DNA from: Sulfurospirillum diekertiae
GTDB taxonomy: Bacteria; Campylobacterota; Campylobacteria; Campylobacterales; Sulfurospirillaceae
NCBI RefSeq assembly: GCF_011769985.2
Contig: NZ_CP039734.2
Coordinates: 1,984,001-2,048,000, forward strand
Length of the DNA: 64,000 nucleotides
Direction: 5' to 3'
Made by a program: the position numbers and the translations under genes. Shown piece after piece: positions 1 to 64,000 of this stretch. The notes beneath the pieces were generated by a model. The model was not told the DNA's origin, did not search any database, and saw nothing but the letters and a program-made list of their open reading frames with translations. Position 1 is the stretch's first letter. Each line of letters starts with the position of its first letter.

Positions 1-2
1 TC

Positions 3-182
3 CGTGGAAACACAATTGCTGATGCTGCACTGATTGTTTGTAGCCTTGATCCTTGCTATTCATGTACAGAGCGTGTCACGGTTGTAGACATTAAGAGTAA
101 AAAGAGCAAAATTTTAACAAACAAAGATTTAAAAGAATTTTCGAGGACACTTAAAAATAGTCCGATGAAGGATTTAAGATGA
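3..182 (+). CDS. hyfG: Group 4 NiFe hydrogenase large subunit, C-terminal fragment (HyfG/HycE type)
   Basis: Only the last 59 codons are in the window; the gene starts upstream. The fragment holds the C-terminal nickel-ligand motif DPCYSCTER, typical of HycE/HyfG large subunits of energy-converting, H2-evolving membrane hydrogenases. About 35 residues follow the second motif cysteine, including VVDIKSKKSK and a KNSPMK-like end. This matches the C-terminal peptide of E. coli HycE that a HycI-type protease removes after nickel insertion, and such a protease is encoded at 1907-2353. The TGA stop overlaps the next start codon (ATGA at 179-182), so the subunits are translationally coupled. Confidence 0.85.
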   Translation, partial: RGNTIADAALIVCSLDPCYSCTERVTVVDIKSKKSKILTNKDLKEFSRTLKNSPMKDLR

Positions 183-718
183 TGAAACTTCTTGATATTA
201 CCGAAAAATACGGTAATACCACCCATAAATATCCATTTGAACCCTATAAAGTTGCGGCAAATTTTCGTGGAAAACCCGCTTATGTCTTTGATCTTTGCAT
301 TGGTTGTGCGGCATGCGGTATAGCGTGTCCCTCTAATGCCATTACAGTTCAGTTTAACAAAGATCAAACAAAATTAGTATGGGAGTTTGATTGCGGACGA
401 TGTATCTTTTGCGGTAGATGCGATGAAGTCTGCCCAACTGGCGCCATTAGACTCAGCGAAGAGTTTGAACTTGCCGTCAAATTTGACAAATCCGCTCTTA
501 TCCAAAGAGGGGAGCTTGATACGCAGTATTGCACCGAGTGTCATAAACCCTTTGCGGCAAAAAGGCTGATTAAATATGGTTACGAGTGTTTAAGCAAAGC
601 CAATTTAGGCGAAAAGAGGCTTGAAGAGTCTAAAAATTATCTAAGTATTTGCCCTACATGTAAAAAAAACGCCACTGTATCAAACTTTACGAGTGGTAAA
701 GAGATGGTGATAGAATGA
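179..718 (+). CDS. hyfH: Hydrogenase iron-sulfur subunit, two [4Fe-4S] clusters (HyfH/HycF type)
   Basis: 179-residue ferredoxin-like electron-transfer subunit of the hydrogenase. Two classical 4Fe-4S motifs are visible: CIGCAACGIACP near residue 40 and CGRCIFCGRCDEVCP near residue 78. Two further CxxC pairs (YCTEC and CPTC) lie in the C-terminal third, as in the HycF/HyfH group. In this family the subunit passes electrons between a soluble donor or the membrane arm and the small subunit. It begins ATGATG, so the start could be 179 or 182; the first overlaps the preceding stop. It overlaps hyfI by 4 nt. Confidence 0.88.
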   Translation: MMKLLDITEKYGNTTHKYPFEPYKVAANFRGKPAYVFDLCIGCAACGIACPSNAITVQFNKDQTKLVWEFDCGRCIFCGRCDEVCPTGAIRLSEEFELAVKFDKSALIQRGELDTQYCTECHKPFAAKRLIKYGYECLSKANLGEKRLEESKNYLSICPTCKKNATVSNFTSGKEMVIE

Positions 719-1536
719 AAACATATGTTGTACCACAAGAAATTACGGATGCCAACTCATTGGAGCAAAAGCTCGAACTCCTCAAACATATTGGACGCAG
801 TTTTAGCGTTTATCGCATAGACTGCGGAAGTTGTAATGGTTGTGAAATTGAAATTTTTGCGGCTATTACACCAATGTGGGATCCAGAACGATTTGGTTTC
901 AAACTCGTTGCCAATCCTCGCCATGCTGATATTTTACTCTGTACAGGTCCCGTGACACGTCAGATGTACTATCCGTTACTACGCGCTTATGAAGCAGCCC
1001 CTGATCCTAAAATTGTTGTGGCTCTTGGTGCTTGTGGCGCAACGGGTGGTATCTTTTATGATGCTTACAGTGTACTCAGTGGCATCGATAAAATTATTCC
1101 TGTTGATGTTTATATTCCAGGGTGCCCTCCTCATCCTGCAAGCATCATCTATGGACTTACAACCGCTCTTGGCGTGATGGAACAAAGACTCCAAAAAGTG
1201 AGTTTTGAGCACGATAGCGAAATGCCGCCATTGGTGAAAGATTCTGTCATTGGCAATACACTTTTTGAAAGAGATTTGCTCGTACATGCCAAAAGACTCA
1301 TGAGCTATGTATTTGGACGAAAACTCTATGATAAATACCTTACAGCTCTTGTTAAAAGTGGTAATGTTAAAGACACAAAAGCCACTAAAATAGCTATTAC
1401 TGAAGCTATGAGTACAGAAGCTGATCCACGCTATGCGGAGTGTCTAGGCATTTTACATAACGAGGTTTATACCCAATATATTCCCTGTGATGAGGAAGAT
1501 AAAATCAGCCTCCACAGAGTCGAATGGGGGCAATAA
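715..1536 (+). CDS. hyfI: Hydrogenase small subunit (HyfI/HycG, NuoB-like)
   Basis: 273 residues. The N-terminal half is the NuoB-like (20 kDa) fold that carries the proximal [4Fe-4S] cluster next to the NiFe site. The motif CGSCNGCEIE near residue 38, a GACGATGG stretch and GCPPHP near residue 140 supply the cluster cysteines. It is longer than a minimal NuoB; the roughly 110-residue C-terminal extension has no motif I recognise but contains two further Cys residues. Overlaps at both ends (ATGA at 715-718, TAATG at 1534-1538) tie it to the operon. A Hyf-type hydrogenase is known from Sulfurospirillum. Confidence 0.88.
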   Translation: MKTYVVPQEITDANSLEQKLELLKHIGRSFSVYRIDCGSCNGCEIEIFAAITPMWDPERFGFKLVANPRHADILLCTGPVTRQMYYPLLRAYEAAPDPKIVVALGACGATGGIFYDAYSVLSGIDKIIPVDVYIPGCPPHPASIIYGLTTALGVMEQRLQKVSFEHDSEMPPLVKDSVIGNTLFERDLLVHAKRLMSYVFGRKLYDKYLTALVKSGNVKDTKATKIAITEAMSTEADPRYAECLGILHNEVYTQYIPCDEEDKISLHRVEWGQ

Positions 1537-1889
1537 TGGTAGAAGTTTACAAACTCGTTCAAAAACATCTTGATGGGGCAAAGTCTGGTAATGTCACACT
1601 TGATCAGATCAAAATTTTCTCTACCTGTATAGGTCATGGTGTTGGCACAATTGACTTTAGTGAGAAAGTCTTAGAAATCAACGAATGCGAGTTTGAACAG
1701 ATGCTCAGCACGGGAAATGAATATCTCAAACGCAAACTTGGGAACTTAAGTAAGTATTTTGAAATAGAAATCTTTCCAGAACATGCTGTACAGCTTTTAC
1801 CTGAAATGATAGAATGCCCTTTTAAAAAGATACTCTCAGACTTAAAAGCAGGGTATTTGGTCCTTAGAAAAGATTTCCAAAACACTTAA
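1536..1889 (+). CDS. HycH-like formate hydrogenlyase maturation protein
   Basis: About 117 residues from the ATG at 1536, which overlaps the hyfI stop by one base; an in-frame ATG 12 nt upstream is less likely. The segment IGHGVGTIDFSE followed by a LGNLSKYFEIEI-like stretch resembles E. coli HycH, a protein needed to mature the large subunit of hydrogenase 3. The place between the small subunit and the protease gene fits. The sequence has no metal-binding motif. The assignment rests on recalled family similarity and position. Confidence 0.68.
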   Translation: MVEVYKLVQKHLDGAKSGNVTLDQIKIFSTCIGHGVGTIDFSEKVLEINECEFEQMLSTGNEYLKRKLGNLSKYFEIEIFPEHAVQLLPEMIECPFKKILSDLKAGYLVLRKDFQNT

Positions 1890-1906
1890 GGGTAAGGAGA
1901 AAACGG

Positions 1907-2353
1907 TTGAAAAAAGCACTACTCTGTGTTGGAAATGAACTAAGAGGTGATGATGGCGTTGCTATCGCTGTTGGGCAATTGGTAGAAGAACAATTGCCCC
2001 AATGGAAAGTCTTTTTTGGTTACGATACACCTGAAGACCAGTTCGCAGCTTTGCGTGATTATACGCCCGATATTATTGTTGTCGTTGATGCTATGAGTGG
2101 TTTTAAAGAGGATAAAATAGAGTTTTTAGACCTCAGTGATGAACGCACTTACATCTACTCTACACATAACCTCCCTACGCCTATTCTTCTAAGTTATCTT
2201 CGAGATATTTGTACCAAAACCATCTTTTTAGGTATTTGTGTGTTGCTTGAAAATGTCTTACATTTTAGTGAAGGCTTGAGTGACAATGCGAAAGCTTCCT
2301 CCCTTAAAGCACTTGACAAAATCAAAGAGCTTGATACAATCATAGATAATTAA
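1907..2353 (+). CDS. hycI: Hydrogenase maturation endopeptidase, HycI type
   Basis: 148 residues starting at TTG 1907, with AAGGAG about 9 nt upstream. The N-terminus LCVGNELRGDDGVA is the signature of HycI/HupD nickel-dependent maturation proteases (GN-x-L-x-x-DDG); the Glu and Asp residues and a later VVDAM segment are the expected nickel contacts. The length matches the family. The enzyme should clip the C-terminal peptide of the large subunit encoded at 3-182. It is the last gene of the hydrogenase operon and is followed by a strong hairpin. Confidence 0.88.
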   Translation: MKKALLCVGNELRGDDGVAIAVGQLVEEQLPQWKVFFGYDTPEDQFAALRDYTPDIIVVVDAMSGFKEDKIEFLDLSDERTYIYSTHNLPTPILLSYLRDICTKTIFLGICVLLENVLHFSEGLSDNAKASSLKALDKIKELDTIIDN

Positions 2354-2381
2354 GTCAAAATCCATCTTTGCTCTCCTTTTA

Positions 2382-2430
2382 AATCATTCAGAAACCCTAA
2401 AAAAGGGTGAATGAATGATTGTTTTAAGAG
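2382..2430 (+). terminator. Hairpin terminator after the hydrogenase operon
   Basis: AATCATTCA (2382-2390) pairs with TGAATGATT (2412-2420). An inner ACCCT/AGGGT stem (2394-2398/2404-2408) sits across symmetrical GAA internal loops. The following GTTTTAAG is only a weak U tract. The hairpin lies 28 nt after the hycI stop. Confidence 0.6.
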
Positions 2431-2490
2431 GACAATTCCGTAAAATATCTTCCCAAAAAAACGCTTCCAAACTTTTTTCAAGCGTCACTT

Positions 2491-2502
2491 TTTACATGTA
2501 AA
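2491..2502. repeat. TTTACATGTAAA palindrome, intergenic copy
   Basis: Perfect 12-bp palindrome between the hydrogenase terminator and the GH17/GT2 gene, about 85 nt before that start codon. It belongs to the roughly 30-member family in this window. Other intergenic copies (12-mer or 10-bp core) are at 29476-29485, 34154-34165, 34616-34627, 34652-34663, 36564-36573, 37497-37508 and 39628-39637; the rest lie inside genes. Confidence 0.9.
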
Positions 2503-2586
2503 CAGGCTCACTTCATTTTTTTAAACAAAGTTGTTGTAAAATCGCCATACTTGTTATCGATATGAAATTTTTTTCGGAGCATACGG

Positions 2587-5130
2587 TTGAAATACTTCAA
2601 ATACATCTTACTTTCCATTGTTGTCACATCCCTTATTCAGATTTTACTGTGGACGAGAACTGGTGACCAAATCGTTATATCACCCCAAATCGGTGAAAAA
2701 TTAGAGTCTCTCTCCTATACGCCTTTCAAAGGATTTGAGAAAGCGCTCAAAAGCGATGCTGAAATTGCTGAAGACATGAAAACGATTGAGCATATTGCGC
2801 GAAAAGTGCGAACCTATGCTATTTCTGATGCAAAACATGTCTTAGAAAATGTCCAAGACACTAAACTCAAAGTTGATGTTGGATTATGGCTTTCAACCGA
2901 CAAAAATGCCAATGAATCTGAAATTGAAACACTCTTTGAACTGATCAAAATGTACAGCCCTAGAATCTCTTCGATTATTGTAGGAAACGAGGTTCTTTTA
3001 CGTGCTGATATGACACCTGAAGAGCTGTATGCCTATATTGACCGTGTTTCAGTTCGCACCCGCATTCCTGTGACAACGGCAGAAGTTCAACACGTTTGGC
3101 TGAGTAACACTGAACTCGCACACCATGTGGATTTTATCTGTGTGCATATCTTGCCTTACTGGGAAAAAGTGCCTATAGAGCGAACGCTTGCTTTTACAAA
3201 AGAGAAATACGATGCCATTGCTAAGATGTATCCTAAAAAACCCATAACCATCGGGGAGTTTGGTTGGCCAAGTAGTGGATATAACAATGAAAAAGCAGAA
3301 GCAACACTGACCAATCAAATTGCCGCAATTACAGGCTTTTTGGAAATGGCAAAAGCAGAGAAATGGACCTATAACATCGTTGAAGCGTTTGATCAACCAT
3401 GGAAAGGGGTACATGAAGGAAGTGTAGGACCTTATTGGGGATTATTTGATACCAATAAACAACCTAAATTTCATTTTATTAAACAGACTATCATCAATCC
3501 ATTGTGGCGTTATCAAATGGCAGGCTCTGTTTTCTTTGGAATTTTGCTGACGTTCTTTGGTCTTAGAAATCAACGCGTCAACTTTGCACATGCGATTACC
3601 TATTCGGCAGCAGCGCAAGCAATGGGCTTTGGTATTGCTATGGCAGCGACGTATCCATTTATCTATTATATGAACTTTGGTATGTGGATTATGTGGACAA
3701 TGGGAATTTTCTTAATGATCCCGTTGGTCATTATCACCCTTGCTAAAATTAATGAGCTCTTTAAATGCACCCTGGGCATTGCACCCAAACGCCTTGCTCC
3801 ACTGCATCTCAAACTGGAGCATGCACCTTTTGTCTCCATTCATGTTCCTGCGTACAAAGAGCAGCCACATGTTTTAATTGAAACGCTTAATTCGTTAGCA
3901 CATATGAAATACACCAATTACGAAGTCTTGGTGATTATTAACAACACACCTGAAGAGTTTTACTGGAAACCGATTGAAGAGCACTGTGCCAAATTGGGTG
4001 ATAAATTTGTCTTTTTGAACATTACATGTAAAGGTTTTAAAGCAGGTGCACTTAATGAAGCACTCAAATACACCAACGAAAAAGCGGAGATTTTAGCCGT
4101 CATTGATGCCGATTATGTGGTTAGTGAAGATTGGTTGATCGATCTTGTTCCGCTCTTTGATGATCCAAAAGTGGGGCTTGTTCAAGCACCTCAAGATCAT
4201 CGCGATAGCCAAGAATCTCTTATCAAACAAGCGATGAATGCTGAATATGCTGGCTTTTTTGACATCGGTATGGTGGAGCGAAACGAAGAAAATGCTATCG
4301 TTGCACACGGTACGATGCTCATGGCACGACTCTCTGCGGTACACGAAGTGGGAGACTGGACAACGTATACCATCGTGGAAGACTCGGAACTGGGACTACG
4401 CCTTTTTGAAGCAGGCTATACAGCGCACTATACTAACCGACGTTATGGTTGGGGATTGCTTCCAGACACCGTAGAAGCGTTTCGTACACAACGCCACCGT
4501 TGGGCGTATGGTGCTATTCAGATCTTAAAACGCCATTGGCGCCATTTTATGCCTTCATCTAAAACCTTAACACCTTACCAAAAATACCACTTCGTTGCAG
4601 GTTGGTTTTTCTGGCTCTCCGATGCCTTTGGTGCGATGACCGCTTTTTTAAATATTTTCTGGGTGCCATTTATTATTTTTGTGGGCGTAACCATTCCAAC
4701 ACTGCCGTTGACACTGCCTATCTTAGTGGCGTTCTTAGTCAACATTTTGCATGCGTTTATCTTGTACCACACCAGAGTCAAAATGAGTGTGAGAGAGACA
4801 ATGCTCAGTGCCATTGCTTCGATGAGTTTACAGCTGGTTATCTTTAAAGCCGTCTACGATGGTTTTGTCAAAGATGGGCTTCCGTTTAAACGTACGGAAA
4901 AAGGTGGCAATACCAAAAAAGTCAATAAAAGTCCTATTCGCCATGAGATGATCTTAGCATCTTTACTAACCATCTCTTTCTTTGCACTTTACTTTACCAA
5001 CTATACACGTATTACGGAAATCTATGTTTTTTCATTTACGCTTTTAATTCAAAGTGTTCCATATTACTCTGCTATTGTTCTGCGCATTATCGAACTTCAA
5101 TCTCTCAAACCTAAGAAAGTAGTGGCTTAA
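2587..5130 (+). CDS. Fused GH17 / GT2 membrane protein, putative beta-glucan synthase
   Basis: 847 residues. A TM helix (about 5-25) is followed by a GH17-like glucanosyl domain (about 35-300) with VGNEVLLR near 131 and IGEFGWPSSG near 221, the usual places of the acid/base and nucleophile glutamates. Next come TM helices (about 310-390) and a GT2 domain from about 416 (VSIHVPAYKE) with VIDADYVV near 505, EDSELGLRL near 598 and QRHRWAYG near 635, the D,D,D,QxxRW set of processive synthases. More TM helices follow from about 670. The layout matches proteins making beta-1,3/1,6 glucans (NdvB/NdvC-like). Start is TTG at 2587. It appears to stand alone. Confidence 0.82.
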   Translation: MKYFKYILLSIVVTSLIQILLWTRTGDQIVISPQIGEKLESLSYTPFKGFEKALKSDAEIAEDMKTIEHIARKVRTYAISDAKHVLENVQDTKLKVDVGLWLSTDKNANESEIETLFELIKMYSPRISSIIVGNEVLLRADMTPEELYAYIDRVSVRTRIPVTTAEVQHVWLSNTELAHHVDFICVHILPYWEKVPIERTLAFTKEKYDAIAKMYPKKPITIGEFGWPSSGYNNEKAEATLTNQIAAITGFLEMAKAEKWTYNIVEAFDQPWKGVHEGSVGPYWGLFDTNKQPKFHFIKQTIINPLWRYQMAGSVFFGILLTFFGLRNQRVNFAHAITYSAAAQAMGFGIAMAATYPFIYYMNFGMWIMWTMGIFLMIPLVIITLAKINELFKCTLGIAPKRLAPLHLKLEHAPFVSIHVPAYKEQPHVLIETLNSLAHMKYTNYEVLVIINNTPEEFYWKPIEEHCAKLGDKFVFLNITCKGFKAGALNEALKYTNEKAEILAVIDADYVVSEDWLIDLVPLFDDPKVGLVQAPQDHRDSQESLIKQAMNAEYAGFFDIGMVERNEENAIVAHGTMLMARLSAVHEVGDWTTYTIVEDSELGLRLFEAGYTAHYTNRRYGWGLLPDTVEAFRTQRHRWAYGAIQILKRHWRHFMPSSKTLTPYQKYHFVAGWFFWLSDAFGAMTAFLNIFWVPFIIFVGVTIPTLPLTLPILVAFLVNILHAFILYHTRVKMSVRETMLSAIASMSLQLVIFKAVYDGFVKDGLPFKRTEKGGNTKKVNKSPIRHEMILASLLTISFFALYFTNYTRITEIYVFSFTLLIQSVPYYSAIVLRIIELQSLKPKKVVA

Positions 5131-5167
5131 TGTCACTCCTTTCTTAAGGAAGTGTGTAAAAAAAGAT

Positions 5168-5195
5168 ATGCTAAAAAAGCATGTTTTTGTTTTAA
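5168..5195 (+). terminator. Terminator after the glucan synthase gene
   Basis: ATGCT (5168-5172) pairs with AGCAT (5178-5182) across a short A loop, followed by GTTTTTGTTTT. A small hairpin plus a T-rich tail, 38 nt after the stop. Confidence 0.6.
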
Positions 5196-5222
5196 TATAG
5201 TTCCTTGAGTTTGCTATTTTCA

Positions 5223-5231
5223 TGCTATAAA
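5223..5231 (+). promoter_or_regulatory. Extended -10 promoter element for the aor operon
   Basis: TGCTATAAA is a TGn-TATAAA extended -10 box 46 nt before the aor start codon. Epsilonproteobacterial sigma-70 promoters rely on the -10 box and AT-rich upstream DNA. The start codon itself has AAAGGAG about 7 nt upstream. Confidence 0.5.
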
Positions 5232-5276
5232 CTTTGAATATTATGGTTGTAACAACCGTATTTAAAGGAGTTTATC

Positions 5277-7013
5277 ATGGCTGATCTAATTTATCGTGTC
5301 AATATGACAAATCTAAGTTTTAAAATTGAAGAGGTTCCCGCTCGCTGGCTGGGATTAGGTGGACGTGGTCTTACATCTACCATTGTTGCTGAAGAGGTTG
5401 ATCCAGAATGTCACCCTTTAGGACCAAATAACAAAATGGTTTTCGCACCAGGACTTCTCTCAGGAACTTCTGCTTCCAACTCGGGTCGTAACTCTTTAGG
5501 TGCGAAAAGCCCCTTGACAGGTGGTATCAAAGAGTCAAATGTTGGCGGTACAAGTGCCGGTATTTTCTCAAAACTTGGGGTTAAAGCACTCATTATCGAA
5601 GGGCTACCCAAAGATGAAAATACCTTCTATCAATTACATGTAACCAAAAACAATGTTGAGTTCATTCCTGTTCCTGAACTCGTCGGCAAAGATAATTACG
5701 CCGTACTCGATGCAATGATGGCAAAATATGACAAAAAAGTTGCGGTCATGAGTATTGGTCGTATCGGTGAAATGCGTATGAACCTAGCGAATGTCTCTGT
5801 AAAAGACCCCGGTGGAAAGCTCAGAAGTCACGGACGTGGAGGGCTCGGCGCTGTTATGGGTTCTAAAAAGATCAAATGTATCACTGTCGATGCCGCTGAT
5901 TATAAAGAAGTCACGATTGCTGATCCTGATAAGTTTAAAGAAGCGAGTAAAATCTTTACCAAAGCACTTCAAGAAAATCCTATCAGTGGACAAGGTCTAC
6001 CAGCCTTTGGAACGAACGTTTTGGTTAACATCCTTAATGAAGCAGGCGGTCTTCCAACCCATAACTTTAGACAAGGTAACTGGGAGCATGCTGAGGAAAT
6101 TTGTGGTGAAACAATGGCTGAGAATATTAAAGCCAGAGGGGGAAAAACAACCCACGGTTGTCATGCAGGCTGTGTTATCCAATGTTCACAAGTCTATAAT
6201 GACAAAGAAGGCAAGTTTCTAACCTCTGGATTTGAATACGAAACTATTTGGGCACTCGGAGCGCATTTAGGGATTCAGGACTTAGATTTGATCGCGAAAA
6301 TGGATGGTCTGATGGATGATTTAGGTGTTGATTCTATTGAAACCTCTGTTGCCCTTGGACTTGCCGTTGATGCTGGTATTCTTGCATACGGCGATGGAGC
6401 CAAAGCGTATGAAATACTCTCTCATGATATACCAACTGGTACGCCACTGGGAAGAATTTTCGGTGCAGGAACACACATTTTAGGAAAAGCTTACGGGTTA
6501 GTCAGAGTTCCTACAGTTAAGGGACAAGGTATTCCAGCCTATGAGCCAAGAGCGGTTAAAGGACAAGGTATTACCTATGCTACAACGCCTATGGGTGCTG
6601 ATCACACAGCAGGCTATGCGGTTGCAACAAATATCCTTAACAGCGGAGGACATGTCGATCCACTTAAAAAAGAGGGTCAAGTTGAACTGGCACGCAACCT
6701 CCAAATTGCTTCTGCTGCAGTTGATAGCACCGGTATGTGCATCTTTGTTGCGTTTGCAGCACTTGATGATGCAAAATGTTTACCAGCTCTCATTGATATG
6801 ATTAATGCGCGCTTTGGCTGTGCTCTTACCATTGATGATGTGATGAACCTTGGTAAAACTATTCTTAAAACCGAGCATGAATTTAACATCAAAGCAGGAT
6901 TTGGCAAAGCAGATGATCGTTTACCAGAGTTTATGAAATACGAAATACTTCCTCCTCACAATGTCACTTGGGATTTCACAGGTGAAGAGATTGATGAGTT
7001 CTGGAATTTCTGA
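5277..7013 (+). CDS. aor: Aldehyde:ferredoxin oxidoreductase (tungsten/molybdenum AOR family)
   Basis: 578 residues, slightly shorter than the usual 600-620. Enzymes of this family oxidise aldehydes to acids with ferredoxin, or run the reverse reaction, using a bis-pyranopterin W or Mo centre. Visible marks: N-terminal GGRGL near residue 28 and SGTSASNSGRNSLGAKSPLTGG near 62 (AOR N domain), the Cys cluster HGCHAGCVIQCS near 292 for the [4Fe-4S] site, GADHTAGYA near 440, and a late Cys in STGMCIF. It is cytoplasmic. Two MoaD/ThiS-like genes and a ThiF-like gene follow, and a Mo/W transporter locus lies 10-18 kb away. Confidence 0.92.
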   Translation: MADLIYRVNMTNLSFKIEEVPARWLGLGGRGLTSTIVAEEVDPECHPLGPNNKMVFAPGLLSGTSASNSGRNSLGAKSPLTGGIKESNVGGTSAGIFSKLGVKALIIEGLPKDENTFYQLHVTKNNVEFIPVPELVGKDNYAVLDAMMAKYDKKVAVMSIGRIGEMRMNLANVSVKDPGGKLRSHGRGGLGAVMGSKKIKCITVDAADYKEVTIADPDKFKEASKIFTKALQENPISGQGLPAFGTNVLVNILNEAGGLPTHNFRQGNWEHAEEICGETMAENIKARGGKTTHGCHAGCVIQCSQVYNDKEGKFLTSGFEYETIWALGAHLGIQDLDLIAKMDGLMDDLGVDSIETSVALGLAVDAGILAYGDGAKAYEILSHDIPTGTPLGRIFGAGTHILGKAYGLVRVPTVKGQGIPAYEPRAVKGQGITYATTPMGADHTAGYAVATNILNSGGHVDPLKKEGQVELARNLQIASAAVDSTGMCIFVAFAALDDAKCLPALIDMINARFGCALTIDDVMNLGKTILKTEHEFNIKAGFGKADDRLPEFMKYEILPPHNVTWDFTGEEIDEFWNF

Positions 7014-7240
7014 TGCACGTTGTTGTTAAACTCTTTGCTCAATACCGAGAAGGTCGCTTTAAAGTTGAGGAAAGAAACTATGCCATCGGTACAACGGCTC
7101 AAATGGTGATAGACTTATTGGAGCTTGAGCGAGTATCGCCTTTGGGTGTTTTGATGGTGAATAGTAGGCATGTTGAACCATCCTATTGTTTGCAAGAGGG
7201 CGATGTAATCGCTCTCTTCCCAAAAGTGGGCGGTGGTTAA
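7013..7240 (+). CDS. MoaD/ThiS-family sulfur carrier protein, AOR-associated
   Basis: 75-residue ubiquitin-like protein ending VGGG, the C-terminal Gly-Gly that is adenylated and thiocarboxylated in MoaD/ThiS carriers. Start and stop overlap the neighbours: TGATG joins it to aor, and its stop overlaps a convergent gene by 4 nt. The partner activating enzyme is probably the ThiF-like protein at 7555-8340. Its place right after aor suggests a role in making the pyranopterin dithiolene of that enzyme, rather than thiamine. Confidence 0.8.
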   Translation: MHVVVKLFAQYREGRFKVEERNYAIGTTAQMVIDLLELERVSPLGVLMVNSRHVEPSYCLQEGDVIALFPKVGGG

Positions 7241-7512
7241 TTCCCTTTGAGCCCGCAGAAAAGACGAAATGAGCCTGGTGTTCCAGGAGGAAGAAGTGCT
7301 ACTCGATCATTTTCATGTAGCTCTGTCTCTTTGGGAACAACGGTATTATTGAGAAAAACGGCTTCCACCTCTTTTTGCTCAAAGCCTAAAGAATCGATCA
7401 AATCAACAATCCGTGTTTTATCCTCTACCACCCATGAAGCATTCAAATAAGGTATGCCTTTTTGTGTGAATTTTGCTCGTAAAAATGAAAAAGCATTGAG
7501 TATAATATGCAT
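7237..7512 (-). CDS. Second MoaD/ThiS-like small protein with a non-GG tail
   Basis: 91 residues on the opposite strand, overlapping the previous stop by 4 nt. The segment IVDLIDSLGFEQKEVEAVFLNN and the ENDRVALLPPGTPG block follow the beta-grasp pattern of MoaD/ThiS. The expected terminal GG is replaced by PPGTPGSFRLFCGLKGN, so the carrier motif is either internal and needs processing, or lost. GGAGATCC lies just upstream of its ATG. Probably AOR-linked like its neighbours, but function as a sulfur carrier is unproven. Confidence 0.65.
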   Translation of the reverse strand: MHIILNAFSFLRAKFTQKGIPYLNASWVVEDKTRIVDLIDSLGFEQKEVEAVFLNNTVVPKETELHENDRVALLPPGTPGSFRLFCGLKGN

Positions 7513-7554
7513 TGGATCTCCTTATAGGAAAATTATACACTAGGATACAAAAAA

Positions 7555-8340
7555 ATGGAACTTCTAACCTTTTTAAAAGAACAAACCTGTGATGGATTTC
7601 TTCCCCTTCAAGCAAGTTATGCGGCAATGGAACGTTTTACATGTAACTTTAGAAATGTTGAAGAGGTCGCTCTCAAACATGACATTTTGCCCCTTCGTTA
7701 CAAACGCAATCAAAAAACTATTTCCACGAGGGAGCAGTACACTCTGTTCCAATCTACAGTACTGATTATCGGATGCGGAGGACTCGGTGGCTTTGTAGCT
7801 GAAATGCTGACACGTATTGGTGTGGGAAATCTCATCGTATGCGATGGTGATGTTTTCGAAGAACATAATATGAATCGTCAAAATTTTTCCTCACCTAAAA
7901 CGTTGGGACGCTTTAAAGCAGAAGTGTTAAAAGAGAAGCTTGAAGAGATCAACCCTGCTTTACATGTAAAGAGTATGACCACTTTTTTTGATCCTAAAAC
8001 CGATTATGAACTTATCGCTAAAGTGGACGTTGTTGTGGATGCACTCGACAATCCTGATCTCAAATGCCTGCTTGCCAATCTCTGTCTCAAAGAGCAAAAA
8101 CCTTTTGTTCATGGTGCGATTGCTGGCTATTATAGTCAGTTTGCAACCTCAGTTTCACTTGATCAACTCTACGTCCAAAAAGGAGACGGTGTTGAGAAAA
8201 GCTCCGGCAATCCTTCGTTTACCGTTTGCTTTGCTGCCTCAATTCAAAGCGTAGAGGTGGTAAAATTACTGTTAGGCAAACCTCATCTTCAAGCTCCTTT
8301 GATGGGCAATTTATGGGAGTATGAGCTAATTTTGCTATAA
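7555..8340 (+). CDS. ThiF/MoeB/HesA-family adenylyltransferase
   Basis: 261 residues. The nucleotide-binding loop GCGGLGGFVAEML near residue 73 and the R-Q pair of NMNRQNF near 105 are classical E1-like motifs that adenylate the C-terminal glycine of a sulfur carrier. VVVDALDNPDLKCLL and the C-terminal ASIQSVEVVKLLLG match the ThiF fold. CxxC zinc pairs are absent, as in some ThiF/HesA members. About 70 N-terminal residues precede the domain and are of unknown role. An in-gene TTTACATGTAAA at 7959-7970 encodes ALHVK. Confidence 0.82.
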   Translation: MELLTFLKEQTCDGFLPLQASYAAMERFTCNFRNVEEVALKHDILPLRYKRNQKTISTREQYTLFQSTVLIIGCGGLGGFVAEMLTRIGVGNLIVCDGDVFEEHNMNRQNFSSPKTLGRFKAEVLKEKLEEINPALHVKSMTTFFDPKTDYELIAKVDVVVDALDNPDLKCLLANLCLKEQKPFVHGAIAGYYSQFATSVSLDQLYVQKGDGVEKSSGNPSFTVCFAASIQSVEVVKLLLGKPHLQAPLMGNLWEYELILL

Positions 8341-8363
8341 TCGTAAAAAAATACAGGAACGAA

Positions 8364-9581
8364 ATGCAACAATTCAAAGAGGTTCTTTCGACTTTTCATG
8401 CACTCTGTTTAGGAATGATTCTTCTTGCACTTTGTATTTTGAAATTTGGACTTATCCCTTCGTATGCCTATTATTTTGTTTGGCAAAGTACGTTTGTTTT
8501 TCTCGTGATTGCTCTTTTTTTAAGTATCTATTTCAACAAAAGTAAACTCTTTGTTCTATTACTTTTCCCACTTTTTTTTGATTTAGCCCTTGCCTTTCCC
8601 AGTACCCTCTTTACAAAGCTTAGTGTCACAGCATTTTGGCATATCACTCCGCTGATTACGGCACTGGGTTACCTCCTCCTTTATGCCTTGCAAGAACGTG
8701 GTCTTTTTAGTTCATTTGGGGCATTCAGAACAGCACTTGGACTCATTGTTTTAGGAATCGGATACCTTGGCTTAAAATATTTTTCACCCAGTATGCAACA
8801 AGCTCTGGATACGCCTATTTTACATGCAAGCTTACATGGTCTAAGTAAGGCAAATGATTTTATACTGATTATTTCACTCATATCGCTTCTCTTTATTTTT
8901 CTGATCTCTTTACTGTTTGAAGTCCAAAGTCAAAAAGCTCCTTTTTGGATGCTCTTAGCACAAATGATCCCTTTTTTATTTTTGCAAGAGAGTAACTCTT
9001 TTCTTCTCTTTTCGCTGGTTACCTCACTGATTGCTATCAGTGCTCTTGTTCATGATGCCTACCGCATGGCCTATGCCGATACACTGACAGGAATTCCCTC
9101 AAGAAGGGCATTGGAAGAACGCTTTTTACATCTGGGTTCACACTATATGATTGCAATGGCCGACATTGATTTTTTTAAAAAATTTAATGATAAATTTGGT
9201 CATGACATTGGTGATGACGTTTTAAAGTTGGTCGCTAAAGAGTTAAGTCATATCAAAAATGGCGGCAAAGCGTATCGCTATGGTGGGGAAGAGTTTACCA
9301 TTCTTTTTAATGGCAAAAAGAAAGAAGAGTGTATTATGGCGTTGGAAGAAGTGAGAGAGCGGATATTTAGACGTGGTTTTGTGATACGCGATAAAAATCG
9401 TCCTGAGAAAGTACCGCAAGAGATACAAAAAGCAAATACTGTAAAAAAAGAGAGGCTCTCCATTAGTATCGGTTTAGCAACATCAAGCAAGGGAAAAACA
9501 CCCAATGAAATCATCAAAATAGCAGATGATGCCTTATACAAAGCGAAAGAGAGCGGGCGCAACTGTCTTATTTGCTTATAA
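8364..9581 (+). CDS. Membrane-bound diguanylate cyclase (GGDEF)
   Basis: 405 residues. The first ~235 residues are hydrophobic, about seven TM helices, and probably form a membrane sensor. The GGDEF domain follows: MADIDFFKKFND for metal binding, and the active-site motif GGEEF at about residue 307, so synthesis of c-di-GMP from GTP is expected. An insertion of about 40 residues sits after the active-site region (RIFRRGFVIRDKNR). No RxxD inhibitory site is obvious before GGEEF. The stop precedes a promoter-like region for the next gene. Confidence 0.88.
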   Translation: MQQFKEVLSTFHALCLGMILLALCILKFGLIPSYAYYFVWQSTFVFLVIALFLSIYFNKSKLFVLLLFPLFFDLALAFPSTLFTKLSVTAFWHITPLITALGYLLLYALQERGLFSSFGAFRTALGLIVLGIGYLGLKYFSPSMQQALDTPILHASLHGLSKANDFILIISLISLLFIFLISLLFEVQSQKAPFWMLLAQMIPFLFLQESNSFLLFSLVTSLIAISALVHDAYRMAYADTLTGIPSRRALEERFLHLGSHYMIAMADIDFFKKFNDKFGHDIGDDVLKLVAKELSHIKNGGKAYRYGGEEFTILFNGKKKEECIMALEEVRERIFRRGFVIRDKNRPEKVPQEIQKANTVKKERLSISIGLATSSKGKTPNEIIKIADDALYKAKESGRNCLICL

Positions 9582-9607
9582 TTTATACATAATTACTTTT
9601 TTTAATA

Positions 9608-9616
9608 TGTTACAAT
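9608..9616 (+). promoter_or_regulatory. -10 promoter element (TGTTACAAT) before the 72-aa gene
   Basis: TACAAT at 9611-9616 in an AT-rich stretch, 32 nt before the start codon at 9648. The overlapping TGTTACA (9608-9614) matches the HP1021/CemR box TGTTWCW as I recall it. A leader with AACGGAG lies before the ATG. Confidence 0.4.
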
Positions 9617-9647
9617 CATAAACCAATCCCCTTTAACGGAGTCCTTT

Positions 9648-9866
9648 ATGAATAGTCACCTTAAATGCTCTATCGCAGAATGTAAAGCACGCCTAAAAGA
9701 GATAGATTCTATGGATTTGAAACAACTTGAAACATATGCAACCAAGTGCTCGACATGTGGTAATTGGATTTTAAAAGATGACCCTATTGCCAATGAAACT
9801 TATCGAAAAGTATCCTTAAAATGGGCAGAAGAATTTAATAATGATATTATGAAAAAGGGAGCTTAA
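9648..9866 (+). CDS. Small Cys-rich hypothetical protein
   Basis: 72 residues with AACGGAG about 7 nt before the ATG. Two cysteine pairs, CSIAEC near residue 7 and CSTC near residue 35, could bind zinc in a rubredoxin-like or zinc-ribbon arrangement. The rest is charged and helical, and there is no signal peptide or TM helix. I do not recognise the family. It has its own promoter-like sequence and converges with dapD. Confidence 0.7.
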   Translation: MNSHLKCSIAECKARLKEIDSMDLKQLETYATKCSTCGNWILKDDPIANETYRKVSLKWAEEFNNDIMKKGA

Positions 9867-9884
9867 CTCCCCTCTCTTTTGATA

Positions 9885-11102
9885 TTAATGAAGTTCACTA
9901 TTTAGTTTGATTTCTCGTTTACTGCGTGTTGCGATGATCATACCATTCATGCTATTTTGGCGGAAATGAATACCATGAAGTCCCGCTAACTCTAAGCCTT
10001 TTAAGAAAACCATCTCTTCTTTGCCTGCTTTTTTGAGTTTTGCTTTAGGATTTGCTTCAATAATCTTGGCAAGCTCTCCAGCATTCACACCCACTTTAGT
10101 ACCCTCTAAAATAGCAATACCCGCATCCACAATACAACCATCCCCCAAAGGAATCCCTGTCACCGAGTTGGCACCAAGGAGTGTATTCTCTCCAATACTC
10201 ACAGGATTACCATTGGTTCCGCTTAGCACACCTAAGATGCTTGCTCCTCCTCCCACATCACTCCCTTTACCCACGACAACAGAAGAGCTAATGCGACCTT
10301 CGACCATCACAGCACCGGTAGTACCTGCGTTAAAGTTAACGTAACTGGCTCCTGGCATAATCGTTGTACCGGCATGCAGTTGTGCACCCATTCTTACTTT
10401 ACTAGCATCTAAGATGCGCGTATTATCGGACGGAATAATGTGTGATAAGAAACGAGGAAATTTATCAACCGATTCAATGAGTGGATACTCACCCAAAAGT
10501 TTCATCTCAATTTCATGCATTCTCAGCCATTCAAGCTCAATAGGCTGCCCCAATGACCATGCGACATTTTCGAGCACGCCAAATGCGCCTGAGAGATTGA
10601 GTGAACGAATCGGAGCTTTACCTGTTGAGAGCGCATAAAGTTTAAGATAGACCGCTTCAGGACTCAGAGGTGCATCGTCTTCAAAAATAAAGACAATACG
10701 ATAATCTTTTTTAAGCTTTTCTGTTTGCGCAATCCAGTCCAGTGTTTTAATGACTTGAACATTTTTATGCGCCTCACCTAAGGCAAGGTTTAGATAAGGA
10801 GTAAACGCATTCATGGCATTTTTAACAAATTTTTTCTTGACATCATAGACAAATTCGCTGCTGGTAAAATCAACATCAACGCCACTCTCTTGCAATGCTG
10901 CGATTAAAATAGCGGCACTCCCAAAGTTTTCATTCCAGTTGACCACAGGAAAGCTTGCCTGTAAAATCTTCTCGGGACTCAGTTGTCCACGATCAACCCG
11001 CGCGATACCAAAACCAATCGGTTTACGGTAACCTTCTTGTGATTCAATTTCTTGAACCAATGCTTTAAAATCTGTCTCATCAATACTAATGCGTAACGCC
11101 AT
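9885..11102 (-). CDS. dapD: Tetrahydrodipicolinate N-succinyltransferase (DapD), epsilonproteobacterial type
   Basis: 405 residues from the ATG at 11102, which has AAAGGAG 5 nt upstream; an in-frame ATG 39 nt further up lacks this. The enzyme succinylates tetrahydrodipicolinate in lysine/meso-diaminopimelate synthesis. The C-terminal half shows left-handed beta-helix hexapeptide repeats (GTTGAVMVEGRISSSVVVGK, then GENTLLGANSV and GDGCIVDAGI). The long N-terminal domain of about 200 residues is typical of the form found in this phylum. It follows mrp by 17 nt, as in C. jejuni dapD-mrp. Confidence 0.9.
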   Translation of the reverse strand: MALRISIDETDFKALVQEIESQEGYRKPIGFGIARVDRGQLSPEKILQASFPVVNWNENFGSAAILIAALQESGVDVDFTSSEFVYDVKKKFVKNAMNAFTPYLNLALGEAHKNVQVIKTLDWIAQTEKLKKDYRIVFIFEDDAPLSPEAVYLKLYALSTGKAPIRSLNLSGAFGVLENVAWSLGQPIELEWLRMHEIEMKLLGEYPLIESVDKFPRFLSHIIPSDNTRILDASKVRMGAQLHAGTTIMPGASYVNFNAGTTGAVMVEGRISSSVVVGKGSDVGGGASILGVLSGTNGNPVSIGENTLLGANSVTGIPLGDGCIVDAGIAILEGTKVGVNAGELAKIIEANPKAKLKKAGKEEMVFLKGLELAGLHGIHFRQNSMNGMIIATRSKREIKLNSELH

Positions 11103-11119
11103 ACCTTCTCCTTTAATCC

Positions 11120-12250
11120 TTACTTTTTCGCACTTGAACAAGCACTGGGTGCGCCATTAATACCCATAGTTGGTTGAATCGCTTCATTGTTCGCACCACC
11201 TTCTGCATTGACTTTTTCAATGCACTCCCAAAGCTTACGAGCTGAAGCTTGATAGCGTTTCGCTGTCTCACTCTCTGGATGGAAGAAGCTTACTGGTTTT
11301 CCAGCATCTCCGCCTTCACGAACGGCAGGTTCAATAGGAATCTCACCAATCACGATGGTTTCAAACTTGTCAGCCAACGGTTTGGTGGTTCCTTTTCCAA
11401 AGATATCATACTCTTTATTGGTCTCAGGGCAGATAAATCCACTCATGTTTTCCATGATTCCAGCGATCGGAATATGCAATTTTTGGAACATATCCAAACT
11501 TCGCTCGGTATCATCCAAAGCGACTTGTTGAGGGGTTGTGACACAAATACCCGCAGTTACGGGAACACTTTGAGCTAAAGTAAGTTGTGCATCACCTGTT
11601 CCTGGAGGCATGTCGATGAAAAGAACATCCAAATCGCTCCACAAGATGTCGCGTAAGAGTTGCTCAATGGCTTTCATGACCATCGCTCCTCTCCAAATGA
11701 GTGATTGACCATTTTCCATTAAAGAACCCATACTCATCATCTCAACACCATACACAACAATAGGTTTGACTTTTTGTCCCACAATTTCAGGATGCGTATC
11801 AACAGCGCCCATCATACGAGGCACATTGGGTCCATAAATATCAGCATCCAGCAAACCTACTTTTTTGCCTTGGCTTGCCAATGAAATCGCAAGGTTAACG
11901 GTTGTTGTTGTTTTACCCACACCCCCTTTTCCACTGCTTACCATCACAAAATTTTTGATGTGAGGTGCCATGTTTTTACCTGATTGGGAGTTGCTTTTCT
12001 CTACCGGAGGCTTTGGTTGCTTCACCACAACATCCACACGGGTTGCACCAATGGCTTGAATTGCCTTCTCAATCGTTCCTTTTAATTCGTCACCAACCTC
12101 TTTACTAGAAGAGACGATCTCTGTTTCTACATAAACATTATTATCGGTTATATCAATATCTTTAACAAAACCAAATGTCACAATATCTTTTTCAAAACCT
12201 GGGTATTTAACGCCACCTAATGCGCTTAAAACGGCATCTTTATTTAACAT
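11120..12250 (-). CDS. mrp: Mrp/ApbC-family iron-sulfur cluster carrier ATPase
   Basis: 376 residues. An N-terminal MIP18/DUF59-like domain (about 1-85) is followed by a P-loop ATPase with GKGGVGKTTTTVNLA near residue 110, a deviant Walker A of the MinD/Mrp class. FIDMPPGTGD near 215 and the ENMSGFICPE region follow; the latter keeps one cysteine where many members have CxxC. These proteins transfer Fe-S clusters to apo-enzymes. It forms an operon with dapD and diverges from ispDF. Confidence 0.9.
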   Translation of the reverse strand: MLNKDAVLSALGGVKYPGFEKDIVTFGFVKDIDITDNNVYVETEIVSSSKEVGDELKGTIEKAIQAIGATRVDVVVKQPKPPVEKSNSQSGKNMAPHIKNFVMVSSGKGGVGKTTTTVNLAISLASQGKKVGLLDADIYGPNVPRMMGAVDTHPEIVGQKVKPIVVYGVEMMSMGSLMENGQSLIWRGAMVMKAIEQLLRDILWSDLDVLFIDMPPGTGDAQLTLAQSVPVTAGICVTTPQQVALDDTERSLDMFQKLHIPIAGIMENMSGFICPETNKEYDIFGKGTTKPLADKFETIVIGEIPIEPAVREGGDAGKPVSFFHPESETAKRYQASARKLWECIEKVNAEGGANNEAIQPTMGINGAPSACSSAKK

Positions 12251-12320
12251 TTTCTCGACCTTTATGCTTAAGTGATGGCAGAATTTAACACAAAAAAGAT
12301 AAAAAAAAGCTTTCGAAATG

Positions 12321-12336
12321 TATAATATTGTAACAC
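12321..12336 (+). promoter_or_regulatory. Promoter of ispDF with TATAAT and an overlapping TGTAACA site
   Basis: TATAAT at 12321-12326 is a perfect -10 box, 31 nt before the TTG start at 12357. It overlaps the alternative ATG at 12318, which argues against that start. TGTAACA (12329-12335, reverse complement TGTTACA) fits the HP1021/CemR box TGTTWCW, and the operon encodes a CemR-like protein. The same 16-mer recurs at 18083-18098. Confidence 0.5.
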
Positions 12337-12356
12337 TTCAGAAAAAAGGACAAAGT

Positions 12357-13481
12357 TTGCCCGATTTAGCGCTTGTGATGTTAGGTGCAGGTAGCTCTTC
12401 ACGGTTTAATCAACGTGTTAAAAAACAGTGGTTACGCATTGAAGATACACCCTTATGGCTTTTTGCTACTCAAAATCTCCAACAGCTTTTTCCTTTTAAG
12501 CAAATCATTGTTACCACAACACCTGATGAATACTTTTATGCCAAAAAGTTTAGCGAGTCCATTACGTTCGTCGAAGGTGGGGCGACCAGACAAGAATCCC
12601 TTGCCAATGCTCTTTTACATGTAAAGACACCTTATGTACTGGTAAGTGACATTGCCCGCCCCTGTGTTGACCAAGAGATGCTTGTGCGTATCTTAGCAGA
12701 GATGGAAAACAGTGACATTGTGGTTCCGTATCTGCCAGTTGTCGATACGGTCGTTTATGAAGATGCTACAATTAATCGCGATCATGTTAAGCTCATTCAG
12801 ACTCCCCAACTCTCACGCACAGAACTCTTACGAAAAGCCCTTCAAACATCAACGCTATATACTGATGACAGCAGTGCCATCAAAGCAATGGGTGGGAAAG
12901 TCACTTATGTTTTGGGTAATCCTGAAGCTAAAAAGCTTACATGTAAAGAAGATGGTGCCACCATTTCATGCCTCAAAGCCCCTTCTTCTACCCCTTTTGT
13001 CGGAGAAGGCTTTGATGTGCACGCCTACGAAGATGGCAAAGTCATGATGCTTGGTGGTGTGGAAGTACATCCAACCACTGGCTTTAAAGCGCACTCCGAT
13101 GGCGATGTTGCGATTCATGCGCTCATCGATGCTCTTTTAGGAGCGGCGGGAGCAGGTGACATTGGCGAACTGTTCCCAGATAATGACCCACGTTATAAGA
13201 ATATTGATTCAAAATTTTTACTAAAGGAAGTGTGCTCGTTTTTAGCAAAAGTGGGATTCGAGATCATTCATTGCGACATTACCGTTATGGCAGAATTTCC
13301 ACGTTTAAGTGCCTTTAAGGACAAAATTAGATTTACCCTTGCTAACATTATGGCAATTTCACCTATCCATGTGAATGTAAAGGCAACCACGACAGAGAAA
13401 CTAGGATTCGTTGGAAGATGCGAAGGTGTTGCAGTCAGTGCAACGGCTACATTAAAATATTATGATTGGACGAATGTATGA
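12357..13481 (+). CDS. ispDF: Bifunctional IspD-IspF enzyme of the MEP isoprenoid pathway
   Basis: 374 residues from TTG 12357. I prefer this start to ATG 12318 because GAAAAAAGGA precedes it, a TATAAT box overlaps the upstream ATG, and the N-terminus then begins a few residues before VMLGAGSSSRF, as in the Campylobacter protein. The N-terminal cytidylyltransferase (IspD) activates methylerythritol phosphate with CTP. The C-terminal IspF domain (from about FVGEGFDVHAY) has the zinc ligands DVH and the GFKAHSDGDVAIHALIDALLG motif and makes the cyclodiphosphate. Fusion of the two is usual in this phylum. Two TTACATGTAA copies lie in the IspD part. Confidence 0.9.
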   Translation: MPDLALVMLGAGSSSRFNQRVKKQWLRIEDTPLWLFATQNLQQLFPFKQIIVTTTPDEYFYAKKFSESITFVEGGATRQESLANALLHVKTPYVLVSDIARPCVDQEMLVRILAEMENSDIVVPYLPVVDTVVYEDATINRDHVKLIQTPQLSRTELLRKALQTSTLYTDDSSAIKAMGGKVTYVLGNPEAKKLTCKEDGATISCLKAPSSTPFVGEGFDVHAYEDGKVMMLGGVEVHPTTGFKAHSDGDVAIHALIDALLGAAGAGDIGELFPDNDPRYKNIDSKFLLKEVCSFLAKVGFEIIHCDITVMAEFPRLSAFKDKIRFTLANIMAISPIHVNVKATTTEKLGFVGRCEGVAVSATATLKYYDWTNV

Positions 13482-14365
13482 AGATTTTAATCGTTGAAAA
13501 CGAGATTTATCTCGCTCAAAGTATTGCCTCCAAGTTGATGGAAATAGGACATTTATGTGAAATTGCTACCAGTATTAAAGATGCGCTCAAAGATGAAAAA
13601 TACGACGCAATATTACTTTCTACCAATATCTCTGGGCAAAATTTTTACCCTGTTATTGAAAAGCATCGTTCCTCTATCATTATTTTAATGATTTCCTATA
13701 TTAGTAATGACACCGTCACCAACCCGATCAAAGCAGGGGCATGTGATTATATTCAAAAACCATTTATGATCGAAGAGTTGATCCGAAAATTGCAACATTT
13801 AAGCGACTTTAAAAATCTCAAGAAAGAGAATGAAACCTATAAAGAGTATGTTAAAAACCTTTTTAGTAGCGCAAATTTAGAACCTCTTGATAAAAAGACC
13901 AAATTTCCAATTCTCATCAAAACCAATTTTCAAAAACATGCCGATGCCCTTGTCTTTAACTATGCGCAGACACAAAATGAAACATTTACGTTCATCTCTT
14001 TAACGCAAAGTACGGCGTATGAAAAGATCGCACGTGCAGGAAGTGAGGAGTTACTCTACATTATTGACCTTCAAAATCTTAAAAAAAGCGAGAAACTTAA
14101 AGTCTACAACATTTTGGAGGGTAAACGTGCTATTATTTGTAGCACTGACCCGAACGAAGAGAGTGACTTTACAAAACTAGAACTCACAACTGACAGCAAA
14201 ATTTTAGATCAGGGTGATATTTTATGTATTGATGATTATGTCAAGTATGTCATTTTCAATTTTCAAAATAAATTTCCCGATACAGAACTATCAAAAAAAC
14301 TAGGAATATCTCGCAAAAGCCTCTGGGAGAAAAGGAAAAAATATGGAATCAACAAGAAAAAATAA
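13478..14365 (+). CDS. Atypical orphan response regulator, HP1021/CemR-like
   Basis: 295 residues from ATG 13478, overlapping the ispDF stop by 4 nt. The receiver domain (about 1-110) starts ILIVENE and ends with IQKPF, but the phospho-acceptor Asp is replaced: DAILLSTNIS where LLDxxLP is normal. A middle domain without motifs follows, and a C-terminal Fis-like helix-turn-helix (LSKKLGISRKSLWEKRKKYG). This layout and its place between ispDF and sat match C. jejuni Cj1608 (CemR) and H. pylori HP1021, regulators of replication initiation and energy metabolism. It probably works without phosphorylation. It overlaps sat by 23 nt. Confidence 0.78.
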   Translation: MKILIVENEIYLAQSIASKLMEIGHLCEIATSIKDALKDEKYDAILLSTNISGQNFYPVIEKHRSSIIILMISYISNDTVTNPIKAGACDYIQKPFMIEELIRKLQHLSDFKNLKKENETYKEYVKNLFSSANLEPLDKKTKFPILIKTNFQKHADALVFNYAQTQNETFTFISLTQSTAYEKIARAGSEELLYIIDLQNLKKSEKLKVYNILEGKRAIICSTDPNEESDFTKLELTTDSKILDQGDILCIDDYVKYVIFNFQNKFPDTELSKKLGISRKSLWEKRKKYGINKKK

Positions 14366-15536
14366 CCGACAACTCTTTTTAGATAAAGAGTTTATAGCAA
14401 CCCTTGCCCTTGCCAAAGAAGGTGTTTTACATCCTGTTGACAAACTGATGAACAGTGCAGAAGCAAGGGAAGTTGAACAGAGTGGCTACTACAAAGGTAA
14501 GCCCTTTCCTTTCCCTTTTATCATTGCTCCTGCTGGTGAAAAAAACAGGGAAGTCTTGACAACAGCGTATCAAGGTGAACCTCTTGATTTTATGGTTGAT
14601 GGCAAGATCCGAGGAACAATCATCGTTGATGAAGTGTTTGAGGTTGACAAAAAAAAGCGCATTGAGCAAATTTTTGGAACGTATGACATTTCCAACCCTG
14701 AAACCCAAATGTTCCTCAAACGACTTGGAGACATCGCCGTATGTGGAGAGTATGAGCTCCAATTTGATGATGTTAAAAACGTTAAAAATAAAATTGCCGA
14801 TGCCAAAGCTCAACTTGGCGCTAAAAATGTCTCTGCTATTATGATGAATGCCAATCCTTTTCATAGAGCCCATGAGCGAGTCATTCGTATCACCCTTGAA
14901 AAGTGCGATATGTTGGTTATCTTTTTGCTTAAACCTTACAAGCAAGATATCCTCTCTTATGAGTTACGTCTCAAAGCACTTCAATATTTTGTTGATAATT
15001 ATTTACCCAAAAACAGAGTTGTGATTGTACCCTTTGAAAATACATACCTCTTCACTAGCTATAAAAATGCTTTTTTAGATGCCATTTGTGCGTCAAACCT
15101 AGGGTGTAATAAACTGGTTCTTGGTCAACACCATAGTGGTATCGGTGCCTACTATGATCAAAATGAGATGAAGTCTGTTTTAGATCATTATGAAGACCTC
15201 GCTATCGACATTGAAATCATCACTGAATTTGTCTATTGCAATGAATGTAAAACGTTGGTGAGTACCAACACCTGCCCTCATGGTGGACATCACCATATCA
15301 AGTACCACGCTAAATCACTTTTAGAGATTTTAAAAGCGGGGATGTTACCACCTGCCATATTTATGCGCAAAGACCTTTCAGCCTTACTGCTCAGTGAACT
15401 CTTTAAGCATCGCTTTTCCAATATTGGAAAAATTTATGATGCAATTTTCCCTAACAGCGGTCTTTTAGAATCCCATGATGAACGTGATTTTTATCTTGAA
15501 CTGATGCGTTTACATCAAACCACTTCTTTGACTTAG
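14343..15536 (+). CDS. sat: Sulfate adenylyltransferase (ATP sulfurylase)
   Basis: 397 residues. Couples sulfate and ATP to adenosine 5'-phosphosulfate, or the reverse. A PUA-like N-terminal domain is followed by the catalytic core with NANPFHRAHERVIR (the usual QxRNPxHxxH region, with a divergent start) and LGQHHSGIG where GRDHAGVG is common. A CNEC...CPHGG segment near residue 300 should bind zinc. The start lies inside the regulator gene. The two active-site loops deviate from the textbook consensus, so activity on sulfate is likely but not certain. Confidence 0.82.
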   Translation: MESTRKNNRQLFLDKEFIATLALAKEGVLHPVDKLMNSAEAREVEQSGYYKGKPFPFPFIIAPAGEKNREVLTTAYQGEPLDFMVDGKIRGTIIVDEVFEVDKKKRIEQIFGTYDISNPETQMFLKRLGDIAVCGEYELQFDDVKNVKNKIADAKAQLGAKNVSAIMMNANPFHRAHERVIRITLEKCDMLVIFLLKPYKQDILSYELRLKALQYFVDNYLPKNRVVIVPFENTYLFTSYKNAFLDAICASNLGCNKLVLGQHHSGIGAYYDQNEMKSVLDHYEDLAIDIEIITEFVYCNECKTLVSTNTCPHGGHHHIKYHAKSLLEILKAGMLPPAIFMRKDLSALLLSELFKHRFSNIGKIYDAIFPNSGLLESHDERDFYLELMRLHQTTSLT

Positions 15537-15544
15537 GACTTTTT

Positions 15545-16015
15545 ATGCCAAATGCTTTTTTAACCTTTTTTTATACAGGACTTACCCCTAAAGCCCCCGG
15601 AACAGCAGGTTCTTTACTGGCTGTCATTCTTGGAGCATTGATTATCCACTATATTTCGATGGAAACCATTGTTCTTTTAACCATTTTATTTACGATTTTA
15701 GGTGTAAAACAGATTAATGCCTATGAGTCTATGAGTGGTAAACATGACGACAGTCGCATTGTGATTGATGAAGTGATTGGTGTGTGGATTGCGCTTATTC
15801 TAAGCTCAGGTACTCTTCTTCAAATTGTACTCTGTTTTGTATTTTTTCGTATTTTTGATATTTGGAAACCTTCTTTAATTGGAAAAATTGACCGAAATGT
15901 TCAAGGTGGCTGGGGTGTCATCGGTGATGATATGCTCGCAGGCGTCTTAGCCGGTATTTGCAGTGCAGGCGTTTTTCAACTCTTTGAATACGCCAAAACG
16001 ACTCTCTTAAACTAA
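15545..16015 (+). CDS. pgpA: Phosphatidylglycerophosphatase A
   Basis: 156 residues, 8 nt after sat. The N-terminal FYTGLTPKAPGTAGSLLAV and the middle VIDEVIGVWIAL are signatures of PgpA, an integral membrane enzyme that dephosphorylates phosphatidylglycerol phosphate. Three to four TM helices are visible. The metal-binding acidic residues are in IDEV and in the GDDMLAG loop near the C-terminus. This completes the block resembling C. jejuni Cj1605c-Cj1610. Confidence 0.9.
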   Translation: MPNAFLTFFYTGLTPKAPGTAGSLLAVILGALIIHYISMETIVLLTILFTILGVKQINAYESMSGKHDDSRIVIDEVIGVWIALILSSGTLLQIVLCFVFFRIFDIWKPSLIGKIDRNVQGGWGVIGDDMLAGVLAGICSAGVFQLFEYAKTTLLN

Positions 16016-16093
16016 AAGATTACTTTTGGGCAACACCGGTGCCATAAGCCATATCAAACTATACTTTTCGTAATTTATTAAGAAAGGAATACG

Positions 16094-16660
16094 ATGAATT
16101 ATCTTTTGAAACCCATTATGGCACTGGTCTTTTTCCTCTCGCTTTCAAATGCAAAAGAGTTTGTCATCGACAATACTCATTCCAACATAGGATTTTCTGT
16201 TAAGCATATGATGATTTCCAACGTTAAAGGCAACTTCAATGCCTATACAGCGGATATTGACTTTGATGCAGAGAAAAAAATCTTCAACAAACTGAGCGCA
16301 AAAATTGATGCTACCTCTGTCGATACAGGTATTGCAAAACGTGATGACCACTTACGCAGTAGTGATTTCTTTGATGTTACAAAGTTTAAGACGGTTGATT
16401 TTGTGATGACCTCTATGCAAGAGGGTAAAGTCTATGGCAAAATCACCATTCATGGTATTACAAAAGATATCGTCTTAGTGAGCACCATTCATGGTGTCAT
16501 TAAAGATTTTCAAGGACATCAACGTGTAGGCTTTAGTTTAGAGGGAAAACTCAATCGTAAAGATTTTGGATTAACCTGGAATAAAATCCTAGAAGGCGGT
16601 GGGCTGACCGTAGATGACACTATCAATCTTGCTATTGAAGTGGAAGCCATCGAATTATAA
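16094..16660 (+). CDS. YceI-family periplasmic lipocalin-like protein
   Basis: 188 residues with a signal peptide ending near SNAKEF. The mature part starts FVIDNTHSNIGFSVKHMMISNVKG, the classic YceI motif, and continues with DATSVDTGIAKRDDHLRSSDFFD. Members form a beta-barrel that binds polyisoprenoid lipids; H. pylori HP1286 is an example. AAAGGAATACG precedes the ATG. It converges with yigZ, with a 6-nt overlap. Confidence 0.9.
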   Translation: MNYLLKPIMALVFFLSLSNAKEFVIDNTHSNIGFSVKHMMISNVKGNFNAYTADIDFDAEKKIFNKLSAKIDATSVDTGIAKRDDHLRSSDFFDVTKFKTVDFVMTSMQEGKVYGKITIHGITKDIVLVSTIHGVIKDFQGHQRVGFSLEGKLNRKDFGLTWNKILEGGGLTVDDTINLAIEVEAIEL

Positions 16661-17245
16661 GCGCTTAAAACCATCTCTTTCAAAAGGGTGAGCGAAGAGC
16701 AAAAACTGCTCTTTCTCTTCTTCGCTCACTTCTAACACCCACACCACACCATCACTTTCAAATTCTCTCTTCACTATGGTTATATTTTGTGTTGCCGTAT
16801 AGTGTTCAAACCTTGGCACGAGGGGATAGTCTGTTTTACATGTAAGGATTTCTTTGAAGAGAAAAGGGAGCAGCTTTGCATGAGCAATCACCTCTTTAGC
16901 ACTGCTTCCATAAGCACGCACTAACCCACCCGTCCCCAGTTTTATACCTCCAAAATACCGCACAATCAAAAGCCCAGCTTCGATGAGTTCAACACCTCGC
17001 ATGACATTGAGTACAGGAGGCCCTGAAGTGCCTTTGGGTTCACCATCATCAGAGTTATTTTCAACCACTTGCCGAAATTCATTGTAAAAACGCTTCGCCC
17101 AAACGATATGTGCTGCTTTGGGATGGTCATTTTTGAGCTTTACATGTAAAGATTCAAAGTCGCTCATGGGGCAGAGGTACGCTAAGAATGTTGACTTTTT
17201 TTCTTCAACCTCCGCGGTATACATCTGCTCAATGGTCTGCATCAA
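16655..17245 (-). CDS. YigZ/IMPACT-family protein
   Basis: 196 residues. KSTFLAYLCP at the N-terminus, then AAHIVWAKRF, DDGEPKGTSGPPVLNV and LIVRYFGGIKLGTGGLVRAYG are the IMPACT/UPF0029 signature in order. Bacterial members are of uncertain role and have been linked to translation or RNA binding. It overlaps modD by 4 nt and is the last gene of that transcription unit. Two TTACATGTAA copies lie inside it (16836-16845 and 17139-17150), the second reading SLHVK. Confidence 0.88.
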   Translation of the reverse strand: MMQTIEQMYTAEVEEKKSTFLAYLCPMSDFESLHVKLKNDHPKAAHIVWAKRFYNEFRQVVENNSDDGEPKGTSGPPVLNVMRGVELIEAGLLIVRYFGGIKLGTGGLVRAYGSSAKEVIAHAKLLPFLFKEILTCKTDYPLVPRFEHYTATQNITIVKREFESDGVVWVLEVSEEEKEQFLLFAHPFERDGFKRL

Positions 17246-18063
17246 TCCTCTCTTGAAATCACGACTTTAATGTCTGCAGGTTTCGCATGATACGGTGAAG
17301 AGGTCACAATAAAATCAACCCCCGTTTGAGCATAGGCAACAATGTTTTGCTCACCAATGCCTCCTGTGGCAGAAAGAAGCAGATGAGGGAACTCTTTTTT
17401 GAGTCTCACACAGCGCCTTAATGTCTCAAAATCCATTTTTTCGCATTGCAGTATCGCTGTTCCAAGCGTTGCAAAATAACGTGCTTCTTCGTAATTATCC
17501 ACTTCCACAACAATCTTTTTTTCCAAATATTTTTGTTGCATTTTGGCAAATTGTGCTTCAAAAGCGGCATCATTCTCAAAAAAGACACGGTGCTGTTTAA
17601 AGACTAAAACAGAATCATAAAGTCCTAAACGGTGATGAGCCCCTCCGCCAGCATAGACAGCTTTGAGTGCTAATTCTTTGGTACGAGGAAAAATCTTACG
17701 TGTGGTTAAAAGCTCTATTTTGGGGTTGACTTCACGTGCAAGTGTAATCATCGTATGGGTTTTAGTCGCAATACCGCTTAAAAATTCGAGAATATTTTGG
17801 CTCACTTTCCATGCCTTATGTGCAGCGTCCGCTCTGCCATACGCCTCCAAGATAAGCTCACCCGCGTCCAGCCTATCGCCACACTTTTTGTAAGCGCGTG
17901 TCTCAAGTCCTAGCTTTTGACATATTTCTGTGACAAATTCCACACCACAAAGAACGATAGGCTCTTTGGAAGCAAATGAAATCTTGGCTTTGTGAGATCC
18001 AATATCTAATCCTACCGTGGTCATATCGATTAACCCAACATCTTCACGTATCATATCCATCAT
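17242..18063 (-). CDS. modD: ModD-like phosphoribosyltransferase (quinolinate PRTase homologue)
   Basis: 273 residues from ATG 18063, with AAAGG about 9 nt upstream; an in-frame TTG two codons earlier is less likely. The fold is that of nicotinate-nucleotide pyrophosphorylase (NadC): TRKIFPRTKELALKAVYAGGGAHHRLGLYDSVLVF covers the PRPP and quinolinate site, followed by VEVDNYEEA and SATGGIGEQNI. A NadC role would need checking, but position at the end of a molybdate transport locus points to ModD, a paralogue of unknown exact reaction in Mo loci. Confidence 0.78.
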   Translation of the reverse strand: MMDMIREDVGLIDMTTVGLDIGSHKAKISFASKEPIVLCGVEFVTEICQKLGLETRAYKKCGDRLDAGELILEAYGRADAAHKAWKVSQNILEFLSGIATKTHTMITLAREVNPKIELLTTRKIFPRTKELALKAVYAGGGAHHRLGLYDSVLVFKQHRVFFENDAAFEAQFAKMQQKYLEKKIVVEVDNYEEARYFATLGTAILQCEKMDFETLRRCVRLKKEFPHLLLSATGGIGEQNIVAYAQTGVDFIVTSSPYHAKPADIKVVISRED

Positions 18064-18082
18064 AAGCAAACCTTTACTAAAT

Positions 18083-18098
18083 TATAATATTGTAACAC
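18083..18098. promoter_or_regulatory. Promoter-like AT block before modD, sharing a 16-mer with the ispDF promoter
   Basis: The 16 bases TATAATATTGTAACAC are identical to 12321-12336. Read on the minus strand this gives TGTTACAATATTATA upstream of modD, with a TACAAT or TATAAT -10 candidate and a TGTTACA box. Confidence 0.35.
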
Positions 18099-18106
18099 AA
18101 GATGAT

Positions 18107-18785
18107 TTAAAGGAATGGCTCCTCTTTTTGAAAAAAATGTAGCGCCGTAAACACCGCTAAAGAGATTACAATCAGAATGGCACATAAAAAGAGTGCTAAA
18201 CGGTATTCACCATCAAAAACGGCATTGTAGATGGCTAGAGAAATCGTATCTGTTTTACCAACCATATTTCCACCAAGCATCAAAGTAATTCCCACTTCGC
18301 CTAATGCTCTGGCTGTTGCTATGAGCAAAGAGGCAATAACACTTTTTTTGATACACGGTAAAATGATAAAAAGAAGGGTATGAAATCTATTTTTACCACT
18401 CACTATAAGCGGCTTCTTTGATTGCTTTTGGGAAAAGTTCAATGGCAGACTGAAGAGGTTTGACCATTAAAGGAAGTGCGGCAACAAAACCTGCCAATAC
18501 CAACCCGTTAAAGTCAAAGATAAAACGTATACCCATAGCATTCAAATAACTTCCAATCCAGCCATATTTACCTAAAAGAAGTAACAATAAAAAACCAATA
18601 GCGATGGGAGGAAAAATCAAAGGAAGCGTTACAAGTGTTTCAAACAGCCACTTATATTTAAGTTTTTCATTGGAGAGGAAATAAGAGAGTGGAATGCCAA
18701 GAAGCACTAAAAGCAGAGCAACCACCCCAATAGTTTTAAGGCTTAGCACCAATGGGTGCCAAACCTGTACCATATCAAAGCCCAT
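18107..18785 (-). pseudogene. Second molybdate-type ABC permease, broken by a frameshift (modB2)
   Basis: Two reading frames together make one ModB-like permease of about 225 residues. The upstream part (to 18393) ends KAIKEAAYSEW-stop; the downstream part (18107 to about 18404) continues SGKNRFHTLLFIILP. The intact paralogue at 20349 reads [14 protein letters not shown] here, so dropping one base between 18396 and 18404 (in a short AGTGAGTGG repeat) restores AAYSSGKNRF. Five to six TM helices and the EAA-loop region are otherwise intact. The start is ATG 18785 (11-nt overlap with the upstream gene) or ATG 18773. It may be a real loss, or a base error in the assembly. Confidence 0.85.
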
Positions 18786-19485
18786 ATTTAACAAATATCT
18801 CTTTCGCTTTTGGAGTTTGTAAAAAAGCAACCAACTCTTGACATGCTTTATCTACTTCACAGGCTTTTAAACTTCCTGCTACGATTTCAATAGGGGTATA
18901 ATAGCTTTGAGGAATTTTGATATACCCACCGATTTTATCCATGCTATCCAGTGCAGCGGTGAGGTTCATGATGCCCACATCCACCTCATGGGTACTCACA
19001 TAAGAACTCACCTGAGGAACCGTAGCAACGACCAAAAGTTTCTCTTTGACGCTTTCATACAGTTTAGCATTCTGTAAAAACTCTGTACCTGCATCACCGT
19101 AAATCGCCTTTTTTGCTTCAGGCATTGCAATGGTTTTAATGCCCTCTTCTTTCAAATCGTCAACGCGCGTCAATGTAACACCCTTGGCATAAGCGATGAC
19201 AGCGACACCCTCACCAATTTTTTGATAATGTTCAAAATGGAGTTCTTTCTGTTTCTCTAAAAATTTTTTATCGGCAATCACTAAAGCTATTTCTGTCTGT
19301 TTCGCTTGGGTAAAAATTTGCGCCATATTGCCATAAATGGCGTCCACATTGGTATGATTTTCAGCATACGCTTTGAGTACCTCTTGAACAGGTTTTTTAT
19401 ACCCTGCTCCCACAGCAATTTTAAGATCATCTGCAATCAGTTGGCTTAACAAAGCCATACAGACACCTATCACTATCTTTTTCAT
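18775..19485 (-). CDS. Second ModA-like oxyanion-binding protein
   Basis: 236 residues with a signal peptide (to about LIADDL). The mature part follows the ModA/WtpA-like layout: LKIAVGAGYKKPVQEVLKAY, then GVAVIAYAKG, a central MPEAKKAIYGDAGTEFLQ block and the EVDVGIMNLTA region. It is only distantly like the ModA at 21434. It probably supplies a second oxyanion specificity. Tungstate is attractive because an AOR is encoded nearby, but that is inference. It has two Cys (KACEVDKAC) near the C-terminus and partners with the broken permease downstream. Confidence 0.75.
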   Translation of the reverse strand: MKKIVIGVCMALLSQLIADDLKIAVGAGYKKPVQEVLKAYAENHTNVDAIYGNMAQIFTQAKQTEIALVIADKKFLEKQKELHFEHYQKIGEGVAVIAYAKGVTLTRVDDLKEEGIKTIAMPEAKKAIYGDAGTEFLQNAKLYESVKEKLLVVATVPQVSSYVSTHEVDVGIMNLTAALDSMDKIGGYIKIPQSYYTPIEIVAGSLKACEVDKACQELVAFLQTPKAKEIFVKYGL

Positions 19486-19494
19486 TCTGTGACC

Positions 19495-20352
19495 TTAGAT
19501 CAATTTTTGAAGAATCGGAGTAAAGGCTTTGGTTCCTATACTCACACTATCGCCTACACGCAAATCCTTAGCTTCTCCACCATCAAGAACCACTTCGACA
19601 ATCTGTTGTCCAATAGAGACAATGGCAACGTAAATCACATCGACTTTGACAATGTCCAACAACTCACCTTCAAACGAAAATTTCTGACTGCCTTGCGTGC
19701 GAAGCAACACACTTTTGGCATCACCATCTTGTATGACGCACCCTTGTGAGAGGACAATCACACGAGAACTTAGTCGATACATTTCACTCGGATCATGACT
19801 CACCATAATCGTTGTGGTGCCAAACGCTTTATGAAGCGTTAAAATCTCATGCTGAAGTTTTGTACGCATGGAAGGATCCAGTGCGGAAAGGGGCTCATCC
19901 ATCAAAAGAAGTTTGGGTCTGTTCATCATCGCACGACACAAACTCACACGCTGTTTTTGCCCACCTGAAAGGGTTGCAGGTCTGCGAGTGGCAAGTTCGC
20001 TGAGTTCTGTCATACTTAAAAGTTGATCCGCTAAAGCTTTATCTTTGTGCACAAACAGAAGATTTTCAAGGACACTCATATTGGGAAAAAGGGCATAGTC
20101 TTGAAAGACAAAACCGATACCCCTTTTTTGGGGAGGCAGGCAGTGTGCTCCATCAAGCCACACTTCATCATCGACTTTGATCTGACCTTTTGCACTCTCA
20201 AGCCCTGCTAAAATACGAAGCAGTGTCGTTTTACCACTTCCACTTTGACCTGAAAGAGCTACAAAATTCTGTTTTTCAATTGCAAGCTTTACATGTAAAT
20301 CCATCTTACCCATCGAGCCTAAAAGCTCTTTTTGGACATTAATCTCAATCAT
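19495..20352 (-). CDS. modC: Molybdate ABC transporter ATPase (ModC)
   Basis: 285 residues. Walker [12 protein letters not shown] near residue 36, the Q-loop VFQDYALFP, signature [15 protein letters not shown] and Walker [13 protein letters not shown] are all intact, with the switch His in VSHDPSEM. The last ~70 residues form a TOBE-like domain that can sense bound molybdate. The start overlaps the modB stop by 4 nt. It is the only ATPase in the locus, so it may also have powered the second permease. Confidence 0.92.
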
Positions 20353-21047
20353 GCAATTCCTCCCAAACGATGACTCTGATTGTGATTAAAAACATAAACG
20401 CTTAAAAGCACGCAAAAGCTGATACTAACCATAATGGCACTGTAAATATGAGCACTGGTATAGTCCATAATCTCAACCATCTCATAAATAGCCACAGAGG
20501 CAACTTTCGTCTCACCGGGGATACTTCCACCTACCATCAAAACCACACCAAATTCGCCAATTGTATGTGCAAACGTAATGACAATAGCGGTCATCAAAGA
20601 GGGTTTAATATTGGGCATGGCCACACAAAACAGTGTTTTGAGCTTACTTTTTCCTGCAATATACGAGGCTTCAAGCATATTTTTAGGGAGTGTTTCAAAA
20701 CCACTTTGAAGGGGCTGTACCATAAAAGGCAGGGAATAAAAACAACTTGCCACCACTAAACCGGAGAAGTTAAACACCAGCTTTATACCCAGTACGTCTT
20801 GAAAAAATCGTCCAATGGGTGAGTGAAATGAGAGGGCATACAGGATGTAAAAGCCTAAAACGGAGGGAGGTAAAACAATAGGAAGTGCCGTGATGGATTC
20901 GAAAATTGGCTTGAAACGAGACTTGCTTTGCGATAAATTCCATGCTAAAAAAAGCGAAACAAAAAAAAGAATTGCGGTAGTAATGGAAGCAAGTTTAAAC
21001 GAGATCAAAAAGGGAGTAAACTCCAGTGCCATCAGTTTTTCAAACAC
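20349..21047 (-). CDS. modB: Molybdate ABC transporter permease (ModB)
   Basis: 232 residues, five to six TM helices. It carries the EAA-type loop that docks to the ATPase: [40 protein letters not shown] near residue 55 and [19 protein letters not shown] are typical of ModB. It overlaps the TOBE gene by 8 nt and modC by 4 nt. Confidence 0.92.
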
Positions 21048-21441
21048 CTTCTACCTCCATGACGAAAAGTTCACTTGCCTTCATCAGCAAAGTGACATCA
21101 TCACCCACTTGGAGATTCATGCGCATTGAAGAGCTTAAAGTCAGAAAACTTTGCACCTCACTTCCTTTTACATGTAAAAGAATATTGCTCAAGAGTTTTC
21201 CATTTTCGATACTCACAATCTTAGCTGGAAGCTGATTGGAATAACTAAGCTCCCCGCTAAGATTTTTGGCAATTGCCACATGCGAAGGCTTTACGCCAAG
21301 GGTTACATGACTCTTTACATGTAAACCCTTTGGCAAATCAAGCCCCATCATTTTAAGCATACTTCCCTCATAATCAAACGTGATAATATGAAGATTCTGC
21401 TCACCTTCAATCTGGGTAACAACGGCACGCAGTCTATTCAT
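21040..21441 (-). CDS. TOBE-domain molybdate-binding protein
   Basis: About 133 residues from ATG 21441, which overlaps the modA stop; ATGs at 21450 and 21456 are also possible. It is two TOBE-like beta-barrels in tandem (about 1-65 and 70-133) without a DNA-binding or ATPase domain. [32 protein letters not shown] is a clear TOBE pattern. Such Mop-like proteins store or buffer molybdate or modulate the transporter. Two TTTACATGTAAA copies lie inside (21167-21178 and 21314-21325), read as LHVKGSE and LHVKSHV. Confidence 0.75.
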
Positions 21442-22183
21442 TGACGACATATCCATAATTTTTAAAGATTGCTTTCGCTTTAGCACTGAGTACAAAGTCG
21501 TAAAATGCTTTAGCTTCTGCATTCTTCTCTGCTTGTTTCAAAAGAACGATACCCTGAGCGATTGGTTTGTAAAGTTTTGGATCAACATCAACCCATTGAA
21601 CGCCTTTTTTATACTCTTTCATTTTGTCACTGTAAAAAGCAGAAGCATTAACAAAGCCCACATCAGCCGCAGTCAAAGAAAACTGTAACGCTTGTCCGAT
21701 ACTATCGCCTTGAACCAATTTTGGTTCAACTTTGTCTAAAATATTTGCATTTTTAAACGCTTCCATGCTCGCCGTTCCATAGGGTGCTGTTTTTGGATTT
21801 GCAATAGCAACTTTCTCCACTTTTGGATCTGCAATCACGGCAATACCTTTACTTAAATCAAGCCCTTTCGTGCTGACCATTGCTAAAGCGCCACTCGCAT
21901 AAACAACAGGTTTCGTTACAGCAATACCATCTTCATACAAACTCTCAGGAAATTTCATATCGGCACTTAAGAAAATGTCAAATGGCGCACCACTTTTAAT
22001 TTGTGTGGTGAATTTACCACTAGCACCTAGGATCGTATTGACTTTTGTATTTGGGTTTGTTTTAGCAAACTCCGTTTTAAGTGACTCTACCGCATCACTT
22101 AAATTGGCGGCAACCGCAACACTGATCTCTCCTGCAAGCAAACTCGCGCTTAACAAAACACTCGCTAATAACAGTTTTAACAT
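21434..22183 (-). CDS. modA: Molybdate-binding periplasmic protein (ModA)
   Basis: 249 residues with a signal peptide (LLLASVLLSASLLAGEI). The mature part has VAVAANLSDAVESL, ASGKFTTQIKSGAPFDIFLSAD and NPKTAPYGTASMEAF, the residues that hold molybdate or tungstate by hydrogen bonds in ModA. It is 21 nt downstream of modE and first in the transporter gene order. Full length and intact. Confidence 0.93.
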   Translation of the reverse strand: MLKLLLASVLLSASLLAGEISVAVAANLSDAVESLKTEFAKTNPNTKVNTILGASGKFTTQIKSGAPFDIFLSADMKFPESLYEDGIAVTKPVVYASGALAMVSTKGLDLSKGIAVIADPKVEKVAIANPKTAPYGTASMEAFKNANILDKVEPKLVQGDSIGQALQFSLTAADVGFVNASAFYSDKMKEYKKGVQWVDVDPKLYKPIAQGIVLLKQAEKNAEAKAFYDFVLSAKAKAIFKNYGYVVNE

Positions 22184-22204
22184 AGAAACTCCTTGAATAT
22201 TAGA

Positions 22205-22984
22205 TTATTTTCCGATTAAGATACTACTCGATTTGATGATGGCACAGACACGCGACCCAACAGCAAGCCCTAAAGCTCTCACTGACTCAGCCGTAATGGT
22301 GGAAACAACCACATCATTTTGACCAATATCCACACTGACTTGCGCATTGACTTCGCCCAGTTTAATGTCTGTGACCATTCCCACAAGTTTATTGCGAGCG
22401 CTGGTAGCAACACTTAATTCATTGGAGATAAGCACAGATGAGGCCTTGATAATACCAACCACTTCATCCCCAATTTCTAGTCCCAACTCTTCAACGGCAC
22501 TATTGGTAATATTGGATATAAGAATGACGCCACTTTTGAGGACAATACTTACCTCCGCATTGACTTTTGCCTGTTTAATCTCGCCGATTTTCCCCATCAG
22601 CTGATTACGTGCACTGATTTGCATAGCAATCCTTTGTATGTGTTTTAAACTATTCATTTCAAAGTCGCCCATGGTTGAGAGCCGATTTAAAAACCTCTCA
22701 TACTCTTTTTTTAAAACGGAATAATTGGCAACAACTTCTTCTCCTAAGGGTGTTAATGTCGTTCCACCACCACCGCTTCCACCTGTGACACGTACCACTA
22801 AAGGATGATTGGAAAGATTGTTCATCGTATCAACAGCTTCCCATGCTGCCTTATAACTAAGACCCACTCGTTTAGCGGCACTGCTGATTGAACCTGTCTC
22901 GGCAATAGCTTCTAAGAGCTTCACTCTTTTTTCCAACAAAACGGGCTTGTCAAAGCTCATTACACCAGAAGCAATCCCATCCAT
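22205..22984 (-). CDS. modE: ModE-type molybdate-responsive regulator
   Basis: 259 residues. The N-terminal winged helix-turn-helix (about 15-80, LLEAIAETGSISSAAKRVGLSYKAAWEAVDTM) matches ModE, with RVTGGSGGGGTTLTPLG after it. Two TOBE domains follow (about 120-190 and 195-259), each starting SARNQLMGKIGEIKQ or SARNKLVGMVTDIKL, and bind molybdate. Bound to Mo, ModE usually represses its own transporter genes. The upstream DNA has TATAACG repeats that look like its operator. Confidence 0.92.
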   Translation of the reverse strand: MDGIASGVMSFDKPVLLEKRVKLLEAIAETGSISSAAKRVGLSYKAAWEAVDTMNNLSNHPLVVRVTGGSGGGGTTLTPLGEEVVANYSVLKKEYERFLNRLSTMGDFEMNSLKHIQRIAMQISARNQLMGKIGEIKQAKVNAEVSIVLKSGVILISNITNSAVEELGLEIGDEVVGIIKASSVLISNELSVATSARNKLVGMVTDIKLGEVNAQVSVDIGQNDVVVSTITAESVRALGLAVGSRVCAIIKSSSILIGK

Positions 22985-23010
22985 TTTTTCTTCCTTATGT
23001 ATTTATTGTA

Positions 23011-23077
23011 TATAACGATAAATCAGCGTTTAAATAATTTGAAACATTATAACGTTATTACCTTAATAGCTATAACG
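23011..23077. promoter_or_regulatory. Probable ModE operator region
   Basis: TATAACG occurs three times in 67 bp: 23011-23017 (within TATATAACGAT if one reads from 23009), 23048-23054 and 23071-23077. The second is part of the perfect palindrome ATAACGTTAT (23049-23058). TATATAACGAT equals the half-site of the E. coli ModE box as I recall it. The region lies just upstream of modE. Confidence 0.55.
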
Positions 23078-23192
23078 CTTTATGTTTATTTTTTGATCAT
23101 TTAAAGCAAAGTGGCTATTTTAGCCATTTTAAAAGGTAATTTTTAAGAAACTTTATATAAAATGATCGGATAAATCCTTCAAAAAGAGCAGC

Positions 23193-24116
23193 ATGACACA
23201 AAAAATTTTATCGCTTATCTGCGGCGCATGTATTATTACCTCATCACTGAGCGCAACCTATCTTGACAAAGAAACTGCCGATCGTATTAAACGCAATACG
23301 GATTCTATTATTGCTAAAGACCTTAATAGCAAACAACTTATTTTTGCCAAAGATGAGCAAAAGATTAACCAGCCCGCTAGTTTAACTAAAATTATGACCG
23401 CAATGCTTGCGATTGAAAGTGGTAGAATGAACGATGTCGTCACGATTACGCGTGAGATGATTCAGGTTGAACCTACCAAAGCAGGTCTTAGAGTGGGCGA
23501 GAGATTTTATCTCAGAGATCTTGTTAAAGCAGCAATGGTGATGTCAGCCAATGACGCTGCCATGAGTATCGGTGTTTACTTAGGCGATGGTGATGTCGAT
23601 AAGTTTGTAGGCATGATGAACCGTAAAGCAAAAGCAATCGGGATGAAAAACACCAACTTTACAAATCCTTGTGGATTTGATAGTAGTAATTTTGGACACC
23701 ACTACTCTACCGCACTGGATCTTTTAACCCTTAGCGAATATGCCATTAAAAACAATGCATTTAATGATATGGCAAAACTCAAACGTCATGATTTTCAAGC
23801 CGTCAACACTAAACGTAAATATGCGGCTTACACGCATAACAAACTCCTTAACAATTATAAATATGCCGTAGGAATTAAAACAGGGTATACCCAAAAAGCG
23901 GGCCCTTGTCTGATTGCAAGAGCTAAAAAAGACAACAAAGATATTTTAGTTGTTATGCTGAACTCTGAACACCGTTGGAACGATATTAAAACAATTTTTG
24001 AAGATGTTTTACCTGATCTTACCGAAACAAAAAGCAGCTCTCACAAAGTCATTTCCCATTCTAAAAGTACGAAGAAAACAGCCTCAACGAAAAGAAAAGC
24101 CCATAAAATAGCTTAA
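23193..24116 (+). CDS. dacA: D-alanyl-D-alanine carboxypeptidase (DacA/PBP5-like)
   Basis: 307 residues with a signal peptide (ending near LSATYL). The penicillin-binding triad is intact: SLTK (ASLTKIMTAM) near residue 64, SAN (VMSANDAAMS) near 118 and KTG (VGIKTGYTQKAG) near 231. The enzyme trims the terminal D-Ala from peptidoglycan pentapeptides in the periplasm. The C-terminus is Lys/Ser/Thr-rich and lacks the PBP5 C-terminal domain and anchor. A TATAAA box lies about 35 nt upstream. Confidence 0.9.
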   Translation: MTQKILSLICGACIITSSLSATYLDKETADRIKRNTDSIIAKDLNSKQLIFAKDEQKINQPASLTKIMTAMLAIESGRMNDVVTITREMIQVEPTKAGLRVGERFYLRDLVKAAMVMSANDAAMSIGVYLGDGDVDKFVGMMNRKAKAIGMKNTNFTNPCGFDSSNFGHHYSTALDLLTLSEYAIKNNAFNDMAKLKRHDFQAVNTKRKYAAYTHNKLLNNYKYAVGIKTGYTQKAGPCLIARAKKDNKDILVVMLNSEHRWNDIKTIFEDVLPDLTETKSSSHKVISHSKSTKKTASTKRKAHKIA

Positions 24117-24140
24117 GGCTTGTCACAAGACAAGCCTTTT
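24115..24140. terminator. Bidirectional terminator between dacA and proC
   Basis: AAGGCTTGTC (24115-24124) and GACAAGCCTT (24129-24138) form a perfect 10-bp stem with the loop ACAA, flanked by T and A runs. It serves both convergent genes and touches the dacA stop codon. Confidence 0.85.
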
Positions 24141-24150
24141 AGGCTCTCTT

Positions 24151-24903
24151 CTATTTTGAAAAACCCTTTGCTCTCTCATACGATGCTTCCATCGCTTTAA
24201 TAAAACTATCTCTCACTTTTCCTTCTTCCAACTTTGCATACCCAGCAGCCGTTGTTCCCGCGGGTGACATGACTTTGTCTTTCAAAAGAGCAGGATGTTC
24301 CGTTTTAAGCACTTCACCAACCCCTTCAAACAGCGTTGCAACATATTGATACGTGATTTCGCGCTTCATTCCAAGATTAACCGCACCATCACTCAAAGCT
24401 TCCGCAACAAGCGCTATCCAAGCTGGAGCTGAACCTGAAAGACCTGTGGCAATGTCCAGCTCTTTTTCACTCTCTAACCAAAAGCAACGACCAATGGAAC
24501 TTAAAATATCCATCGCTTCCTCTTTTAACGCAACATCACCACACAATGACGTAGCAGATTTACGTACAAGTGCCGCCATATTAGGCATAGAGCGAATGTA
24601 ATGCTTTGCCATAATGCCCGATTTGAGTTTTTCCAAGTTAATGCCAGCCATAATGGAGATAACACCCTCCGCAATCCCTTTCGTGTGCAGTGTTCCAAAG
24701 GATTGAGGTTTAATGGCAAGAATAACAAGATACCCTTCCAAGGAAGGAATCTCATTCACGATTTTGATCGTGGGATAGAGTTCTTGTAACTCTTTAACAC
24801 GTGCGGGATACGCTTCAACCACCGTAATATCTTTTACATGTAAACCTTGAAGCATCGCTCCACCCATATTGCCAGCACCAATTAAAAGTAATTTCATTGA
24901 CAT
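24151..24903 (-). CDS. proC: Pyrroline-5-carboxylate reductase
   Basis: 250 residues. The Rossmann start LLIGAGNMGGAML binds NAD(P)H. IKPQSF, RSMPNMAALVRKSATSL and the C-terminal SPAGTTAAGYAKLEEGKVR are ProC signatures. It makes proline from pyrroline-5-carboxylate in the cytoplasm. The length is slightly below the usual 260-280. One TTTACATGTAAA (24833-24844) reads GLHVKD. Confidence 0.9.
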   Translation of the reverse strand: MSMKLLLIGAGNMGGAMLQGLHVKDITVVEAYPARVKELQELYPTIKIVNEIPSLEGYLVILAIKPQSFGTLHTKGIAEGVISIMAGINLEKLKSGIMAKHYIRSMPNMAALVRKSATSLCGDVALKEEAMDILSSIGRCFWLESEKELDIATGLSGSAPAWIALVAEALSDGAVNLGMKREITYQYVATLFEGVGEVLKTEHPALLKDKVMSPAGTTAAGYAKLEEGKVRDSFIKAMEASYERAKGFSK

Positions 24904-24935
24904 TCCTATGCTAATTTTGAAGAATTATAGCGCAT

Positions 24936-26156
24936 TTATTGGTAACGAAGTGCCTCAATAGGCTCCAAATTTGCCGCTTTTCGCGCTGGATAGAACCCGA
25001 AAAAGACACCCACACCTGTCGCTACCAAGAAAGAGATCACAATAGAATTTTGTGTAATAACCACACTAATCGGAAAGAAATGTGCCACGGTATACGCACC
25101 ACCAACACCCACGCAAACACCAATAAAACAGCCGATGATGGAAATCATCAATGCCTCAAGTAAAAACTGCACTAAAATATGATTTTGCTTCGCACCAATC
25201 GCGATGCGAATACCAATCTCTCGCGTGCGCTCCGTAACAGATACCAACATAATATTCATGATGCCAATACCACCCACTAACAAGGAAATCGAAGCAATCG
25301 CGGCTAGCATCAACGACATCGCTTTCGTCGTCTCTTCAGCAGTATTGGCAAGGGCGGTGAGGTTACGAATCGTAAAGTCATCTTCGGCACTCTCACGCAG
25401 TTTATGACGTTGACGTAAAAGCTGTGTCATCGCTTCTTCCGCTTGATCCATCGTCTCCTCAGAGCGCCCTTGCACCATAATAAACCGCACCGTACCTTTG
25501 AACTGACTGCCAAATAACTTTGTTTGCGCCGTAGTGATTGGAACCATCGCCGTATCATCTTGATCGCGCCCATCTAAGCTCTGTCCTTTTTTAGCCAGAA
25601 CTCCCACCACAATATAAGGACTGTTTTTAATCCGAATCGTCTTTCCCACAGAAGATTCATCACCAAAAAGATTTTCAGCAACGGTTTTCCCCAGAACAAC
25701 AACGCGTGTTGCGCCTCTGACATCCGAATCCATAAAAGAGTAGCCGCTCTCAATCGCCCAATCACGCACTTGAAAAAATGAGGGCGTTGTTCCTATGACT
25801 TGAGTGTTCCAGTTTGCAGACTGGTAAACCATTTGAGCAGAACCCGATGAGACAGGAGCTGTTGCGGCAATACTATCGATCTCTTCCATAGCGGTTGCAT
25901 CCGATATAGTCAATGTTTGAACCGCTCCACTTCCGATACGCACACCGCCTGACGTCATTGAACCCGCAAGAACAATGAAAAGATTACTTCCCATCGAAGC
26001 AATGGATTCTTTGACTTTGGCTTGCGTTCCAGCCCCAATGGATGACATCAAAATAACCGCTCCTACACCAATGACCATACCCAGCATGGTTAAAAATGTA
26101 CGAAGCCGATTCGCACCCATCGCACTCCATGCTTCAGCAAACATGATAAATGTCAT
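24936..26156 (-). CDS. macB: MacB-type ABC exporter permease
   Basis: 406 residues. One N-terminal TM helix (about 18-45, FLTMLGMVIGVGAVIL), a large periplasmic domain (about 45-275), then three TM helices with LVGGIGIMNIMLVSVTERTREIGIR, the FtsX/MacB signature. In E. coli the permease and ATPase are one chain; here they are separate genes overlapping by 4 nt. It should act with the ATPase, adaptor and outer-membrane genes upstream. The substrate is unknown; macrolides, peptides or siderophores are typical. Confidence 0.88.
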   Translation of the reverse strand: MTFIMFAEAWSAMGANRLRTFLTMLGMVIGVGAVILMSSIGAGTQAKVKESIASMGSNLFIVLAGSMTSGGVRIGSGAVQTLTISDATAMEEIDSIAATAPVSSGSAQMVYQSANWNTQVIGTTPSFFQVRDWAIESGYSFMDSDVRGATRVVVLGKTVAENLFGDESSVGKTIRIKNSPYIVVGVLAKKGQSLDGRDQDDTAMVPITTAQTKLFGSQFKGTVRFIMVQGRSEETMDQAEEAMTQLLRQRHKLRESAEDDFTIRNLTALANTAEETTKAMSLMLAAIASISLLVGGIGIMNIMLVSVTERTREIGIRIAIGAKQNHILVQFLLEALMISIIGCFIGVCVGVGGAYTVAHFFPISVVITQNSIVISFLVATGVGVFFGFYPARKAANLEPIEALRYQ

Positions 26157-26863
26157 TGAGCCTTCTCCATCATACGCGCCGTTGGACCATCGTGTTGAAT
26201 TTTCCCATCGACAAAATTAACCAGTCGTTTGGCATATTCGGCAATATCGGGCTCATGCGTGACTAAAACAACCGTAATGCCCTCTTTTTCGTTGAGATCA
26301 CTAAAAAGCTGCATAATCTCTTGACTCGTCTTAGTATCCAGATTTCCTGTCGGCTCATCCGCTAAAATAAGTTTGGGGTGATTGACAAGGGCACGAGCAA
26401 TGGCAACGCGTTGTTGCTGTCCTCCTGAGATATGTGTGGGAAGATACGTTCCAAACGATTCTAATCCCACGCTTTTGAGCACCATTTTCGCTCTTTCTCT
26501 GCGCTCATGCAAGCTCACCTCTGCATACACTAAAGGCAAGGCAACATTGTCGATCAAGCTTTTGCGAGGCAACAAATTAAAACCTTGAAAAACAAATCCA
26601 ATCACCGTGTTGCGAAGTGTTGCAAGATCATTTTTACTTAAAGAAGATGTATTGGTTTGATTGAGAAAATACTCTCCCGCAGTTGCTTTATCAAGACAGC
26701 CAAGAATGTTCATAAAGGTTGATTTGCCCGAACCAGAAGGTCCCATAATCGCTACGAATTCACCGCTTTGAATGGTCATATCCACCCCTTTTAGCACACA
26801 CACTTCTCCCGCATCGGTATAATAATTTTTCGTTAACTGCGTGATTTGGATGACTTCATTCAT
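26153..26863 (-). CDS. MacB-type ABC exporter ATPase
   Basis: 236 residues. Walker A GPSGSGKSTFMNILG, signature SGGQQQRVAIARALVN, Walker B LILADEPTGNLD and the switch VTHEPDIAEY are intact. KNYYTDAGEVCVLKGV at the start is typical of the LolD/MacB ATPase group. The start and stop overlap the neighbours (26863 and 26153), so it is one translation-coupled block with the permease and the adaptor. Confidence 0.9.
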   Translation of the reverse strand: MNEVIQITQLTKNYYTDAGEVCVLKGVDMTIQSGEFVAIMGPSGSGKSTFMNILGCLDKATAGEYFLNQTNTSSLSKNDLATLRNTVIGFVFQGFNLLPRKSLIDNVALPLVYAEVSLHERRERAKMVLKSVGLESFGTYLPTHISGGQQQRVAIARALVNHPKLILADEPTGNLDTKTSQEIMQLFSDLNEKEGITVVLVTHEPDIAEYAKRLVNFVDGKIQHDGPTARMMEKAQ

Positions 26864-28047
26864 TAGAAGGGTCTTCCCATTGGACCACCTACTGCGGCTG
26901 CTTTTGCAAAAGCTTTTGACTCTTCAAGGATGATTTTATCACCTGCTTTAAGTTCATCGCTCACGATCTCAGTAAAACGATTATCACTAATCCCTGTCGT
27001 CACTTTAATGGCTTTTGGCTCACCGTTTTCAAACACATACAATACGCCAGTATTTGGTTCTTTTCTTTCTTTTTTAGCTTTTTGAGTATCGCCTGTTCCT
27101 TTGGGCGACATTTCTGTGGGCTTATAACGCAGTGCCGCATTAGGAACAACCAAAACATTTTTACGCTCTGCCAAAATGACATTCACATACGCCGTCATGC
27201 CAGGGGCTAAGATTTCATCTGGATTTTTGAGGGTTACAACCACATCGTACGTGACAACATTGGAAACGGTTGTGGCATTCAGCCTAACTTGTTTGACAAC
27301 ACCGGTGAAAGCGTTATTGGGAAACGCATCAACTGCAAAATTAACGTTCTGCCCCACTTTGATGCGACCAATGTCGGCTTCTGCAAAGTTGGAGTCAATC
27401 TGCATTTCACGAAGATCTTGCGCGATTTTAAACAGTACCGGTGCTTGCAAACTTGCTGCCACTGTCTGGCCTACATCAATTTGTCGATCAACCACAACAC
27501 CCGAAACGGGAGAGCGCACAATCGTATACCCTTGATTGGTACGGTCTTTTTGAGACTGTGCACGCGCTAAATCAAGTGCGGCACGAGCCGACTTTAAGGC
27601 TTGCACCGAAGAGTCTAAATCTTGTTTAGAGATATACTCTTTTGAAAAAAGTTCCCGCGATCTTTTTTCATTGGCAACAGCAAGCTCCAGTGAGGCTTCA
27701 GCACTTTTAACACTCGCCGCACTTTGCGCCGCTTGTGCATCTAACAGTGCAGGGTCAAGCTCAGCCAAAATTTGTCCTTCTGTAACACGATCATTAAAAT
27801 CAACATAGAGTTTAATCACCTTACCAGAGACTTGCGTACCTACCGTTACCAAAACCAAAGGGTTGAGTGTGCCATTGGCAGCAACACTTTGTGTGATGTC
27901 ACCTAGTTCTAACGTGTGAAATTTATATTTTGCTTCAAGGGGTGGTTTCGTGTAGATTTCCCACGCTTTATAGCCACCCAAACCAACAGCGATCAGAACG
28001 ATCAAAAGGGTCAATTTGTGTAACAGTATCGTTTTTAAAAAGTTCAT
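26863..28047 (-). CDS. macA: MacA-type periplasmic adaptor (membrane fusion protein)
   Basis: 394 residues. An N-terminal TM anchor (about 8-25) is followed by the biotinyl-lipoyl halves: VAANGTLNPLVLVTVGTQVSGKV and IVRSPVSGVVVDRQIDVGQTV. Between them is a coiled-coil hairpin rich in Ala/Glu/Ser, where the outer-membrane channel docks. Beta-barrel and membrane-proximal domains follow. It links the MacB pump to the TolC-like protein and overlaps that gene by 4 nt. Confidence 0.9.
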   Translation of the reverse strand: MNFLKTILLHKLTLLIVLIAVGLGGYKAWEIYTKPPLEAKYKFHTLELGDITQSVAANGTLNPLVLVTVGTQVSGKVIKLYVDFNDRVTEGQILAELDPALLDAQAAQSAASVKSAEASLELAVANEKRSRELFSKEYISKQDLDSSVQALKSARAALDLARAQSQKDRTNQGYTIVRSPVSGVVVDRQIDVGQTVAASLQAPVLFKIAQDLREMQIDSNFAEADIGRIKVGQNVNFAVDAFPNNAFTGVVKQVRLNATTVSNVVTYDVVVTLKNPDEILAPGMTAYVNVILAERKNVLVVPNAALRYKPTEMSPKGTGDTQKAKKERKEPNTGVLYVFENGEPKAIKVTTGISDNRFTEIVSDELKAGDKIILEESKAFAKAAAVGGPMGRPF

Positions 28048-29402
28048 GGTTGTCCTTTTATCGTTGAAAAATCAAGTGAGCCCATCGCTTTAGCAAGGCT
28101 CGCTTTGGTAATGTACCAATTATAGAGTGACTGAATGTACTGCTGTTTGGCACTGGCAAGCGCACTTTGAGCACTGAGGAGATCAAGGATCGTGCCCACG
28201 CCTGCTTTATACCGACCTAGAGCAAGGTCATAGGAAGCTTGCGCACTCGCAACCAAGTCACTACTCGTGCGTGTTGCTTGGGTTTCACTGATTAACGTTT
28301 GATACGTTTGATATACTTCTAAATTGGCACTTTGAGAAAGTTTATCATACTCTGCTTCATTTATTTTGAGCTGTTGTTGCGCTGCTTGCACTTTATACTT
28401 GGTATTAAACCCTGTAAAGATGGGAATGCTCACATAAAGTCCGATGCTAGAGGTTCGCTGTGCGGTATCAAAAACGGTATTGGTATGTCCTGACGTTGCA
28501 GAGAGTGAAAAAGTAGGCATGTTGTCTGCTTTGGCTGCTTTTATATTGGCTTCAGCCGCTTTAATCTTTGCACCTGCTGCCATAAGATCGGGTCGAAGTT
28601 TTTGTGCTTCTTCCATCAACGCTCTTATATTGCTTTCAAACACTTCACTGGGGATATCCAGCTTGGGTGTTTGAAGCTGTAAGGTTGTATCGGGAAGAAG
28701 TCCTAAAACACTGGCAAGCGTTCCTTGTGCACTTTTGACATTGCCTTCGGCTTGAATACGGTTTAGCATCGCTTGGGAATACGCCGTCTGAGCTTGCAAA
28801 GTGTCTGCGGGTGTGGCTGTTCCTACCGTGTAGCGTGTCTTGGCTGCATTGAGGCTCTCTAGGGCAGAGCGCTCAGCCTCGCGGCTAGCTTCGAGGGAAG
28901 CATTTGAGCCAAACAAGGCATAGTACGCTTGGATGGCAGAGAGAAATACGGTTTGAATCGTATCATTTTCCGAAAAGAGTGCTACATCGAGCAGTGATTT
29001 TGCATTGTCATAGGTTGCATCACGTTTGCCAAAATCGTACAGTAGATAGGAAAGCGTTACGCCAACATTTTCTTGATTGCCTGTTTGGGTTTCACTACTT
29101 TCAGCCCTGAGAATGGAACCCGTTGCGCTCAGTGTTGGCAAATACGCCGAGCGACTCACTCCCACTTGTGCGGCTTGGTAGAGCGATGTTTGCCATGCTA
29201 TTTTGGTCTGCGGATTGTTGCACAACGCACTCATCACCACATCCGATAAACCCAATGTTTTTCGTACATCGATGGTTGCACACGATGCTAATTTGGCTTG
29301 TTGATTTGGAACGAGTGCATGGGTATTCAATGGATCGAATTCCTCCGCACCAAGCATACTCATGATGCCAAAAACCACACACCCTAGTAACTTCAACTGC
29401 AT
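28044..29402 (-). CDS. TolC-family outer-membrane efflux protein
   Basis: 452 residues with a signal peptide (VVFGIMSMLGAEEF). Two OEP repeats of long alpha-helices are clear, each with an AxxTxPADTLQAQTAY or GVGTILDLLSAQSAL motif (TATPADTLQAQ and GTILDLLSAQ), a TolC-family mark. It is the first gene of the operon tolC-like, macA, ATPase, permease, with a TATAAT box on the minus strand at 29434-29439. Confidence 0.88.
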   Translation of the reverse strand: MQLKLLGCVVFGIMSMLGAEEFDPLNTHALVPNQQAKLASCATIDVRKTLGLSDVVMSALCNNPQTKIAWQTSLYQAAQVGVSRSAYLPTLSATGSILRAESSETQTGNQENVGVTLSYLLYDFGKRDATYDNAKSLLDVALFSENDTIQTVFLSAIQAYYALFGSNASLEASREAERSALESLNAAKTRYTVGTATPADTLQAQTAYSQAMLNRIQAEGNVKSAQGTLASVLGLLPDTTLQLQTPKLDIPSEVFESNIRALMEEAQKLRPDLMAAGAKIKAAEANIKAAKADNMPTFSLSATSGHTNTVFDTAQRTSSIGLYVSIPIFTGFNTKYKVQAAQQQLKINEAEYDKLSQSANLEVYQTYQTLISETQATRTSSDLVASAQASYDLALGRYKAGVGTILDLLSAQSALASAKQQYIQSLYNWYITKASLAKAMGSLDFSTIKGQP

Positions 29403-29546
29403 TGGTATCCTTACGTAATGGACTCTTGATTTTATTATACTACGTTAATAGTAACATGAATTTGCTAACACTTCTTTACATGTAATACTTTAGTTTTAGT
29501 TTGGTTGTATACTTAGATCATAGAAATGATTTTGCAAGGAGTTCCT

Positions 29547-30338
29547 ATGTCTTCGTCATTCTCTTTGGTATCCATATCACTTCCCACCCCTTTTGCTAAA
29601 CATGAGATAGAAACACTGCTGGATTGTTCATTAAAAAAAGGAATCGAAAAAGCCTTTTACTGGCAATACCGTGAAACGTTCTTAGTCTATACCCAATTCA
29701 ATGTCCTCACCTTTATCAACTGGGACAAAGAGTCCATCTATAAAGCACTTATGAAACTGGGATTAAAGCATGCAGACACATTTGAACAGCACACTATTTT
29801 CCAAGATTATCCCATTCTCATAGAACCCGATTTAGACGTTACATGTAAAGTGAGTAACGAGCAGATTATCCTGAAAGAACCCCTCTCGCTTTATCTCATT
29901 ATCATTGCGCTTGTTGTCTCACAAAGTGTCGGGCTGGAAAAGTATGAGCAAGACCTCAACGTCCATTTTGATAAGAGCCAACAACTGCTTGACCTCACCC
30001 AAAGCTACGCACTGCTCAAACGTTCCAAACTCATCGAATTTGCACGAACATTAATGAATATTCAGCATGGCATGGTCAGTGATCTTTTGTTGTTAGATAA
30101 GCCCAATATTTTATGGGATAACGAAGAAGCAGAAAAACTTTACAATAGGCTTTCATCAACACTTGAACTCAAAGATCGCTTTGAGATTGTAGAGCATAAA
30201 CTCACGCATCTTAAAGAGGACATAAGCATGTCACTCGATCTTTTCAACCAAAAACACAGTGAATTTTTAGAGTGGATTATTATAGGACTGATCGGTTTTG
30301 AAATCATAATGGGGCTGATCGAATTTTTTAAACATTAA
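29547..30338 (+). CDS. RMD1/DUF155-family protein with a C-terminal membrane helix
   Basis: 263 residues from ATG 29547, with AAGGAG 6 nt upstream; an upstream in-frame ATG lacks this. The segments IEKAFYWQYRETFLVYTQFNVLTFINWD and LIIIALVVSQSVGLEKYE, the coiled helix LSSTLELKDRFEIVEHKLTHL and a final TM helix (about 245-262, EWIIIGLIGFEIIMG) follow the RMD1/YagE family. Yeast members are mitochondrial; bacterial function is unknown. One TTACATGTAA copy reads VTCKVS. Confidence 0.75.
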   Translation: MSSSFSLVSISLPTPFAKHEIETLLDCSLKKGIEKAFYWQYRETFLVYTQFNVLTFINWDKESIYKALMKLGLKHADTFEQHTIFQDYPILIEPDLDVTCKVSNEQIILKEPLSLYLIIIALVVSQSVGLEKYEQDLNVHFDKSQQLLDLTQSYALLKRSKLIEFARTLMNIQHGMVSDLLLLDKPNILWDNEEAEKLYNRLSSTLELKDRFEIVEHKLTHLKEDISMSLDLFNQKHSEFLEWIIIGLIGFEIIMGLIEFFKH

Positions 30339-30413
30339 GACTCAGCCACCAATTTTTTGACGATCTTTCGCACGAGTGGAACAACGGTTAAAACCGCAGG
30401 AAAGGCGATGAAA

Positions 30414-31241
30414 TCAAACTTTTTCTCCTAAAATACGCACTTCACGTTGCGGATAAGGGATGCTGATATTGTTTACATGTAAAGTGTTATAGAGGGCAAG
30501 ATTGACTTCAAATTGTGTCTTAAAATAGCTCTTGGTCGGAACCCAATAGCGAAGCCCCAATTCAATAGAACTATCGCCAAACTTAGCAATACCCACGACA
30601 GGTTTGTGCGTATTGCTGACCTCTTTAAAGCCCGATAATACCTCTTTGATCAAGGCAATCGCTTTAGTGGGGTCTTCCTCGTAGGTTACGCCAATACTTG
30701 ACTCCACAATGCGAAATTCAAAAGAGTTGACCAACACATCACCGATCATCTTTTTATTGGGGATGGTGATGAGCTCTTCATCTTCATTGCGAAGCACGGT
30801 ATAGGAGAGTTTGATCTCTTCTACCACGCCGTAAAAATTACCGATGGAAAGGGTATCACCCACTTTAAACGGACGGCTGATGATAAGAAGCACCCCAGCT
30901 GCATAGTTCGAAACACTGCCTTGAAGTGCTAAGCCAGCAGTTAAGGAAACAGCGCCAATAGCCGCGACAAAAGGCGCAATAGAAATACCTACTTTTCCAA
31001 GGGCTATGATGATCATTGCAGCAAAAATCAGCATTTTGACGACACTCGCCACAAATTTTGAAAGGGTCATGTCAAAATGATGGCTTTCAAAAAGGCGCAT
31101 CAAAAGAGTATAGGTATACTTTGCCGCAAACCATCCGATAATGACGATAATCAGCGCCCCAATCAGTTGAAAACTATAGTTGGTTAAAAACTCAATAGCG
31201 ATATTGTAAAACTTTTGAAGGGTTTGCAGTTCTTTGTCCAT
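30414..31241 (-). CDS. mscS: Small-conductance mechanosensitive channel, MscS family
   Basis: 275 residues, close to E. coli MscS. Three TM helices (about 15-35, 62-85 and 88-120) end in the pore helix AIGAVSLTAGLALQGSVSNYAAGVLLIISRPFKVGD, the family signature. The cytoplasmic beta domain follows (TIPNKKMIGDVLVNSFEF). It opens on membrane tension to release solutes after osmotic down-shock. The region 3' of the stop carries an odd coding-like tail (see findings). Confidence 0.9.
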   Translation of the reverse strand: MDKELQTLQKFYNIAIEFLTNYSFQLIGALIIVIIGWFAAKYTYTLLMRLFESHHFDMTLSKFVASVVKMLIFAAMIIIALGKVGISIAPFVAAIGAVSLTAGLALQGSVSNYAAGVLLIISRPFKVGDTLSIGNFYGVVEEIKLSYTVLRNEDEELITIPNKKMIGDVLVNSFEFRIVESSIGVTYEEDPTKAIALIKEVLSGFKEVSNTHKPVVGIAKFGDSSIELGLRYWVPTKSYFKTQFEVNLALYNTLHVNNISIPYPQREVRILGEKV

Positions 31242-31305
31242 CTGTTTAACCTTTGCGATGAAGTAAAATATTATAGCATAGGATCATTTGAAGGAATAAA
31301 AAGTG

Positions 31306-31311
31306 TATAAT
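31306..31311 (+). promoter_or_regulatory. -10 element for the FIST-PAS-GGDEF-EAL gene
   Basis: TATAAT preceded by GTG in an AT-rich stretch, 68 nt before the ATG at 31379. Confidence 0.4.
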
Positions 31312-31378
31312 TAGTCTTGCCTTTAATAAAAAATAAACATAAAATAATCGTTTCTATTCACATAAAAGGGAAAATCTT

Positions 31379-34150
31379 ATGAAAGTTTCAAATTTCACGT
31401 TTGAGGATTTTTCATCGCTGAAAAAGCGTATTGAATCCGGGGCTTTTGAAAACGAACCATCCCTTTTAGTGCAATTTTTTGATGGTCGCAACGACGAACA
31501 GCTTTTTAGCGATCTTGCCTCCACACTTTCGACGTTGCTCCCTCAAGCAACGATCTTAGGTGTGACCACAGCAGGAGAAATCCTCGATGGGAAAATGCTT
31601 GAAAACACCGTCACACTCTCTTTTTGTGCCTTCACACATACAAAACTCATTCCCCTTTATACGCGCCGTTGTAATTTTAACGGTGGAATTTCTGTCGTTC
31701 AACATCTCAGTCATAATGTCAAAGCGGCCATCTTTTTCAGTGAAGGCTTGCAAGGTGAACCTGAAGAATTTTTAAGTGGCGTTAATTTTATACGCAAAGA
31801 TTTAACCATTGCAGGTGGTGCAGCAGCAGATTATGGGAGGTTTGCGAGAACGTTAATTGCTTTAAATGGTACCGTGTACACTCATGGCGTTGTGGGTGTG
31901 GCATTTGACAATCTCTCTTTAAAAATCCTCAATCATTGGAAACTTAACTGGAATCCTATTGGCAAACCGATGGTCATTACAAAAGTGCTCAACAATACGA
32001 TTTTTGAGCTTGATCAAACACCTATCTTTGAGGTTATTCGCCACTATTTTGGAGATGATGTTGTTGCTCATCTTCCTTCCAGTATCGTCAAATTTCCGCT
32101 CATTAAAACCGAAAAAGGTGTTTATATTGCCAGAGCGCCTATTGCCGTTACGGAGAATGCCCTCGTTTTTGCAGGTAATTTTAAGGCAGGCGATCGTGTT
32201 CGTTTTGGTATTGCCAATGTTGATGAAATCGTGGAAAACAATGATGCAAGGCTTCTTCTTAAACCTGAAGTTGTCTGGATATATTCGTGTATGGGGCGTA
32301 AAGCATTTGCTGGTGAAATTCTTGAAAGTGAATTCCTAACCTACAACATCTTAGGCACAACCTGCGGCTTTTTTAGTTATGGTGAATTTTTCAAAACATC
32401 TCGTTCCTCTCAGATGATGAATCTCACCACCACGGTTTTGGCATTGAGTGAACAAGAAGAGCTCGAAACATTACCCCAGCCGAGTAGAAAACAGTTGGAT
32501 GAAAAACACGAGAACATTGCAGTCATGTCTAGACTGACAAATGCTGTCGTGGATGAACTTGAACATACGATTAAAACACTCGATGCTTATAAACTAGCCC
32601 TTGATGCAAACTCTATTGTCTCTAAAACAAACACTCAAGGCATTATCACCTATGTCAATGACCTTTTTGTCAAAATTTCAGGCTACACCAGAGAGGAGCT
32701 TATTGGTAAGTCGCACAATATCATTCGCCATCCCGATGTCCCGAATGGTACTTTTAAAGATATGTGGACGACCATCAAAAAGGGTCACGTATGGAAAGGT
32801 CTCATCATCAATAAAGCCAAATCAGGAGAGCCTTACTATGTCGATACGACCATCATTCCACTTTTTGATGAGAACAAACAAATCGTCGAGTACATCTCCA
32901 CACGCAATGACCTCACCAAGATCATCAAGCAACAAAAACAAATTTTAAAACAGACCACCGATGCGTTAACCAACCTGCCCAATCGTGTGAAGCTTTTTGA
33001 AGATATTGCCGTATCTCAAAATCCGATTATTGCACTGATCAACATTGATGGCTTTGGTGAAATTAACCGCTTCTACGGGTTTGAAAGTGGCAATACACTC
33101 CTTCGAGAGTTTTCCGCTCTTTTTCTTGAGATGTTAAACCTTACACCCTACTCGCTTTATAAACTTGAAGCAGACAACTTTGTCATTTTTGGGGATGGAG
33201 AAGATAATGAGCTATTTTGCACTACCATGGAAAAATTCATCAACCAAGTCCATACCCATCAATTTTTAGCAGATATGCAAGGAATTACCACACGCATTAG
33301 TGTAGGAATTGCGGTTGAGAAAGAACAAATTCTCTCCCATGCGGAAGAAGCCCTCAAACAAGCACTTCTACGCAATATGGACTGGATGCTCTCCGATAAA
33401 AAGGAAGAAGCCATACACCTGCAAAACTTTCAAATGCTCCATACGCTTAAAAGTGCCATTGAACAGGGGAGAATTGTCCCCTACTACCAAGCGCTTGTTC
33501 ATCTCAAAAGCAACAAAACAACCAAATATGAAAGCTTAATACGCTTGATTGATGAAAATGGCAAGGTCTATTCGCCCTACTTCTTTCTCGAAGTCGCTAA
33601 AAAATCGAAGTATTACTTAGCGCTCACACGCATTATGATTGAAAAAACACTTTTGGATTTTACCCATCGAGAAGAGAACGTGGCAATCAACCTATCGGTG
33701 GAAGACATCGAAGATGCAGAAACCGTTTTATTCATCAAAAATGCGATTAAAAACTTTGTAGAGCCTTCACGCATCACTTTTGAATTGACTGAAACTGAAG
33801 CCATCAAAGACTATCTCACCATCATCTCTTTTATCGCATCGGTCAAAGAGTTGGGTGTTAAAATCGCCATTGATGATTTTGGAAGTGGCTACTCAAACTT
33901 TGCCTATCTCGCGCAATTTAATGCCAATATTTTAAAAATAGATGGTACCATCATCCAAAAAATAACAACCGATTCTAGTGCATATCAAATTGCTGCGGCG
34001 ATTAATGACTTTGCAAAACGGTTGGGTTTGCAAACCGTTGCAGAGTTTGTCTTTGATGAAGCAACCAATGATGTTGTTAAAGATCTCAACATTGACTTTG
34101 CACAAGGCTACTTTCACGCTGAGCCCTTGCCGATCGAAAAACTACCATAA
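31379..34150 (+). CDS. FIST-PAS-GGDEF-EAL signalling protein
   Basis: 923 residues, soluble. FIST_N (about 25-220) and FIST_C (about 230-375) form a probable ligand-sensing module. A PAS domain starts near 410 with NTQGIITYVNDLFVKISGY and an Aer-like HNIIRHPDVP. The GGDEF domain (about 520-675) is degenerate, with LEADNF near 596 where GGDEF should be. The EAL domain (about 690-920) reads YESLIRL near 717 but keeps ELTE near 802 and DDFGSGYS near 832, so c-di-GMP hydrolysis is plausible and synthesis is not. Confidence 0.88.
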   Translation: MKVSNFTFEDFSSLKKRIESGAFENEPSLLVQFFDGRNDEQLFSDLASTLSTLLPQATILGVTTAGEILDGKMLENTVTLSFCAFTHTKLIPLYTRRCNFNGGISVVQHLSHNVKAAIFFSEGLQGEPEEFLSGVNFIRKDLTIAGGAAADYGRFARTLIALNGTVYTHGVVGVAFDNLSLKILNHWKLNWNPIGKPMVITKVLNNTIFELDQTPIFEVIRHYFGDDVVAHLPSSIVKFPLIKTEKGVYIARAPIAVTENALVFAGNFKAGDRVRFGIANVDEIVENNDARLLLKPEVVWIYSCMGRKAFAGEILESEFLTYNILGTTCGFFSYGEFFKTSRSSQMMNLTTTVLALSEQEELETLPQPSRKQLDEKHENIAVMSRLTNAVVDELEHTIKTLDAYKLALDANSIVSKTNTQGIITYVNDLFVKISGYTREELIGKSHNIIRHPDVPNGTFKDMWTTIKKGHVWKGLIINKAKSGEPYYVDTTIIPLFDENKQIVEYISTRNDLTKIIKQQKQILKQTTDALTNLPNRVKLFEDIAVSQNPIIALINIDGFGEINRFYGFESGNTLLREFSALFLEMLNLTPYSLYKLEADNFVIFGDGEDNELFCTTMEKFINQVHTHQFLADMQGITTRISVGIAVEKEQILSHAEEALKQALLRNMDWMLSDKKEEAIHLQNFQMLHTLKSAIEQGRIVPYYQALVHLKSNKTTKYESLIRLIDENGKVYSPYFFLEVAKKSKYYLALTRIMIEKTLLDFTHREENVAINLSVEDIEDAETVLFIKNAIKNFVEPSRITFELTETEAIKDYLTIISFIASVKELGVKIAIDDFGSGYSNFAYLAQFNANILKIDGTIIQKITTDSSAYQIAAAINDFAKRLGLQTVAEFVFDEATNDVVKDLNIDFAQGYFHAEPLPIEKLP

Positions 34151-34175
34151 CGTTTTACATGTAAAGCATGACCAT

Positions 34176-34577
34176 CTATTTTTTGATGGAATGCACGCTC
34201 TCTTTTGTCCCTGCATAAAAAACAACAATTTCCACCGCTTCATCGCCCTCATTGACGCCATAATGCCATCGATCCACCACCTCAATCAGCGCATCACCCG
34301 CTTTAAGCTGTAATGTTTTGTTCTCATCGGTCACCACTGTAAGCGCGCCTTTGACCATATACCCCGCATTGATGATAGGATGCTTGTGCAGCGGAAGCGT
34401 CGTGTGAGCAGGAATCGTAATCTTCAAAACCGAAATCTCAGGTGCGTCCTTTGGGTAAGCAGGCAAGCGTGATCCATCCCAACTTTGAGTTGACTTCACA
34501 AGCGTCACCGATTCTACATTTCCAGCAGCAAAAATAGAGATTGATAGAAGAACAAAAAGGAAGAGTAATTTTTTCAT
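34176..34577 (-). CDS. Secreted cupin-domain protein
   Basis: 133 residues with a signal peptide (FVLLSISIFAAGNVES). The cupin core runs from about 45 to 125: HTTLPLHKHPIINAGYMVKGALTV supplies a His-x-His pair and GDALIEVVDRWHYGVNEGDE the second motif with another His, enough for metal binding. Likely a small periplasmic cupin of unknown substrate. TTTACATGTAAA copies flank the gene on both sides (34154-34165 and 34616-34627). Confidence 0.8.
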   Translation of the reverse strand: MKKLLFLFVLLSISIFAAGNVESVTLVKSTQSWDGSRLPAYPKDAPEISVLKITIPAHTTLPLHKHPIINAGYMVKGALTVVTDENKTLQLKAGDALIEVVDRWHYGVNEGDEAVEIVVFYAGTKESVHSIKK

Positions 34578-34615
34578 GAGCGACCTTATGATGGGAGTTT
34601 TGAGACTATTTTAGC

Positions 34616-34663
34616 TTTACATGTAAAGGGTTGTCAAGGAAGGAGATACTCTTTACATGTAAA
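34616..34663. repeat. Pair of TTTACATGTAAA palindromes in one intergenic region
   Basis: Two perfect 12-mers at 34616-34627 and 34652-34663, centres 36 bp apart, lie between the cupin gene (minus) and the DUF4209-like gene (plus). Confidence 0.9.
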
Positions 34664-34706
34664 AGTAATTGGCGTAGAATAAGAGAAATGCTTTGGAGAT
34701 ATTACG

Positions 34707-36515
34707 ATGACCAGAGAAGAAAGTGAAAATTCTCCCTTATTACTCCAAAATTTTATAGCCATTCAAAATCAAATTGAATACAAAGAAGATTGTTATGAAT
34801 TTTCATCAAACTTTCATAAATTAGCACAAGATGCCGATGATTTAACTATTGCAAGAATTTGTTTTTTAATGGGTGATCTATGTTCAATGATATTAACCCC
34901 ACAAAGTCAAAGTGAACCTTTTGGTGCAATGGTAAAATGGAATGATGGTCGTCGTTCAGCAATACTTGATGATTTCATTACAGAGGAATTAGATTTTTTT
35001 GAACTGACCCTCCCTGAATGTAAAGCATACCAAATCAAAGCTCGCATAGCCGATGTCTTATGGACATTAAAACGAGGCAAAGCTATCAATTTTACAAAAA
35101 TTGCTATTGAAAACTATCAAAAATATCCGCTTTCCCAAGAGACAATTCACTATTCAAGTAACACATGGCAAAGAGCAATTATATTAGCTTCGACTACTCA
35201 TCAATCTATTGAAAACCTGACTAATCCTATTTTGGGACACATTAAAAATACTTCGAGTCAAGACAATTTTTATTTAATGCACCTCGTAGAAATCTTAGAT
35301 GTTGCTAAATTGCGAAGAGAAGATATAGAAATTGTTGTGGCTCATCTTGAAAAGATTGCACAACAGTTTAAAGAGCAAAAATTATACTATCAAAGTACAC
35401 GCTATTACCAATGCGCTCTAAAATGGGCTAGAAAATTACAAAATGAAGAACTATGTTATAAATTGCTCTATGAAATAGGTTTTTCTTTTTATCAAAATGC
35501 ACTTGCCCAACCATATGAGTTTCAAAGTACATCAGATTATGAAAATGCACTTCAAACCCTTAGACAAATTCCAAAAAAATATCGTGATACCGATGACATC
35601 AATACTCTTATAGCTGAGATTGAAAGAAAAATCCCTGAATCAAATCAAATCGCTTTAGAATATATGCAAAGAATTGAAACTAAAATTGATACAAAAGAGA
35701 TGGTTGATTACAGTGAAAAAGCCGTATCCAATCAGCCTAAATTTAAAACGCTACATATTTTTGCTAACTTAATTGATATACCAACCAAAGAATATTTTAA
35801 GGAGCAAGCGAAAAAGCATATCCAACAATTTCCATTTCAACATTTATTCAGTGGCGTACATATAAATCATGATGGAAGAATCATAGCCAAGACACCTTCA
35901 ATAGATTTAACGGAAAGTCTGACAGATGATTTTGATGCTCTCTTCCCTATAATGGTACAGAACTATAAAAATTATATTGAACTTACCGCTAAAGCATATA
36001 TTGCACCTGCACTTTTTCAGCTACTTCTTGAACATCGCATTACTAAAGAAGATTTATATCACATTTGTGAGAACTCGACATTGATTCCTAATGAGAGAAT
36101 CGATGTATGGGTTGAAGGCTTATGGCAGGGGTTAGAACTTAATTTTTTAGTTGCTATTCACCTTTTAATTCCACAAATTGAGCATTTCGTCCGATTGCAA
36201 TTACAAATTAGAGGAATTAAAACAACAACCATTGATAAAGAAGGAATTGAAACGGAACACGGATTATCTACTTTGTTAGATAAAGAGGAAGTGCCTCTTG
36301 TATTGGATGAAAATCTACTTTTTGAATTAGACATTTTATTAACAAAAGCGCTTGGCTACAATTTTAGAAATAATCTAGCCCATGGATTGTCCGAAGTTGG
36401 AGAAATGAACTCATCCCCAGCTGTATATGTGTGGTGGCTATGCTTAAAATTGGTCATCAATAACAATAGTTTTGATTTTGAACAAGAAGATGAAAGTGCT
36501 TTACAGGAGAGATGA
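34707..36515 (+). CDS. DUF4209-like protein with a HEPN-type RNNLAH motif
   Basis: 602 residues, AT-rich. The long N-terminal part is helical, with no TM helix. The C-terminal third (about 420-590) contains LWQGLELNFLVAIHLLIPQIEHFVRLQL and LGYNFRNNLAHGLS, which I recall as the DUF4209 domain. R-N-N-L-A-H fits the R-x4-H motif of HEPN ribonucleases and anti-phage effectors. It could be an RNase or a structural HEPN relative. It is not in an obvious operon, and dinD follows 96 nt later. No antitoxin-like partner is seen. Confidence 0.6.
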   Translation: MTREESENSPLLLQNFIAIQNQIEYKEDCYEFSSNFHKLAQDADDLTIARICFLMGDLCSMILTPQSQSEPFGAMVKWNDGRRSAILDDFITEELDFFELTLPECKAYQIKARIADVLWTLKRGKAINFTKIAIENYQKYPLSQETIHYSSNTWQRAIILASTTHQSIENLTNPILGHIKNTSSQDNFYLMHLVEILDVAKLRREDIEIVVAHLEKIAQQFKEQKLYYQSTRYYQCALKWARKLQNEELCYKLLYEIGFSFYQNALAQPYEFQSTSDYENALQTLRQIPKKYRDTDDINTLIAEIERKIPESNQIALEYMQRIETKIDTKEMVDYSEKAVSNQPKFKTLHIFANLIDIPTKEYFKEQAKKHIQQFPFQHLFSGVHINHDGRIIAKTPSIDLTESLTDDFDALFPIMVQNYKNYIELTAKAYIAPALFQLLLEHRITKEDLYHICENSTLIPNERIDVWVEGLWQGLELNFLVAIHLLIPQIEHFVRLQLQIRGIKTTTIDKEGIETEHGLSTLLDKEEVPLVLDENLLFELDILLTKALGYNFRNNLAHGLSEVGEMNSSPAVYVWWLCLKLVINNNSFDFEQEDESALQER

Positions 36516-36611
36516 AACCTTTAATGTAACCTTTTAATATTTCAAATTGATATATTTCAATTCTTACATGTAAAGTCTCGATATACTAAAAAGAAATAAC
36601 TGCGAAGGATT

Positions 36612-37463
36612 ATGATGGACAAAAATCTTATCTCCTTACTCCAAAATGAGTTTAATGCTATCGTCAATATTGTTAAAAATAGTGACATTGAATATTGGTT
36701 TGCAAGAAATTTACAAATTCTTCTCGGTTACCAACATTGGGATAAATTCCAAAATGTGATTGACAAAGCTAAAAAAGCCTGTGAAAATTCACAGATTGAG
36801 GTCACAGACCATTTTCGCCATGTGGCGAAAATGGTTAACATTGGTTCTGGAGCCAATAGAGAGATTGATGACATCATGCTGACACGCTACGCATGTTATC
36901 TCATTGCGCAAAATGGGGATACGAGAAAAGAACAAATCGCTTTTGCCCAAACCTACTTTGCGATGCAAACGCGAAAACAAGAGCTGATAGAACAACGTCT
37001 TGAACTTGAAGATAGGCTTCAAGCAAGAGCAAAACTAAAAGAATCCGAAACAGAACTTTCTAAAAATATTTATGAGCGTGGAGTCGATGATAAAGGATTT
37101 GCACGTATTCGTTCCAAAGGCGATAGCGCGTTATTTGGAGGGCATACAACACAAGATATGAAAGAAAAACTCGGTGTTCCTGAGAAGCGTCCACTGGCTG
37201 ATTTTCTGCCGACTATTACCATTACAGCAAAAAATCTTGCAACAGAGATTACTAATCACAATGTCAAAGAGAACAATCTCAAAGGTGAAAATTTCATTAC
37301 ACAAGAGCATATTCAAAACAATGAAAGTATTAGAGGACTCTTGGTAGACAGAGGCATTAAACCTGAAGAGTTACCACCTGCAGATGATTTAAAAAAACTA
37401 GAACGTCAAGTAAAATCTAATGAGAAAAAGCTTATCAAACAAAGTGCATTACCAAAATCTTAA
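36612..37463 (+). CDS. dinD: DNA-damage-inducible protein D (DinD-like)
   Basis: 283 residues. The start IEYWFARNLQILLGYQHWDKFQNVIDKAKKACENS and DHFRHVAKMVNIGSGANREIDD...TRYACYLIAQNGD match E. coli DinD, a BRO-N-like protein induced by DNA damage that inhibits RecA filaments. E. coli controls it by LexA; this phylum mostly lacks LexA, and I see no LexA box. A TTACATGTAA lies at 36564-36573 and a TATACT-like -10 box just after it. The start is ATGATG, so 36612 or 36615. Confidence 0.85.
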   Translation: MMDKNLISLLQNEFNAIVNIVKNSDIEYWFARNLQILLGYQHWDKFQNVIDKAKKACENSQIEVTDHFRHVAKMVNIGSGANREIDDIMLTRYACYLIAQNGDTRKEQIAFAQTYFAMQTRKQELIEQRLELEDRLQARAKLKESETELSKNIYERGVDDKGFARIRSKGDSALFGGHTTQDMKEKLGVPEKRPLADFLPTITITAKNLATEITNHNVKENNLKGENFITQEHIQNNESIRGLLVDRGIKPEELPPADDLKKLERQVKSNEKKLIKQSALPKS

Positions 37464-37544
37464 TCAATCGTTTGGTATGAAAATAGAGCTACAATCTTTA
37501 CATGTAAACGTTTACACGATGAAAGTATATTTTAAAGGAACCCT

Positions 37545-38000
37545 ATGAACCTCTACACCCTGCATTACACCTGCCAACTTGATGCAAGCGTTGAAGACGT
37601 GTGTGCTTTTCATACCGACACGCATAATCTTCCGCTCATTACGCCACCGTCGATTAAGGTAAATATCGTGAAGATGGAGAATGACAGCGTCATTTTGGAC
37701 ATTAAAAAGTTTGGAATCACGACACGTTGGGAGATGGCGCTTGAGAAAAACTGCCCTCACAGCATTGTCGATGTGATGGAGAAAGGGCCTTTTGCCTCGT
37801 TTCGGCATGAAAGACGTTTTATAGCTGAAGATGAAAATCGCACGCGCATGGAAGAGACCATCACACTAGCGCCACCAATTCCTTTTTTGGGAAGGCTCTT
37901 TTTCTGGTTTGTAAAAAGAGACATGGATGCTATGTTTGCGTACCGACACACGATGACACAAGCGCATTTTCGCTTTGAAAATCAAGCGAAACACCTCTAA
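37545..38000 (+). CDS. SRPBCC-family (START-like) protein
   Basis: 151 residues, no signal peptide. The opening LHYTCQLDASVEDVCAFHTDTHNLPLITPP, a beta-rich middle and the closing helix FFWFVKRDMDAMFAYRHTMT follow the polyketide-cyclase/SRPBCC helix-grip fold, which binds hydrophobic ligands. The ligand is unknown. AAAGGAACCCT lies before the ATG, and a TTTACATGTAAA copy (37497-37508) sits in the promoter region. Confidence 0.78.
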   Translation: MNLYTLHYTCQLDASVEDVCAFHTDTHNLPLITPPSIKVNIVKMENDSVILDIKKFGITTRWEMALEKNCPHSIVDVMEKGPFASFRHERRFIAEDENRTRMEETITLAPPIPFLGRLFFWFVKRDMDAMFAYRHTMTQAHFRFENQAKHL

Positions 38001-38037
38001 CGCTAGTATCATGACACAGGCAAATTAAACTTGTGAA

Positions 38038-38069
38038 TGGAAGAGTATTCCCTAAAGATCACTCTTCCA
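38038..38069. terminator. Possible bidirectional hairpin between convergent genes
   Basis: TGGAAGAGT (38038-38046) pairs with ACTCTTCCA (38061-38069), loop 14 nt. It overlaps the last codons of the Sel1-repeat gene and has no clear T run. Confidence 0.35.
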
Positions 38070-38748
38070 CAAATCCTGTGTTATTTTTAATAATCTCATA
38101 GTTTTTACAACCTATTTCATCGCCCAAATCACATGCCTTTTTAAACAGCTCTTGCGCCTTTTGCGCATCTTGGCTCACACTGCCTCCCTCATAGTACATA
38201 CGAGCAAGCGCGGAACACTCTTGCGCATCGCCGGCATCACATCCATTTTGATGGTACATGGCAGCATAAACATAGTTTCCACCTTGCTCGTACAGTAATG
38301 CAAGATGCGCACAACTGCTTGCCAAGCCCGCACTGCACGCACGATCATAATAATTAACGGCTTGTTGCAAGTCTTCACTCACACCTGTACCATTTTCATA
38401 CAAAACCGCGAGACTCGCACAACTGCTTGCATCACCAAGTACACACCCTTTTTCATACAGTTCAGCCGCCTTGGCATAATTTTGTCCTATTTGACCACTT
38501 TCATACATGTAACCTAAATTGGAACAGCCACTTCCCATGCCCATAGAACAGGTTTGGTTATAAAGTTCTTTGGCCTTACTAAAGCTCTGTTGGACGCCAT
38601 CACCGATGTGGTACATCGCGCCTAATTGTAAACATGCCGTGGGATTGTTATGATCGCACTCGTTTTGTAGTTCGCTTTCACGGGCAAAATCCAATGCAAA
38701 CAGTGAAGATGAAACCAGTATTGCCATAATACATAAGAGTTTTTGCAT
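38059..38748 (-). CDS. Secreted Sel1-repeat, Cys-rich protein (Hcp-like)
   Basis: 229 residues with a signal peptide (ILVSSSLFALDF). Five to six Sel1-like repeats of about 36 residues follow, each holding two Cys seven residues apart (for example CDHNNPTACLQLGAMYHIG and CSMGMGSGCSNLGYMYESG). This is the pattern of Helicobacter cysteine-rich proteins (Hcp), periplasmic proteins with disulfide-linked repeats; some bind peptidoglycan fragments. The ligand here is unknown. Confidence 0.85.
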   Translation of the reverse strand: MQKLLCIMAILVSSSLFALDFARESELQNECDHNNPTACLQLGAMYHIGDGVQQSFSKAKELYNQTCSMGMGSGCSNLGYMYESGQIGQNYAKAAELYEKGCVLGDASSCASLAVLYENGTGVSEDLQQAVNYYDRACSAGLASSCAHLALLYEQGGNYVYAAMYHQNGCDAGDAQECSALARMYYEGGSVSQDAQKAQELFKKACDLGDEIGCKNYEIIKNNTGFVEE

Positions 38749-38794
38749 GCTCTTCTCCTTGCTAACATTTGAATTATTATATTACAATACTTTT

Positions 38795-39604
38795 ATGAAC
38801 GAGACTAAAACAATTTTGATTTGCTACGAGCAAGCACCTTTTTTACAGATTCGCCAAACACTGCAGAGTGAGCGCGCTTATGAGGCACATGCACACGCAG
38901 CACTCTCCATAGGATTTATGCTCGAAGGCAAAACGTGCTTTCAGACACCTGAGGGAGAGTTTTTGCTCGAACATGGCGCCCTTGCCATCATTCCACCTCA
39001 CATCCAACATGCGTGCAATCCTATTGCGCAAACGAGACGAAGTTACATTATGGTCTATTTAGATGCGAACTTTTGTACGCACATTCAAGCCAAACAGTTT
39101 CAAGAAACCACAACGCTGTTGCCACTGACTACACCGTTGGTATTTCATAAGGCTTTATTTGAGGAGTTTGAGCGCATTATTACAGCGCTCATAAAAGGTT
39201 TTTCACCTTTACATGTAAAGGCATTGGAAGCATGGGTGGAGAGCTTTTTTTGGCTCTATACGAAACAAGGAGTGAGTCAACACAAAGACAATACCCTTCA
39301 AGATATGGCACACTTTTTAGAAAGTCGGCTGGATGAAACACCCAGTCTCTGTGAGCTTTCCAAACGTTTTGGACTCAACCCCTATGTTCTCACACGCCAC
39401 TTTAAACAAACCTACGGTTGCACACCCAAACACTATGCCATGGATGTGCGCATCGAGCATGCGAAGCAGTTACTTCACGATGGCACTCCCCTTGCCCTGT
39501 GCGCGCAATACTGTGGCTTTGTCGACCAAAGCCACTTCCACCGCTTTTTTAAACGCCGTACCGCTCTCACCCCCAAAGAGTACCAAGTCAATTTTATACA
39601 ATAA
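38795..39604 (+). CDS. AraC-family transcriptional regulator with cupin sensor
   Basis: 269 residues from ATG 38795. The N-terminal cupin (about 15-100; HAHAALSIGFMLEGK, then GALAIIPPHIQHACNP) probably binds a small ligand. Two C-terminal helix-turn-helix motifs follow: LCELSKRFGLNPYVLTRHFKQTYG and LCAQYCGFVDQSHFHRFFKRRTALTPKEY, the AraC signature. It lies 44 nt before the LysE-family exporter gene and may control it; such pairs are common. One TTTACATGTAAA reads LHVKALE. Confidence 0.87.
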   Translation: MNETKTILICYEQAPFLQIRQTLQSERAYEAHAHAALSIGFMLEGKTCFQTPEGEFLLEHGALAIIPPHIQHACNPIAQTRRSYIMVYLDANFCTHIQAKQFQETTTLLPLTTPLVFHKALFEEFERIITALIKGFSPLHVKALEAWVESFFWLYTKQGVSQHKDNTLQDMAHFLESRLDETPSLCELSKRFGLNPYVLTRHFKQTYGCTPKHYAMDVRIEHAKQLLHDGTPLALCAQYCGFVDQSHFHRFFKRRTALTPKEYQVNFIQ

Positions 39605-39648
39605 CTTTTTTCGCATTTCGTTTATGCTTACATGTAAAAAGGAGTTAT

Positions 39649-40275
39649 ATGTTTGAAGTAGAATTCATCACCCTCACCTCTATCTATTTTTTAGCACTTT
39701 TAAGCCCTGGGCAAGATTTTTTTCTCATTATCAAGCATGCATTAACGCACGGATATAAAAAAGCATGGTGGAGTTGTCTAGGGATTGCCAGTGGAAACGC
39801 GCTTTACATCGCTTTAGCGTACATGGGGCATGCGTATTTAAGTCAGTACCCATTGATCGTTTCATTCATCGAAATCGGTGGAGCACTTTTTTTACTTTAC
39901 CTTGGCTGTCTCCTGCTTTTTGCACCCAAACCAAGTCTTGAAAATTCTTTACATGTAAAGCGTCAAATGGCATTTAAACTCTTTGCTCAAGGGTTTTTGT
40001 CTGCCTTACTCAATCCTAAAAATATTCTCTTTTATTTCTCACTGCTTTTTACCATTGTTAAACCCGAAACAGCTTTACATGTAAAGATGGTGTATGCGGT
40101 ATGGATGGTCACAATGTTGCTGGTGTGGGATATGTTTGTAGCGTTTCTATTTGGCAATCAAAGAGCTTTAAGACTTTTGCCTTACCTCAATGTTGTTCAA
40201 AAAATAGTGGGCATTGGGCTGATCGGCTTTAGTCTCAAATTAGCTTTTACTTTTTATAAACAGTGCGAGTTGTGA
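39649..40275 (+). CDS. LysE/RhtB-family amino acid exporter
   Basis: 208 residues, six TM helices. SPGQDFFLIIKHALTHGYKKAWWSCLGIASGN near the N-terminus and GFLSALLNPKNILFYFSLLFTIV near 120 are the LysE/RhtB signature. It should export an amino acid or related small molecule. AAAAAGGAG precedes the ATG, with a TTACATGTAA copy (39628-39637) directly upstream. Two more copies inside read SLHVKRQ and ALHVKMV. The 3' end overlaps the convergent hemerythrin gene by 36 nt. Confidence 0.88.
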   Translation: MFEVEFITLTSIYFLALLSPGQDFFLIIKHALTHGYKKAWWSCLGIASGNALYIALAYMGHAYLSQYPLIVSFIEIGGALFLLYLGCLLLFAPKPSLENSLHVKRQMAFKLFAQGFLSALLNPKNILFYFSLLFTIVKPETALHVKMVYAVWMVTMLLVWDMFVAFLFGNQRALRLLPYLNVVQKIVGIGLIGFSLKLAFTFYKQCEL

Positions 40276-40596
40276 GTCAATGTTGCGAATATGAAGATCC
40301 AAACGATCCGCAACACCGTTTTTAATATAATTCTTTGCAAACAAGGTATTGCCCTGCATTGCCATTGCTAAGAACTGGCTCATCTCGCCAAGAATTTTTT
40401 GGTGCTCCTCAAAGTGTTCAAAATAGCCTTGAAAATTAAGCTCTTTCATAATGCGCTCTTCATTGGCAAAATGCTCTTTGGTATGGTGAATCAGCGCGCT
40501 AAATGATTCAGTAAAATGAGAGTAGTCAAAAGTGCTGAGCAATTCATCACACTCTGCATGGTAAACATCAAGTTCGGGACAGTTGAGGCTGAGCAT
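40240..40596 (-). CDS. Bacteriohemerythrin-like protein
   Basis: 118 residues, four-helix bundle. The diiron ligands are spaced as in hemerythrin: an N-terminal YHAECDE with His and Glu, LIHHTKEHFANEERIM, then YFEHFEEHQKILGEM, and a C-terminal DLHIRNIDSQL. The protein binds O2, or iron under low oxygen, in the cytoplasm. It is the last host-like gene before the integrated element. Confidence 0.85.
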   Translation of the reverse strand: MLSLNCPELDVYHAECDELLSTFDYSHFTESFSALIHHTKEHFANEERIMKELNFQGYFEHFEEHQKILGEMSQFLAMAMQGNTLFAKNYIKNGVADRLDLHIRNIDSQLALFIKSKS

Positions 40597-40874
40597 CTTT
40601 CACTCCTTTTTAAGACAGTATAGCCTTTTTGAGGGGGAAAGCGTCACATTTAGGTGTTTATTTTTTATTTTTCTACTCTTTTTAAGATGGTTTGAACAAG
40701 GCAATCCGCAAAAGTAGTGTAGTATTTAGGGTGTTCAAGCACTTAAATGATGTGAGTTATCTGCAAGGTCACGTTAAGACCACCCATACGAATATTTCGG
40801 TTTATTCTTAGGGGTACGCAAGGGATTTTCAGGTTTTGAAAAAATGCTTTGAAAGTGCCTAAAATATGGGCTTT
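40597..40874. other. Chromosomal flank of the integrated element, without genes
   Basis: No convincing gene. It holds the first copy of a long direct repeat (about 40714-40891) that ends in the att core; the second copy is at about 42233-42420. In the undisturbed chromosome this stretch would lie just downstream of tRNA-Ser. Confidence 0.6.
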
Positions 40875-40891
40875 GTGGCGGACAGAGAGGG
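40714..40891. repeat. Long direct repeat copy 1 ending in the tRNA-Ser 3' sequence
   Basis: About 178 bp that align with 42233-42420 with scattered differences and one roughly 10-bp gap, at an estimated 80-85% identity by eye. Shared blocks include TACGAATATTTC, TTATTCTTAGGGGTACGCAA and GAAAGTGCCTAAAATA. Confidence 0.75.
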
Positions 40892-40898
40892 ATTTGAA
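40875..40898. repeat. attL: displaced 3' end of tRNA-Ser
   Basis: 24 bp identical to 55180-55203, beginning GTGGCGGACAG and ending GATTTGAA, after which the sequences diverge (AAAACC here, CCCTCGG in the tRNA). Confidence 0.85.
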
Positions 40899-40914
40899 AA
40901 AACCTTACCCTTTT

Positions 40915-41250
40915 TTAGTGCATTTCAATCTTTATATTTTCGTTGTTTGATAGGTTTTTTTCTTTTTCTTTCTTAACCTCTGTAAATTTTTTTGGTTCGA
41001 TTTCCTTCATTTTTACTGTTGTTTTTATTGGTTCTTTTTTAATTTCATTTGGTGTTTGATAGAGTGAAAAACCTATTATAAAAATGATTATATAAATTAC
41101 TGTATTGATTGGTCTTATTTTAATTTTTGTTACATAACTTAGTATGCTTAAAATTGCGATTGCTATTAAAAATATAAGAATTAATTCTTCAATACCTTTT
41201 GAATTTGATATTGATTGAAACATGCCTTGTGTGATTGTTTTTTCATTCAT
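40915..41250 (-). CDS. Hypothetical membrane protein of the extra cassette
   Basis: 111 residues with two TM helices (about 20-40, ELILIFLIAIAILSILSYV; and about 48-63, TVIYIIIFIIGFSLY) and a Lys/Glu-rich tail. I do not recognise a family. It is last of three minus-strand genes between the first and second att copies and overlaps the upstream gene by 4 nt. Its low GC and Lys/Ile-rich composition resemble the element, not the host genes. Confidence 0.7.
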   Translation of the reverse strand: MNEKTITQGMFQSISNSKGIEELILIFLIAIAILSILSYVTKIKIRPINTVIYIIIFIIGFSLYQTPNEIKKEPIKTTVKMKEIEPKKFTEVKKEKEKNLSNNENIKIEMH

Positions 41251-41729
41251 TTATAATATCCTATACTCGTTGATGTCCCAGGGTGTATTTCTTCTTCCTC
41301 TTGTATTTTTTGAGTAGGTATTTGTTTTTGAGGAGTTTGTTGAGACATAAGATTAATGGTAGTTTCTTGTTTTGAGGGTTCTATTTTTGGTGGTGTAATG
41401 ATAGGTTTATTTGAAATGATTTCTATATTTTTTGTCATTACTTGTTGAGAGGTTTCTTCTATTTTTTGTGTTTGGATTGGCTTTTGTAGGTCTGTAGTTG
41501 TTGTTTCTTCTTTTTTGAGTCTATCGTTAAATGCTTCATTGGGTTTTTTGTGAATACCGCTTAAATTCATTACAATAATATATCCTATCAAAAGAATAAT
41601 TGGAATCAATGAAAGACGAGGCAATTTTTTATTATTCTTGTTTGTTAAAAACTTTCCATTAGCTTTTTCTTGGTATTTTTGTTTTCGATACTTTTCTATT
41701 AAATCTAATGAATCATCATCATAAAACAC
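41247..41729 (-). CDS. Hypothetical single-pass protein with a Pro/Gln/Thr-rich periplasmic region
   Basis: 160 residues. A charged N-terminal segment (about 1-35), one TM helix (about 38-57, SLIPIILLIGYIIVMNLSG), then about 100 residues rich in Lys, Thr, Pro, Gln and Ile without Cys. The topology resembles TonB or VirB10 N-terminal regions that span the periplasm, but no family motif is present. It is translation-coupled with the 111-residue protein. Confidence 0.7.
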   Translation of the reverse strand: MFYDDDSLDLIEKYRKQKYQEKANGKFLTNKNNKKLPRLSLIPIILLIGYIIVMNLSGIHKKPNEAFNDRLKKEETTTTDLQKPIQTQKIEETSQQVMTKNIEIISNKPIITPPKIEPSKQETTINLMSQQTPQKQIPTQKIQEEEEIHPGTSTSIGYYK

Positions 41730-41750
41730 TTTTTAGCACCTTGTTGTATT

Positions 41751-42065
41751 TTATTTGATAATTTTATATTCCATTGAGCCTATGTAATAATAAGGTTTTT
41801 TGTCATGATCATCATATCTTGTCTTTAGCATAGAAAAATTTTGTCCTGCGCTTAGTTGTAAGTCATTAATACTTTTACTTTGTCCATCTAATGAAGCACT
41901 AAGATGTTTTATTAAAACTGTATCTGCAGACATGTTTGTAATAATGATTTCTCCGCTTAATGGTCCTTTATAAAAATACGCACATACTTTTTGATCTGGT
42001 AAATCACATGGTGGAATTGCATACATACTTGTGAGTAATCCAACAAGGATAAGTATTTTTTTCAT
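41751..42065 (-). CDS. Small secreted hypothetical protein
   Basis: 104 residues with a signal peptide (ILVGLLTSMYAIPP). The mature part has two Cys near its start (PCDLPDQKVC, possible disulfide) and a beta-rich pattern (GEIIITNMSADTVLIKHLSASLDG). It is first of the three-gene cassette, and the last gene lies beside att. No family recognised. Confidence 0.7.
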   Translation of the reverse strand: MKKILILVGLLTSMYAIPPCDLPDQKVCAYFYKGPLSGEIIITNMSADTVLIKHLSASLDGQSKSINDLQLSAGQNFSMLKTRYDDHDKKPYYYIGSMEYKIIK

Positions 42066-42232
42066 TCTAGCCCCCTAGTTTGTTTGTGTAATATTAATAT
42101 TATTTAGCTTTGAGTCATTTATTTTTTCTATATATTTTGTTCTTGTGCCAATTGAATTATAGCTTTTATTTTTCTTTATATTGGTGTGTATGAACATACT
42201 ACTTCTTCAATAAGTGTTTCTATGTTGAATTA

Positions 42233-42420
42233 GCACAGTATTTGGGACACTCTAGCACTAAAATGATCTATGATGTTTATGTAAGTTATCTTCAAGGTCA
42301 CTTTATGACCTTCAATACGAATATTTCAATTTATTCTTAGGGGTACGCAAGGGATTTCCAGGTTTTTAAAAAGTGCTTTGAAAGTGCCTAAAATAGGGGC
42401 TTGGTGGCGGACAGAGAGGG
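42233..42420. repeat. Long direct repeat copy 2
   Basis: Matches 40714-40891 as described there; the last 17 bases (42404-42420, GTGGCGGACAGAGAGGG) equal the att core, after which it reads AGCATCGG. Confidence 0.75.
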
Positions 42421-42494
42421 AGCATCGGACAAACTCTCTCAAAGTGCCTAAAATACGAGATTCCAAAGCCTCCACTGATTTAGCGGATAGCGAT

Positions 42495-42523
42495 GGTGTC
42501 ATAGTTTTTTCCTCCTAGTGTCA
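42495..42523. promoter_or_regulatory. Arm-type integrase site, left end
   Basis: GGTGTCATAGTTTTT, six bases, then TAGTGTCA. The same two words occur at 55087-55114 with a five-base gap. They lie about 75 and 66 bp from the att cores, at opposite ends of the core element, as expected for P and P' arm sites of a tyrosine integrase. Confidence 0.6.
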
Positions 42524-42558
42524 CACTGTTTTTATGGGAAAATACTACATTAATAACC

Positions 42559-44328
42559 TTAATCTAACTTTATTTGATACCTATTTTTTAGAACATCAAT
42601 ATCATCATTATTAAAGAATGGTAGCTCTTTTAGTAGAACTTTTTGTGTGATTTCTGGTGGTAAACGATATTCAAATTGTAGCTGTGAAGTAGGGTGTTCA
42701 CCTATGCTACAAAAGCACTGCAAAGGCTTTAAAGCGTTAAATTCAGAAGGTAGCACGATTCTTTTTAGCTTCTCTTCTTCCGTTTCGCTCACTCTCTCTG
42801 AATTGTCACCTCTCGAAATTGATTCACGCATTCTCTCGATTTCTTGTTCATTAAAGTAGCGTGAAAGCCATTCTGCGCCATCTGGTTCATTATATTGAAA
42901 GATGAACTTGTTAGATAAGTGCTGAAATAGCTCTCTCATTCCTTCTTTCTTAATTAGTTGCTCTAATTGTGGCAACGATTGAGTGGCTACTATTGCGGAA
43001 TAACCAAAAGAACGGCTCTCAGCTAGAAAATTACCTAGCTCGCTTATTAGTTGTTTTCCGAGCTCATGGTTTCCATCACTGCCCAAGCTTTGAATTTCAT
43101 CAAACATGAGAAAAATACGTCTATTGGAAGGCTGTGAAAGGCTTGTTCCACGTTTAAAAATTAGATTAATGAATAGTGAAAAATAGGTGGTATATGCACC
43201 TGCCATCTCTTTTGTGTTCACTATGAAAAGCCGTCTGTCGGGGTTTTCATCAATGGTTTTGAAGAATGTTTTAATCGAAAAATTGCCTTCTGTGAAATAG
43301 AATTCTCTCTTGCTTAAACCTCGGAACACTTTGTTAAGTGTTGCCATTACGCTATTCCCTTGGTTATCAAGCCCACCAGCTCCGACGGTAAGGGCATTTG
43401 CTACGTTATTATGTAAGCCGTATTTGATTACCGTTTTATCTTTTACAAGAGTATTTCTAAGGGTTAAACCGTCTCCATTTGCTTGTATAAAATCGATTAA
43501 GAATTTGTTATTAGCATTACTTGCCATTCCACAAACAGCGACCAGAACGGCTTTTGTAACGGCTTGTGCTTGCTCTTGGAAGTGTGCATTCTTACTGTCT
43601 GAATCGGTAGGACACAAGCTTTTAGCGAAAAATTCGACCATTGATTCGTTTATAGTGCCGTTATCTTCGAGTAAATCATCGAAGATGTTCCATTTGATAC
43701 AGTTCTTATCAAGAGGATTGAATAGAAAATCTTTTCCACTCGTTCTGCGATATAGACGTGTCGTGAAATCTGGTTTCCTGTCATAAATTATGAATGTATA
43801 GCCGTAATCTGAAACGCCTTTGTCGATTTGAACACCATATTTATCGAAGTTACCAAACAAGAGATTAAAGATACCCTGCGTTTTTCCTGAGCCTGCTTTA
43901 CCTAAAAATAGAAAGTTACGTGGTATCTCTTTGAAAGGTATCGGCATTCTCTCATGTGCTAGATGAACGAGTGGTGCATCTTTCTTTATTTGCATATCTT
44001 TTGTGATTATCTTTTTAAGTTTATCAGCATCTATACGAACAGCACCCCTTTTTACTGTCTCTTTTTTTATCTTATTGTGGAAGAAGCAAACGAGAGCAAA
44101 GGAAAGAGTAAAATACGTTAAAAAGGCACTTAGATTGTAAAGTAAGAAGCCTTTTATACTGTCCTGCCACAGCTCATCTGTAAGAGGTGGAAGTTCATCT
44201 GGAAGAAGGCTTTCTATATGAAAAAATGGTAAAGGTAAGATGTCTCTAGTTGTTAGAAGCCCAAGAAAAAAGGCGACAAATCCCGCTATTATCGCCCTTT
44301 GCTTCATTTTCATAAAGAAGTTATCCAT
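42559..44328 (-). CDS. VirD4/TraD-type coupling protein (T4CP)
   Basis: 589 residues. Two N-terminal TM helices (about 12-28 and 60-83) are followed by a soluble ATPase. Walker A FLGKAGSGKTQGI near 141-153 and Walker B RRIFLMFDEIQSLG near 400 are intact. SFGYSAIVATQSLPQLEQL is typical of TraD/TrwB/VirD4. It pumps relaxase-bound DNA into a type IV channel. The channel is not encoded here, so a helper is needed. The start overlaps the preceding stop by 1 nt (TAATG). Confidence 0.88.
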   Translation of the reverse strand: MDNFFMKMKQRAIIAGFVAFFLGLLTTRDILPLPFFHIESLLPDELPPLTDELWQDSIKGFLLYNLSAFLTYFTLSFALVCFFHNKIKKETVKRGAVRIDADKLKKIITKDMQIKKDAPLVHLAHERMPIPFKEIPRNFLFLGKAGSGKTQGIFNLLFGNFDKYGVQIDKGVSDYGYTFIIYDRKPDFTTRLYRRTSGKDFLFNPLDKNCIKWNIFDDLLEDNGTINESMVEFFAKSLCPTDSDSKNAHFQEQAQAVTKAVLVAVCGMASNANNKFLIDFIQANGDGLTLRNTLVKDKTVIKYGLHNNVANALTVGAGGLDNQGNSVMATLNKVFRGLSKREFYFTEGNFSIKTFFKTIDENPDRRLFIVNTKEMAGAYTTYFSLFINLIFKRGTSLSQPSNRRIFLMFDEIQSLGSDGNHELGKQLISELGNFLAESRSFGYSAIVATQSLPQLEQLIKKEGMRELFQHLSNKFIFQYNEPDGAEWLSRYFNEQEIERMRESISRGDNSERVSETEEEKLKRIVLPSEFNALKPLQCFCSIGEHPTSQLQFEYRLPPEITQKVLLKELPFFNNDDIDVLKNRYQIKLD

Positions 44329-44651
44329 TAATTGCCCCCAAATTTGAGGTCAAATTTGCCTTTCATTTCACTTTTTACATCTTCATTTATAGTTGCTTTT
44401 GGTTCTTCGTCCTTAATTTCGATAATTTCATCATCAAAATAGGTTTTAATCGGTATTATTTTAGATTCTTTGTATCTAGTATAAAAACCCTCTGCAAGTA
44501 TCCCTAATAGCCCTAAAATCGATAGTGAGATGCCCGAAAGGGTGAAGCTTGCAAAATCAATTTCGACCATTTTAAACATCAATAAAAACATTAAAATAAG
44601 AGCTACAAGTACACCTAAAATGATTTTATCTATTCGTGGAAGGGGTAACAT
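44328..44651 (-). CDS. Small two-TM protein of the mobilization operon
   Basis: 107 residues. Two TM helices (about 9-27, IILGVLVALILMFLLMFKMV; and about 32-52, FTLSGISLSILGLLGILAEG), then a charged cytoplasmic tail. It starts TAATG-coupled to the 51-residue gene and is coupled likewise to the T4CP gene. It might assist the T4CP at the membrane. No family recognised. Confidence 0.7.
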   Translation of the reverse strand: MLPLPRIDKIILGVLVALILMFLLMFKMVEIDFASFTLSGISLSILGLLGILAEGFYTRYKESKIIPIKTYFDDEIIEIKDEEPKATINEDVKSEMKGKFDLKFGGN

Positions 44652-44806
44652 TAATTCACCCCTTTTTTATCTGCTTTCTCGATTAATACATCGATTTTTT
44701 TATTCATTTCTACTGTTTGCACAAGTTGGGTAAACATTAAAATAGCAAAGCCATAAATCATTAAAATTAGAATTATGTTAGTTTTTTGAATTTCTTTTTC
44801 TAGCAT
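44651..44806 (-). CDS. 51-residue membrane microprotein of the mobilization operon
   Basis: 51 residues starting MLEKEIQKTN, with one TM helix (about 11-29, IILILMIYGFAILMFTQLV) and a charged tail ending KKGVN. AAGGAGG precedes the ATG by 6 nt. The gene overlaps the relaxase stop by 7 nt and the next start by 1 nt, so it fits exactly into the coupled operon, which supports its being real. No family recognised. Confidence 0.75.
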   Translation of the reverse strand: MLEKEIQKTNIILILMIYGFAILMFTQLVQTVEMNKKIDVLIEKADKKGVN

Positions 44807-45558
44807 TCTAAACCTCCTTGAATTGCTCTTTCATCGGCTTTTTCGATGTTCTTTTCAATCTCTTTTTCTTGAAAGATGGATTCTGTTTTATCACCTACAA
44901 TCTCTTTTAATAGGTGCATTTGCTCTTTGTTCATCATTACATCTCTGCCGTCCTCACTGTGAATAAAAACGTGTGCGTGTGGTATTTCATGGTCTGTGTG
45001 GACAGCAAATTTGTATCCAAAATCTTTATCTGTCAAATCTTTGAATGTATCCATAGAATATTTAATTAATCCTACATATTCATCTCGAGAGAGAATTTGA
45101 CCTGTCGAAATAACATTTCGTGAAGAAGCATTTAATCCGTCATTTTGAAGCTCTTTTCTAAAATCTTCAAACTCTTCTCTCGTCATTCTTTCCCCTGATT
45201 CATCATAAATATTTGATAAATCAGTATCGTTTTTAATATCATCATTGCCATGATTATTCATATAATTGAGGCTAGCTGAACCGTGAGAACCGATTGATTT
45301 TTTTGATGAGCGTTTGCCGTCTGCATTCATCTTACCAGCTATTTCATAATTTCTTTTTAAGAAAATTGACATTCCCCCCACTACTACACCGCCTTTTTGA
45401 GATGGTGTTCTTATACCTTGAATACCAACATTTAAAGATTCTTTGTGGCTTTTTATTGAGATTCTTTTCTCTTCTGTTCTTGAAAATACAGCTTGTAATT
45501 TTTCAAATCTTGCCTCTTTTGGTTCTTCCAATTCTTTAATTCGTTTAATAAATTTCAT
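44800..45558 (-). CDS. Relaxase (DNA-nicking mobilization protein)
   Basis: 252 residues. The histidine triad of MOB relaxases is clear: HTDHEIPHAHVFIHS with His at about 187, 190, 194 and 196. A candidate catalytic Tyr sits in SLNYMNNHG near 99; the N-terminal half is otherwise poorly matched. It is short for a relaxase and lacks a helicase or primase domain. It nicks oriT and stays bound to the DNA end. It is TAATG-coupled to the RHH gene, followed by the microprotein, the two-TM protein and the T4CP. Confidence 0.82.
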   Translation of the reverse strand: MKFIKRIKELEEPKEARFEKLQAVFSRTEEKRISIKSHKESLNVGIQGIRTPSQKGGVVVGGMSIFLKRNYEIAGKMNADGKRSSKKSIGSHGSASLNYMNNHGNDDIKNDTDLSNIYDESGERMTREEFEDFRKELQNDGLNASSRNVISTGQILSRDEYVGLIKYSMDTFKDLTDKDFGYKFAVHTDHEIPHAHVFIHSEDGRDVMMNKEQMHLLKEIVGDKTESIFQEKEIEKNIEKADERAIQGGLEC

Positions 45559-45950
45559 TAATTCACCTCGTCTTTGATAGTTGTTTTTAATGCTTCAAGA
45601 GCTTTGTTGATTCCTAGATTTTCATCTTGATTAATTTGCTCTTGATTAAAATTTGAAACACCTTTGTATAATTGGTAAGTGTGAGAATAAACCCTCCCGA
45701 GAAATTTAAAAAGGTTAATATTAATACCTGCAATTCTATTGCCTTGATTCCTGATTTCTTCTCGAGTAGCTTTCATTTCATCTTTGAAAAGCTGTTTCAT
45801 ATCTTTTAAATTTTGAGTGTTTTCTAGACCTTTCAGAACTAAAATTTCAATAGCTTCATTATAAGAAGCTTTTGAAACTGACCTGTAAGCCTCAATTAAT
45901 TTATGTAAATTTTCATCAATGCGTAAAGTTTTATGTATTTTGTTGTTCAT
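45558..45950 (-). CDS. Ribbon-helix-helix relaxosome accessory protein (MobC-like)
   Basis: 130 residues. The N-terminus KIHKTLRIDENLHKLIEAYRSVSKASYNEAIEILVLKGL is a ribbon-helix-helix pattern. The C-terminal half (IRNQGNRIAGININLFKFLGRVYSHTYQLYKG) recalls MobC-type accessory proteins that bind next to nic and open the strand. It is the first gene of the relaxase operon, directly downstream of the candidate oriT. Confidence 0.72.
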   Translation of the reverse strand: MNNKIHKTLRIDENLHKLIEAYRSVSKASYNEAIEILVLKGLENTQNLKDMKQLFKDEMKATREEIRNQGNRIAGININLFKFLGRVYSHTYQLYKGVSNFNQEQINQDENLGINKALEALKTTIKDEVN

Positions 45951-46119
45951 TCAATTTTCTCCACATTTGTAGCACACGAAAAGCCCTGAATTTAGGCGTT
46001 TTAGTGTAGTTGTGAGCACAATTTGTGCCACATATTTTGAATAAGAACACATTTGTGCTCTTAAAAAAGCCCTGAAAAGCGATGTTCCTGCAAGGTTTGT
46101 GGCACATTTGTGCCACATC
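45951..46119. other. Candidate oriT with a TGTGGCACA inverted repeat
   Basis: Non-coding region before the accessory/relaxase operon. TGTGGCACA (46098-46106) and TGTGCCACA (46109-46117) form a perfect 9-bp inverted repeat with a 2-bp spacer. Two further ATTTGTGC-like half-sites lie near 46020 and 46050. The core TGCCACA is the iteron word of 48.2-48.6 kb. Position and repeat suggest an oriT or operator; no nic site can be identified by eye. Confidence 0.5.
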
Positions 46120-46338
46120 TTATCTGTGCAATACGCTCTCTATTTCATCTTTTTTATACATAACATTTACTCGAATCACTAGTAAAACATATACTACGAC
46201 AGCGGGAAGAAATACATTGTCGCAAAACGCTTTTTCTGAAAGTTCAGAAGCCGTGAATAGTTTTGTGATAACGTAAATAACTCCCAAAAAAACGCTAACT
46301 GAAATTAATTTGTCGATAATTTTTAATATTTTTTCCAT
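46120..46338 (-). CDS. Small two-TM protein downstream of the replication gene
   Basis: 72 residues from ATG 46338, with AGGAGG 9 nt upstream; longer in-frame starts lie within the upstream gene. Two TM helices (about 9-24, KLISVSVFLGVIYVITKLF; and about 40-56, VFLPAVVVYVLLVIRV) with short charged ends. It follows the SF3 helicase gene by 10 nt. The stop lies beside the candidate oriT repeat. No family recognised. Confidence 0.7.
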   Translation of the reverse strand: MEKILKIIDKLISVSVFLGVIYVITKLFTASELSEKAFCDNVFLPAVVVYVLLVIRVNVMYKKDEIESVLHR

Positions 46339-46348
46339 TGTGTGCCTC

Positions 46349-47998
46349 CTATAATATGGCTTGTTTTGGATTGTTAAAATCAAATTCTGCATCTGAATTT
46401 GAAACCTTTTTTGCTTCTTCCTCATCTTGCAACTCATCAAGATATGCAAAAAATTCAATATAATCTTCTGGGTAAAATTCTTTAGTATTTTTATCAAGAA
46501 TGATAGTATTCACCGCTTTTTCTGTTACTCTTGCCACAGTTTCATTAAATGGAATGTACCCCATAAGCTCATTTAAAAATTTCTCTGTATCTTTGATTTC
46601 AGAAATAGGCTCACCTATTTTTCTGTATCTCTTACCTAGCGACGAAGTAGATTTTCCGAAGAAAGAATCTATGTCTTTATTTTTTTTGTTTTGTGTGGCT
46701 TTGTCATATCCACCTAACAAAGAAAGAGCAAAATCAAAATCGAAAGTGAACATCTTTCCACTGATAAAGCCAAAGAGAAAAGATTTTAAAGATTTCTCAA
46801 AATCATCACCTCTATAATCCGCTTTTAATTCCACAAATTGAGCATAAAGAGATTCCACAGTTTTGCTGTTTCTATTCACTTTTAGATCATTCGCTAGTGT
46901 TTTCAATGAAGATACAGAAGCGTTTGAAATAACTTTCTTTGCTTCTGTGCTAAAAGCTAAAGAAGCTTTGTTAAGGTCATAATCAAGTGAAAAGATAAAA
47001 TCAATAAAAGAATCAGCCTCACTTTTGATTCTATTGATAAAATCAATCATCGAAATTTGAAGTGTATTTTCAACAGCAGTTCTCAAAGGTACACTAGACG
47101 TTTCAATAACTACAAAACGTCTATCTGATGGCTCGATTACGAAAGGTACTTCATGGTTAGAGAACATCAATGAATTAAAATATGAAGGCTTCATTGTGCT
47201 GTTAACGCCTTTTGCTTCAATTTGAAGCATCGATTCGCTTATATAGCCTTTCAAAAGGTCGCTGGTAGTATTTGATTCGTTGAAATTACCTTTAATCTCA
47301 TTCCATGCTACAAATAAAGTATGATCTAAGTATGAATTGAATTTACCTTGCAATCTTGCATTATCAACTGTGATAGCGTGTTTTTCGCCTAGTGCTTTTA
47401 CTATAAAATTGTCATAGAATACGTTTTTACCTGCACCTTGAATGCCTTTCAAGATGTAACACACACCTAATTTTTTTCTTTCGTTAAAACAAGCTGATAG
47501 CCAGTTCAAAAAATGCAAGATATGTTCATCATTTGAATTGAAGAGGCTTTGCAACAAGAAATAAGTGTTCGGGTAGCTTTTCACTGCTTCCATGCTTAAT
47601 TTTCTCATTCTGTGGCTTCTCGGAGCATCTTTTACATATTGAGTAGCTGAGAACGTATTAAATTTGTTGTCTTTGATTCTTTCCACTTCTTGCGGATTAA
47701 AAACAACATCAAGAACAGGCAATTTTTGAAGCATGGCACTTGTTACCTTGCTTTCTCCAAAATTTGAAGCAACAAAAGCGGTGGCTGTTTCTGTGTGTAT
47801 CAATGATATTTCATCACCTTTGAAAAAGTTGATGCCATTGATTGAGCGAAAAATAAAACTAGAATCTGGAAGAATACCTGTTCTGATAGAGTTCAAGATT
47901 TTATCTTGTTGTGCTAGTGAGCTAAGTTCTGAAAGAGCTTCGTCTAATTGTTGCGGGTTGAGTTTTCCTAACTCATGGGTTAAGTGAGAATATTTCAT
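46349..47998 (-). CDS. SF3-type primase-helicase (plasmid/phage replication initiator)
   Basis: 549 residues. A C-terminal helicase of the D5/DUF5906 class has Walker A YILKGIQGAGKNVFYD near 181-196 (GxGKN is typical of these phage/plasmid enzymes), Walker B TLFVAWNEIKG near 225 and sensor motifs in PSYFNSLMFSNHEVPF and DRRFVVIE. The first ~150 residues are unassigned and may include a remnant primase or linker. It probably starts replication at the iterons 220 bp upstream of its ATG, so the element may replicate as a circle after excision. Confidence 0.8.
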   Translation of the reverse strand: MKYSHLTHELGKLNPQQLDEALSELSSLAQQDKILNSIRTGILPDSSFIFRSINGINFFKGDEISLIHTETATAFVASNFGESKVTSAMLQKLPVLDVVFNPQEVERIKDNKFNTFSATQYVKDAPRSHRMRKLSMEAVKSYPNTYFLLQSLFNSNDEHILHFLNWLSACFNERKKLGVCYILKGIQGAGKNVFYDNFIVKALGEKHAITVDNARLQGKFNSYLDHTLFVAWNEIKGNFNESNTTSDLLKGYISESMLQIEAKGVNSTMKPSYFNSLMFSNHEVPFVIEPSDRRFVVIETSSVPLRTAVENTLQISMIDFINRIKSEADSFIDFIFSLDYDLNKASLAFSTEAKKVISNASVSSLKTLANDLKVNRNSKTVESLYAQFVELKADYRGDDFEKSLKSFLFGFISGKMFTFDFDFALSLLGGYDKATQNKKNKDIDSFFGKSTSSLGKRYRKIGEPISEIKDTEKFLNELMGYIPFNETVARVTEKAVNTIILDKNTKEFYPEDYIEFFAYLDELQDEEEAKKVSNSDAEFDFNNPKQAIL

Positions 47999-48217
47999 TC
48001 TATTTTCCTATAAATTTGTAGAGCTTTTGAAAAGCTCGAGTGGTTGAATCCCTTTAGTGGGAAAAACTTTAAAACCTAAAACTTAGATGAGTTATAGGAT
48101 TGTATTTTGTATATTTAAGCAAAACGAAAGAATTATATCAGATTTTTTTAAGTTTGCGGTAATTTTCTGCTATTTTTAGTGTACTTTAAGTTTTATTATG
48201 ATAATAGCGGTGTTTTT

Positions 48218-48605
48218 TGCCACTTTTGCCACAGCACTTCAAGGTTTTGCCACAGCATTTTTCCATTTTGCCACAGCACTGCCACACGATTTGGCACTTT
48301 TGCCACAGCACTGCCACAGCACTTATATCTCTACTATTCCCTATTCTAGGGGTTTAGAGAGTAATATATATATATTTCATAGAGTTTTTTTAAAAATCGT
48401 AGTGGTAAATTGATTTTATTTTTTTACAAAGGAAGTGATAAAGCGTTTTTCTGTGGCAAAAAATACAAAAATGCTTCAAAAGCCCTAAAATAGGGCAAAC
48501 AAGAAAAAAAGTGCTGTGGCAGAGCTGTGGCAAACCCCCGTTTTGCTGTGGCAGTGCTGTGGCAAAAGTTCAAAAATTGCCACATCTGCCACACAACTTG
48601 CCACA
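48218..48605. repeat. Iteron array, word TGCCACA, candidate replication origin
   Basis: About 15 copies of TGCCACA (one TGCCACT). Seven run forward at 48218, 48227, 48248, 48269, 48280, 48301 and 48312; five inverted (TGTGGCA) at 48452, 48515, 48526, 48547 and 48558; three forward at 48578, 48587 and 48599. Many extend to TTTTGCCACAGCACT. Spacings of about 11 and 21 bp put sites on one helical face. A GCCCTAAAATAGGGC hairpin sits at 48482-48496. There is no convincing gene from 47999 to 48690. The position next to the SF3 gene fits a plasmid-type origin. Confidence 0.75.
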
Positions 48606-48690
48606 TCACTTGCTCTTTTTAACCACACTTTTAAAATAAAGGTGCGATTCGCTATATTTTTCTCATTATTTCTTTAAAAAAGGTGCTTCT

Positions 48691-49299
48691 GTGAAGAAAG
48701 TTTTTGTCTTTTTATTATTGGTTAATGGCTTATTCGCCACTGAGATTGTTGTTGATGGGAAATACTCATCATTATTGGGAAATCCATATAAAGCTAAATT
48801 AGAGGTAAAATCTTCTGATCTTAGCATTATCAGTGGTTCTTCTAACATTATAAACGCTGTTGTTACTACAAACAAAAATGATTTTGGTTCAATTTATCGC
48901 CAACCAGAGTTTACCATTGCTGCTTCTTCTTGTAATAAAGTATTAAAAAACTTTATGGCTGAAGATTATAATATTGTTTCTACATCAGAGAACAGTGCTA
49001 CTTGTGAAATTGAATCATTGAAAGTAAATTTAACATATGCATTCAATAATGATTCACATTTAAACGTTATCTCTACTATTGAAGTAGAAACAGGTATTGT
49101 TATTAAAATTGTAAAAAATGGTGTTATAAAAGAAGTAAGAACAAGTGATAAGCTTGATCAAACTCTTGGACGTGATGGTAAAAACTATATGAATTCAATC
49201 AGAACAGATATGAAACTTGATAGTAAATCTACTGAAGAAAATATTCAGATGATTTTAGAAAATTCTATTTATAGAATGTTAAATAATACAAAAGGTTAA
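48691..49299 (+). CDS. Hypothetical secreted protein of the element
   Basis: 202 residues with start GTG 48691 and AAAAGGTG upstream. A signal peptide (VFVFLLLVNGLFATEI) is followed by a beta-rich mature domain with two Cys (SSCNKVL and SATCEIE). I do not recognise a family. The lipoprotein gene follows 3 nt later, so the two form an operon, perhaps for surface exclusion or envelope anchoring of the transfer apparatus, but that is only a guess from the neighbours. Confidence 0.75.
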   Translation: MKKVFVFLLLVNGLFATEIVVDGKYSSLLGNPYKAKLEVKSSDLSIISGSSNIINAVVTTNKNDFGSIYRQPEFTIAASSCNKVLKNFMAEDYNIVSTSENSATCEIESLKVNLTYAFNNDSHLNVISTIEVETGIVIKIVKNGVIKEVRTSDKLDQTLGRDGKNYMNSIRTDMKLDSKSTEENIQMILENSIYRMLNNTKG

Positions 49300-49302
49300 A
49301 AG

Positions 49303-49890
49303 ATGAAAAATGTAGTTATTTTTTTATTGGCGCTTATGCCATTTTTGTTTAGTGGCTGTGCAAAACATTATGCTTTTAATGAAGAGAATATTGGTTTGCA
49401 AAAAAATGATTTTTATTCAAAAATTGAGAAACAAGAAGTTTGTGTTGTATCAAGTAGTAAGATTATTACAAGGATGCCAAGAGACAATGCTTTAGCTGGG
49501 GCTCAAACTATGGATCTTGATGTTAACAATGTTGCTACTGGAGTTGCAAAGAAAAATTTTGAACAATATTTTAAAAATGTAAAAACAGTTTTATCTGAAA
49601 AAGATTGTAAAGGTCTTGTTATTGTACCAGATGTAAAAGATTATCATTTTTTATTTGAAAATTTTACAGGAAATTCAGGCTTTATAAAATATGATATTCA
49701 AATTTCAGTATATTTTAATGGAAAAAATATTTCAAATAAATTATATCATATTGAAGATAAAGATCATATAATTATTAAAATAGGTCAAGGATTCAAAAAA
49801 AATAGTGATTATATTGATGAATTATTTCATAAATCATTGTTCAATCTATTTGAAACACAAATCAAACAAGACATCATTAACGCATTATAA
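49303..49890 (+). CDS. Hypothetical lipoprotein of the element
   Basis: 195 residues. The N-terminus has a lipoprotein signal ending FLFSGCAKHYAFN, with the lipobox Cys near residue 19. The mature part is mixed alpha/beta with two Cys (VCVV and DCKGLV), ending QIKQDIINAL. No family recognised. It sits in tandem with the secreted protein before and is followed by a perfect hairpin at 49891-49911. Confidence 0.75.
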   Translation: MKNVVIFLLALMPFLFSGCAKHYAFNEENIGLQKNDFYSKIEKQEVCVVSSSKIITRMPRDNALAGAQTMDLDVNNVATGVAKKNFEQYFKNVKTVLSEKDCKGLVIVPDVKDYHFLFENFTGNSGFIKYDIQISVYFNGKNISNKLYHIEDKDHIIIKIGQGFKKNSDYIDELFHKSLFNLFETQIKQDIINAL

Positions 49891-49911
49891 GAAGTTCCTA
49901 AAAGGAACTTC
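49891..49911 (+). terminator. Hairpin after the lipoprotein gene
   Basis: GAAGTTCC (49891-49898), loop TAAAA, GGAACTTC (49904-49911): a perfect 8-bp stem directly after the stop, with no long T run. Confidence 0.6.
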
Positions 49912-50608
49912 TCCCTCAATTAATTTGTAATGTAATACAAATAGACACATTTTCAACTTTTTTTTGCAGAATTGCATTTTATGCTCATTATTTTTTCACA
50001 GCATCATATAACTATGATGTAAAAGGTGAAACAGATGTAGGAAGAAAAAGCCTTGATAATTTTTTAAAAAATATGAAGCTATCCTCTCAAATTTTGTCTA
50101 TCATATTTTGAAAAACATTTTCAAAATCCAAAGCTCTTCTCTTTCCACAATGAATTCAAAACTGAAATTAAAAATGAAGCTATCCTCTCTCATTCCTTCA
50201 TCAAAATTTCAAAAGCAATTTCAAAAAAAATCACAGATATAACTCTTAAATAAAATTAAAAATGAAATAAAAAAATCACTCACTCAATCATTACCTTACC
50301 TCCAATATTTCAAAAAAATTTTAATAAGACCAAACTGAAAAAATAAGGGGCACAATACGCCACCTACGGTGGATTTTAATTTCATGAAAAGCCCTTCAAA
50401 TCGATGTATACATCGATTTTCAGTTTTTAAAATTTGTATACAAATTGATTTTAAACCCCTTCAAAACATCGATGGTATCGATGTATACACTGTATTACAG
50501 CAAAGTTTTTCAAAACAGGCATATTTTAGGCTTTTTTCACTTTCTGTTTTTACTCACTTGTTCTCAAAAAACCTTTTAGGTTTTTCCTTCATTATGGAGG
50601 TAAAAATA
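49912..50608. other. Non-coding region with short repeats and GTATAC palindromes
   Basis: No intact gene. From about 49960 to 50111 a frame without start codon reads as a decayed gene end (NYDVKGETDVGRKSLDN, then a stop). ATGAAGCTATCCTCTC occurs twice (50073-50088, 50174-50189). Palindromes centred on GTATAC lie at 50398-50419 (22 bp, core ATCGATGTATACATCGAT), 50431-50446 (AATTTGTATACAAATT) and, imperfect, around 50483-50488. They precede the TraG-like gene and could be an operator. Confidence 0.6.
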
Positions 50609-53600
50609 ATGGAAAAATTCTTTAAAGTGTTTCTGGTTTTTTGGCTTTTTGTTGGTTCATTTGCGTATGCAGATGATTACCTTGTCACTGTGAATTCAGC
50701 TTACGAAGTTGATTATATGTTCACAATTTTAAATGCTATTTCGATGATCTTTCATGACGAAAGTTATCTAAAATTGCTTAAACTTCTCGTCCTTTTTGGT
50801 TCAGCTGTTGCCTTGTATCAATGGGCATTTTCTCCAAATATTGAAGGCGGGAAATCGTTCACGAAATATCATATCTTCATTACTTTATTTCTCGTTGCTG
50901 TGTTCTCAATGAGTAGCACAATTTTCGTAAAAACTGAAAATTATCCTATGTATTATGAAGATAATAGCACGTCACCGACCACAGGAATTGCAGTAAAAGT
51001 TCCTTCTGTTGTTGCTTTTTCTTATTCCTTTTTGTCTTCATTTGGTCAAGAAATGACAGGATTATTCACAACAGCTGTAAGCGATGTGGGAGGTGGTAGC
51101 TATTCGATTTCTCGTGGTGGATATGCTTCTTCAATTAAAGATGCTATCGATATTTTAAATCAGAACCCTTCAAATGCTTCACCTGTTTATGCAAACGATG
51201 TGGAAGCGTTCTTCTCTGATTGTATTTTTATCCCTTTTTCAAGTAAAGAATCTGACGGAGTTCGCCATATTTCAGCCATTTTCAAAACAAATAACATAAA
51301 GAATTTAATTTCAGGATGGTATGCGAGCGGTGAAACTGTGGGAGGAATAGATGCAGGTTCTTTTTCATCTGAGAGAAACGGTGCAATGTATTCATGTAGC
51401 TCACTATGGGATAAAATCGTAAATGAGGATATGACAGAATACACATCAAATTTTTCAACAGTGTTTAAAAATGCTGATGACAGGGATGTCGGATTTCTAA
51501 CTAAATCATATGGCTTACCAAAATCAAATTTCGATGAAATAGCTATTCAAAGCGGTTTAATTTATGCCGTAGCAAATAATAAATCATTGCCTATGGGCAT
51601 CACATACGCACAGGGAAAAGCTAGGGCGGAATTTAACCAAAATAACTTTTCAAATGGTTATTATATGGCATCTATGCTTCCCAAATTGCAGGGTTTTTTA
51701 AGGGCTTTAATTTATGCTCTTTTTCCTCTTGTTTTTGCTCTTGCCTTTTTACCACATAACATGGGTATTATCAAAAACTACCTAAAAACAGCGGTATGGA
51801 TTGAAATGTGGGGTGTCTCTAGTGCTATTCTAAACTTCTTTCTTATTAAATATGGTGAAGGCTTTATTTCTGGCGATGTCACTGTTAATTCTAGTGCCTT
51901 CATGTTGTCAGAAAGTGCCAATCTTGCTGGCATTGCAGGCTATTTATACCTTTCTGTGCCTGCCATTTCATACGGTATCTTATCTGGTTCACTAACTGCT
52001 CTTTCAAGTGTAGCTAGTGGGCTAACTAAAAATGCTCACTATGAAAGTGGCGCACTTGCCACAGATGCCCAAAAATTGGCATCAAAAGAGACAATGAACG
52101 AAGAAACTGGCGGTAATTTTTCATTTGCCGAAGCTTTACACTATAAAAATATGCAAGCGGGACAAAAAGAAGGAATGCAAACCGCAACAAACTTTTCTAA
52201 TAACTACAAAGATTTATTAAAATACGATGCTAGAAACCCCTACAACAGCATGAATGCGAAGATGGGAACAGCGGGTTCTTTTGATGAAATGATGAATCAA
52301 GAAGTAAAGAAAACAGGGCTAGATTTTGCCTCACTAATGGGTTCAAACAGCATTAATTCAAAAGAAACAGCCTTCAAAAGCTCGGTTGCTGACATTCGTT
52401 CCAAAGTAGCATCAGCGATGATGGAAGACAAATTCGGTGCTAATTTAACGGAAAATGCTTTCACCAGAGACAACGAGAGCCTCATTAAAAATATGACAAG
52501 ACAAAACGAAATCGGCACACAAGCGCAACGTGACAACTTCGCAAAACTTGAAGCGACACAAGATTACCTAACACAGGAACGCCCCAATGCCTATAGAAAC
52601 GACAGAAATGGTGATGGTGTGGTATCACGTCAAGAAATGATGTTCGAGGCAGGATTGAACGCACAGCAAGCTAAAATCGTCATAGCGGATAAATTCGCCA
52701 ATCAAGAGGCTCTAAAAGCAAGTGCAGAAGCTAATAAAAACAGTTCTAATGATAGCATTAGAAACGCACAGAATGGCTTCTCTTCAATGTTCGGAGATGT
52801 TGCGGGTGCAAGTGCCACAGGACGTAAATTCTCGCAATTTAGCGACAATAACAACATGAGAAAAGATGTCTCACAAATTGAAACACAGCTTCACAACGGT
52901 ATTTCAAGTGAAACGGTGGGTGCTTTTGGTGGTATCTCAAAAGTGGGCGACATCAAACATCAACAAAGCGAAAGCGAAACACTAGGTAACATCGTTCCTC
53001 AACTTTTACAAAATGAAAGTGAGATTGCTGATAAATTCCGTTCAAAATACGGTGAAAATGCTGATTCAGCGATGTTCTCAGCGTATGGAACACGTGGTAT
53101 CTTTAAATCAGATTTAACGCAATCATTATTAAATAAGGAGATTTCTGGCATTCAAAATGGTGCATCAGCACAGTTGCAAAGTGGGTTAAATTCATACTTA
53201 CAAGCTCACACAAGCGGTTCACCACTCGAATCTGGCTTAATGAAGACGTATTCAGCTCTTCACGCTAATTATGAAAAGGCGATGAAAGCAGGCGATACAA
53301 GACAAATTCAAGCGATTGAAAGTGCGATGAATTCATCGACAATGCAACCTTTGAAAGAGTTGGCAGGACAATATTTAAACAGCTCAGAAGCTCATAATAT
53401 CGCTTCAAACGCTTCTTCTGCGGTAAATGGCGTATATGCTAAATATGAGAATATGGGTGTAATCAAAAGAGATGGCGGAAGTGTTTCATACCTCGACACT
53501 CAAAAAGCGATAGAAAGCGCATCTGGTGCGGATAAAGTGGCATTAACAACACGTTTAAAAAGTGGCTTAGATGGTCTTTCAGTATCCACAAACAGCATCG

Positions 53601-53815
53601 ATGGAAGAGAAACAAAAGTTACTCAAAATCTTGCAGGTGAGAACATCACAAGCATCTCGAGAGCATCACACGAATTCAGCAACAGTGGAAATTATAACAA
53701 TGATATTTTATATCATGCAGGAAATCACATCGACGGTGAAACACTAGCCACTGGTGTTTCCACAGCTTCCACACTTTTAAAAGTTGGCGGATTAACTAAA
53801 TTTCTTGTCAAGTAA
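50609..53815 (+). CDS. TraG-N-domain conjugal transfer protein (F-type TraG-like)
   Basis: 1068 residues from ATG 50609, with TGGAGG 9 nt upstream. A signal-like N-terminus (VFLVFWLFVGSFAYADD) and TM helices at about 35-105 are followed by a long outer domain. More TM helices lie at about 360-500 (FLRALIYALFPLVFALAFLP and GIAGYLYLSVPAISYGIL). The last ~550 residues are a soluble Ser/Asn/Ala-rich coiled region. TraG of F stabilises mating pairs and excludes like donors. The rest of an F-type apparatus is absent. It is the largest gene of the element and ends in a strong terminator. Confidence 0.7.
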   Translation: MEKFFKVFLVFWLFVGSFAYADDYLVTVNSAYEVDYMFTILNAISMIFHDESYLKLLKLLVLFGSAVALYQWAFSPNIEGGKSFTKYHIFITLFLVAVFSMSSTIFVKTENYPMYYEDNSTSPTTGIAVKVPSVVAFSYSFLSSFGQEMTGLFTTAVSDVGGGSYSISRGGYASSIKDAIDILNQNPSNASPVYANDVEAFFSDCIFIPFSSKESDGVRHISAIFKTNNIKNLISGWYASGETVGGIDAGSFSSERNGAMYSCSSLWDKIVNEDMTEYTSNFSTVFKNADDRDVGFLTKSYGLPKSNFDEIAIQSGLIYAVANNKSLPMGITYAQGKARAEFNQNNFSNGYYMASMLPKLQGFLRALIYALFPLVFALAFLPHNMGIIKNYLKTAVWIEMWGVSSAILNFFLIKYGEGFISGDVTVNSSAFMLSESANLAGIAGYLYLSVPAISYGILSGSLTALSSVASGLTKNAHYESGALATDAQKLASKETMNEETGGNFSFAEALHYKNMQAGQKEGMQTATNFSNNYKDLLKYDARNPYNSMNAKMGTAGSFDEMMNQEVKKTGLDFASLMGSNSINSKETAFKSSVADIRSKVASAMMEDKFGANLTENAFTRDNESLIKNMTRQNEIGTQAQRDNFAKLEATQDYLTQERPNAYRNDRNGDGVVSRQEMMFEAGLNAQQAKIVIADKFANQEALKASAEANKNSSNDSIRNAQNGFSSMFGDVAGASATGRKFSQFSDNNNMRKDVSQIETQLHNGISSETVGAFGGISKVGDIKHQQSESETLGNIVPQLLQNESEIADKFRSKYGENADSAMFSAYGTRGIFKSDLTQSLLNKEISGIQNGASAQLQSGLNSYLQAHTSGSPLESGLMKTYSALHANYEKAMKAGDTRQIQAIESAMNSSTMQPLKELAGQYLNSSEAHNIASNASSAVNGVYAKYENMGVIKRDGGSVSYLDTQKAIESASGADKVALTTRLKSGLDGLSVSTNSIDGRETKVTQNLAGENITSISRASHEFSNSGNYNNDILYHAGNHIDGETLATGVSTASTLLKVGGLTKFLVK

Positions 53816-53818
53816 AAA

Positions 53819-53844
53819 AAAACGGAGAGTAATTTCTCCGTTTT
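53819..53844. terminator. Bidirectional terminator between traG-like gene and integrase
   Basis: AAAACGGAGA (53819-53828) pairs with TCTCCGTTTT (53835-53844), six-base loop. The A and T runs let it act on both convergent genes. Confidence 0.85.
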
Positions 53845-53877
53845 GTCAAAATGTATAATATTAATTACTTTGTCTTT

Positions 53878-54987
53878 TTAGTAATAAGAAACGCTATCTA
53901 ATATCTCTTTTTTTAGTGATAATTGGTATCCTTTTGCATAGGTATCTACCGATAATTTTATTTTATCCTCTTTTTCGTGACCTACTATCTCTTGGATAAT
54001 AGGTAAATCTCTCGGATAATTTTTTAAACATCGGTTCATAAAAGTACCTCTAAATGTATGAAAAAATTTTCCTTCACCCTGCTTTACTACTCTGTAAAGT
54101 TGCCGTAATATTGCTTTTTGAGATGCGTTATCCGTTTTTTCTGGAAATAGAGGAAAATCAATTTCTAAAACCCTTTCTAAAATATCTTTATGGATAGGTA
54201 CTTGTCGCACTCCCGCATTCGTTTTCGATTTTTTAATATCAAAATAATAGATATTAGTTTCTTCATCTTGCTTTATATCATCATTTTTAATATTACAAAT
54301 CTCATTAACACGCATTCCTGTGCGGGTTGCAATAAGGAACGTATCTTTATAGCACTGTTCAAATTCTTCAAATTCAAGAATATTTCTGATTTCTTTATCT
54401 GTATAGTTTACGTGTGGTATTTCTGGGCTACTATCTGCAAGATTTTCAACGCCTTGAACATTGTTTTCTGGGTACAGCTTTCTATCGTTCCCCCACTTTA
54501 CAAACATTTTAACGTAAGCCATATGATTGTTTACGGTTTTATTTACAACTTGCGTAGAAAGATAATCCCTAAATCTCTCAAAATCCTCGATATTAAGGTT
54601 TTCTATACGTTCGTATTTGAAAAAATCTTTTAATTTTGTAAATGTCGCTTCATAGGCTTTATAAGTGCTTGCACTTACTTTTTCTAGTTTTTTCTTGCCT
54701 ACAATAAATTTAGTTTCGAGGTCATAAAATGTGAAGTTCTCTTTATTTGCAGGTCTTTCACCCTTTTTTATCTCACCTTCAATCTGTTCTTCTTTTTTAA
54801 AAATTTGTTGAACTCTTTTATAACTTTTTTCAGCTTCAAGTTCTTTCACTGTGTCTTTTAATTCAGATAAATATTCTCTAAATTCATCAGGAGTATCGTA
54901 TTCAAATACGAACTTATAATCACCATGTTGAAATGTAAACAAAAAATCCTCCTCGCTCATCATGTTTAATGTCTTTTTTCTTTTCAT
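53878..54987 (-). CDS. int: Tyrosine recombinase / integrase of the element
   Basis: 369 residues. The catalytic set is intact: Arg 226 in TRTGMRVNEI, Lys about 254 in KKSKTN, His-x-x-Arg in HTFRGTF (310-313), GH near 336-337, and the nucleophile Tyr near 350 in VDTYAKGY. An N-terminal SAM-like core-binding domain (about 80-190, LSTQVVNKTVNNHMAYVKMFVKWG) precedes it. It is transcribed away from the tRNA, about 190 bp from the tRNA 3' end, the usual layout of tRNA-targeting elements. Confidence 0.9.
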   Translation of the reverse strand: MKRKKTLNMMSEEDFLFTFQHGDYKFVFEYDTPDEFREYLSELKDTVKELEAEKSYKRVQQIFKKEEQIEGEIKKGERPANKENFTFYDLETKFIVGKKKLEKVSASTYKAYEATFTKLKDFFKYERIENLNIEDFERFRDYLSTQVVNKTVNNHMAYVKMFVKWGNDRKLYPENNVQGVENLADSSPEIPHVNYTDKEIRNILEFEEFEQCYKDTFLIATRTGMRVNEICNIKNDDIKQDEETNIYYFDIKKSKTNAGVRQVPIHKDILERVLEIDFPLFPEKTDNASQKAILRQLYRVVKQGEGKFFHTFRGTFMNRCLKNYPRDLPIIQEIVGHEKEDKIKLSVDTYAKGYQLSLKKEILDSVSYY

Positions 54988-55086
54988 CGCAATTCTTATC
55001 GATTTTGTGCGAAGTGATATTCTATAAGATTTACACTTAATCTTTTTTCTAAAATAATATGTGTTTTTTACGATGTATAAATTGCG

Positions 55087-55114
55087 GGTGTCATAGTTTT
55101 TATAGATAGTGTCA
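55087..55114. promoter_or_regulatory. Arm-type integrase site, right end
   Basis: GGTGTCATAGTTTTT, five bases, TAGTGTCA; partner of 42495-42523. A further TAGTGACG lies just after it. The right att core begins 66 bp later. Confidence 0.6.
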
Positions 55115-55179
55115 TATAGTGACGGTATAAACTCTTGTGAAGTGCCTAGTTTAGGGGTTTTGTGTGGATTTGAAAGCTC

Positions 55180-55203
55180 GTGGCGGACAGAGAGGGATTT
55201 GAA
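55180..55203. repeat. attR: tRNA-Ser 3' end restored by the element
   Basis: 24 bp identical to 40875-40898; it forms the CCA end, acceptor arm and part of the T arm of the tRNA. Confidence 0.85.
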
Positions 55204-55270
55204 CCCTCGGTCAGGTTACCCCGACGCATCCTTAGCAGGGATGTGGTTTCAGCCACTCACCCATCTGTCC
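55181..55270 (-). tRNA. tRNA-Ser (anticodon GCU)
   Basis: 90 nt with encoded CCA. The acceptor stem GGACAG pairs with CTGTCC. The anticodon GCT (55234-55236) is in the loop CTGCTAA. A long variable arm (CGTCGGGGTAACCTGACCG) marks a class II tRNA. The T-loop is GTTCAAAT. The gene is intact despite the integration at its 3' end. Confidence 0.95.
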
Positions 55271-55310
55271 AAGTAAAAAGTAGAGTGCAAGTATATCAAA
55301 AGTATATAAT

Positions 55311-55342
55311 AAACGGCTTAAGAGACTTTTCTTAAGCCGTTT
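55311..55342. terminator. Strong hairpin terminator near tRNA-Ser
   Basis: AAACGGCTTAAG (55311-55322) and CTTAAGCCGTTT (55331-55342) form a perfect 12-bp stem. It ends the 47-residue gene on the minus strand. Confidence 0.8.
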
Positions 55343-55347
55343 ATCGA

Positions 55348-55491
55348 TTAAATATAAGCGGCATCTTGCGATTTTAAAAGTTTTTCAAGCAGTTTTTGAA
55401 GTTTTGGAACAGAAGATTGATCTGTTTTTTTTGCCTCTTCAATCTTATCTTTTAGCATCACAACCAATTTAACACCTTCTATAAAATGCAT
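55348..55491 (-). CDS. 47-residue hypothetical microprotein
   Basis: 47 residues, MHFIEGVKLVVMLKDKIEEA at the start, mostly helical and charged, no TM helix. AAAAGGAG lies 7 nt before the ATG, and a 12-bp terminator hairpin follows the stop, so it is a well-framed small gene. It lies 44 nt after the AsmA-like gene, probably in the same transcript. No family recognised. Confidence 0.7.
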   Translation of the reverse strand: MHFIEGVKLVVMLKDKIEEAKKTDQSSVPKLQKLLEKLLKSQDAAYI

Positions 55492-55535
55492 CGGATACTC
55501 CTTTTAGATCATGGTTTAATCTAAAAAAGCAAAAT

Positions 55536-57026
55536 TTATTCCGAAACTGGAGCTGGTGGCGTAAGTGGAACCAATTCAGGTTGCTTAATCACTCCATCAT
55601 AGAAAACGGTACAATTTTCATCATTTTGCTTGGGTTGCGTATGTGTTATTTTTGATTTTGTGGTAAAAGAAAGTACCACATCTTTGAGTGTCGCGACAGC
55701 TGTTGCATCAAGCTTTACAGAAGGTTTGGCATACGTTCCACTAAACTTTTGTTCAACAACAGCACACCCTTTTGTATCCAAAAGAGCTGCTTTAACATCA
55801 ATCAATTTTTCATCAACAGTATTGATAGCGCCCTTGATTGCGATTCTATTAGAAGCTGTGCTCAGTGCTACATCACTTAGTTTGATCTCAGAATACCCAA
55901 GATCAACTTTAGTATTGAGCTCCTTAATCACGCTATTACCGCCTTTAAAAGCTTCAATAGTACTAGATATAAGTGTATTAAGATTTAACTTCTCTTTTTG
56001 AAAAGGATCAAGCACTAAAGCAATTTTGTCTATATCATAACCTTTCAAGGCTATCTCTTCGCCTGAAAGCTGAACAAATCCGTTGAGAGTGCTTTTAAAG
56101 GTCGTACCATCACCCACAAAGAATGAGAGTTTAAAGTCACCATTGGCACTGCCATCCAACAGATCTTTGCCCCATAATTCTTTTGAGAGAGATGCCAATT
56201 TTAGGCCTACAATCTTGCTCTTTAATGAAACTTTCGGTTGTTTACCACAAAAATCAAATTTGCCATTTCCTTGAATTTGCGTATCAAAAAGGGTGTATTT
56301 AAGAGCACTACTAACCGCAATACCATTTTTCAGCTCAAATGACATCGAAATATCCTGCACAGCATAAGCGTTACCATATTGAATTTTGTCGATATGCGTA
56401 TCGGCAGTAAAATAGAGCCCTTGAATACTATGCTTGGAAGCATCATAACTGATATCGTTGATATCAAGATCAACGTGTTCGAAAACAATTTTATTCGTTG
56501 CATTCACATCTGCATAACTGACGGTACTGTTGCTAAAGATAATTTTTTTGGCATTCATGAAAGCGGATACATCGCTCTCTTTTTCAACGGTGGTATTATT
56601 TTCTTTAGTTTTTTTATCAGCTGTTTTTTGTGTTTGCACAGGCAATAAATCATAATTAAACTTACCATCTTTAATTTTTTCTATATTTAAAGCAAGTCCA
56701 TCGAGAGAAAGCTGTGTAACTTTAATCTCTTTTTTAAGCAATGCAGATACGTCAAGTGACACATCAAAACTACTCAACTTAGCAAAAGGAGTCTCAGGAT
56801 GATACGTTGGGTTCGTGACCTCAATATCAGAGACACTAACACCTATAGGTGAAAGGGTAAGCGTGATATCACCACGAATAATCACTTCATATCCGGTACT
56901 CTCTTTAATCGCTTTGTGCAATCGCGGTTTATACTCATTAAAATCAATCACTTTAATAAGAAAGAAAAAAGCAGCAACGACAATAGCAACCAATACCACA
57001 ATACCGAGTACAATCTTTTTAAACAT
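55536..57026 (-). CDS. AsmA-family membrane-anchored protein
   Basis: 496 residues. One N-terminal TM helix (about 4-24, IVLGIVVLVAIVVAAFFFLI), then the AsmA start DFNEYKPRLHKAIKESTGYEVIIRGDITLTLSPIGVSVSDIEV. Long beta-strand repeats follow, with the AsmA-like C domain from about 300. The family forms periplasmic bridges that move phospholipids between membranes. The Lys/Thr/Glu-rich segment near 145 is a flexible linker. It is the last large gene of the kdsA-pyrF operon, 16 nt after pyrF. Confidence 0.83.
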   Translation of the reverse strand: MFKKIVLGIVVLVAIVVAAFFFLIKVIDFNEYKPRLHKAIKESTGYEVIIRGDITLTLSPIGVSVSDIEVTNPTYHPETPFAKLSSFDVSLDVSALLKKEIKVTQLSLDGLALNIEKIKDGKFNYDLLPVQTQKTADKKTKENNTTVEKESDVSAFMNAKKIIFSNSTVSYADVNATNKIVFEHVDLDINDISYDASKHSIQGLYFTADTHIDKIQYGNAYAVQDISMSFELKNGIAVSSALKYTLFDTQIQGNGKFDFCGKQPKVSLKSKIVGLKLASLSKELWGKDLLDGSANGDFKLSFFVGDGTTFKSTLNGFVQLSGEEIALKGYDIDKIALVLDPFQKEKLNLNTLISSTIEAFKGGNSVIKELNTKVDLGYSEIKLSDVALSTASNRIAIKGAINTVDEKLIDVKAALLDTKGCAVVEQKFSGTYAKPSVKLDATAVATLKDVVLSFTTKSKITHTQPKQNDENCTVFYDGVIKQPELVPLTPPAPVSE

Positions 57027-57042
57027 TCTTACCTCTTAATGA

Positions 57043-57726
57043 CTAAATATTTTCAATAATTTTCTTTACCACGCCTAGCGGATCATCACTATGATAAATC
57101 GGTCTTCCCACAACAATAAAATCTGAATGTTGCTGTTTTGCAGTTTCAAGATCAGCCACTCTTTCTTGGTCATGACTATTCTCACCAAAAGGACGAATAC
57201 CTGGCGTAAGCGTTAAGAAAGAAGAAGCCGTATGTGCCTTAATGTCTAAACTCTCATAAACAGAAGAGACAACACCATTCAAGCCACTAGCATAAGCATC
57301 TTGGGCAAAATCAACCGCTTTTTGCGCAATAGGAGTATGATAAATTGCTTCAAAGGAAGCATTATCAAAACTTGTCAGTGCTGTCACGGCTAAAACAATC
57401 GGAGGATTTGGGAAGGTATTGACACGCTCCATCACCGTACGCATTGCTTTGCGTCCGCTGGAGGCATGCACGTTGAACATATCCACACCAAGAGCAACCA
57501 TCGACTCAGCAGCATCAGCCATCGTATTGGGGATGTCATGGATTTTGAGGTCTAAAAAGATTTTAAAATGGGGGTTGATCGTTTTGATCTCATGTAAAAG
57601 GGCTTCACCATCTCGAATAAAAGAGCGAAGTCCCACTTTAAGCCAAACATCTTCACTTTTAAGTTTTTGAATCAGAGTAATATTTTCAGATTTAGTGGGG
57701 AGATCAAGCGCAACGCACAACTTCAT
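57043..57726 (-). CDS. pyrF: Orotidine 5'-phosphate decarboxylase
   Basis: 227 residues. The active-site motif FLDLKIHDIPNTM (D-x-K-x-x-D) near residue 57 and the phosphate loop GRPIYHSDDP near the C-terminus identify PyrF, which makes UMP. LTPGIRPFG is also typical. The ATG follows the nusB stop with no gap (TAAATG). Together with ribH and nusB it keeps the gene order seen in C. jejuni (pyrF-nusB-ribH). Confidence 0.95.
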   Translation of the reverse strand: MKLCVALDLPTKSENITLIQKLKSEDVWLKVGLRSFIRDGEALLHEIKTINPHFKIFLDLKIHDIPNTMADAAESMVALGVDMFNVHASSGRKAMRTVMERVNTFPNPPIVLAVTALTSFDNASFEAIYHTPIAQKAVDFAQDAYASGLNGVVSSVYESLDIKAHTASSFLTLTPGIRPFGENSHDQERVADLETAKQQHSDFIVVGRPIYHSDDPLGVVKKIIENI

Positions 57727-58134
57727 TTATTTAGTTTCTCCATCTCTTGAAATTGCATCTAAAACACCGTTAATAAATTTAGGGCTTGTTTCATTGCATA
57801 GTTTTTTTGCAAGTTCAATCGCTTCGTTAATAATAACGGCATTATCGAGTTCAGAGTACAAAACTTCATACGCGCCCAGTCTTAAAATAGCACGTTCGAT
57901 CGTTCCGATTTCACTGAGATTCCACTCTTTAAGATGATGGTTAATCGCTTCATCAATAATGATTAAATGCTCTTTCACCCCGTGGTACAACCCAAGGGCA
58001 AACTCTTTTTGCTGATTTCGAATTTTTTTCTCTTCAAAAAGTTCGTCTATAAATTTTTCAATGCCAGAATTTCCAATATCTTCTGCATACAATAAACCAA
58101 TAATACTCTCTCGTGCTTGATGTCGTGTTGCCAA
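57727..58134 (-). CDS. nusB: Transcription antitermination factor NusB
   Basis: 135 residues, all helical. The N-terminal ATRHQARESIIGLLYAEDIGN and the C-terminal LRLGAYEVLYSELDNAVIINEAIELAKKL...KFINGVLD are the NusB signature. It binds boxA RNA with NusE in rRNA antitermination. Nine nt after ribH. Confidence 0.95.
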   Translation of the reverse strand: MATRHQARESIIGLLYAEDIGNSGIEKFIDELFEEKKIRNQQKEFALGLYHGVKEHLIIIDEAINHHLKEWNLSEIGTIERAILRLGAYEVLYSELDNAVIINEAIELAKKLCNETSPKFINGVLDAISRDGETK

Positions 58135-58143
58135 AGCGTTTCC

Positions 58144-58608
58144 TTATAGGTGTTTGTAAAGGCTAATAAGTTCGATTAAACCTGTCATAGCTTCAAAGCC
58201 TTTATTTCCCGCTTTGCTTCCAGCTCTCTCAATCGCTTGTTCGATGTTATCGGTCGTTAAAACACCAAATGTGACGGGTTTTTGATATTTCAGAGCTGTA
58301 TTGGCAACGCCTTTGGTTGCTTCTGCCGCAACGTAGTCAAAATGCGGTGTGCTTCCGCGAATAATCGCGCCCACACAACAGACCGCGTCATACTTACCGC
58401 TGCTTAAAATTTTATCGAGTGCTAAAGGAATTTCATACGCCCCTGGCACTAAAATAAGGTCTAAATTTTTTTCTTCCCCTCCATGACGAATAAATGCATC
58501 ACGTGCGCCTTCAACCAAACGATCAGTGATAATATGGTTAAATCGGCTATTAATAATGGCTACTTTTTCTTTACCATTAAGGGAGAGTTTTCCTTCAATA
58601 ATATTCAT
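58144..58608 (-). CDS. ribH: 6,7-dimethyl-8-ribityllumazine synthase
   Basis: 154 residues. [27 protein letters not shown] and [25 protein letters not shown] are the RibH signatures, with the catalytic His in PHFDYV. It joins the pyrimidine and the dihydroxybutanone phosphate in riboflavin synthesis, usually as a 60-mer cage or pentamer. It lies 51 nt after ovoA. Confidence 0.95.
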
Positions 58609-58659
58609 AATTATCCTTTTACTTTTTCTTATAATACACTATTTTTCGTTACAGTTTAA

Positions 58660-60749
58660 TTATCGCTTTTTCCACACACTGACATGTAACGTTTTTATCA
58701 CACTTTTACGTTCACTTTCTTTCACTTCTAAACGCATCGTCAGTGGCTTTACATGTAAAGTAAAAAAGACCGATAAATGCTCATTGAGGGCATCAAATGT
58801 ATTGTATTTTTCACCATTTTTCTTAAAGCCTCCTAGCCATTTAGCACGAGGTGTTTTGGCTTCATCCCAGTCATAGCTACTTGCAATCACTAAAAATCCC
58901 CCAGCATTGAGACGCTCTTTGATCTTTTCTAAAAAAAGCGCAGGATCGTACAAAGTATCCAATACATCATTGGCAAGAATAAGATCGTATCCGTCAAAAT
59001 AAGGCTTCATATTGTGCGGGTCTGCTTGCCAAAATTCTACTTTTTGGACACGCGGATCAATGCCAAAATCACTGAGATTTTTTTCAATAAACAGTGCTAA
59101 TTCGCCCTCTTCTTTTAAGGCGTATTTGAGTTTGCCACTCTCTTTGAAATTGGTTGCAAGCCTCACAACACGTGCGGTAAATTCAATGCCATGTACCATT
59201 TCAAAATGGCGTGCAAGTGAAAATGTTCCCCTGCCGATTCCACACCCAATTTCCAATGCTTTTGCTTTTGAACCCCTTAAACCGATACAAAACTGTGCCA
59301 TTTCTTCATAATAATTAGGCTCTTTTTGACCAAAATGGGCATCGCAAATTTTAGAAAGGGCAAAATCTGTCTCGTAAAATACGGAGTGTGTTTCGACTGG
59401 CTCATTGGACTCAATATAGCGAAAACCTGCATGTTGGTAAAAATGGCGGCGAAAGGCGTAGCGAGATGCACGAATAATCTCATTTCCCGTACTGATCCAC
59501 GAGCCACCCTTAATGATATTGTGCCTATCATCAAACGTAGGAACGGAAAAATCATCGTACAGTGGATGGACCATGAACCCATCAAACCCATTTATCGGCG
59601 TTTCAGTCCACTGCCACACATTGCCGATAAGATCGTAAAAATCACCAAAAGCAAACGTATCCACAGGCACAGAAGAGGCAAAATACTCGAGGTTAAGATT
59701 CGCAGGTGCCTTGTCCCAAAACGGTTCTTCTACCTTTACATGTAAATCATGCAGAACGTACCACTCCTCTTCACTCGGAAGGCGAATAGACTGCCCTGTC
59801 ACTTGACTTTTCCAGTTGCAAAAGGCTTTAGCTTCAAGGTAGTTGATCTCCACAGGCCAACTCCATGGCATTTCAATCTCTTCAGCCATAAGACGAAGTT
59901 TGTATCCTGAAGCATCAATTCGCCAAAAAAGAGGCATGGTCGCATTTTTGTACGTACGCCATTTCCAGCCCTCTTCACTCCAAAAACTTTGCGTTTCATA
60001 CCCTTTATTGGCAACAAACGCTAAAAATTCGGCATTGGAGACGAGGTATTTGGAGGCTTTAAAGTCTTTGACCTCTTTTACATGTAAACCGTATTCATTA
60101 TCCCAACCGTACAGTGCATCGTCTCGTTTCTTCTCTAAACGAAGCGTTGAGCCTTTTACATGTAATAATTCATTTTTTACAATCGGGGTATCCAATGGAC
60201 AGACTTTCCAAAAATTGCTCGGAGTAACTCTTTCTAACGGTAATTGGCGAATAAGAACCGAGGAGGTTTCCAGATGAATACGCTGCTCAATGCCCATCAT
60301 TATCGCCCAAAAAGGACTTTCCCACGAAATGGGCATTGTAAGAGGTAACGTGTCGATAAGCTCTAAAATTTTAACTTTAACGGCATCACGATATGCCCTA
60401 ATTTCAGATATGCGTGGCCATCTATAATTCGATTGGTTCAGATCGTCCCAACTCATTTCATCCACACCAATCGCAAAAATCGACTCGAATGTTGGATTGA
60501 TGCGCTTATCAATCAGCTTGGCAAGAACCAGTTTATTGATAAAAAAAAGGTTGCGGTATGACCAAAATAAAAAACAAGAGGATGACGCAAAGGATCTGCT
60601 GTGAGGTAATAACTCTCCTCGTCCTTCATCAACTCAAAGAGTTTCTCATACACCGTATAGGTTTTGAGGAAATACTCTCTAATTTCTGCCCTTTTTTGCT
60701 CTGCGCTTCCCACATTAAGAAGAATATTACGCGTTGGGATAAGTTGCAT
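58660..60749 (-). pseudogene. ovoA: OvoA-like 5-histidylcysteine sulfoxide synthase / methyltransferase, split by a frameshift
   Basis: The two frames join into about 695 residues, normal for OvoA. The N-terminal part (60513-60749, 78 codons) reads DPLRHPLVFYFGHTATFF and then stops after a wrong tail. The rest (58660 to about 60540) starts INKLVLAKLID when one T is added or two are removed. The break is in a run of eight A (60541-60548). Domains: DinB-like iron site, FGE-sulfatase domain (about 290-420; IRLPSEEEWYVLHDLH, then GNVWQWTE), and a C-terminal SAM methyltransferase (EIGCGIGRGTFSLA). The longest ATG-initiated part starts at 60465. OvoA makes ovothiol from His and Cys. Confidence 0.85.
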
Positions 60750-60750
60750 G

Positions 60751-61551
60751 TTACGCCTTTAAGCTGTCTTGAATCGCTTTAATATCTTTAAGTGCCAAAG
60801 CTAAATCATCAAGATCAAGCATATTCGGTCCATCGCAGAGTGCCTCACACGGGTTAAAATGGGTTTCAAAGAAGAAACCATCCACACCCACAGCCGCAGC
60901 CGCGCGTGAAAGAGGGCGGACGTATTCGCGTTTCCCACCGCTTTTGCCTCCCTCCGTTCCAGGCATTTGCACCGAATGGGTTGCATCGAAAACAACGGGA
61001 GCAAACTCTCTCATAATGACAAAACTACGTGCGTCCACAACCAAATTGCCGTATCCAAATGTACTGCCGCGCTCGGTGAGCCACACACCCGCTTTTTTAG
61101 CAGCATCGTAGCCCTCTTCTTTAACTCCTCTGGTATCGAGCACTTTTTTCACCGAATAACGCATATCCGCAGGGTTTAAAAACTGCCCTTTTTTGATGTT
61201 CACCACGCATTTGGTCTGTGCGGCCGCGACTAAAAGATCGGTTTGACGACATAAAAAGGCCGGGATTTGAAGCACATCGACCACTTCACCCACAGGTTTT
61301 GCTTGGGTGTAGTCGTGAATGTCTGTTAAAAGTTTGTATCCAAACTGTGATCTCACCTCATCTAAAAGTTTTAAACCCTCATCCATTCCTGGACCTCTAA
61401 AACTGTCGATACTGGTGCGATTGGCTTTATCAAAACTGCTTTTAAAATAAAAATCTATGGTGTTATCTTCGTGATAGCTCATTAATTTTTCGGCAACCCT
61501 AAACAGGTTGTCTCTGCTTTCAATGACACACGGTCCTGCGATTAAAATCAC
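60751..61551 (-). CDS. kdsA: 3-deoxy-D-manno-octulosonate 8-phosphate synthase
   Basis: 266 residues. AGPCVIES at the start, FYFKSSFDKANRTSIDSFRGPGMDEGL, KKGQFLNPADMRYSVKK and FDATHSVQMPG are KdsA marks. It condenses phosphoenolpyruvate and arabinose 5-phosphate to KDO-8-phosphate for lipopolysaccharide. The start overlaps the transporter stop by 4 nt, and its stop is one base from the ovoA start. Confidence 0.95.
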   Translation of the reverse strand: MILIAGPCVIESRDNLFRVAEKLMSYHEDNTIDFYFKSSFDKANRTSIDSFRGPGMDEGLKLLDEVRSQFGYKLLTDIHDYTQAKPVGEVVDVLQIPAFLCRQTDLLVAAAQTKCVVNIKKGQFLNPADMRYSVKKVLDTRGVKEEGYDAAKKAGVWLTERGSTFGYGNLVVDARSFVIMREFAPVVFDATHSVQMPGTEGGKSGGKREYVRPLSRAAAAVGVDGFFFETHFNPCEALCDGPNMLDLDDLALALKDIKAIQDSLKA

Positions 61552-62456
61552 TCTTTCTCCTTTGCTACAATAATTCCACTAAGAACAACTAAGAGTATAC
61601 CAAATAGTCCAAGAATATCGGGTAAACCATCCCCTAAAATAATGCCGATAATCAGCGAGAAGAAGATAATCGAATACCCAGCTGCGCCTACAATTCCCGC
61701 TTTGGTAGTTGCAAATGCCTTGGTCATATAAACTTGCCCAATAGCACCGGAAAAGCCCATTAACACGATATAAAGCCACTGAATTCCCTGAGGCAGCACA
61801 AAATGCCCCAGCATAAAATCAAACATCGGTGTATGGAAAAATTCACTCAAAACCATAAAAAGTGCGGGGAAAAATGTTCCGGTACAGACAAAGGCAAGCA
61901 CAATAACACGTGTATCATACACACGGTTTAGCTCTCGAACACTCGTGTAGGCAAGTGCTGCACCAAGTCCACTAAAAAGCCCAAAAAGATCCGTTTTGGA
62001 AAGCATTAAACCATTGGGTTTCATGACAAAAACGATACCGATAAATCCAACAAAAACAGCGACCCACCCTTTCCAACCAATTTTTTCTTTCAAAAAGAAA
62101 AAGGCCAAAATAGCGGTAAAAATAGGCGCAGTGCGTGAAAATGTAATCGCATCGGCAAGGGGAATATGGGCAATGTTGTAGAAAAAAACCAACATCGAAG
62201 CAAAACCAATGAGGGCACGAAAAAGAAGCAACCAAGGCTTTCCGCCAATTTGTTTTATCGGCAGTTTAAAAATACTCAGTGCTACAAAAAGCATTGTCAA
62301 ACCATTGCGAAAAAAGACCACTTCCACCGAATCCATGCTTTGAGAAAGAACCTTGGCAAAAGCGCCATCAAACGCAAAGCTAAACGAAGAGAGTAACATG
62401 AACAGAACACCTCTGTTTATGCCTCCAAAAAACTGTCTCAAGATGACTCCGATCAA
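61548..62456 (-). CDS. DMT-superfamily (EamA) transporter
   Basis: 302 residues, ten TM helices in two EamA halves. The first half has FAKVLSQSMDSVEVVFFRNGLTM and FSRTAPIFTAILAFFFLKEKIGWKGWVAVFVGFIGIVFVM, the second FSGAIGQVYMTKAFATTKAG. The substrate is unknown. It is the first gene of the kdsA operon, where C. jejuni, as I recall, has the integral membrane gene Cj0385c. It diverges from the MscS-family gene. Confidence 0.85.
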   Translation of the reverse strand: MIGVILRQFFGGINRGVLFMLLSSFSFAFDGAFAKVLSQSMDSVEVVFFRNGLTMLFVALSIFKLPIKQIGGKPWLLLFRALIGFASMLVFFYNIAHIPLADAITFSRTAPIFTAILAFFFLKEKIGWKGWVAVFVGFIGIVFVMKPNGLMLSKTDLFGLFSGLGAALAYTSVRELNRVYDTRVIVLAFVCTGTFFPALFMVLSEFFHTPMFDFMLGHFVLPQGIQWLYIVLMGFSGAIGQVYMTKAFATTKAGIVGAAGYSIIFFSLIIGIILGDGLPDILGLFGILLVVLSGIIVAKEKE

Positions 62457-62531
62457 GCTATAAGTATGAAATCTTAATCAATTCTGTGTTAAAATCCGTT
62501 GATATTTGCATCTTAACCCTTAGGAGAAAGT

Positions 62532-63602
62532 ATGGATCTCCAACATATTTTAGAGTATAGCCTTTTTGGATTGCCTATTACCCATATTGCAATTGCCATC
62601 ACTCTTTTTTTACTCGGATTAGCCTTAAAAAATCTTATTGCAAGCATTATTCTCAAACCTCTTAGAACCATTGCTAAACGTACCAAAACGACCACCGATG
62701 ACAAAATTATCGCTGTTCTTGAAGAGCCTTTGAAATTCTCTATCGTCTTGGTTACCACATACATTGCAACCCTTTGGCTTCCTTTTAGAAGCTTTGACCA
62801 TGTTGTCGATCTTGCGATCAAATCGTTTGAAACGTTTATTATTTTTTGGATTTTGTATCGAATGGTGGATAAATTTTCCAATCTCTTTAGTTTTTTCTCT
62901 TCTAAATTTGGTAAAGAGTTGCATCAAGATATTCAACATTTCATTACAAAGGCCTTGCGCATCTTTCTTATTGCTCTAGGTATTATGGCAGTTTTGCAGG
63001 AATGGGGCATCAATGTCAGCGCTTTTGTCGCATCCTTAGGACTAGGAGGTTTAGCCTTTGCCCTCGCGGCTAAAGATACCGTTGCCAATCTTTTTGGTTC
63101 ATTGGTTATTTTTACAGACCGTCCTTTTAAAGTGGGCGATTGGGTCGAAACACCCGCAGTTGAAGGAATGATCGAAGAGATTGGGATTCGCTCAACCAAA
63201 ATTCGTACCTTCGCACAAGCCCTCGTGAGTATGCCAAACGCAACACTTGCCAATACCCCCATTACCAACTGGTCTCGCATGGGAAAACGTCGTGTTAAAA
63301 CACGTTTGGGTCTTACCTACAACACCTCAGTGGAGCAGATGAAAGCCATTATCCAAGAGATAAAAACCATGCTCAAAAAACACCCCGATGTCCACCAAGA
63401 GACCATTTTGGTGAGTTTTGATGAGTTTGATAACAGCGCACTCAGTATTTTTCTTTACTTTTTTACCAAAACAACCGTTTGGTTAGAGTATTTACATGTA
63501 AGGGAAGATGTTAATTTTAAAATTATGGAGATCGTTGCACGCAACGGTGCGCAGTTCGCATTTCCTTCTCAAACGCTCTATGTCGAGAGTTTACCAAAAT
63601 AA
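62532..63602 (+). CDS. MscS-family mechanosensitive channel, larger type
   Basis: 356 residues, five TM helices (about 15-35, 70-90, 97-115, 140-160 and 165-190), longer than classic MscS. The pore and following region, VASLGLGGLAFALAAKDTVANLFGSLVIFTDRPFKVGDWVE, is the MscS signature. NATLANTPITNWSRM and the C-terminal beta domain match YnaI/YbdG-type members. Likely an osmotic safety valve. AGGAGAAAGT precedes the ATG. Confidence 0.87.
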   Translation: MDLQHILEYSLFGLPITHIAIAITLFLLGLALKNLIASIILKPLRTIAKRTKTTTDDKIIAVLEEPLKFSIVLVTTYIATLWLPFRSFDHVVDLAIKSFETFIIFWILYRMVDKFSNLFSFFSSKFGKELHQDIQHFITKALRIFLIALGIMAVLQEWGINVSAFVASLGLGGLAFALAAKDTVANLFGSLVIFTDRPFKVGDWVETPAVEGMIEEIGIRSTKIRTFAQALVSMPNATLANTPITNWSRMGKRRVKTRLGLTYNTSVEQMKAIIQEIKTMLKKHPDVHQETILVSFDEFDNSALSIFLYFFTKTTVWLEYLHVREDVNFKIMEIVARNGAQFAFPSQTLYVESLPK

Positions 63603-63649
63603 CAGCAAACACAGAGTATAATCAATCTAATTATGCAATAAAGGTTACT

Positions 63650-64000
63650 ATGAAGAAAATTGCCATTATCGGGCTACCCAATGTGGGGAAAAGCTCACTT
63701 TTTAATCGCATCGCTAAACAACGCATTGCGATTACTTCTGATTTCAGCGGAACTACACGTGACATTAAAACGCATCAAGTCTATATCACCGAAAAACCAT
63801 GTCTTCTTTTAGATACAGGCGGGCTTGATAAATCCACCGAACTGTTTGAAAATGTTCACAATATGTCGATGGAAGCCTCTAAAAAAGCCGATATTATCAT
63901 CATGGTCGTTGATGGTAAAATGCTCCCCAGCGATGAAGAGAAAAAAATCTTTTACGCCCTTCAAGCACGTAAAAAACCGATCGCTTTGGTCATCAATAAA
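63650..64000 (+). CDS. der: GTPase Der (EngA), N-terminal fragment
   Basis: The first 117 codons of a gene that continues past the window. The first GTPase domain shows G1 GLPNVGKSS near residue 8, the GTTRD switch I (residue 34) and G3 DTGG near 58. Der has two such domains and assembles the 50S ribosome. AAAGG lies 5 nt before the ATG. The order kdsA-neighbour-der resembles C. jejuni Cj0384c-Cj0386. Confidence 0.92.
   Translation, partial: MKKIAIIGLPNVGKSSLFNRIAKQRIAITSDFSGTTRDIKTHQVYITEKPCLLLDTGGLDKSTELFENVHNMSMEASKKADIIIMVVDGKMLPSDEEKKIFYALQARKKPIALVINK

Follow-up and report, generated by a model that had tools for sequence, protein, structure and literature searches.

A probable iteron-type replication origin beside a DUF5906 helicase gene on an integrated, conjugation-type element of Sulfurospirillum diekertiae

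In the integrated PICI/SaPI elements EcCICFT073, SaPIbov1 and SaPI5, the replication origin lies next to the initiator gene and consists of two sets of iterons that flank an AT-rich region; the initiator is a self-loading D5/SF3-like helicase, and the iteron sequence varies between elements (PMC6092414, PMC7581432). Similarly, ORF904 of pRN1 is an SF3 replication protein whose gene adjoins an essential origin region (PMC4234260). For the polymerase of the tailed phage NrS-1, the template recognition sequence has been reported as TTTGGTTA (PMC8718748), and the NrS-1 genome has been described as containing two copies of an 8-nt sequence, a possible origin (PMC7102993); no mention of repeats was found in the text of the latter, a structural paper. 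At the level of the whole element, two reports describe SGI1 as integrated, conjugatively mobilized and replicating after excision (PMC7433901, PMC7826253).

Here, we analyzed a stretch of 64 kb from Sulfurospirillum diekertiae (the window, numbered from its first letter), in which the heptad TGCCACA is the top-ranked clustered 7-mer. The original prediction had placed about 15 copies in three blocks of alternating orientation, spaced by about one and two helical turns, within a non-coding region of 690 bp beside an SF3 helicase gene, and this description was borne out. The array comprises 14 exact copies within 48,227–48,605 and two one-mismatch copies, TGCCACT at 48,218 (+) and TGCCAAA at 48,290 (-), or 16 sites in total, compared with a maximum of three copies per 400 bp in 100 Markov shuffles of the window. 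The exact copies run forward six times, inverted five times and forward three times, with start-to-start spacings of 21, 21, 11, 21 and 11 bp, then 140 bp, then 63, 11, 21 and 11 bp, and finally 20, 9 and 12 bp; because these are mainly 11 and 21 bp, i.e., one and two helical turns, most of the sites lie on the same face of the helix. The extended iteron consensus is TTTTGCCACAGCACT, with the TT prefix absent from one third of the copies, and the two main blocks face each other across a gap. The non-coding region extends from 47,999 to 48,690 between divergent genes, with the SF3 helicase gene on the minus strand, its start codon 220 bp from the array, and two secreted/lipoprotein-like genes on the plus strand from 48,691 on.

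46349–47998, minus strand: SF3 helicase gene (DUF5906), putative replication initiator
48218–48324, plus strand: iteron block 1, six exact TGCCACA copies and the one-mismatch copy at 48,218, with the inverted one-mismatch copy at 48,290
48325–48451, no strand: AT-rich gap between the facing blocks, 133 bp, its richest 35 bp reaching 91% A+T; candidate region for melting
48452–48564, minus strand: iteron block 2, five exact TGCCACA copies, inverted
48482–48496, no strand: hairpin GCCCTAAAATAGGGC, not above chance
48578–48605, plus strand: iteron block 3, three exact TGCCACA copies, forward

The extended iteron pair TTTGCCACAGCACTGCCACA had no match in the genome contigs or viral contigs, and the array region had no plasmid match; the array therefore seems private to its element. 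Promoter-like sites in the array region were near the shuffle level, and a terminator was not found there. The hairpin was rejected as a conserved part of the array and carries little weight, because a stem as good as GCCCTAAAATAGGGC occurs in 26% of shuffles of the array region and a hairpin is no regular part of the related arrays, most of which have none at the threshold used.

The SF3 protein matches DUF5906 in Pfam (E 1.6e-17), and its nearest solved relative by sequence is the C-terminal region of NrS-1 polymerase (E 6e-22); the PrimPol part of NrS-1 is missing from it in the alignment. Two AF2 models were obtained, with a mean pLDDT of 63 for the first and 74 for the second, which is reliable for the helicase core only. 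The closest fold match of the model was again the NrS-1 C-terminal region (Z 28.6), followed by the SaPI5 primase-helicase (Z 16.7), with about 10% identity in the aligned fold. Pattern scans with the SF3 protein over the genome contigs and viral contigs gave no confirmed relatives, and relatives were gathered by a whole-genome search instead.

In common with the PICI/SaPI origins, the window has an adjacent SF3/D5-like helicase gene, iteron sets on both sides of an AT-rich region and an integrated element as carrier. Several differences should be noted: the PICI/SaPI origin lies immediately 3' of the initiator gene, whereas the window array lies 5'; and the window helicase is of the DUF5906/NrS-1-like type, on an element without a recognized primase gene. 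The PICI/SaPI initiator binds its iterons through a C-terminal domain; in the window protein, residues 369–549 fall outside the reliable part of the model. The whole element was rejected as a phage-inducible chromosomal island, as TraD-, TraG_N- and relaxase-like genes are found instead and no packaging gene was recognized among the element proteins scanned. Judged by its sequence, the array follows the published PICI/SaPI rep-ori plan on a conjugation-type element, which suggests that this origin layout may be wider in occurrence. The resemblance to pRN1 is limited to an SF3 protein gene with an adjoining origin region, which in pRN1 is a 100-nt stem-loop rather than a heptad array.

NrS-1 likewise offers a related helicase with an adjacent heptad array on a Campylobacterota mobile element; it differs in having the N-terminal PrimPol part, in the position of its array 3' of the gene, and in that this array is only a putative origin. 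Directly 3' of the NrS-1 polymerase gene (L142), we found 11 copies of GTTACACT (a GTTACAC array), and the single copy of TTTGGTTA in the 12.7-kb NrS-1 stretch lies within this array, on the minus strand. The array underlies an annotated hypothetical CDS, NRS1_29 (6,979–7,380 of L142), possibly a spurious ORF that overlies an origin.

From its gene content and boundaries, the carrier of the TGCCACA array appears to be an integrative and mobilizable element of 12.8–14.3 kb, integrated at tRNA-Ser. It is bounded by 24-bp direct repeats at 40,875 and 55,180, the latter at the 3' end of tRNA-Ser(GCT), and an integrase together with att direct repeats at a tRNA gene is present as for such elements.

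40875–40898, no strand: outer att repeat matching GTGGCGGACAGAGAGGGATTTGAA, 24 bp
42404–42421, no strand: inner, third att-like copy, 18 bp
42559–44328, minus strand: gene for an F-type TraD-like coupling protein
44800–45558, minus strand: probable relaxase gene, with an HxD...HxH motif recognized by eye
45558–45950, minus strand: gene for a small RHH-like protein, with a weak Arc-like match
50369–53815, plus strand: TraG_N gene (F-type mating-pair protein), true start probably near 50,600
53878–54987, minus strand: tyrosine recombinase (integrase) gene
55180–55203, no strand: att repeat GTGGCGGACAGAGAGGGATTTGAA, 3' end of tRNA-Ser(GCT)

The relaxase candidate had no library match. Given its third att-like copy at 42,404, the element may consist of a 12.8-kb core beside a 1.5-kb remnant; this strip (40875–42421), which contains three small ORFs, looks like the remnant of a second, tandem insertion. 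A complete conjugation apparatus of its own is absent, as expected for an integrative and mobilizable element, and the VirB4-/TraC-type families PF03135 and PF11130 had no match in the whole genome, so transfer of the element would need a helper. SGI1 has its own TraG-type protein, and the two are alike at the element level, both being integrated, of the mobilized type and equipped with such a protein. Just upstream of the likely TraG_N start, a cluster of palindromic words was observed at 50395–50490 (GTATACA six times, ATCGATGTATACATCGAT).

In a genome of the same species (G286, C1:2124057–2130335), the same flanks are separated by 6.3 kb of other DNA, indicating a variable insertion spot; an exact empty site was not found, this spot being occupied by a different insert with its own related integrase. 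Nearly all relatives lack the element as a whole and, with it, the array region. A second, plasmid-like contig of the studied genome (C2 of G000; L020, L021), 40 kb long, has several transposases as well as genes for ParA-, ParB- and Rep-like proteins; conjugation genes were not seen among the larger ORFs of this contig.

A DUF5906 match was present in 40 of 397 genomes of the class, and 38 Campylobacterota DUF5906 loci, the window included, were surveyed for arrays, defined as at least five non-overlapping copies of one heptad no more than 700 bp 3' of the helicase gene. Such arrays were found at 17 of the 38 loci compared with 26 of 535 control windows drawn from these loci (Fisher p 3e-11), and arrays of at least eight copies at 11 of 37 loci (window excluded) compared with two of the 535 controls (p 1e-12), both p-values being optimistic because some loci are related and the control windows overlap. 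About ten distinct heptads were involved (TAAGACA, TGAGCCA, TGTCACA, GTGTAAC, GGGTGGA, GGGTGCA, TGGTGAA, TGGTAAA, ATGGACG and AAGGGCA), and in nearly all of the surveyed arrays an AT-rich gap separates blocks whose main orientations are mostly opposed. In position, the window stands apart, with its array 5' of the gene whereas those of its relatives are 3'; on the 3' side of its SF3 gene only three TGCCACA copies occur, beyond a small gene. GTG has been described as the primase motif of NrS-1 (PMC8718748), which prompted the idea of a GTG word shared across the arrays; this was rejected, as the TAAGACA and TGAGCCA heptads lack it. Separately, one genome (G319; L243, L250, L251) with no DUF5906 match has a cluster of four TGCCACA copies, near a parA-like gene and upstream of one that encodes a replication-like protein.

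Four prophage-like loci (L182, L183, L184 and L185) constitute a two-by-two mosaic set. The N-terminal part is common to L182 and L184 (94% over residues 13–425) and to L183 and L185 (92%); by contrast, L182 and L183 share a C-terminal half (94–99% identical) and TAAGACA arrays, whereas L184 and L185 share the other C-terminal half (91–95% identical) and TGAGCCA arrays. Between the two C-terminal types, residues 426–600 and 860–980 are only 43–48% identical. Just past the array, the sequence again matches that of the N-terminal partner, so that both flanks are kept in the mosaics. Helicase half and array have thus been exchanged as one cassette within a shared backbone in two prophage pairs, and the identity of the heptad therefore follows the helicase half. 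These mosaics are as predicted by co-adaptation of reader and iterons, although adjacency alone could also keep the two together. They point to the C-terminal half as the probable iteron-reading part, within which residues 860–910 of the mosaic-locus helicases match the Pox_D5 domain and are a candidate reader.

Based on these observations, namely the array itself, its layout, the association with DUF5906 genes and, in relatives, the inheritance of array type together with the helicase half, we propose that the TGCCACA array is probably a replication origin of the integrative and mobilizable element, driven by the SF3 helicase and active after excision. The element would excise from tRNA-Ser; the helicase would bind the TGCCACA iterons, probably via its C-terminal part, and load on the two facing blocks at either side of the AT-rich gap; and it may then melt this gap and drive plasmid-like replication. 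As no primase gene was recognized on the element, priming would depend on the host. Of the original prediction of an origin, the origin itself receives indirect but fairly strong support from the adjacent SF3 gene, the layout survey, the mosaics and the published PICI/SaPI origins, whereas the hairpin is not supported as a functional part. The role as an incompatibility site that it also mentioned, or a role in copy number, may be inferred for the iterons only by analogy with iteron replicons. Counting against the origin are the position of the array, 5' here and 3' in relatives, and the absence of a 3' array of at least five copies from 21 of the 38 DUF5906 loci. A rule by which the same heptad goes with a similar C-terminus also fails, and likewise counts against the origin, as NrS-1 and a second locus (L178) share their heptad but have dissimilar C-termini.

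Further TGCCACA copies, which had escaped the original prediction, occur at 46,026, 46,098 and 46,111, upstream of the RHH and relaxase genes, in the stretch that separates the RHH gene from the small membrane-protein gene.

46020–46120, no strand: three-copy TGCCACA site with a dyad; candidate oriT, or candidate operator for the RHH/relaxase operon

Two of these copies form a perfect 20-bp dyad, TGTGGCACATTTGTGCCACA (46,098–46,117). At the equivalent place, a syntenic sister element in another genome (G008) has, after a shared sequence GCACAGATAA, an imperfect palindrome of different letters. The site would fit an oriT or operator at a putative transfer-operon promoter. The sharing of one heptad between array and site is unlikely to be due to chance and suggests a single reader common to both. 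RHH proteins bind short repeats, so this reader might be the RHH-like protein (45,558–45,950), the array then being a partition or regulatory site for two divergent operons rather than an SF3 origin. The dyad upstream of the RHH gene and the position of the array between divergent genes favor this explanation, which we nevertheless regard as unlikely: the copies in the array are asymmetric and in phase with the helix (TTTTGCCACAGCACT), in contrast to the dyad form at the RHH gene, arrays of the same layout accompany DUF5906 genes in phages that were not selected for an RHH gene, and the mosaics tie the array type to the helicase half.

The sister element, which is interrupted by insertion sequences, raises a different explanation. 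Its SF3 protein is 35% identical to that of the window, and it has a Rep_3-like gene (below the Pfam cut-off) and, at the place of the TGCCACA array, a short GGTTAAC cluster; this points either to an exchange of the replication module or to different partners of the SF3 protein in the two elements. The array might accordingly be the origin of a Rep_3-type iteron replicon that has lost its initiator, now a relic or served by a Rep from the 40-kb plasmid-like contig, whose plasmid-type Rep-like gene adjoins ParA/ParB-like genes. An iteron plasmid replicon of this type needs a Rep_3 initiator gene, which only the sister element has in the form of its Rep_3-like gene; no Rep_3-type match was found among the larger proteins of the window element, nor was a remnant recognized. 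Moreover, the heptads are intact, regular and unlike the motif of the sister, and the plasmid-like contig has no TGCCACA cluster, which together make a Rep_3 relic quite improbable. It is mainly because of the Rep_3-like gene and the different cluster of the sister element that we rate the SF3-driven origin as probable and no higher. Clusters of GTTAACC were also observed in two different elements (L013, 8460–8560; L015, 16658–16770), one of them adjoining a Rep_3-like gene, and their TTTTTGGTTAACC contains the NrS-1 recognition word TTTGGTTA. Finally, host DnaA binding sites are hardly credible and were rejected: TTTGCCACA resembles the E. coli box TTATCCACA, but epsilonproteobacterial DnaA boxes have a strict TTCAC core (PMC5043019), which TGCCACA lacks; the TT prefix, too, is missing from one third of the copies.

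With the SF3-driven origin as the preferred explanation, it is conceivable, albeit rather doubtful, that one and the same protein reads TGCCACA at the origin and at the RHH/relaxase promoter or oriT, which would couple copy number with conjugative mobilization; in that case, DUF5906 helicases with exchangeable cassettes, each a helicase half with its heptad array, would represent a replicon type general to the mobile elements of Campylobacterota, beyond the PICIs. A PICI/SaPI-like layout is now seen on an element of the conjugation type and, as a putative origin, next to the polymerase gene in the tailed phage NrS-1. In addition, the natural swaps of helicase half plus array lend themselves to testing which part of an SF3 initiator recognizes its origin.
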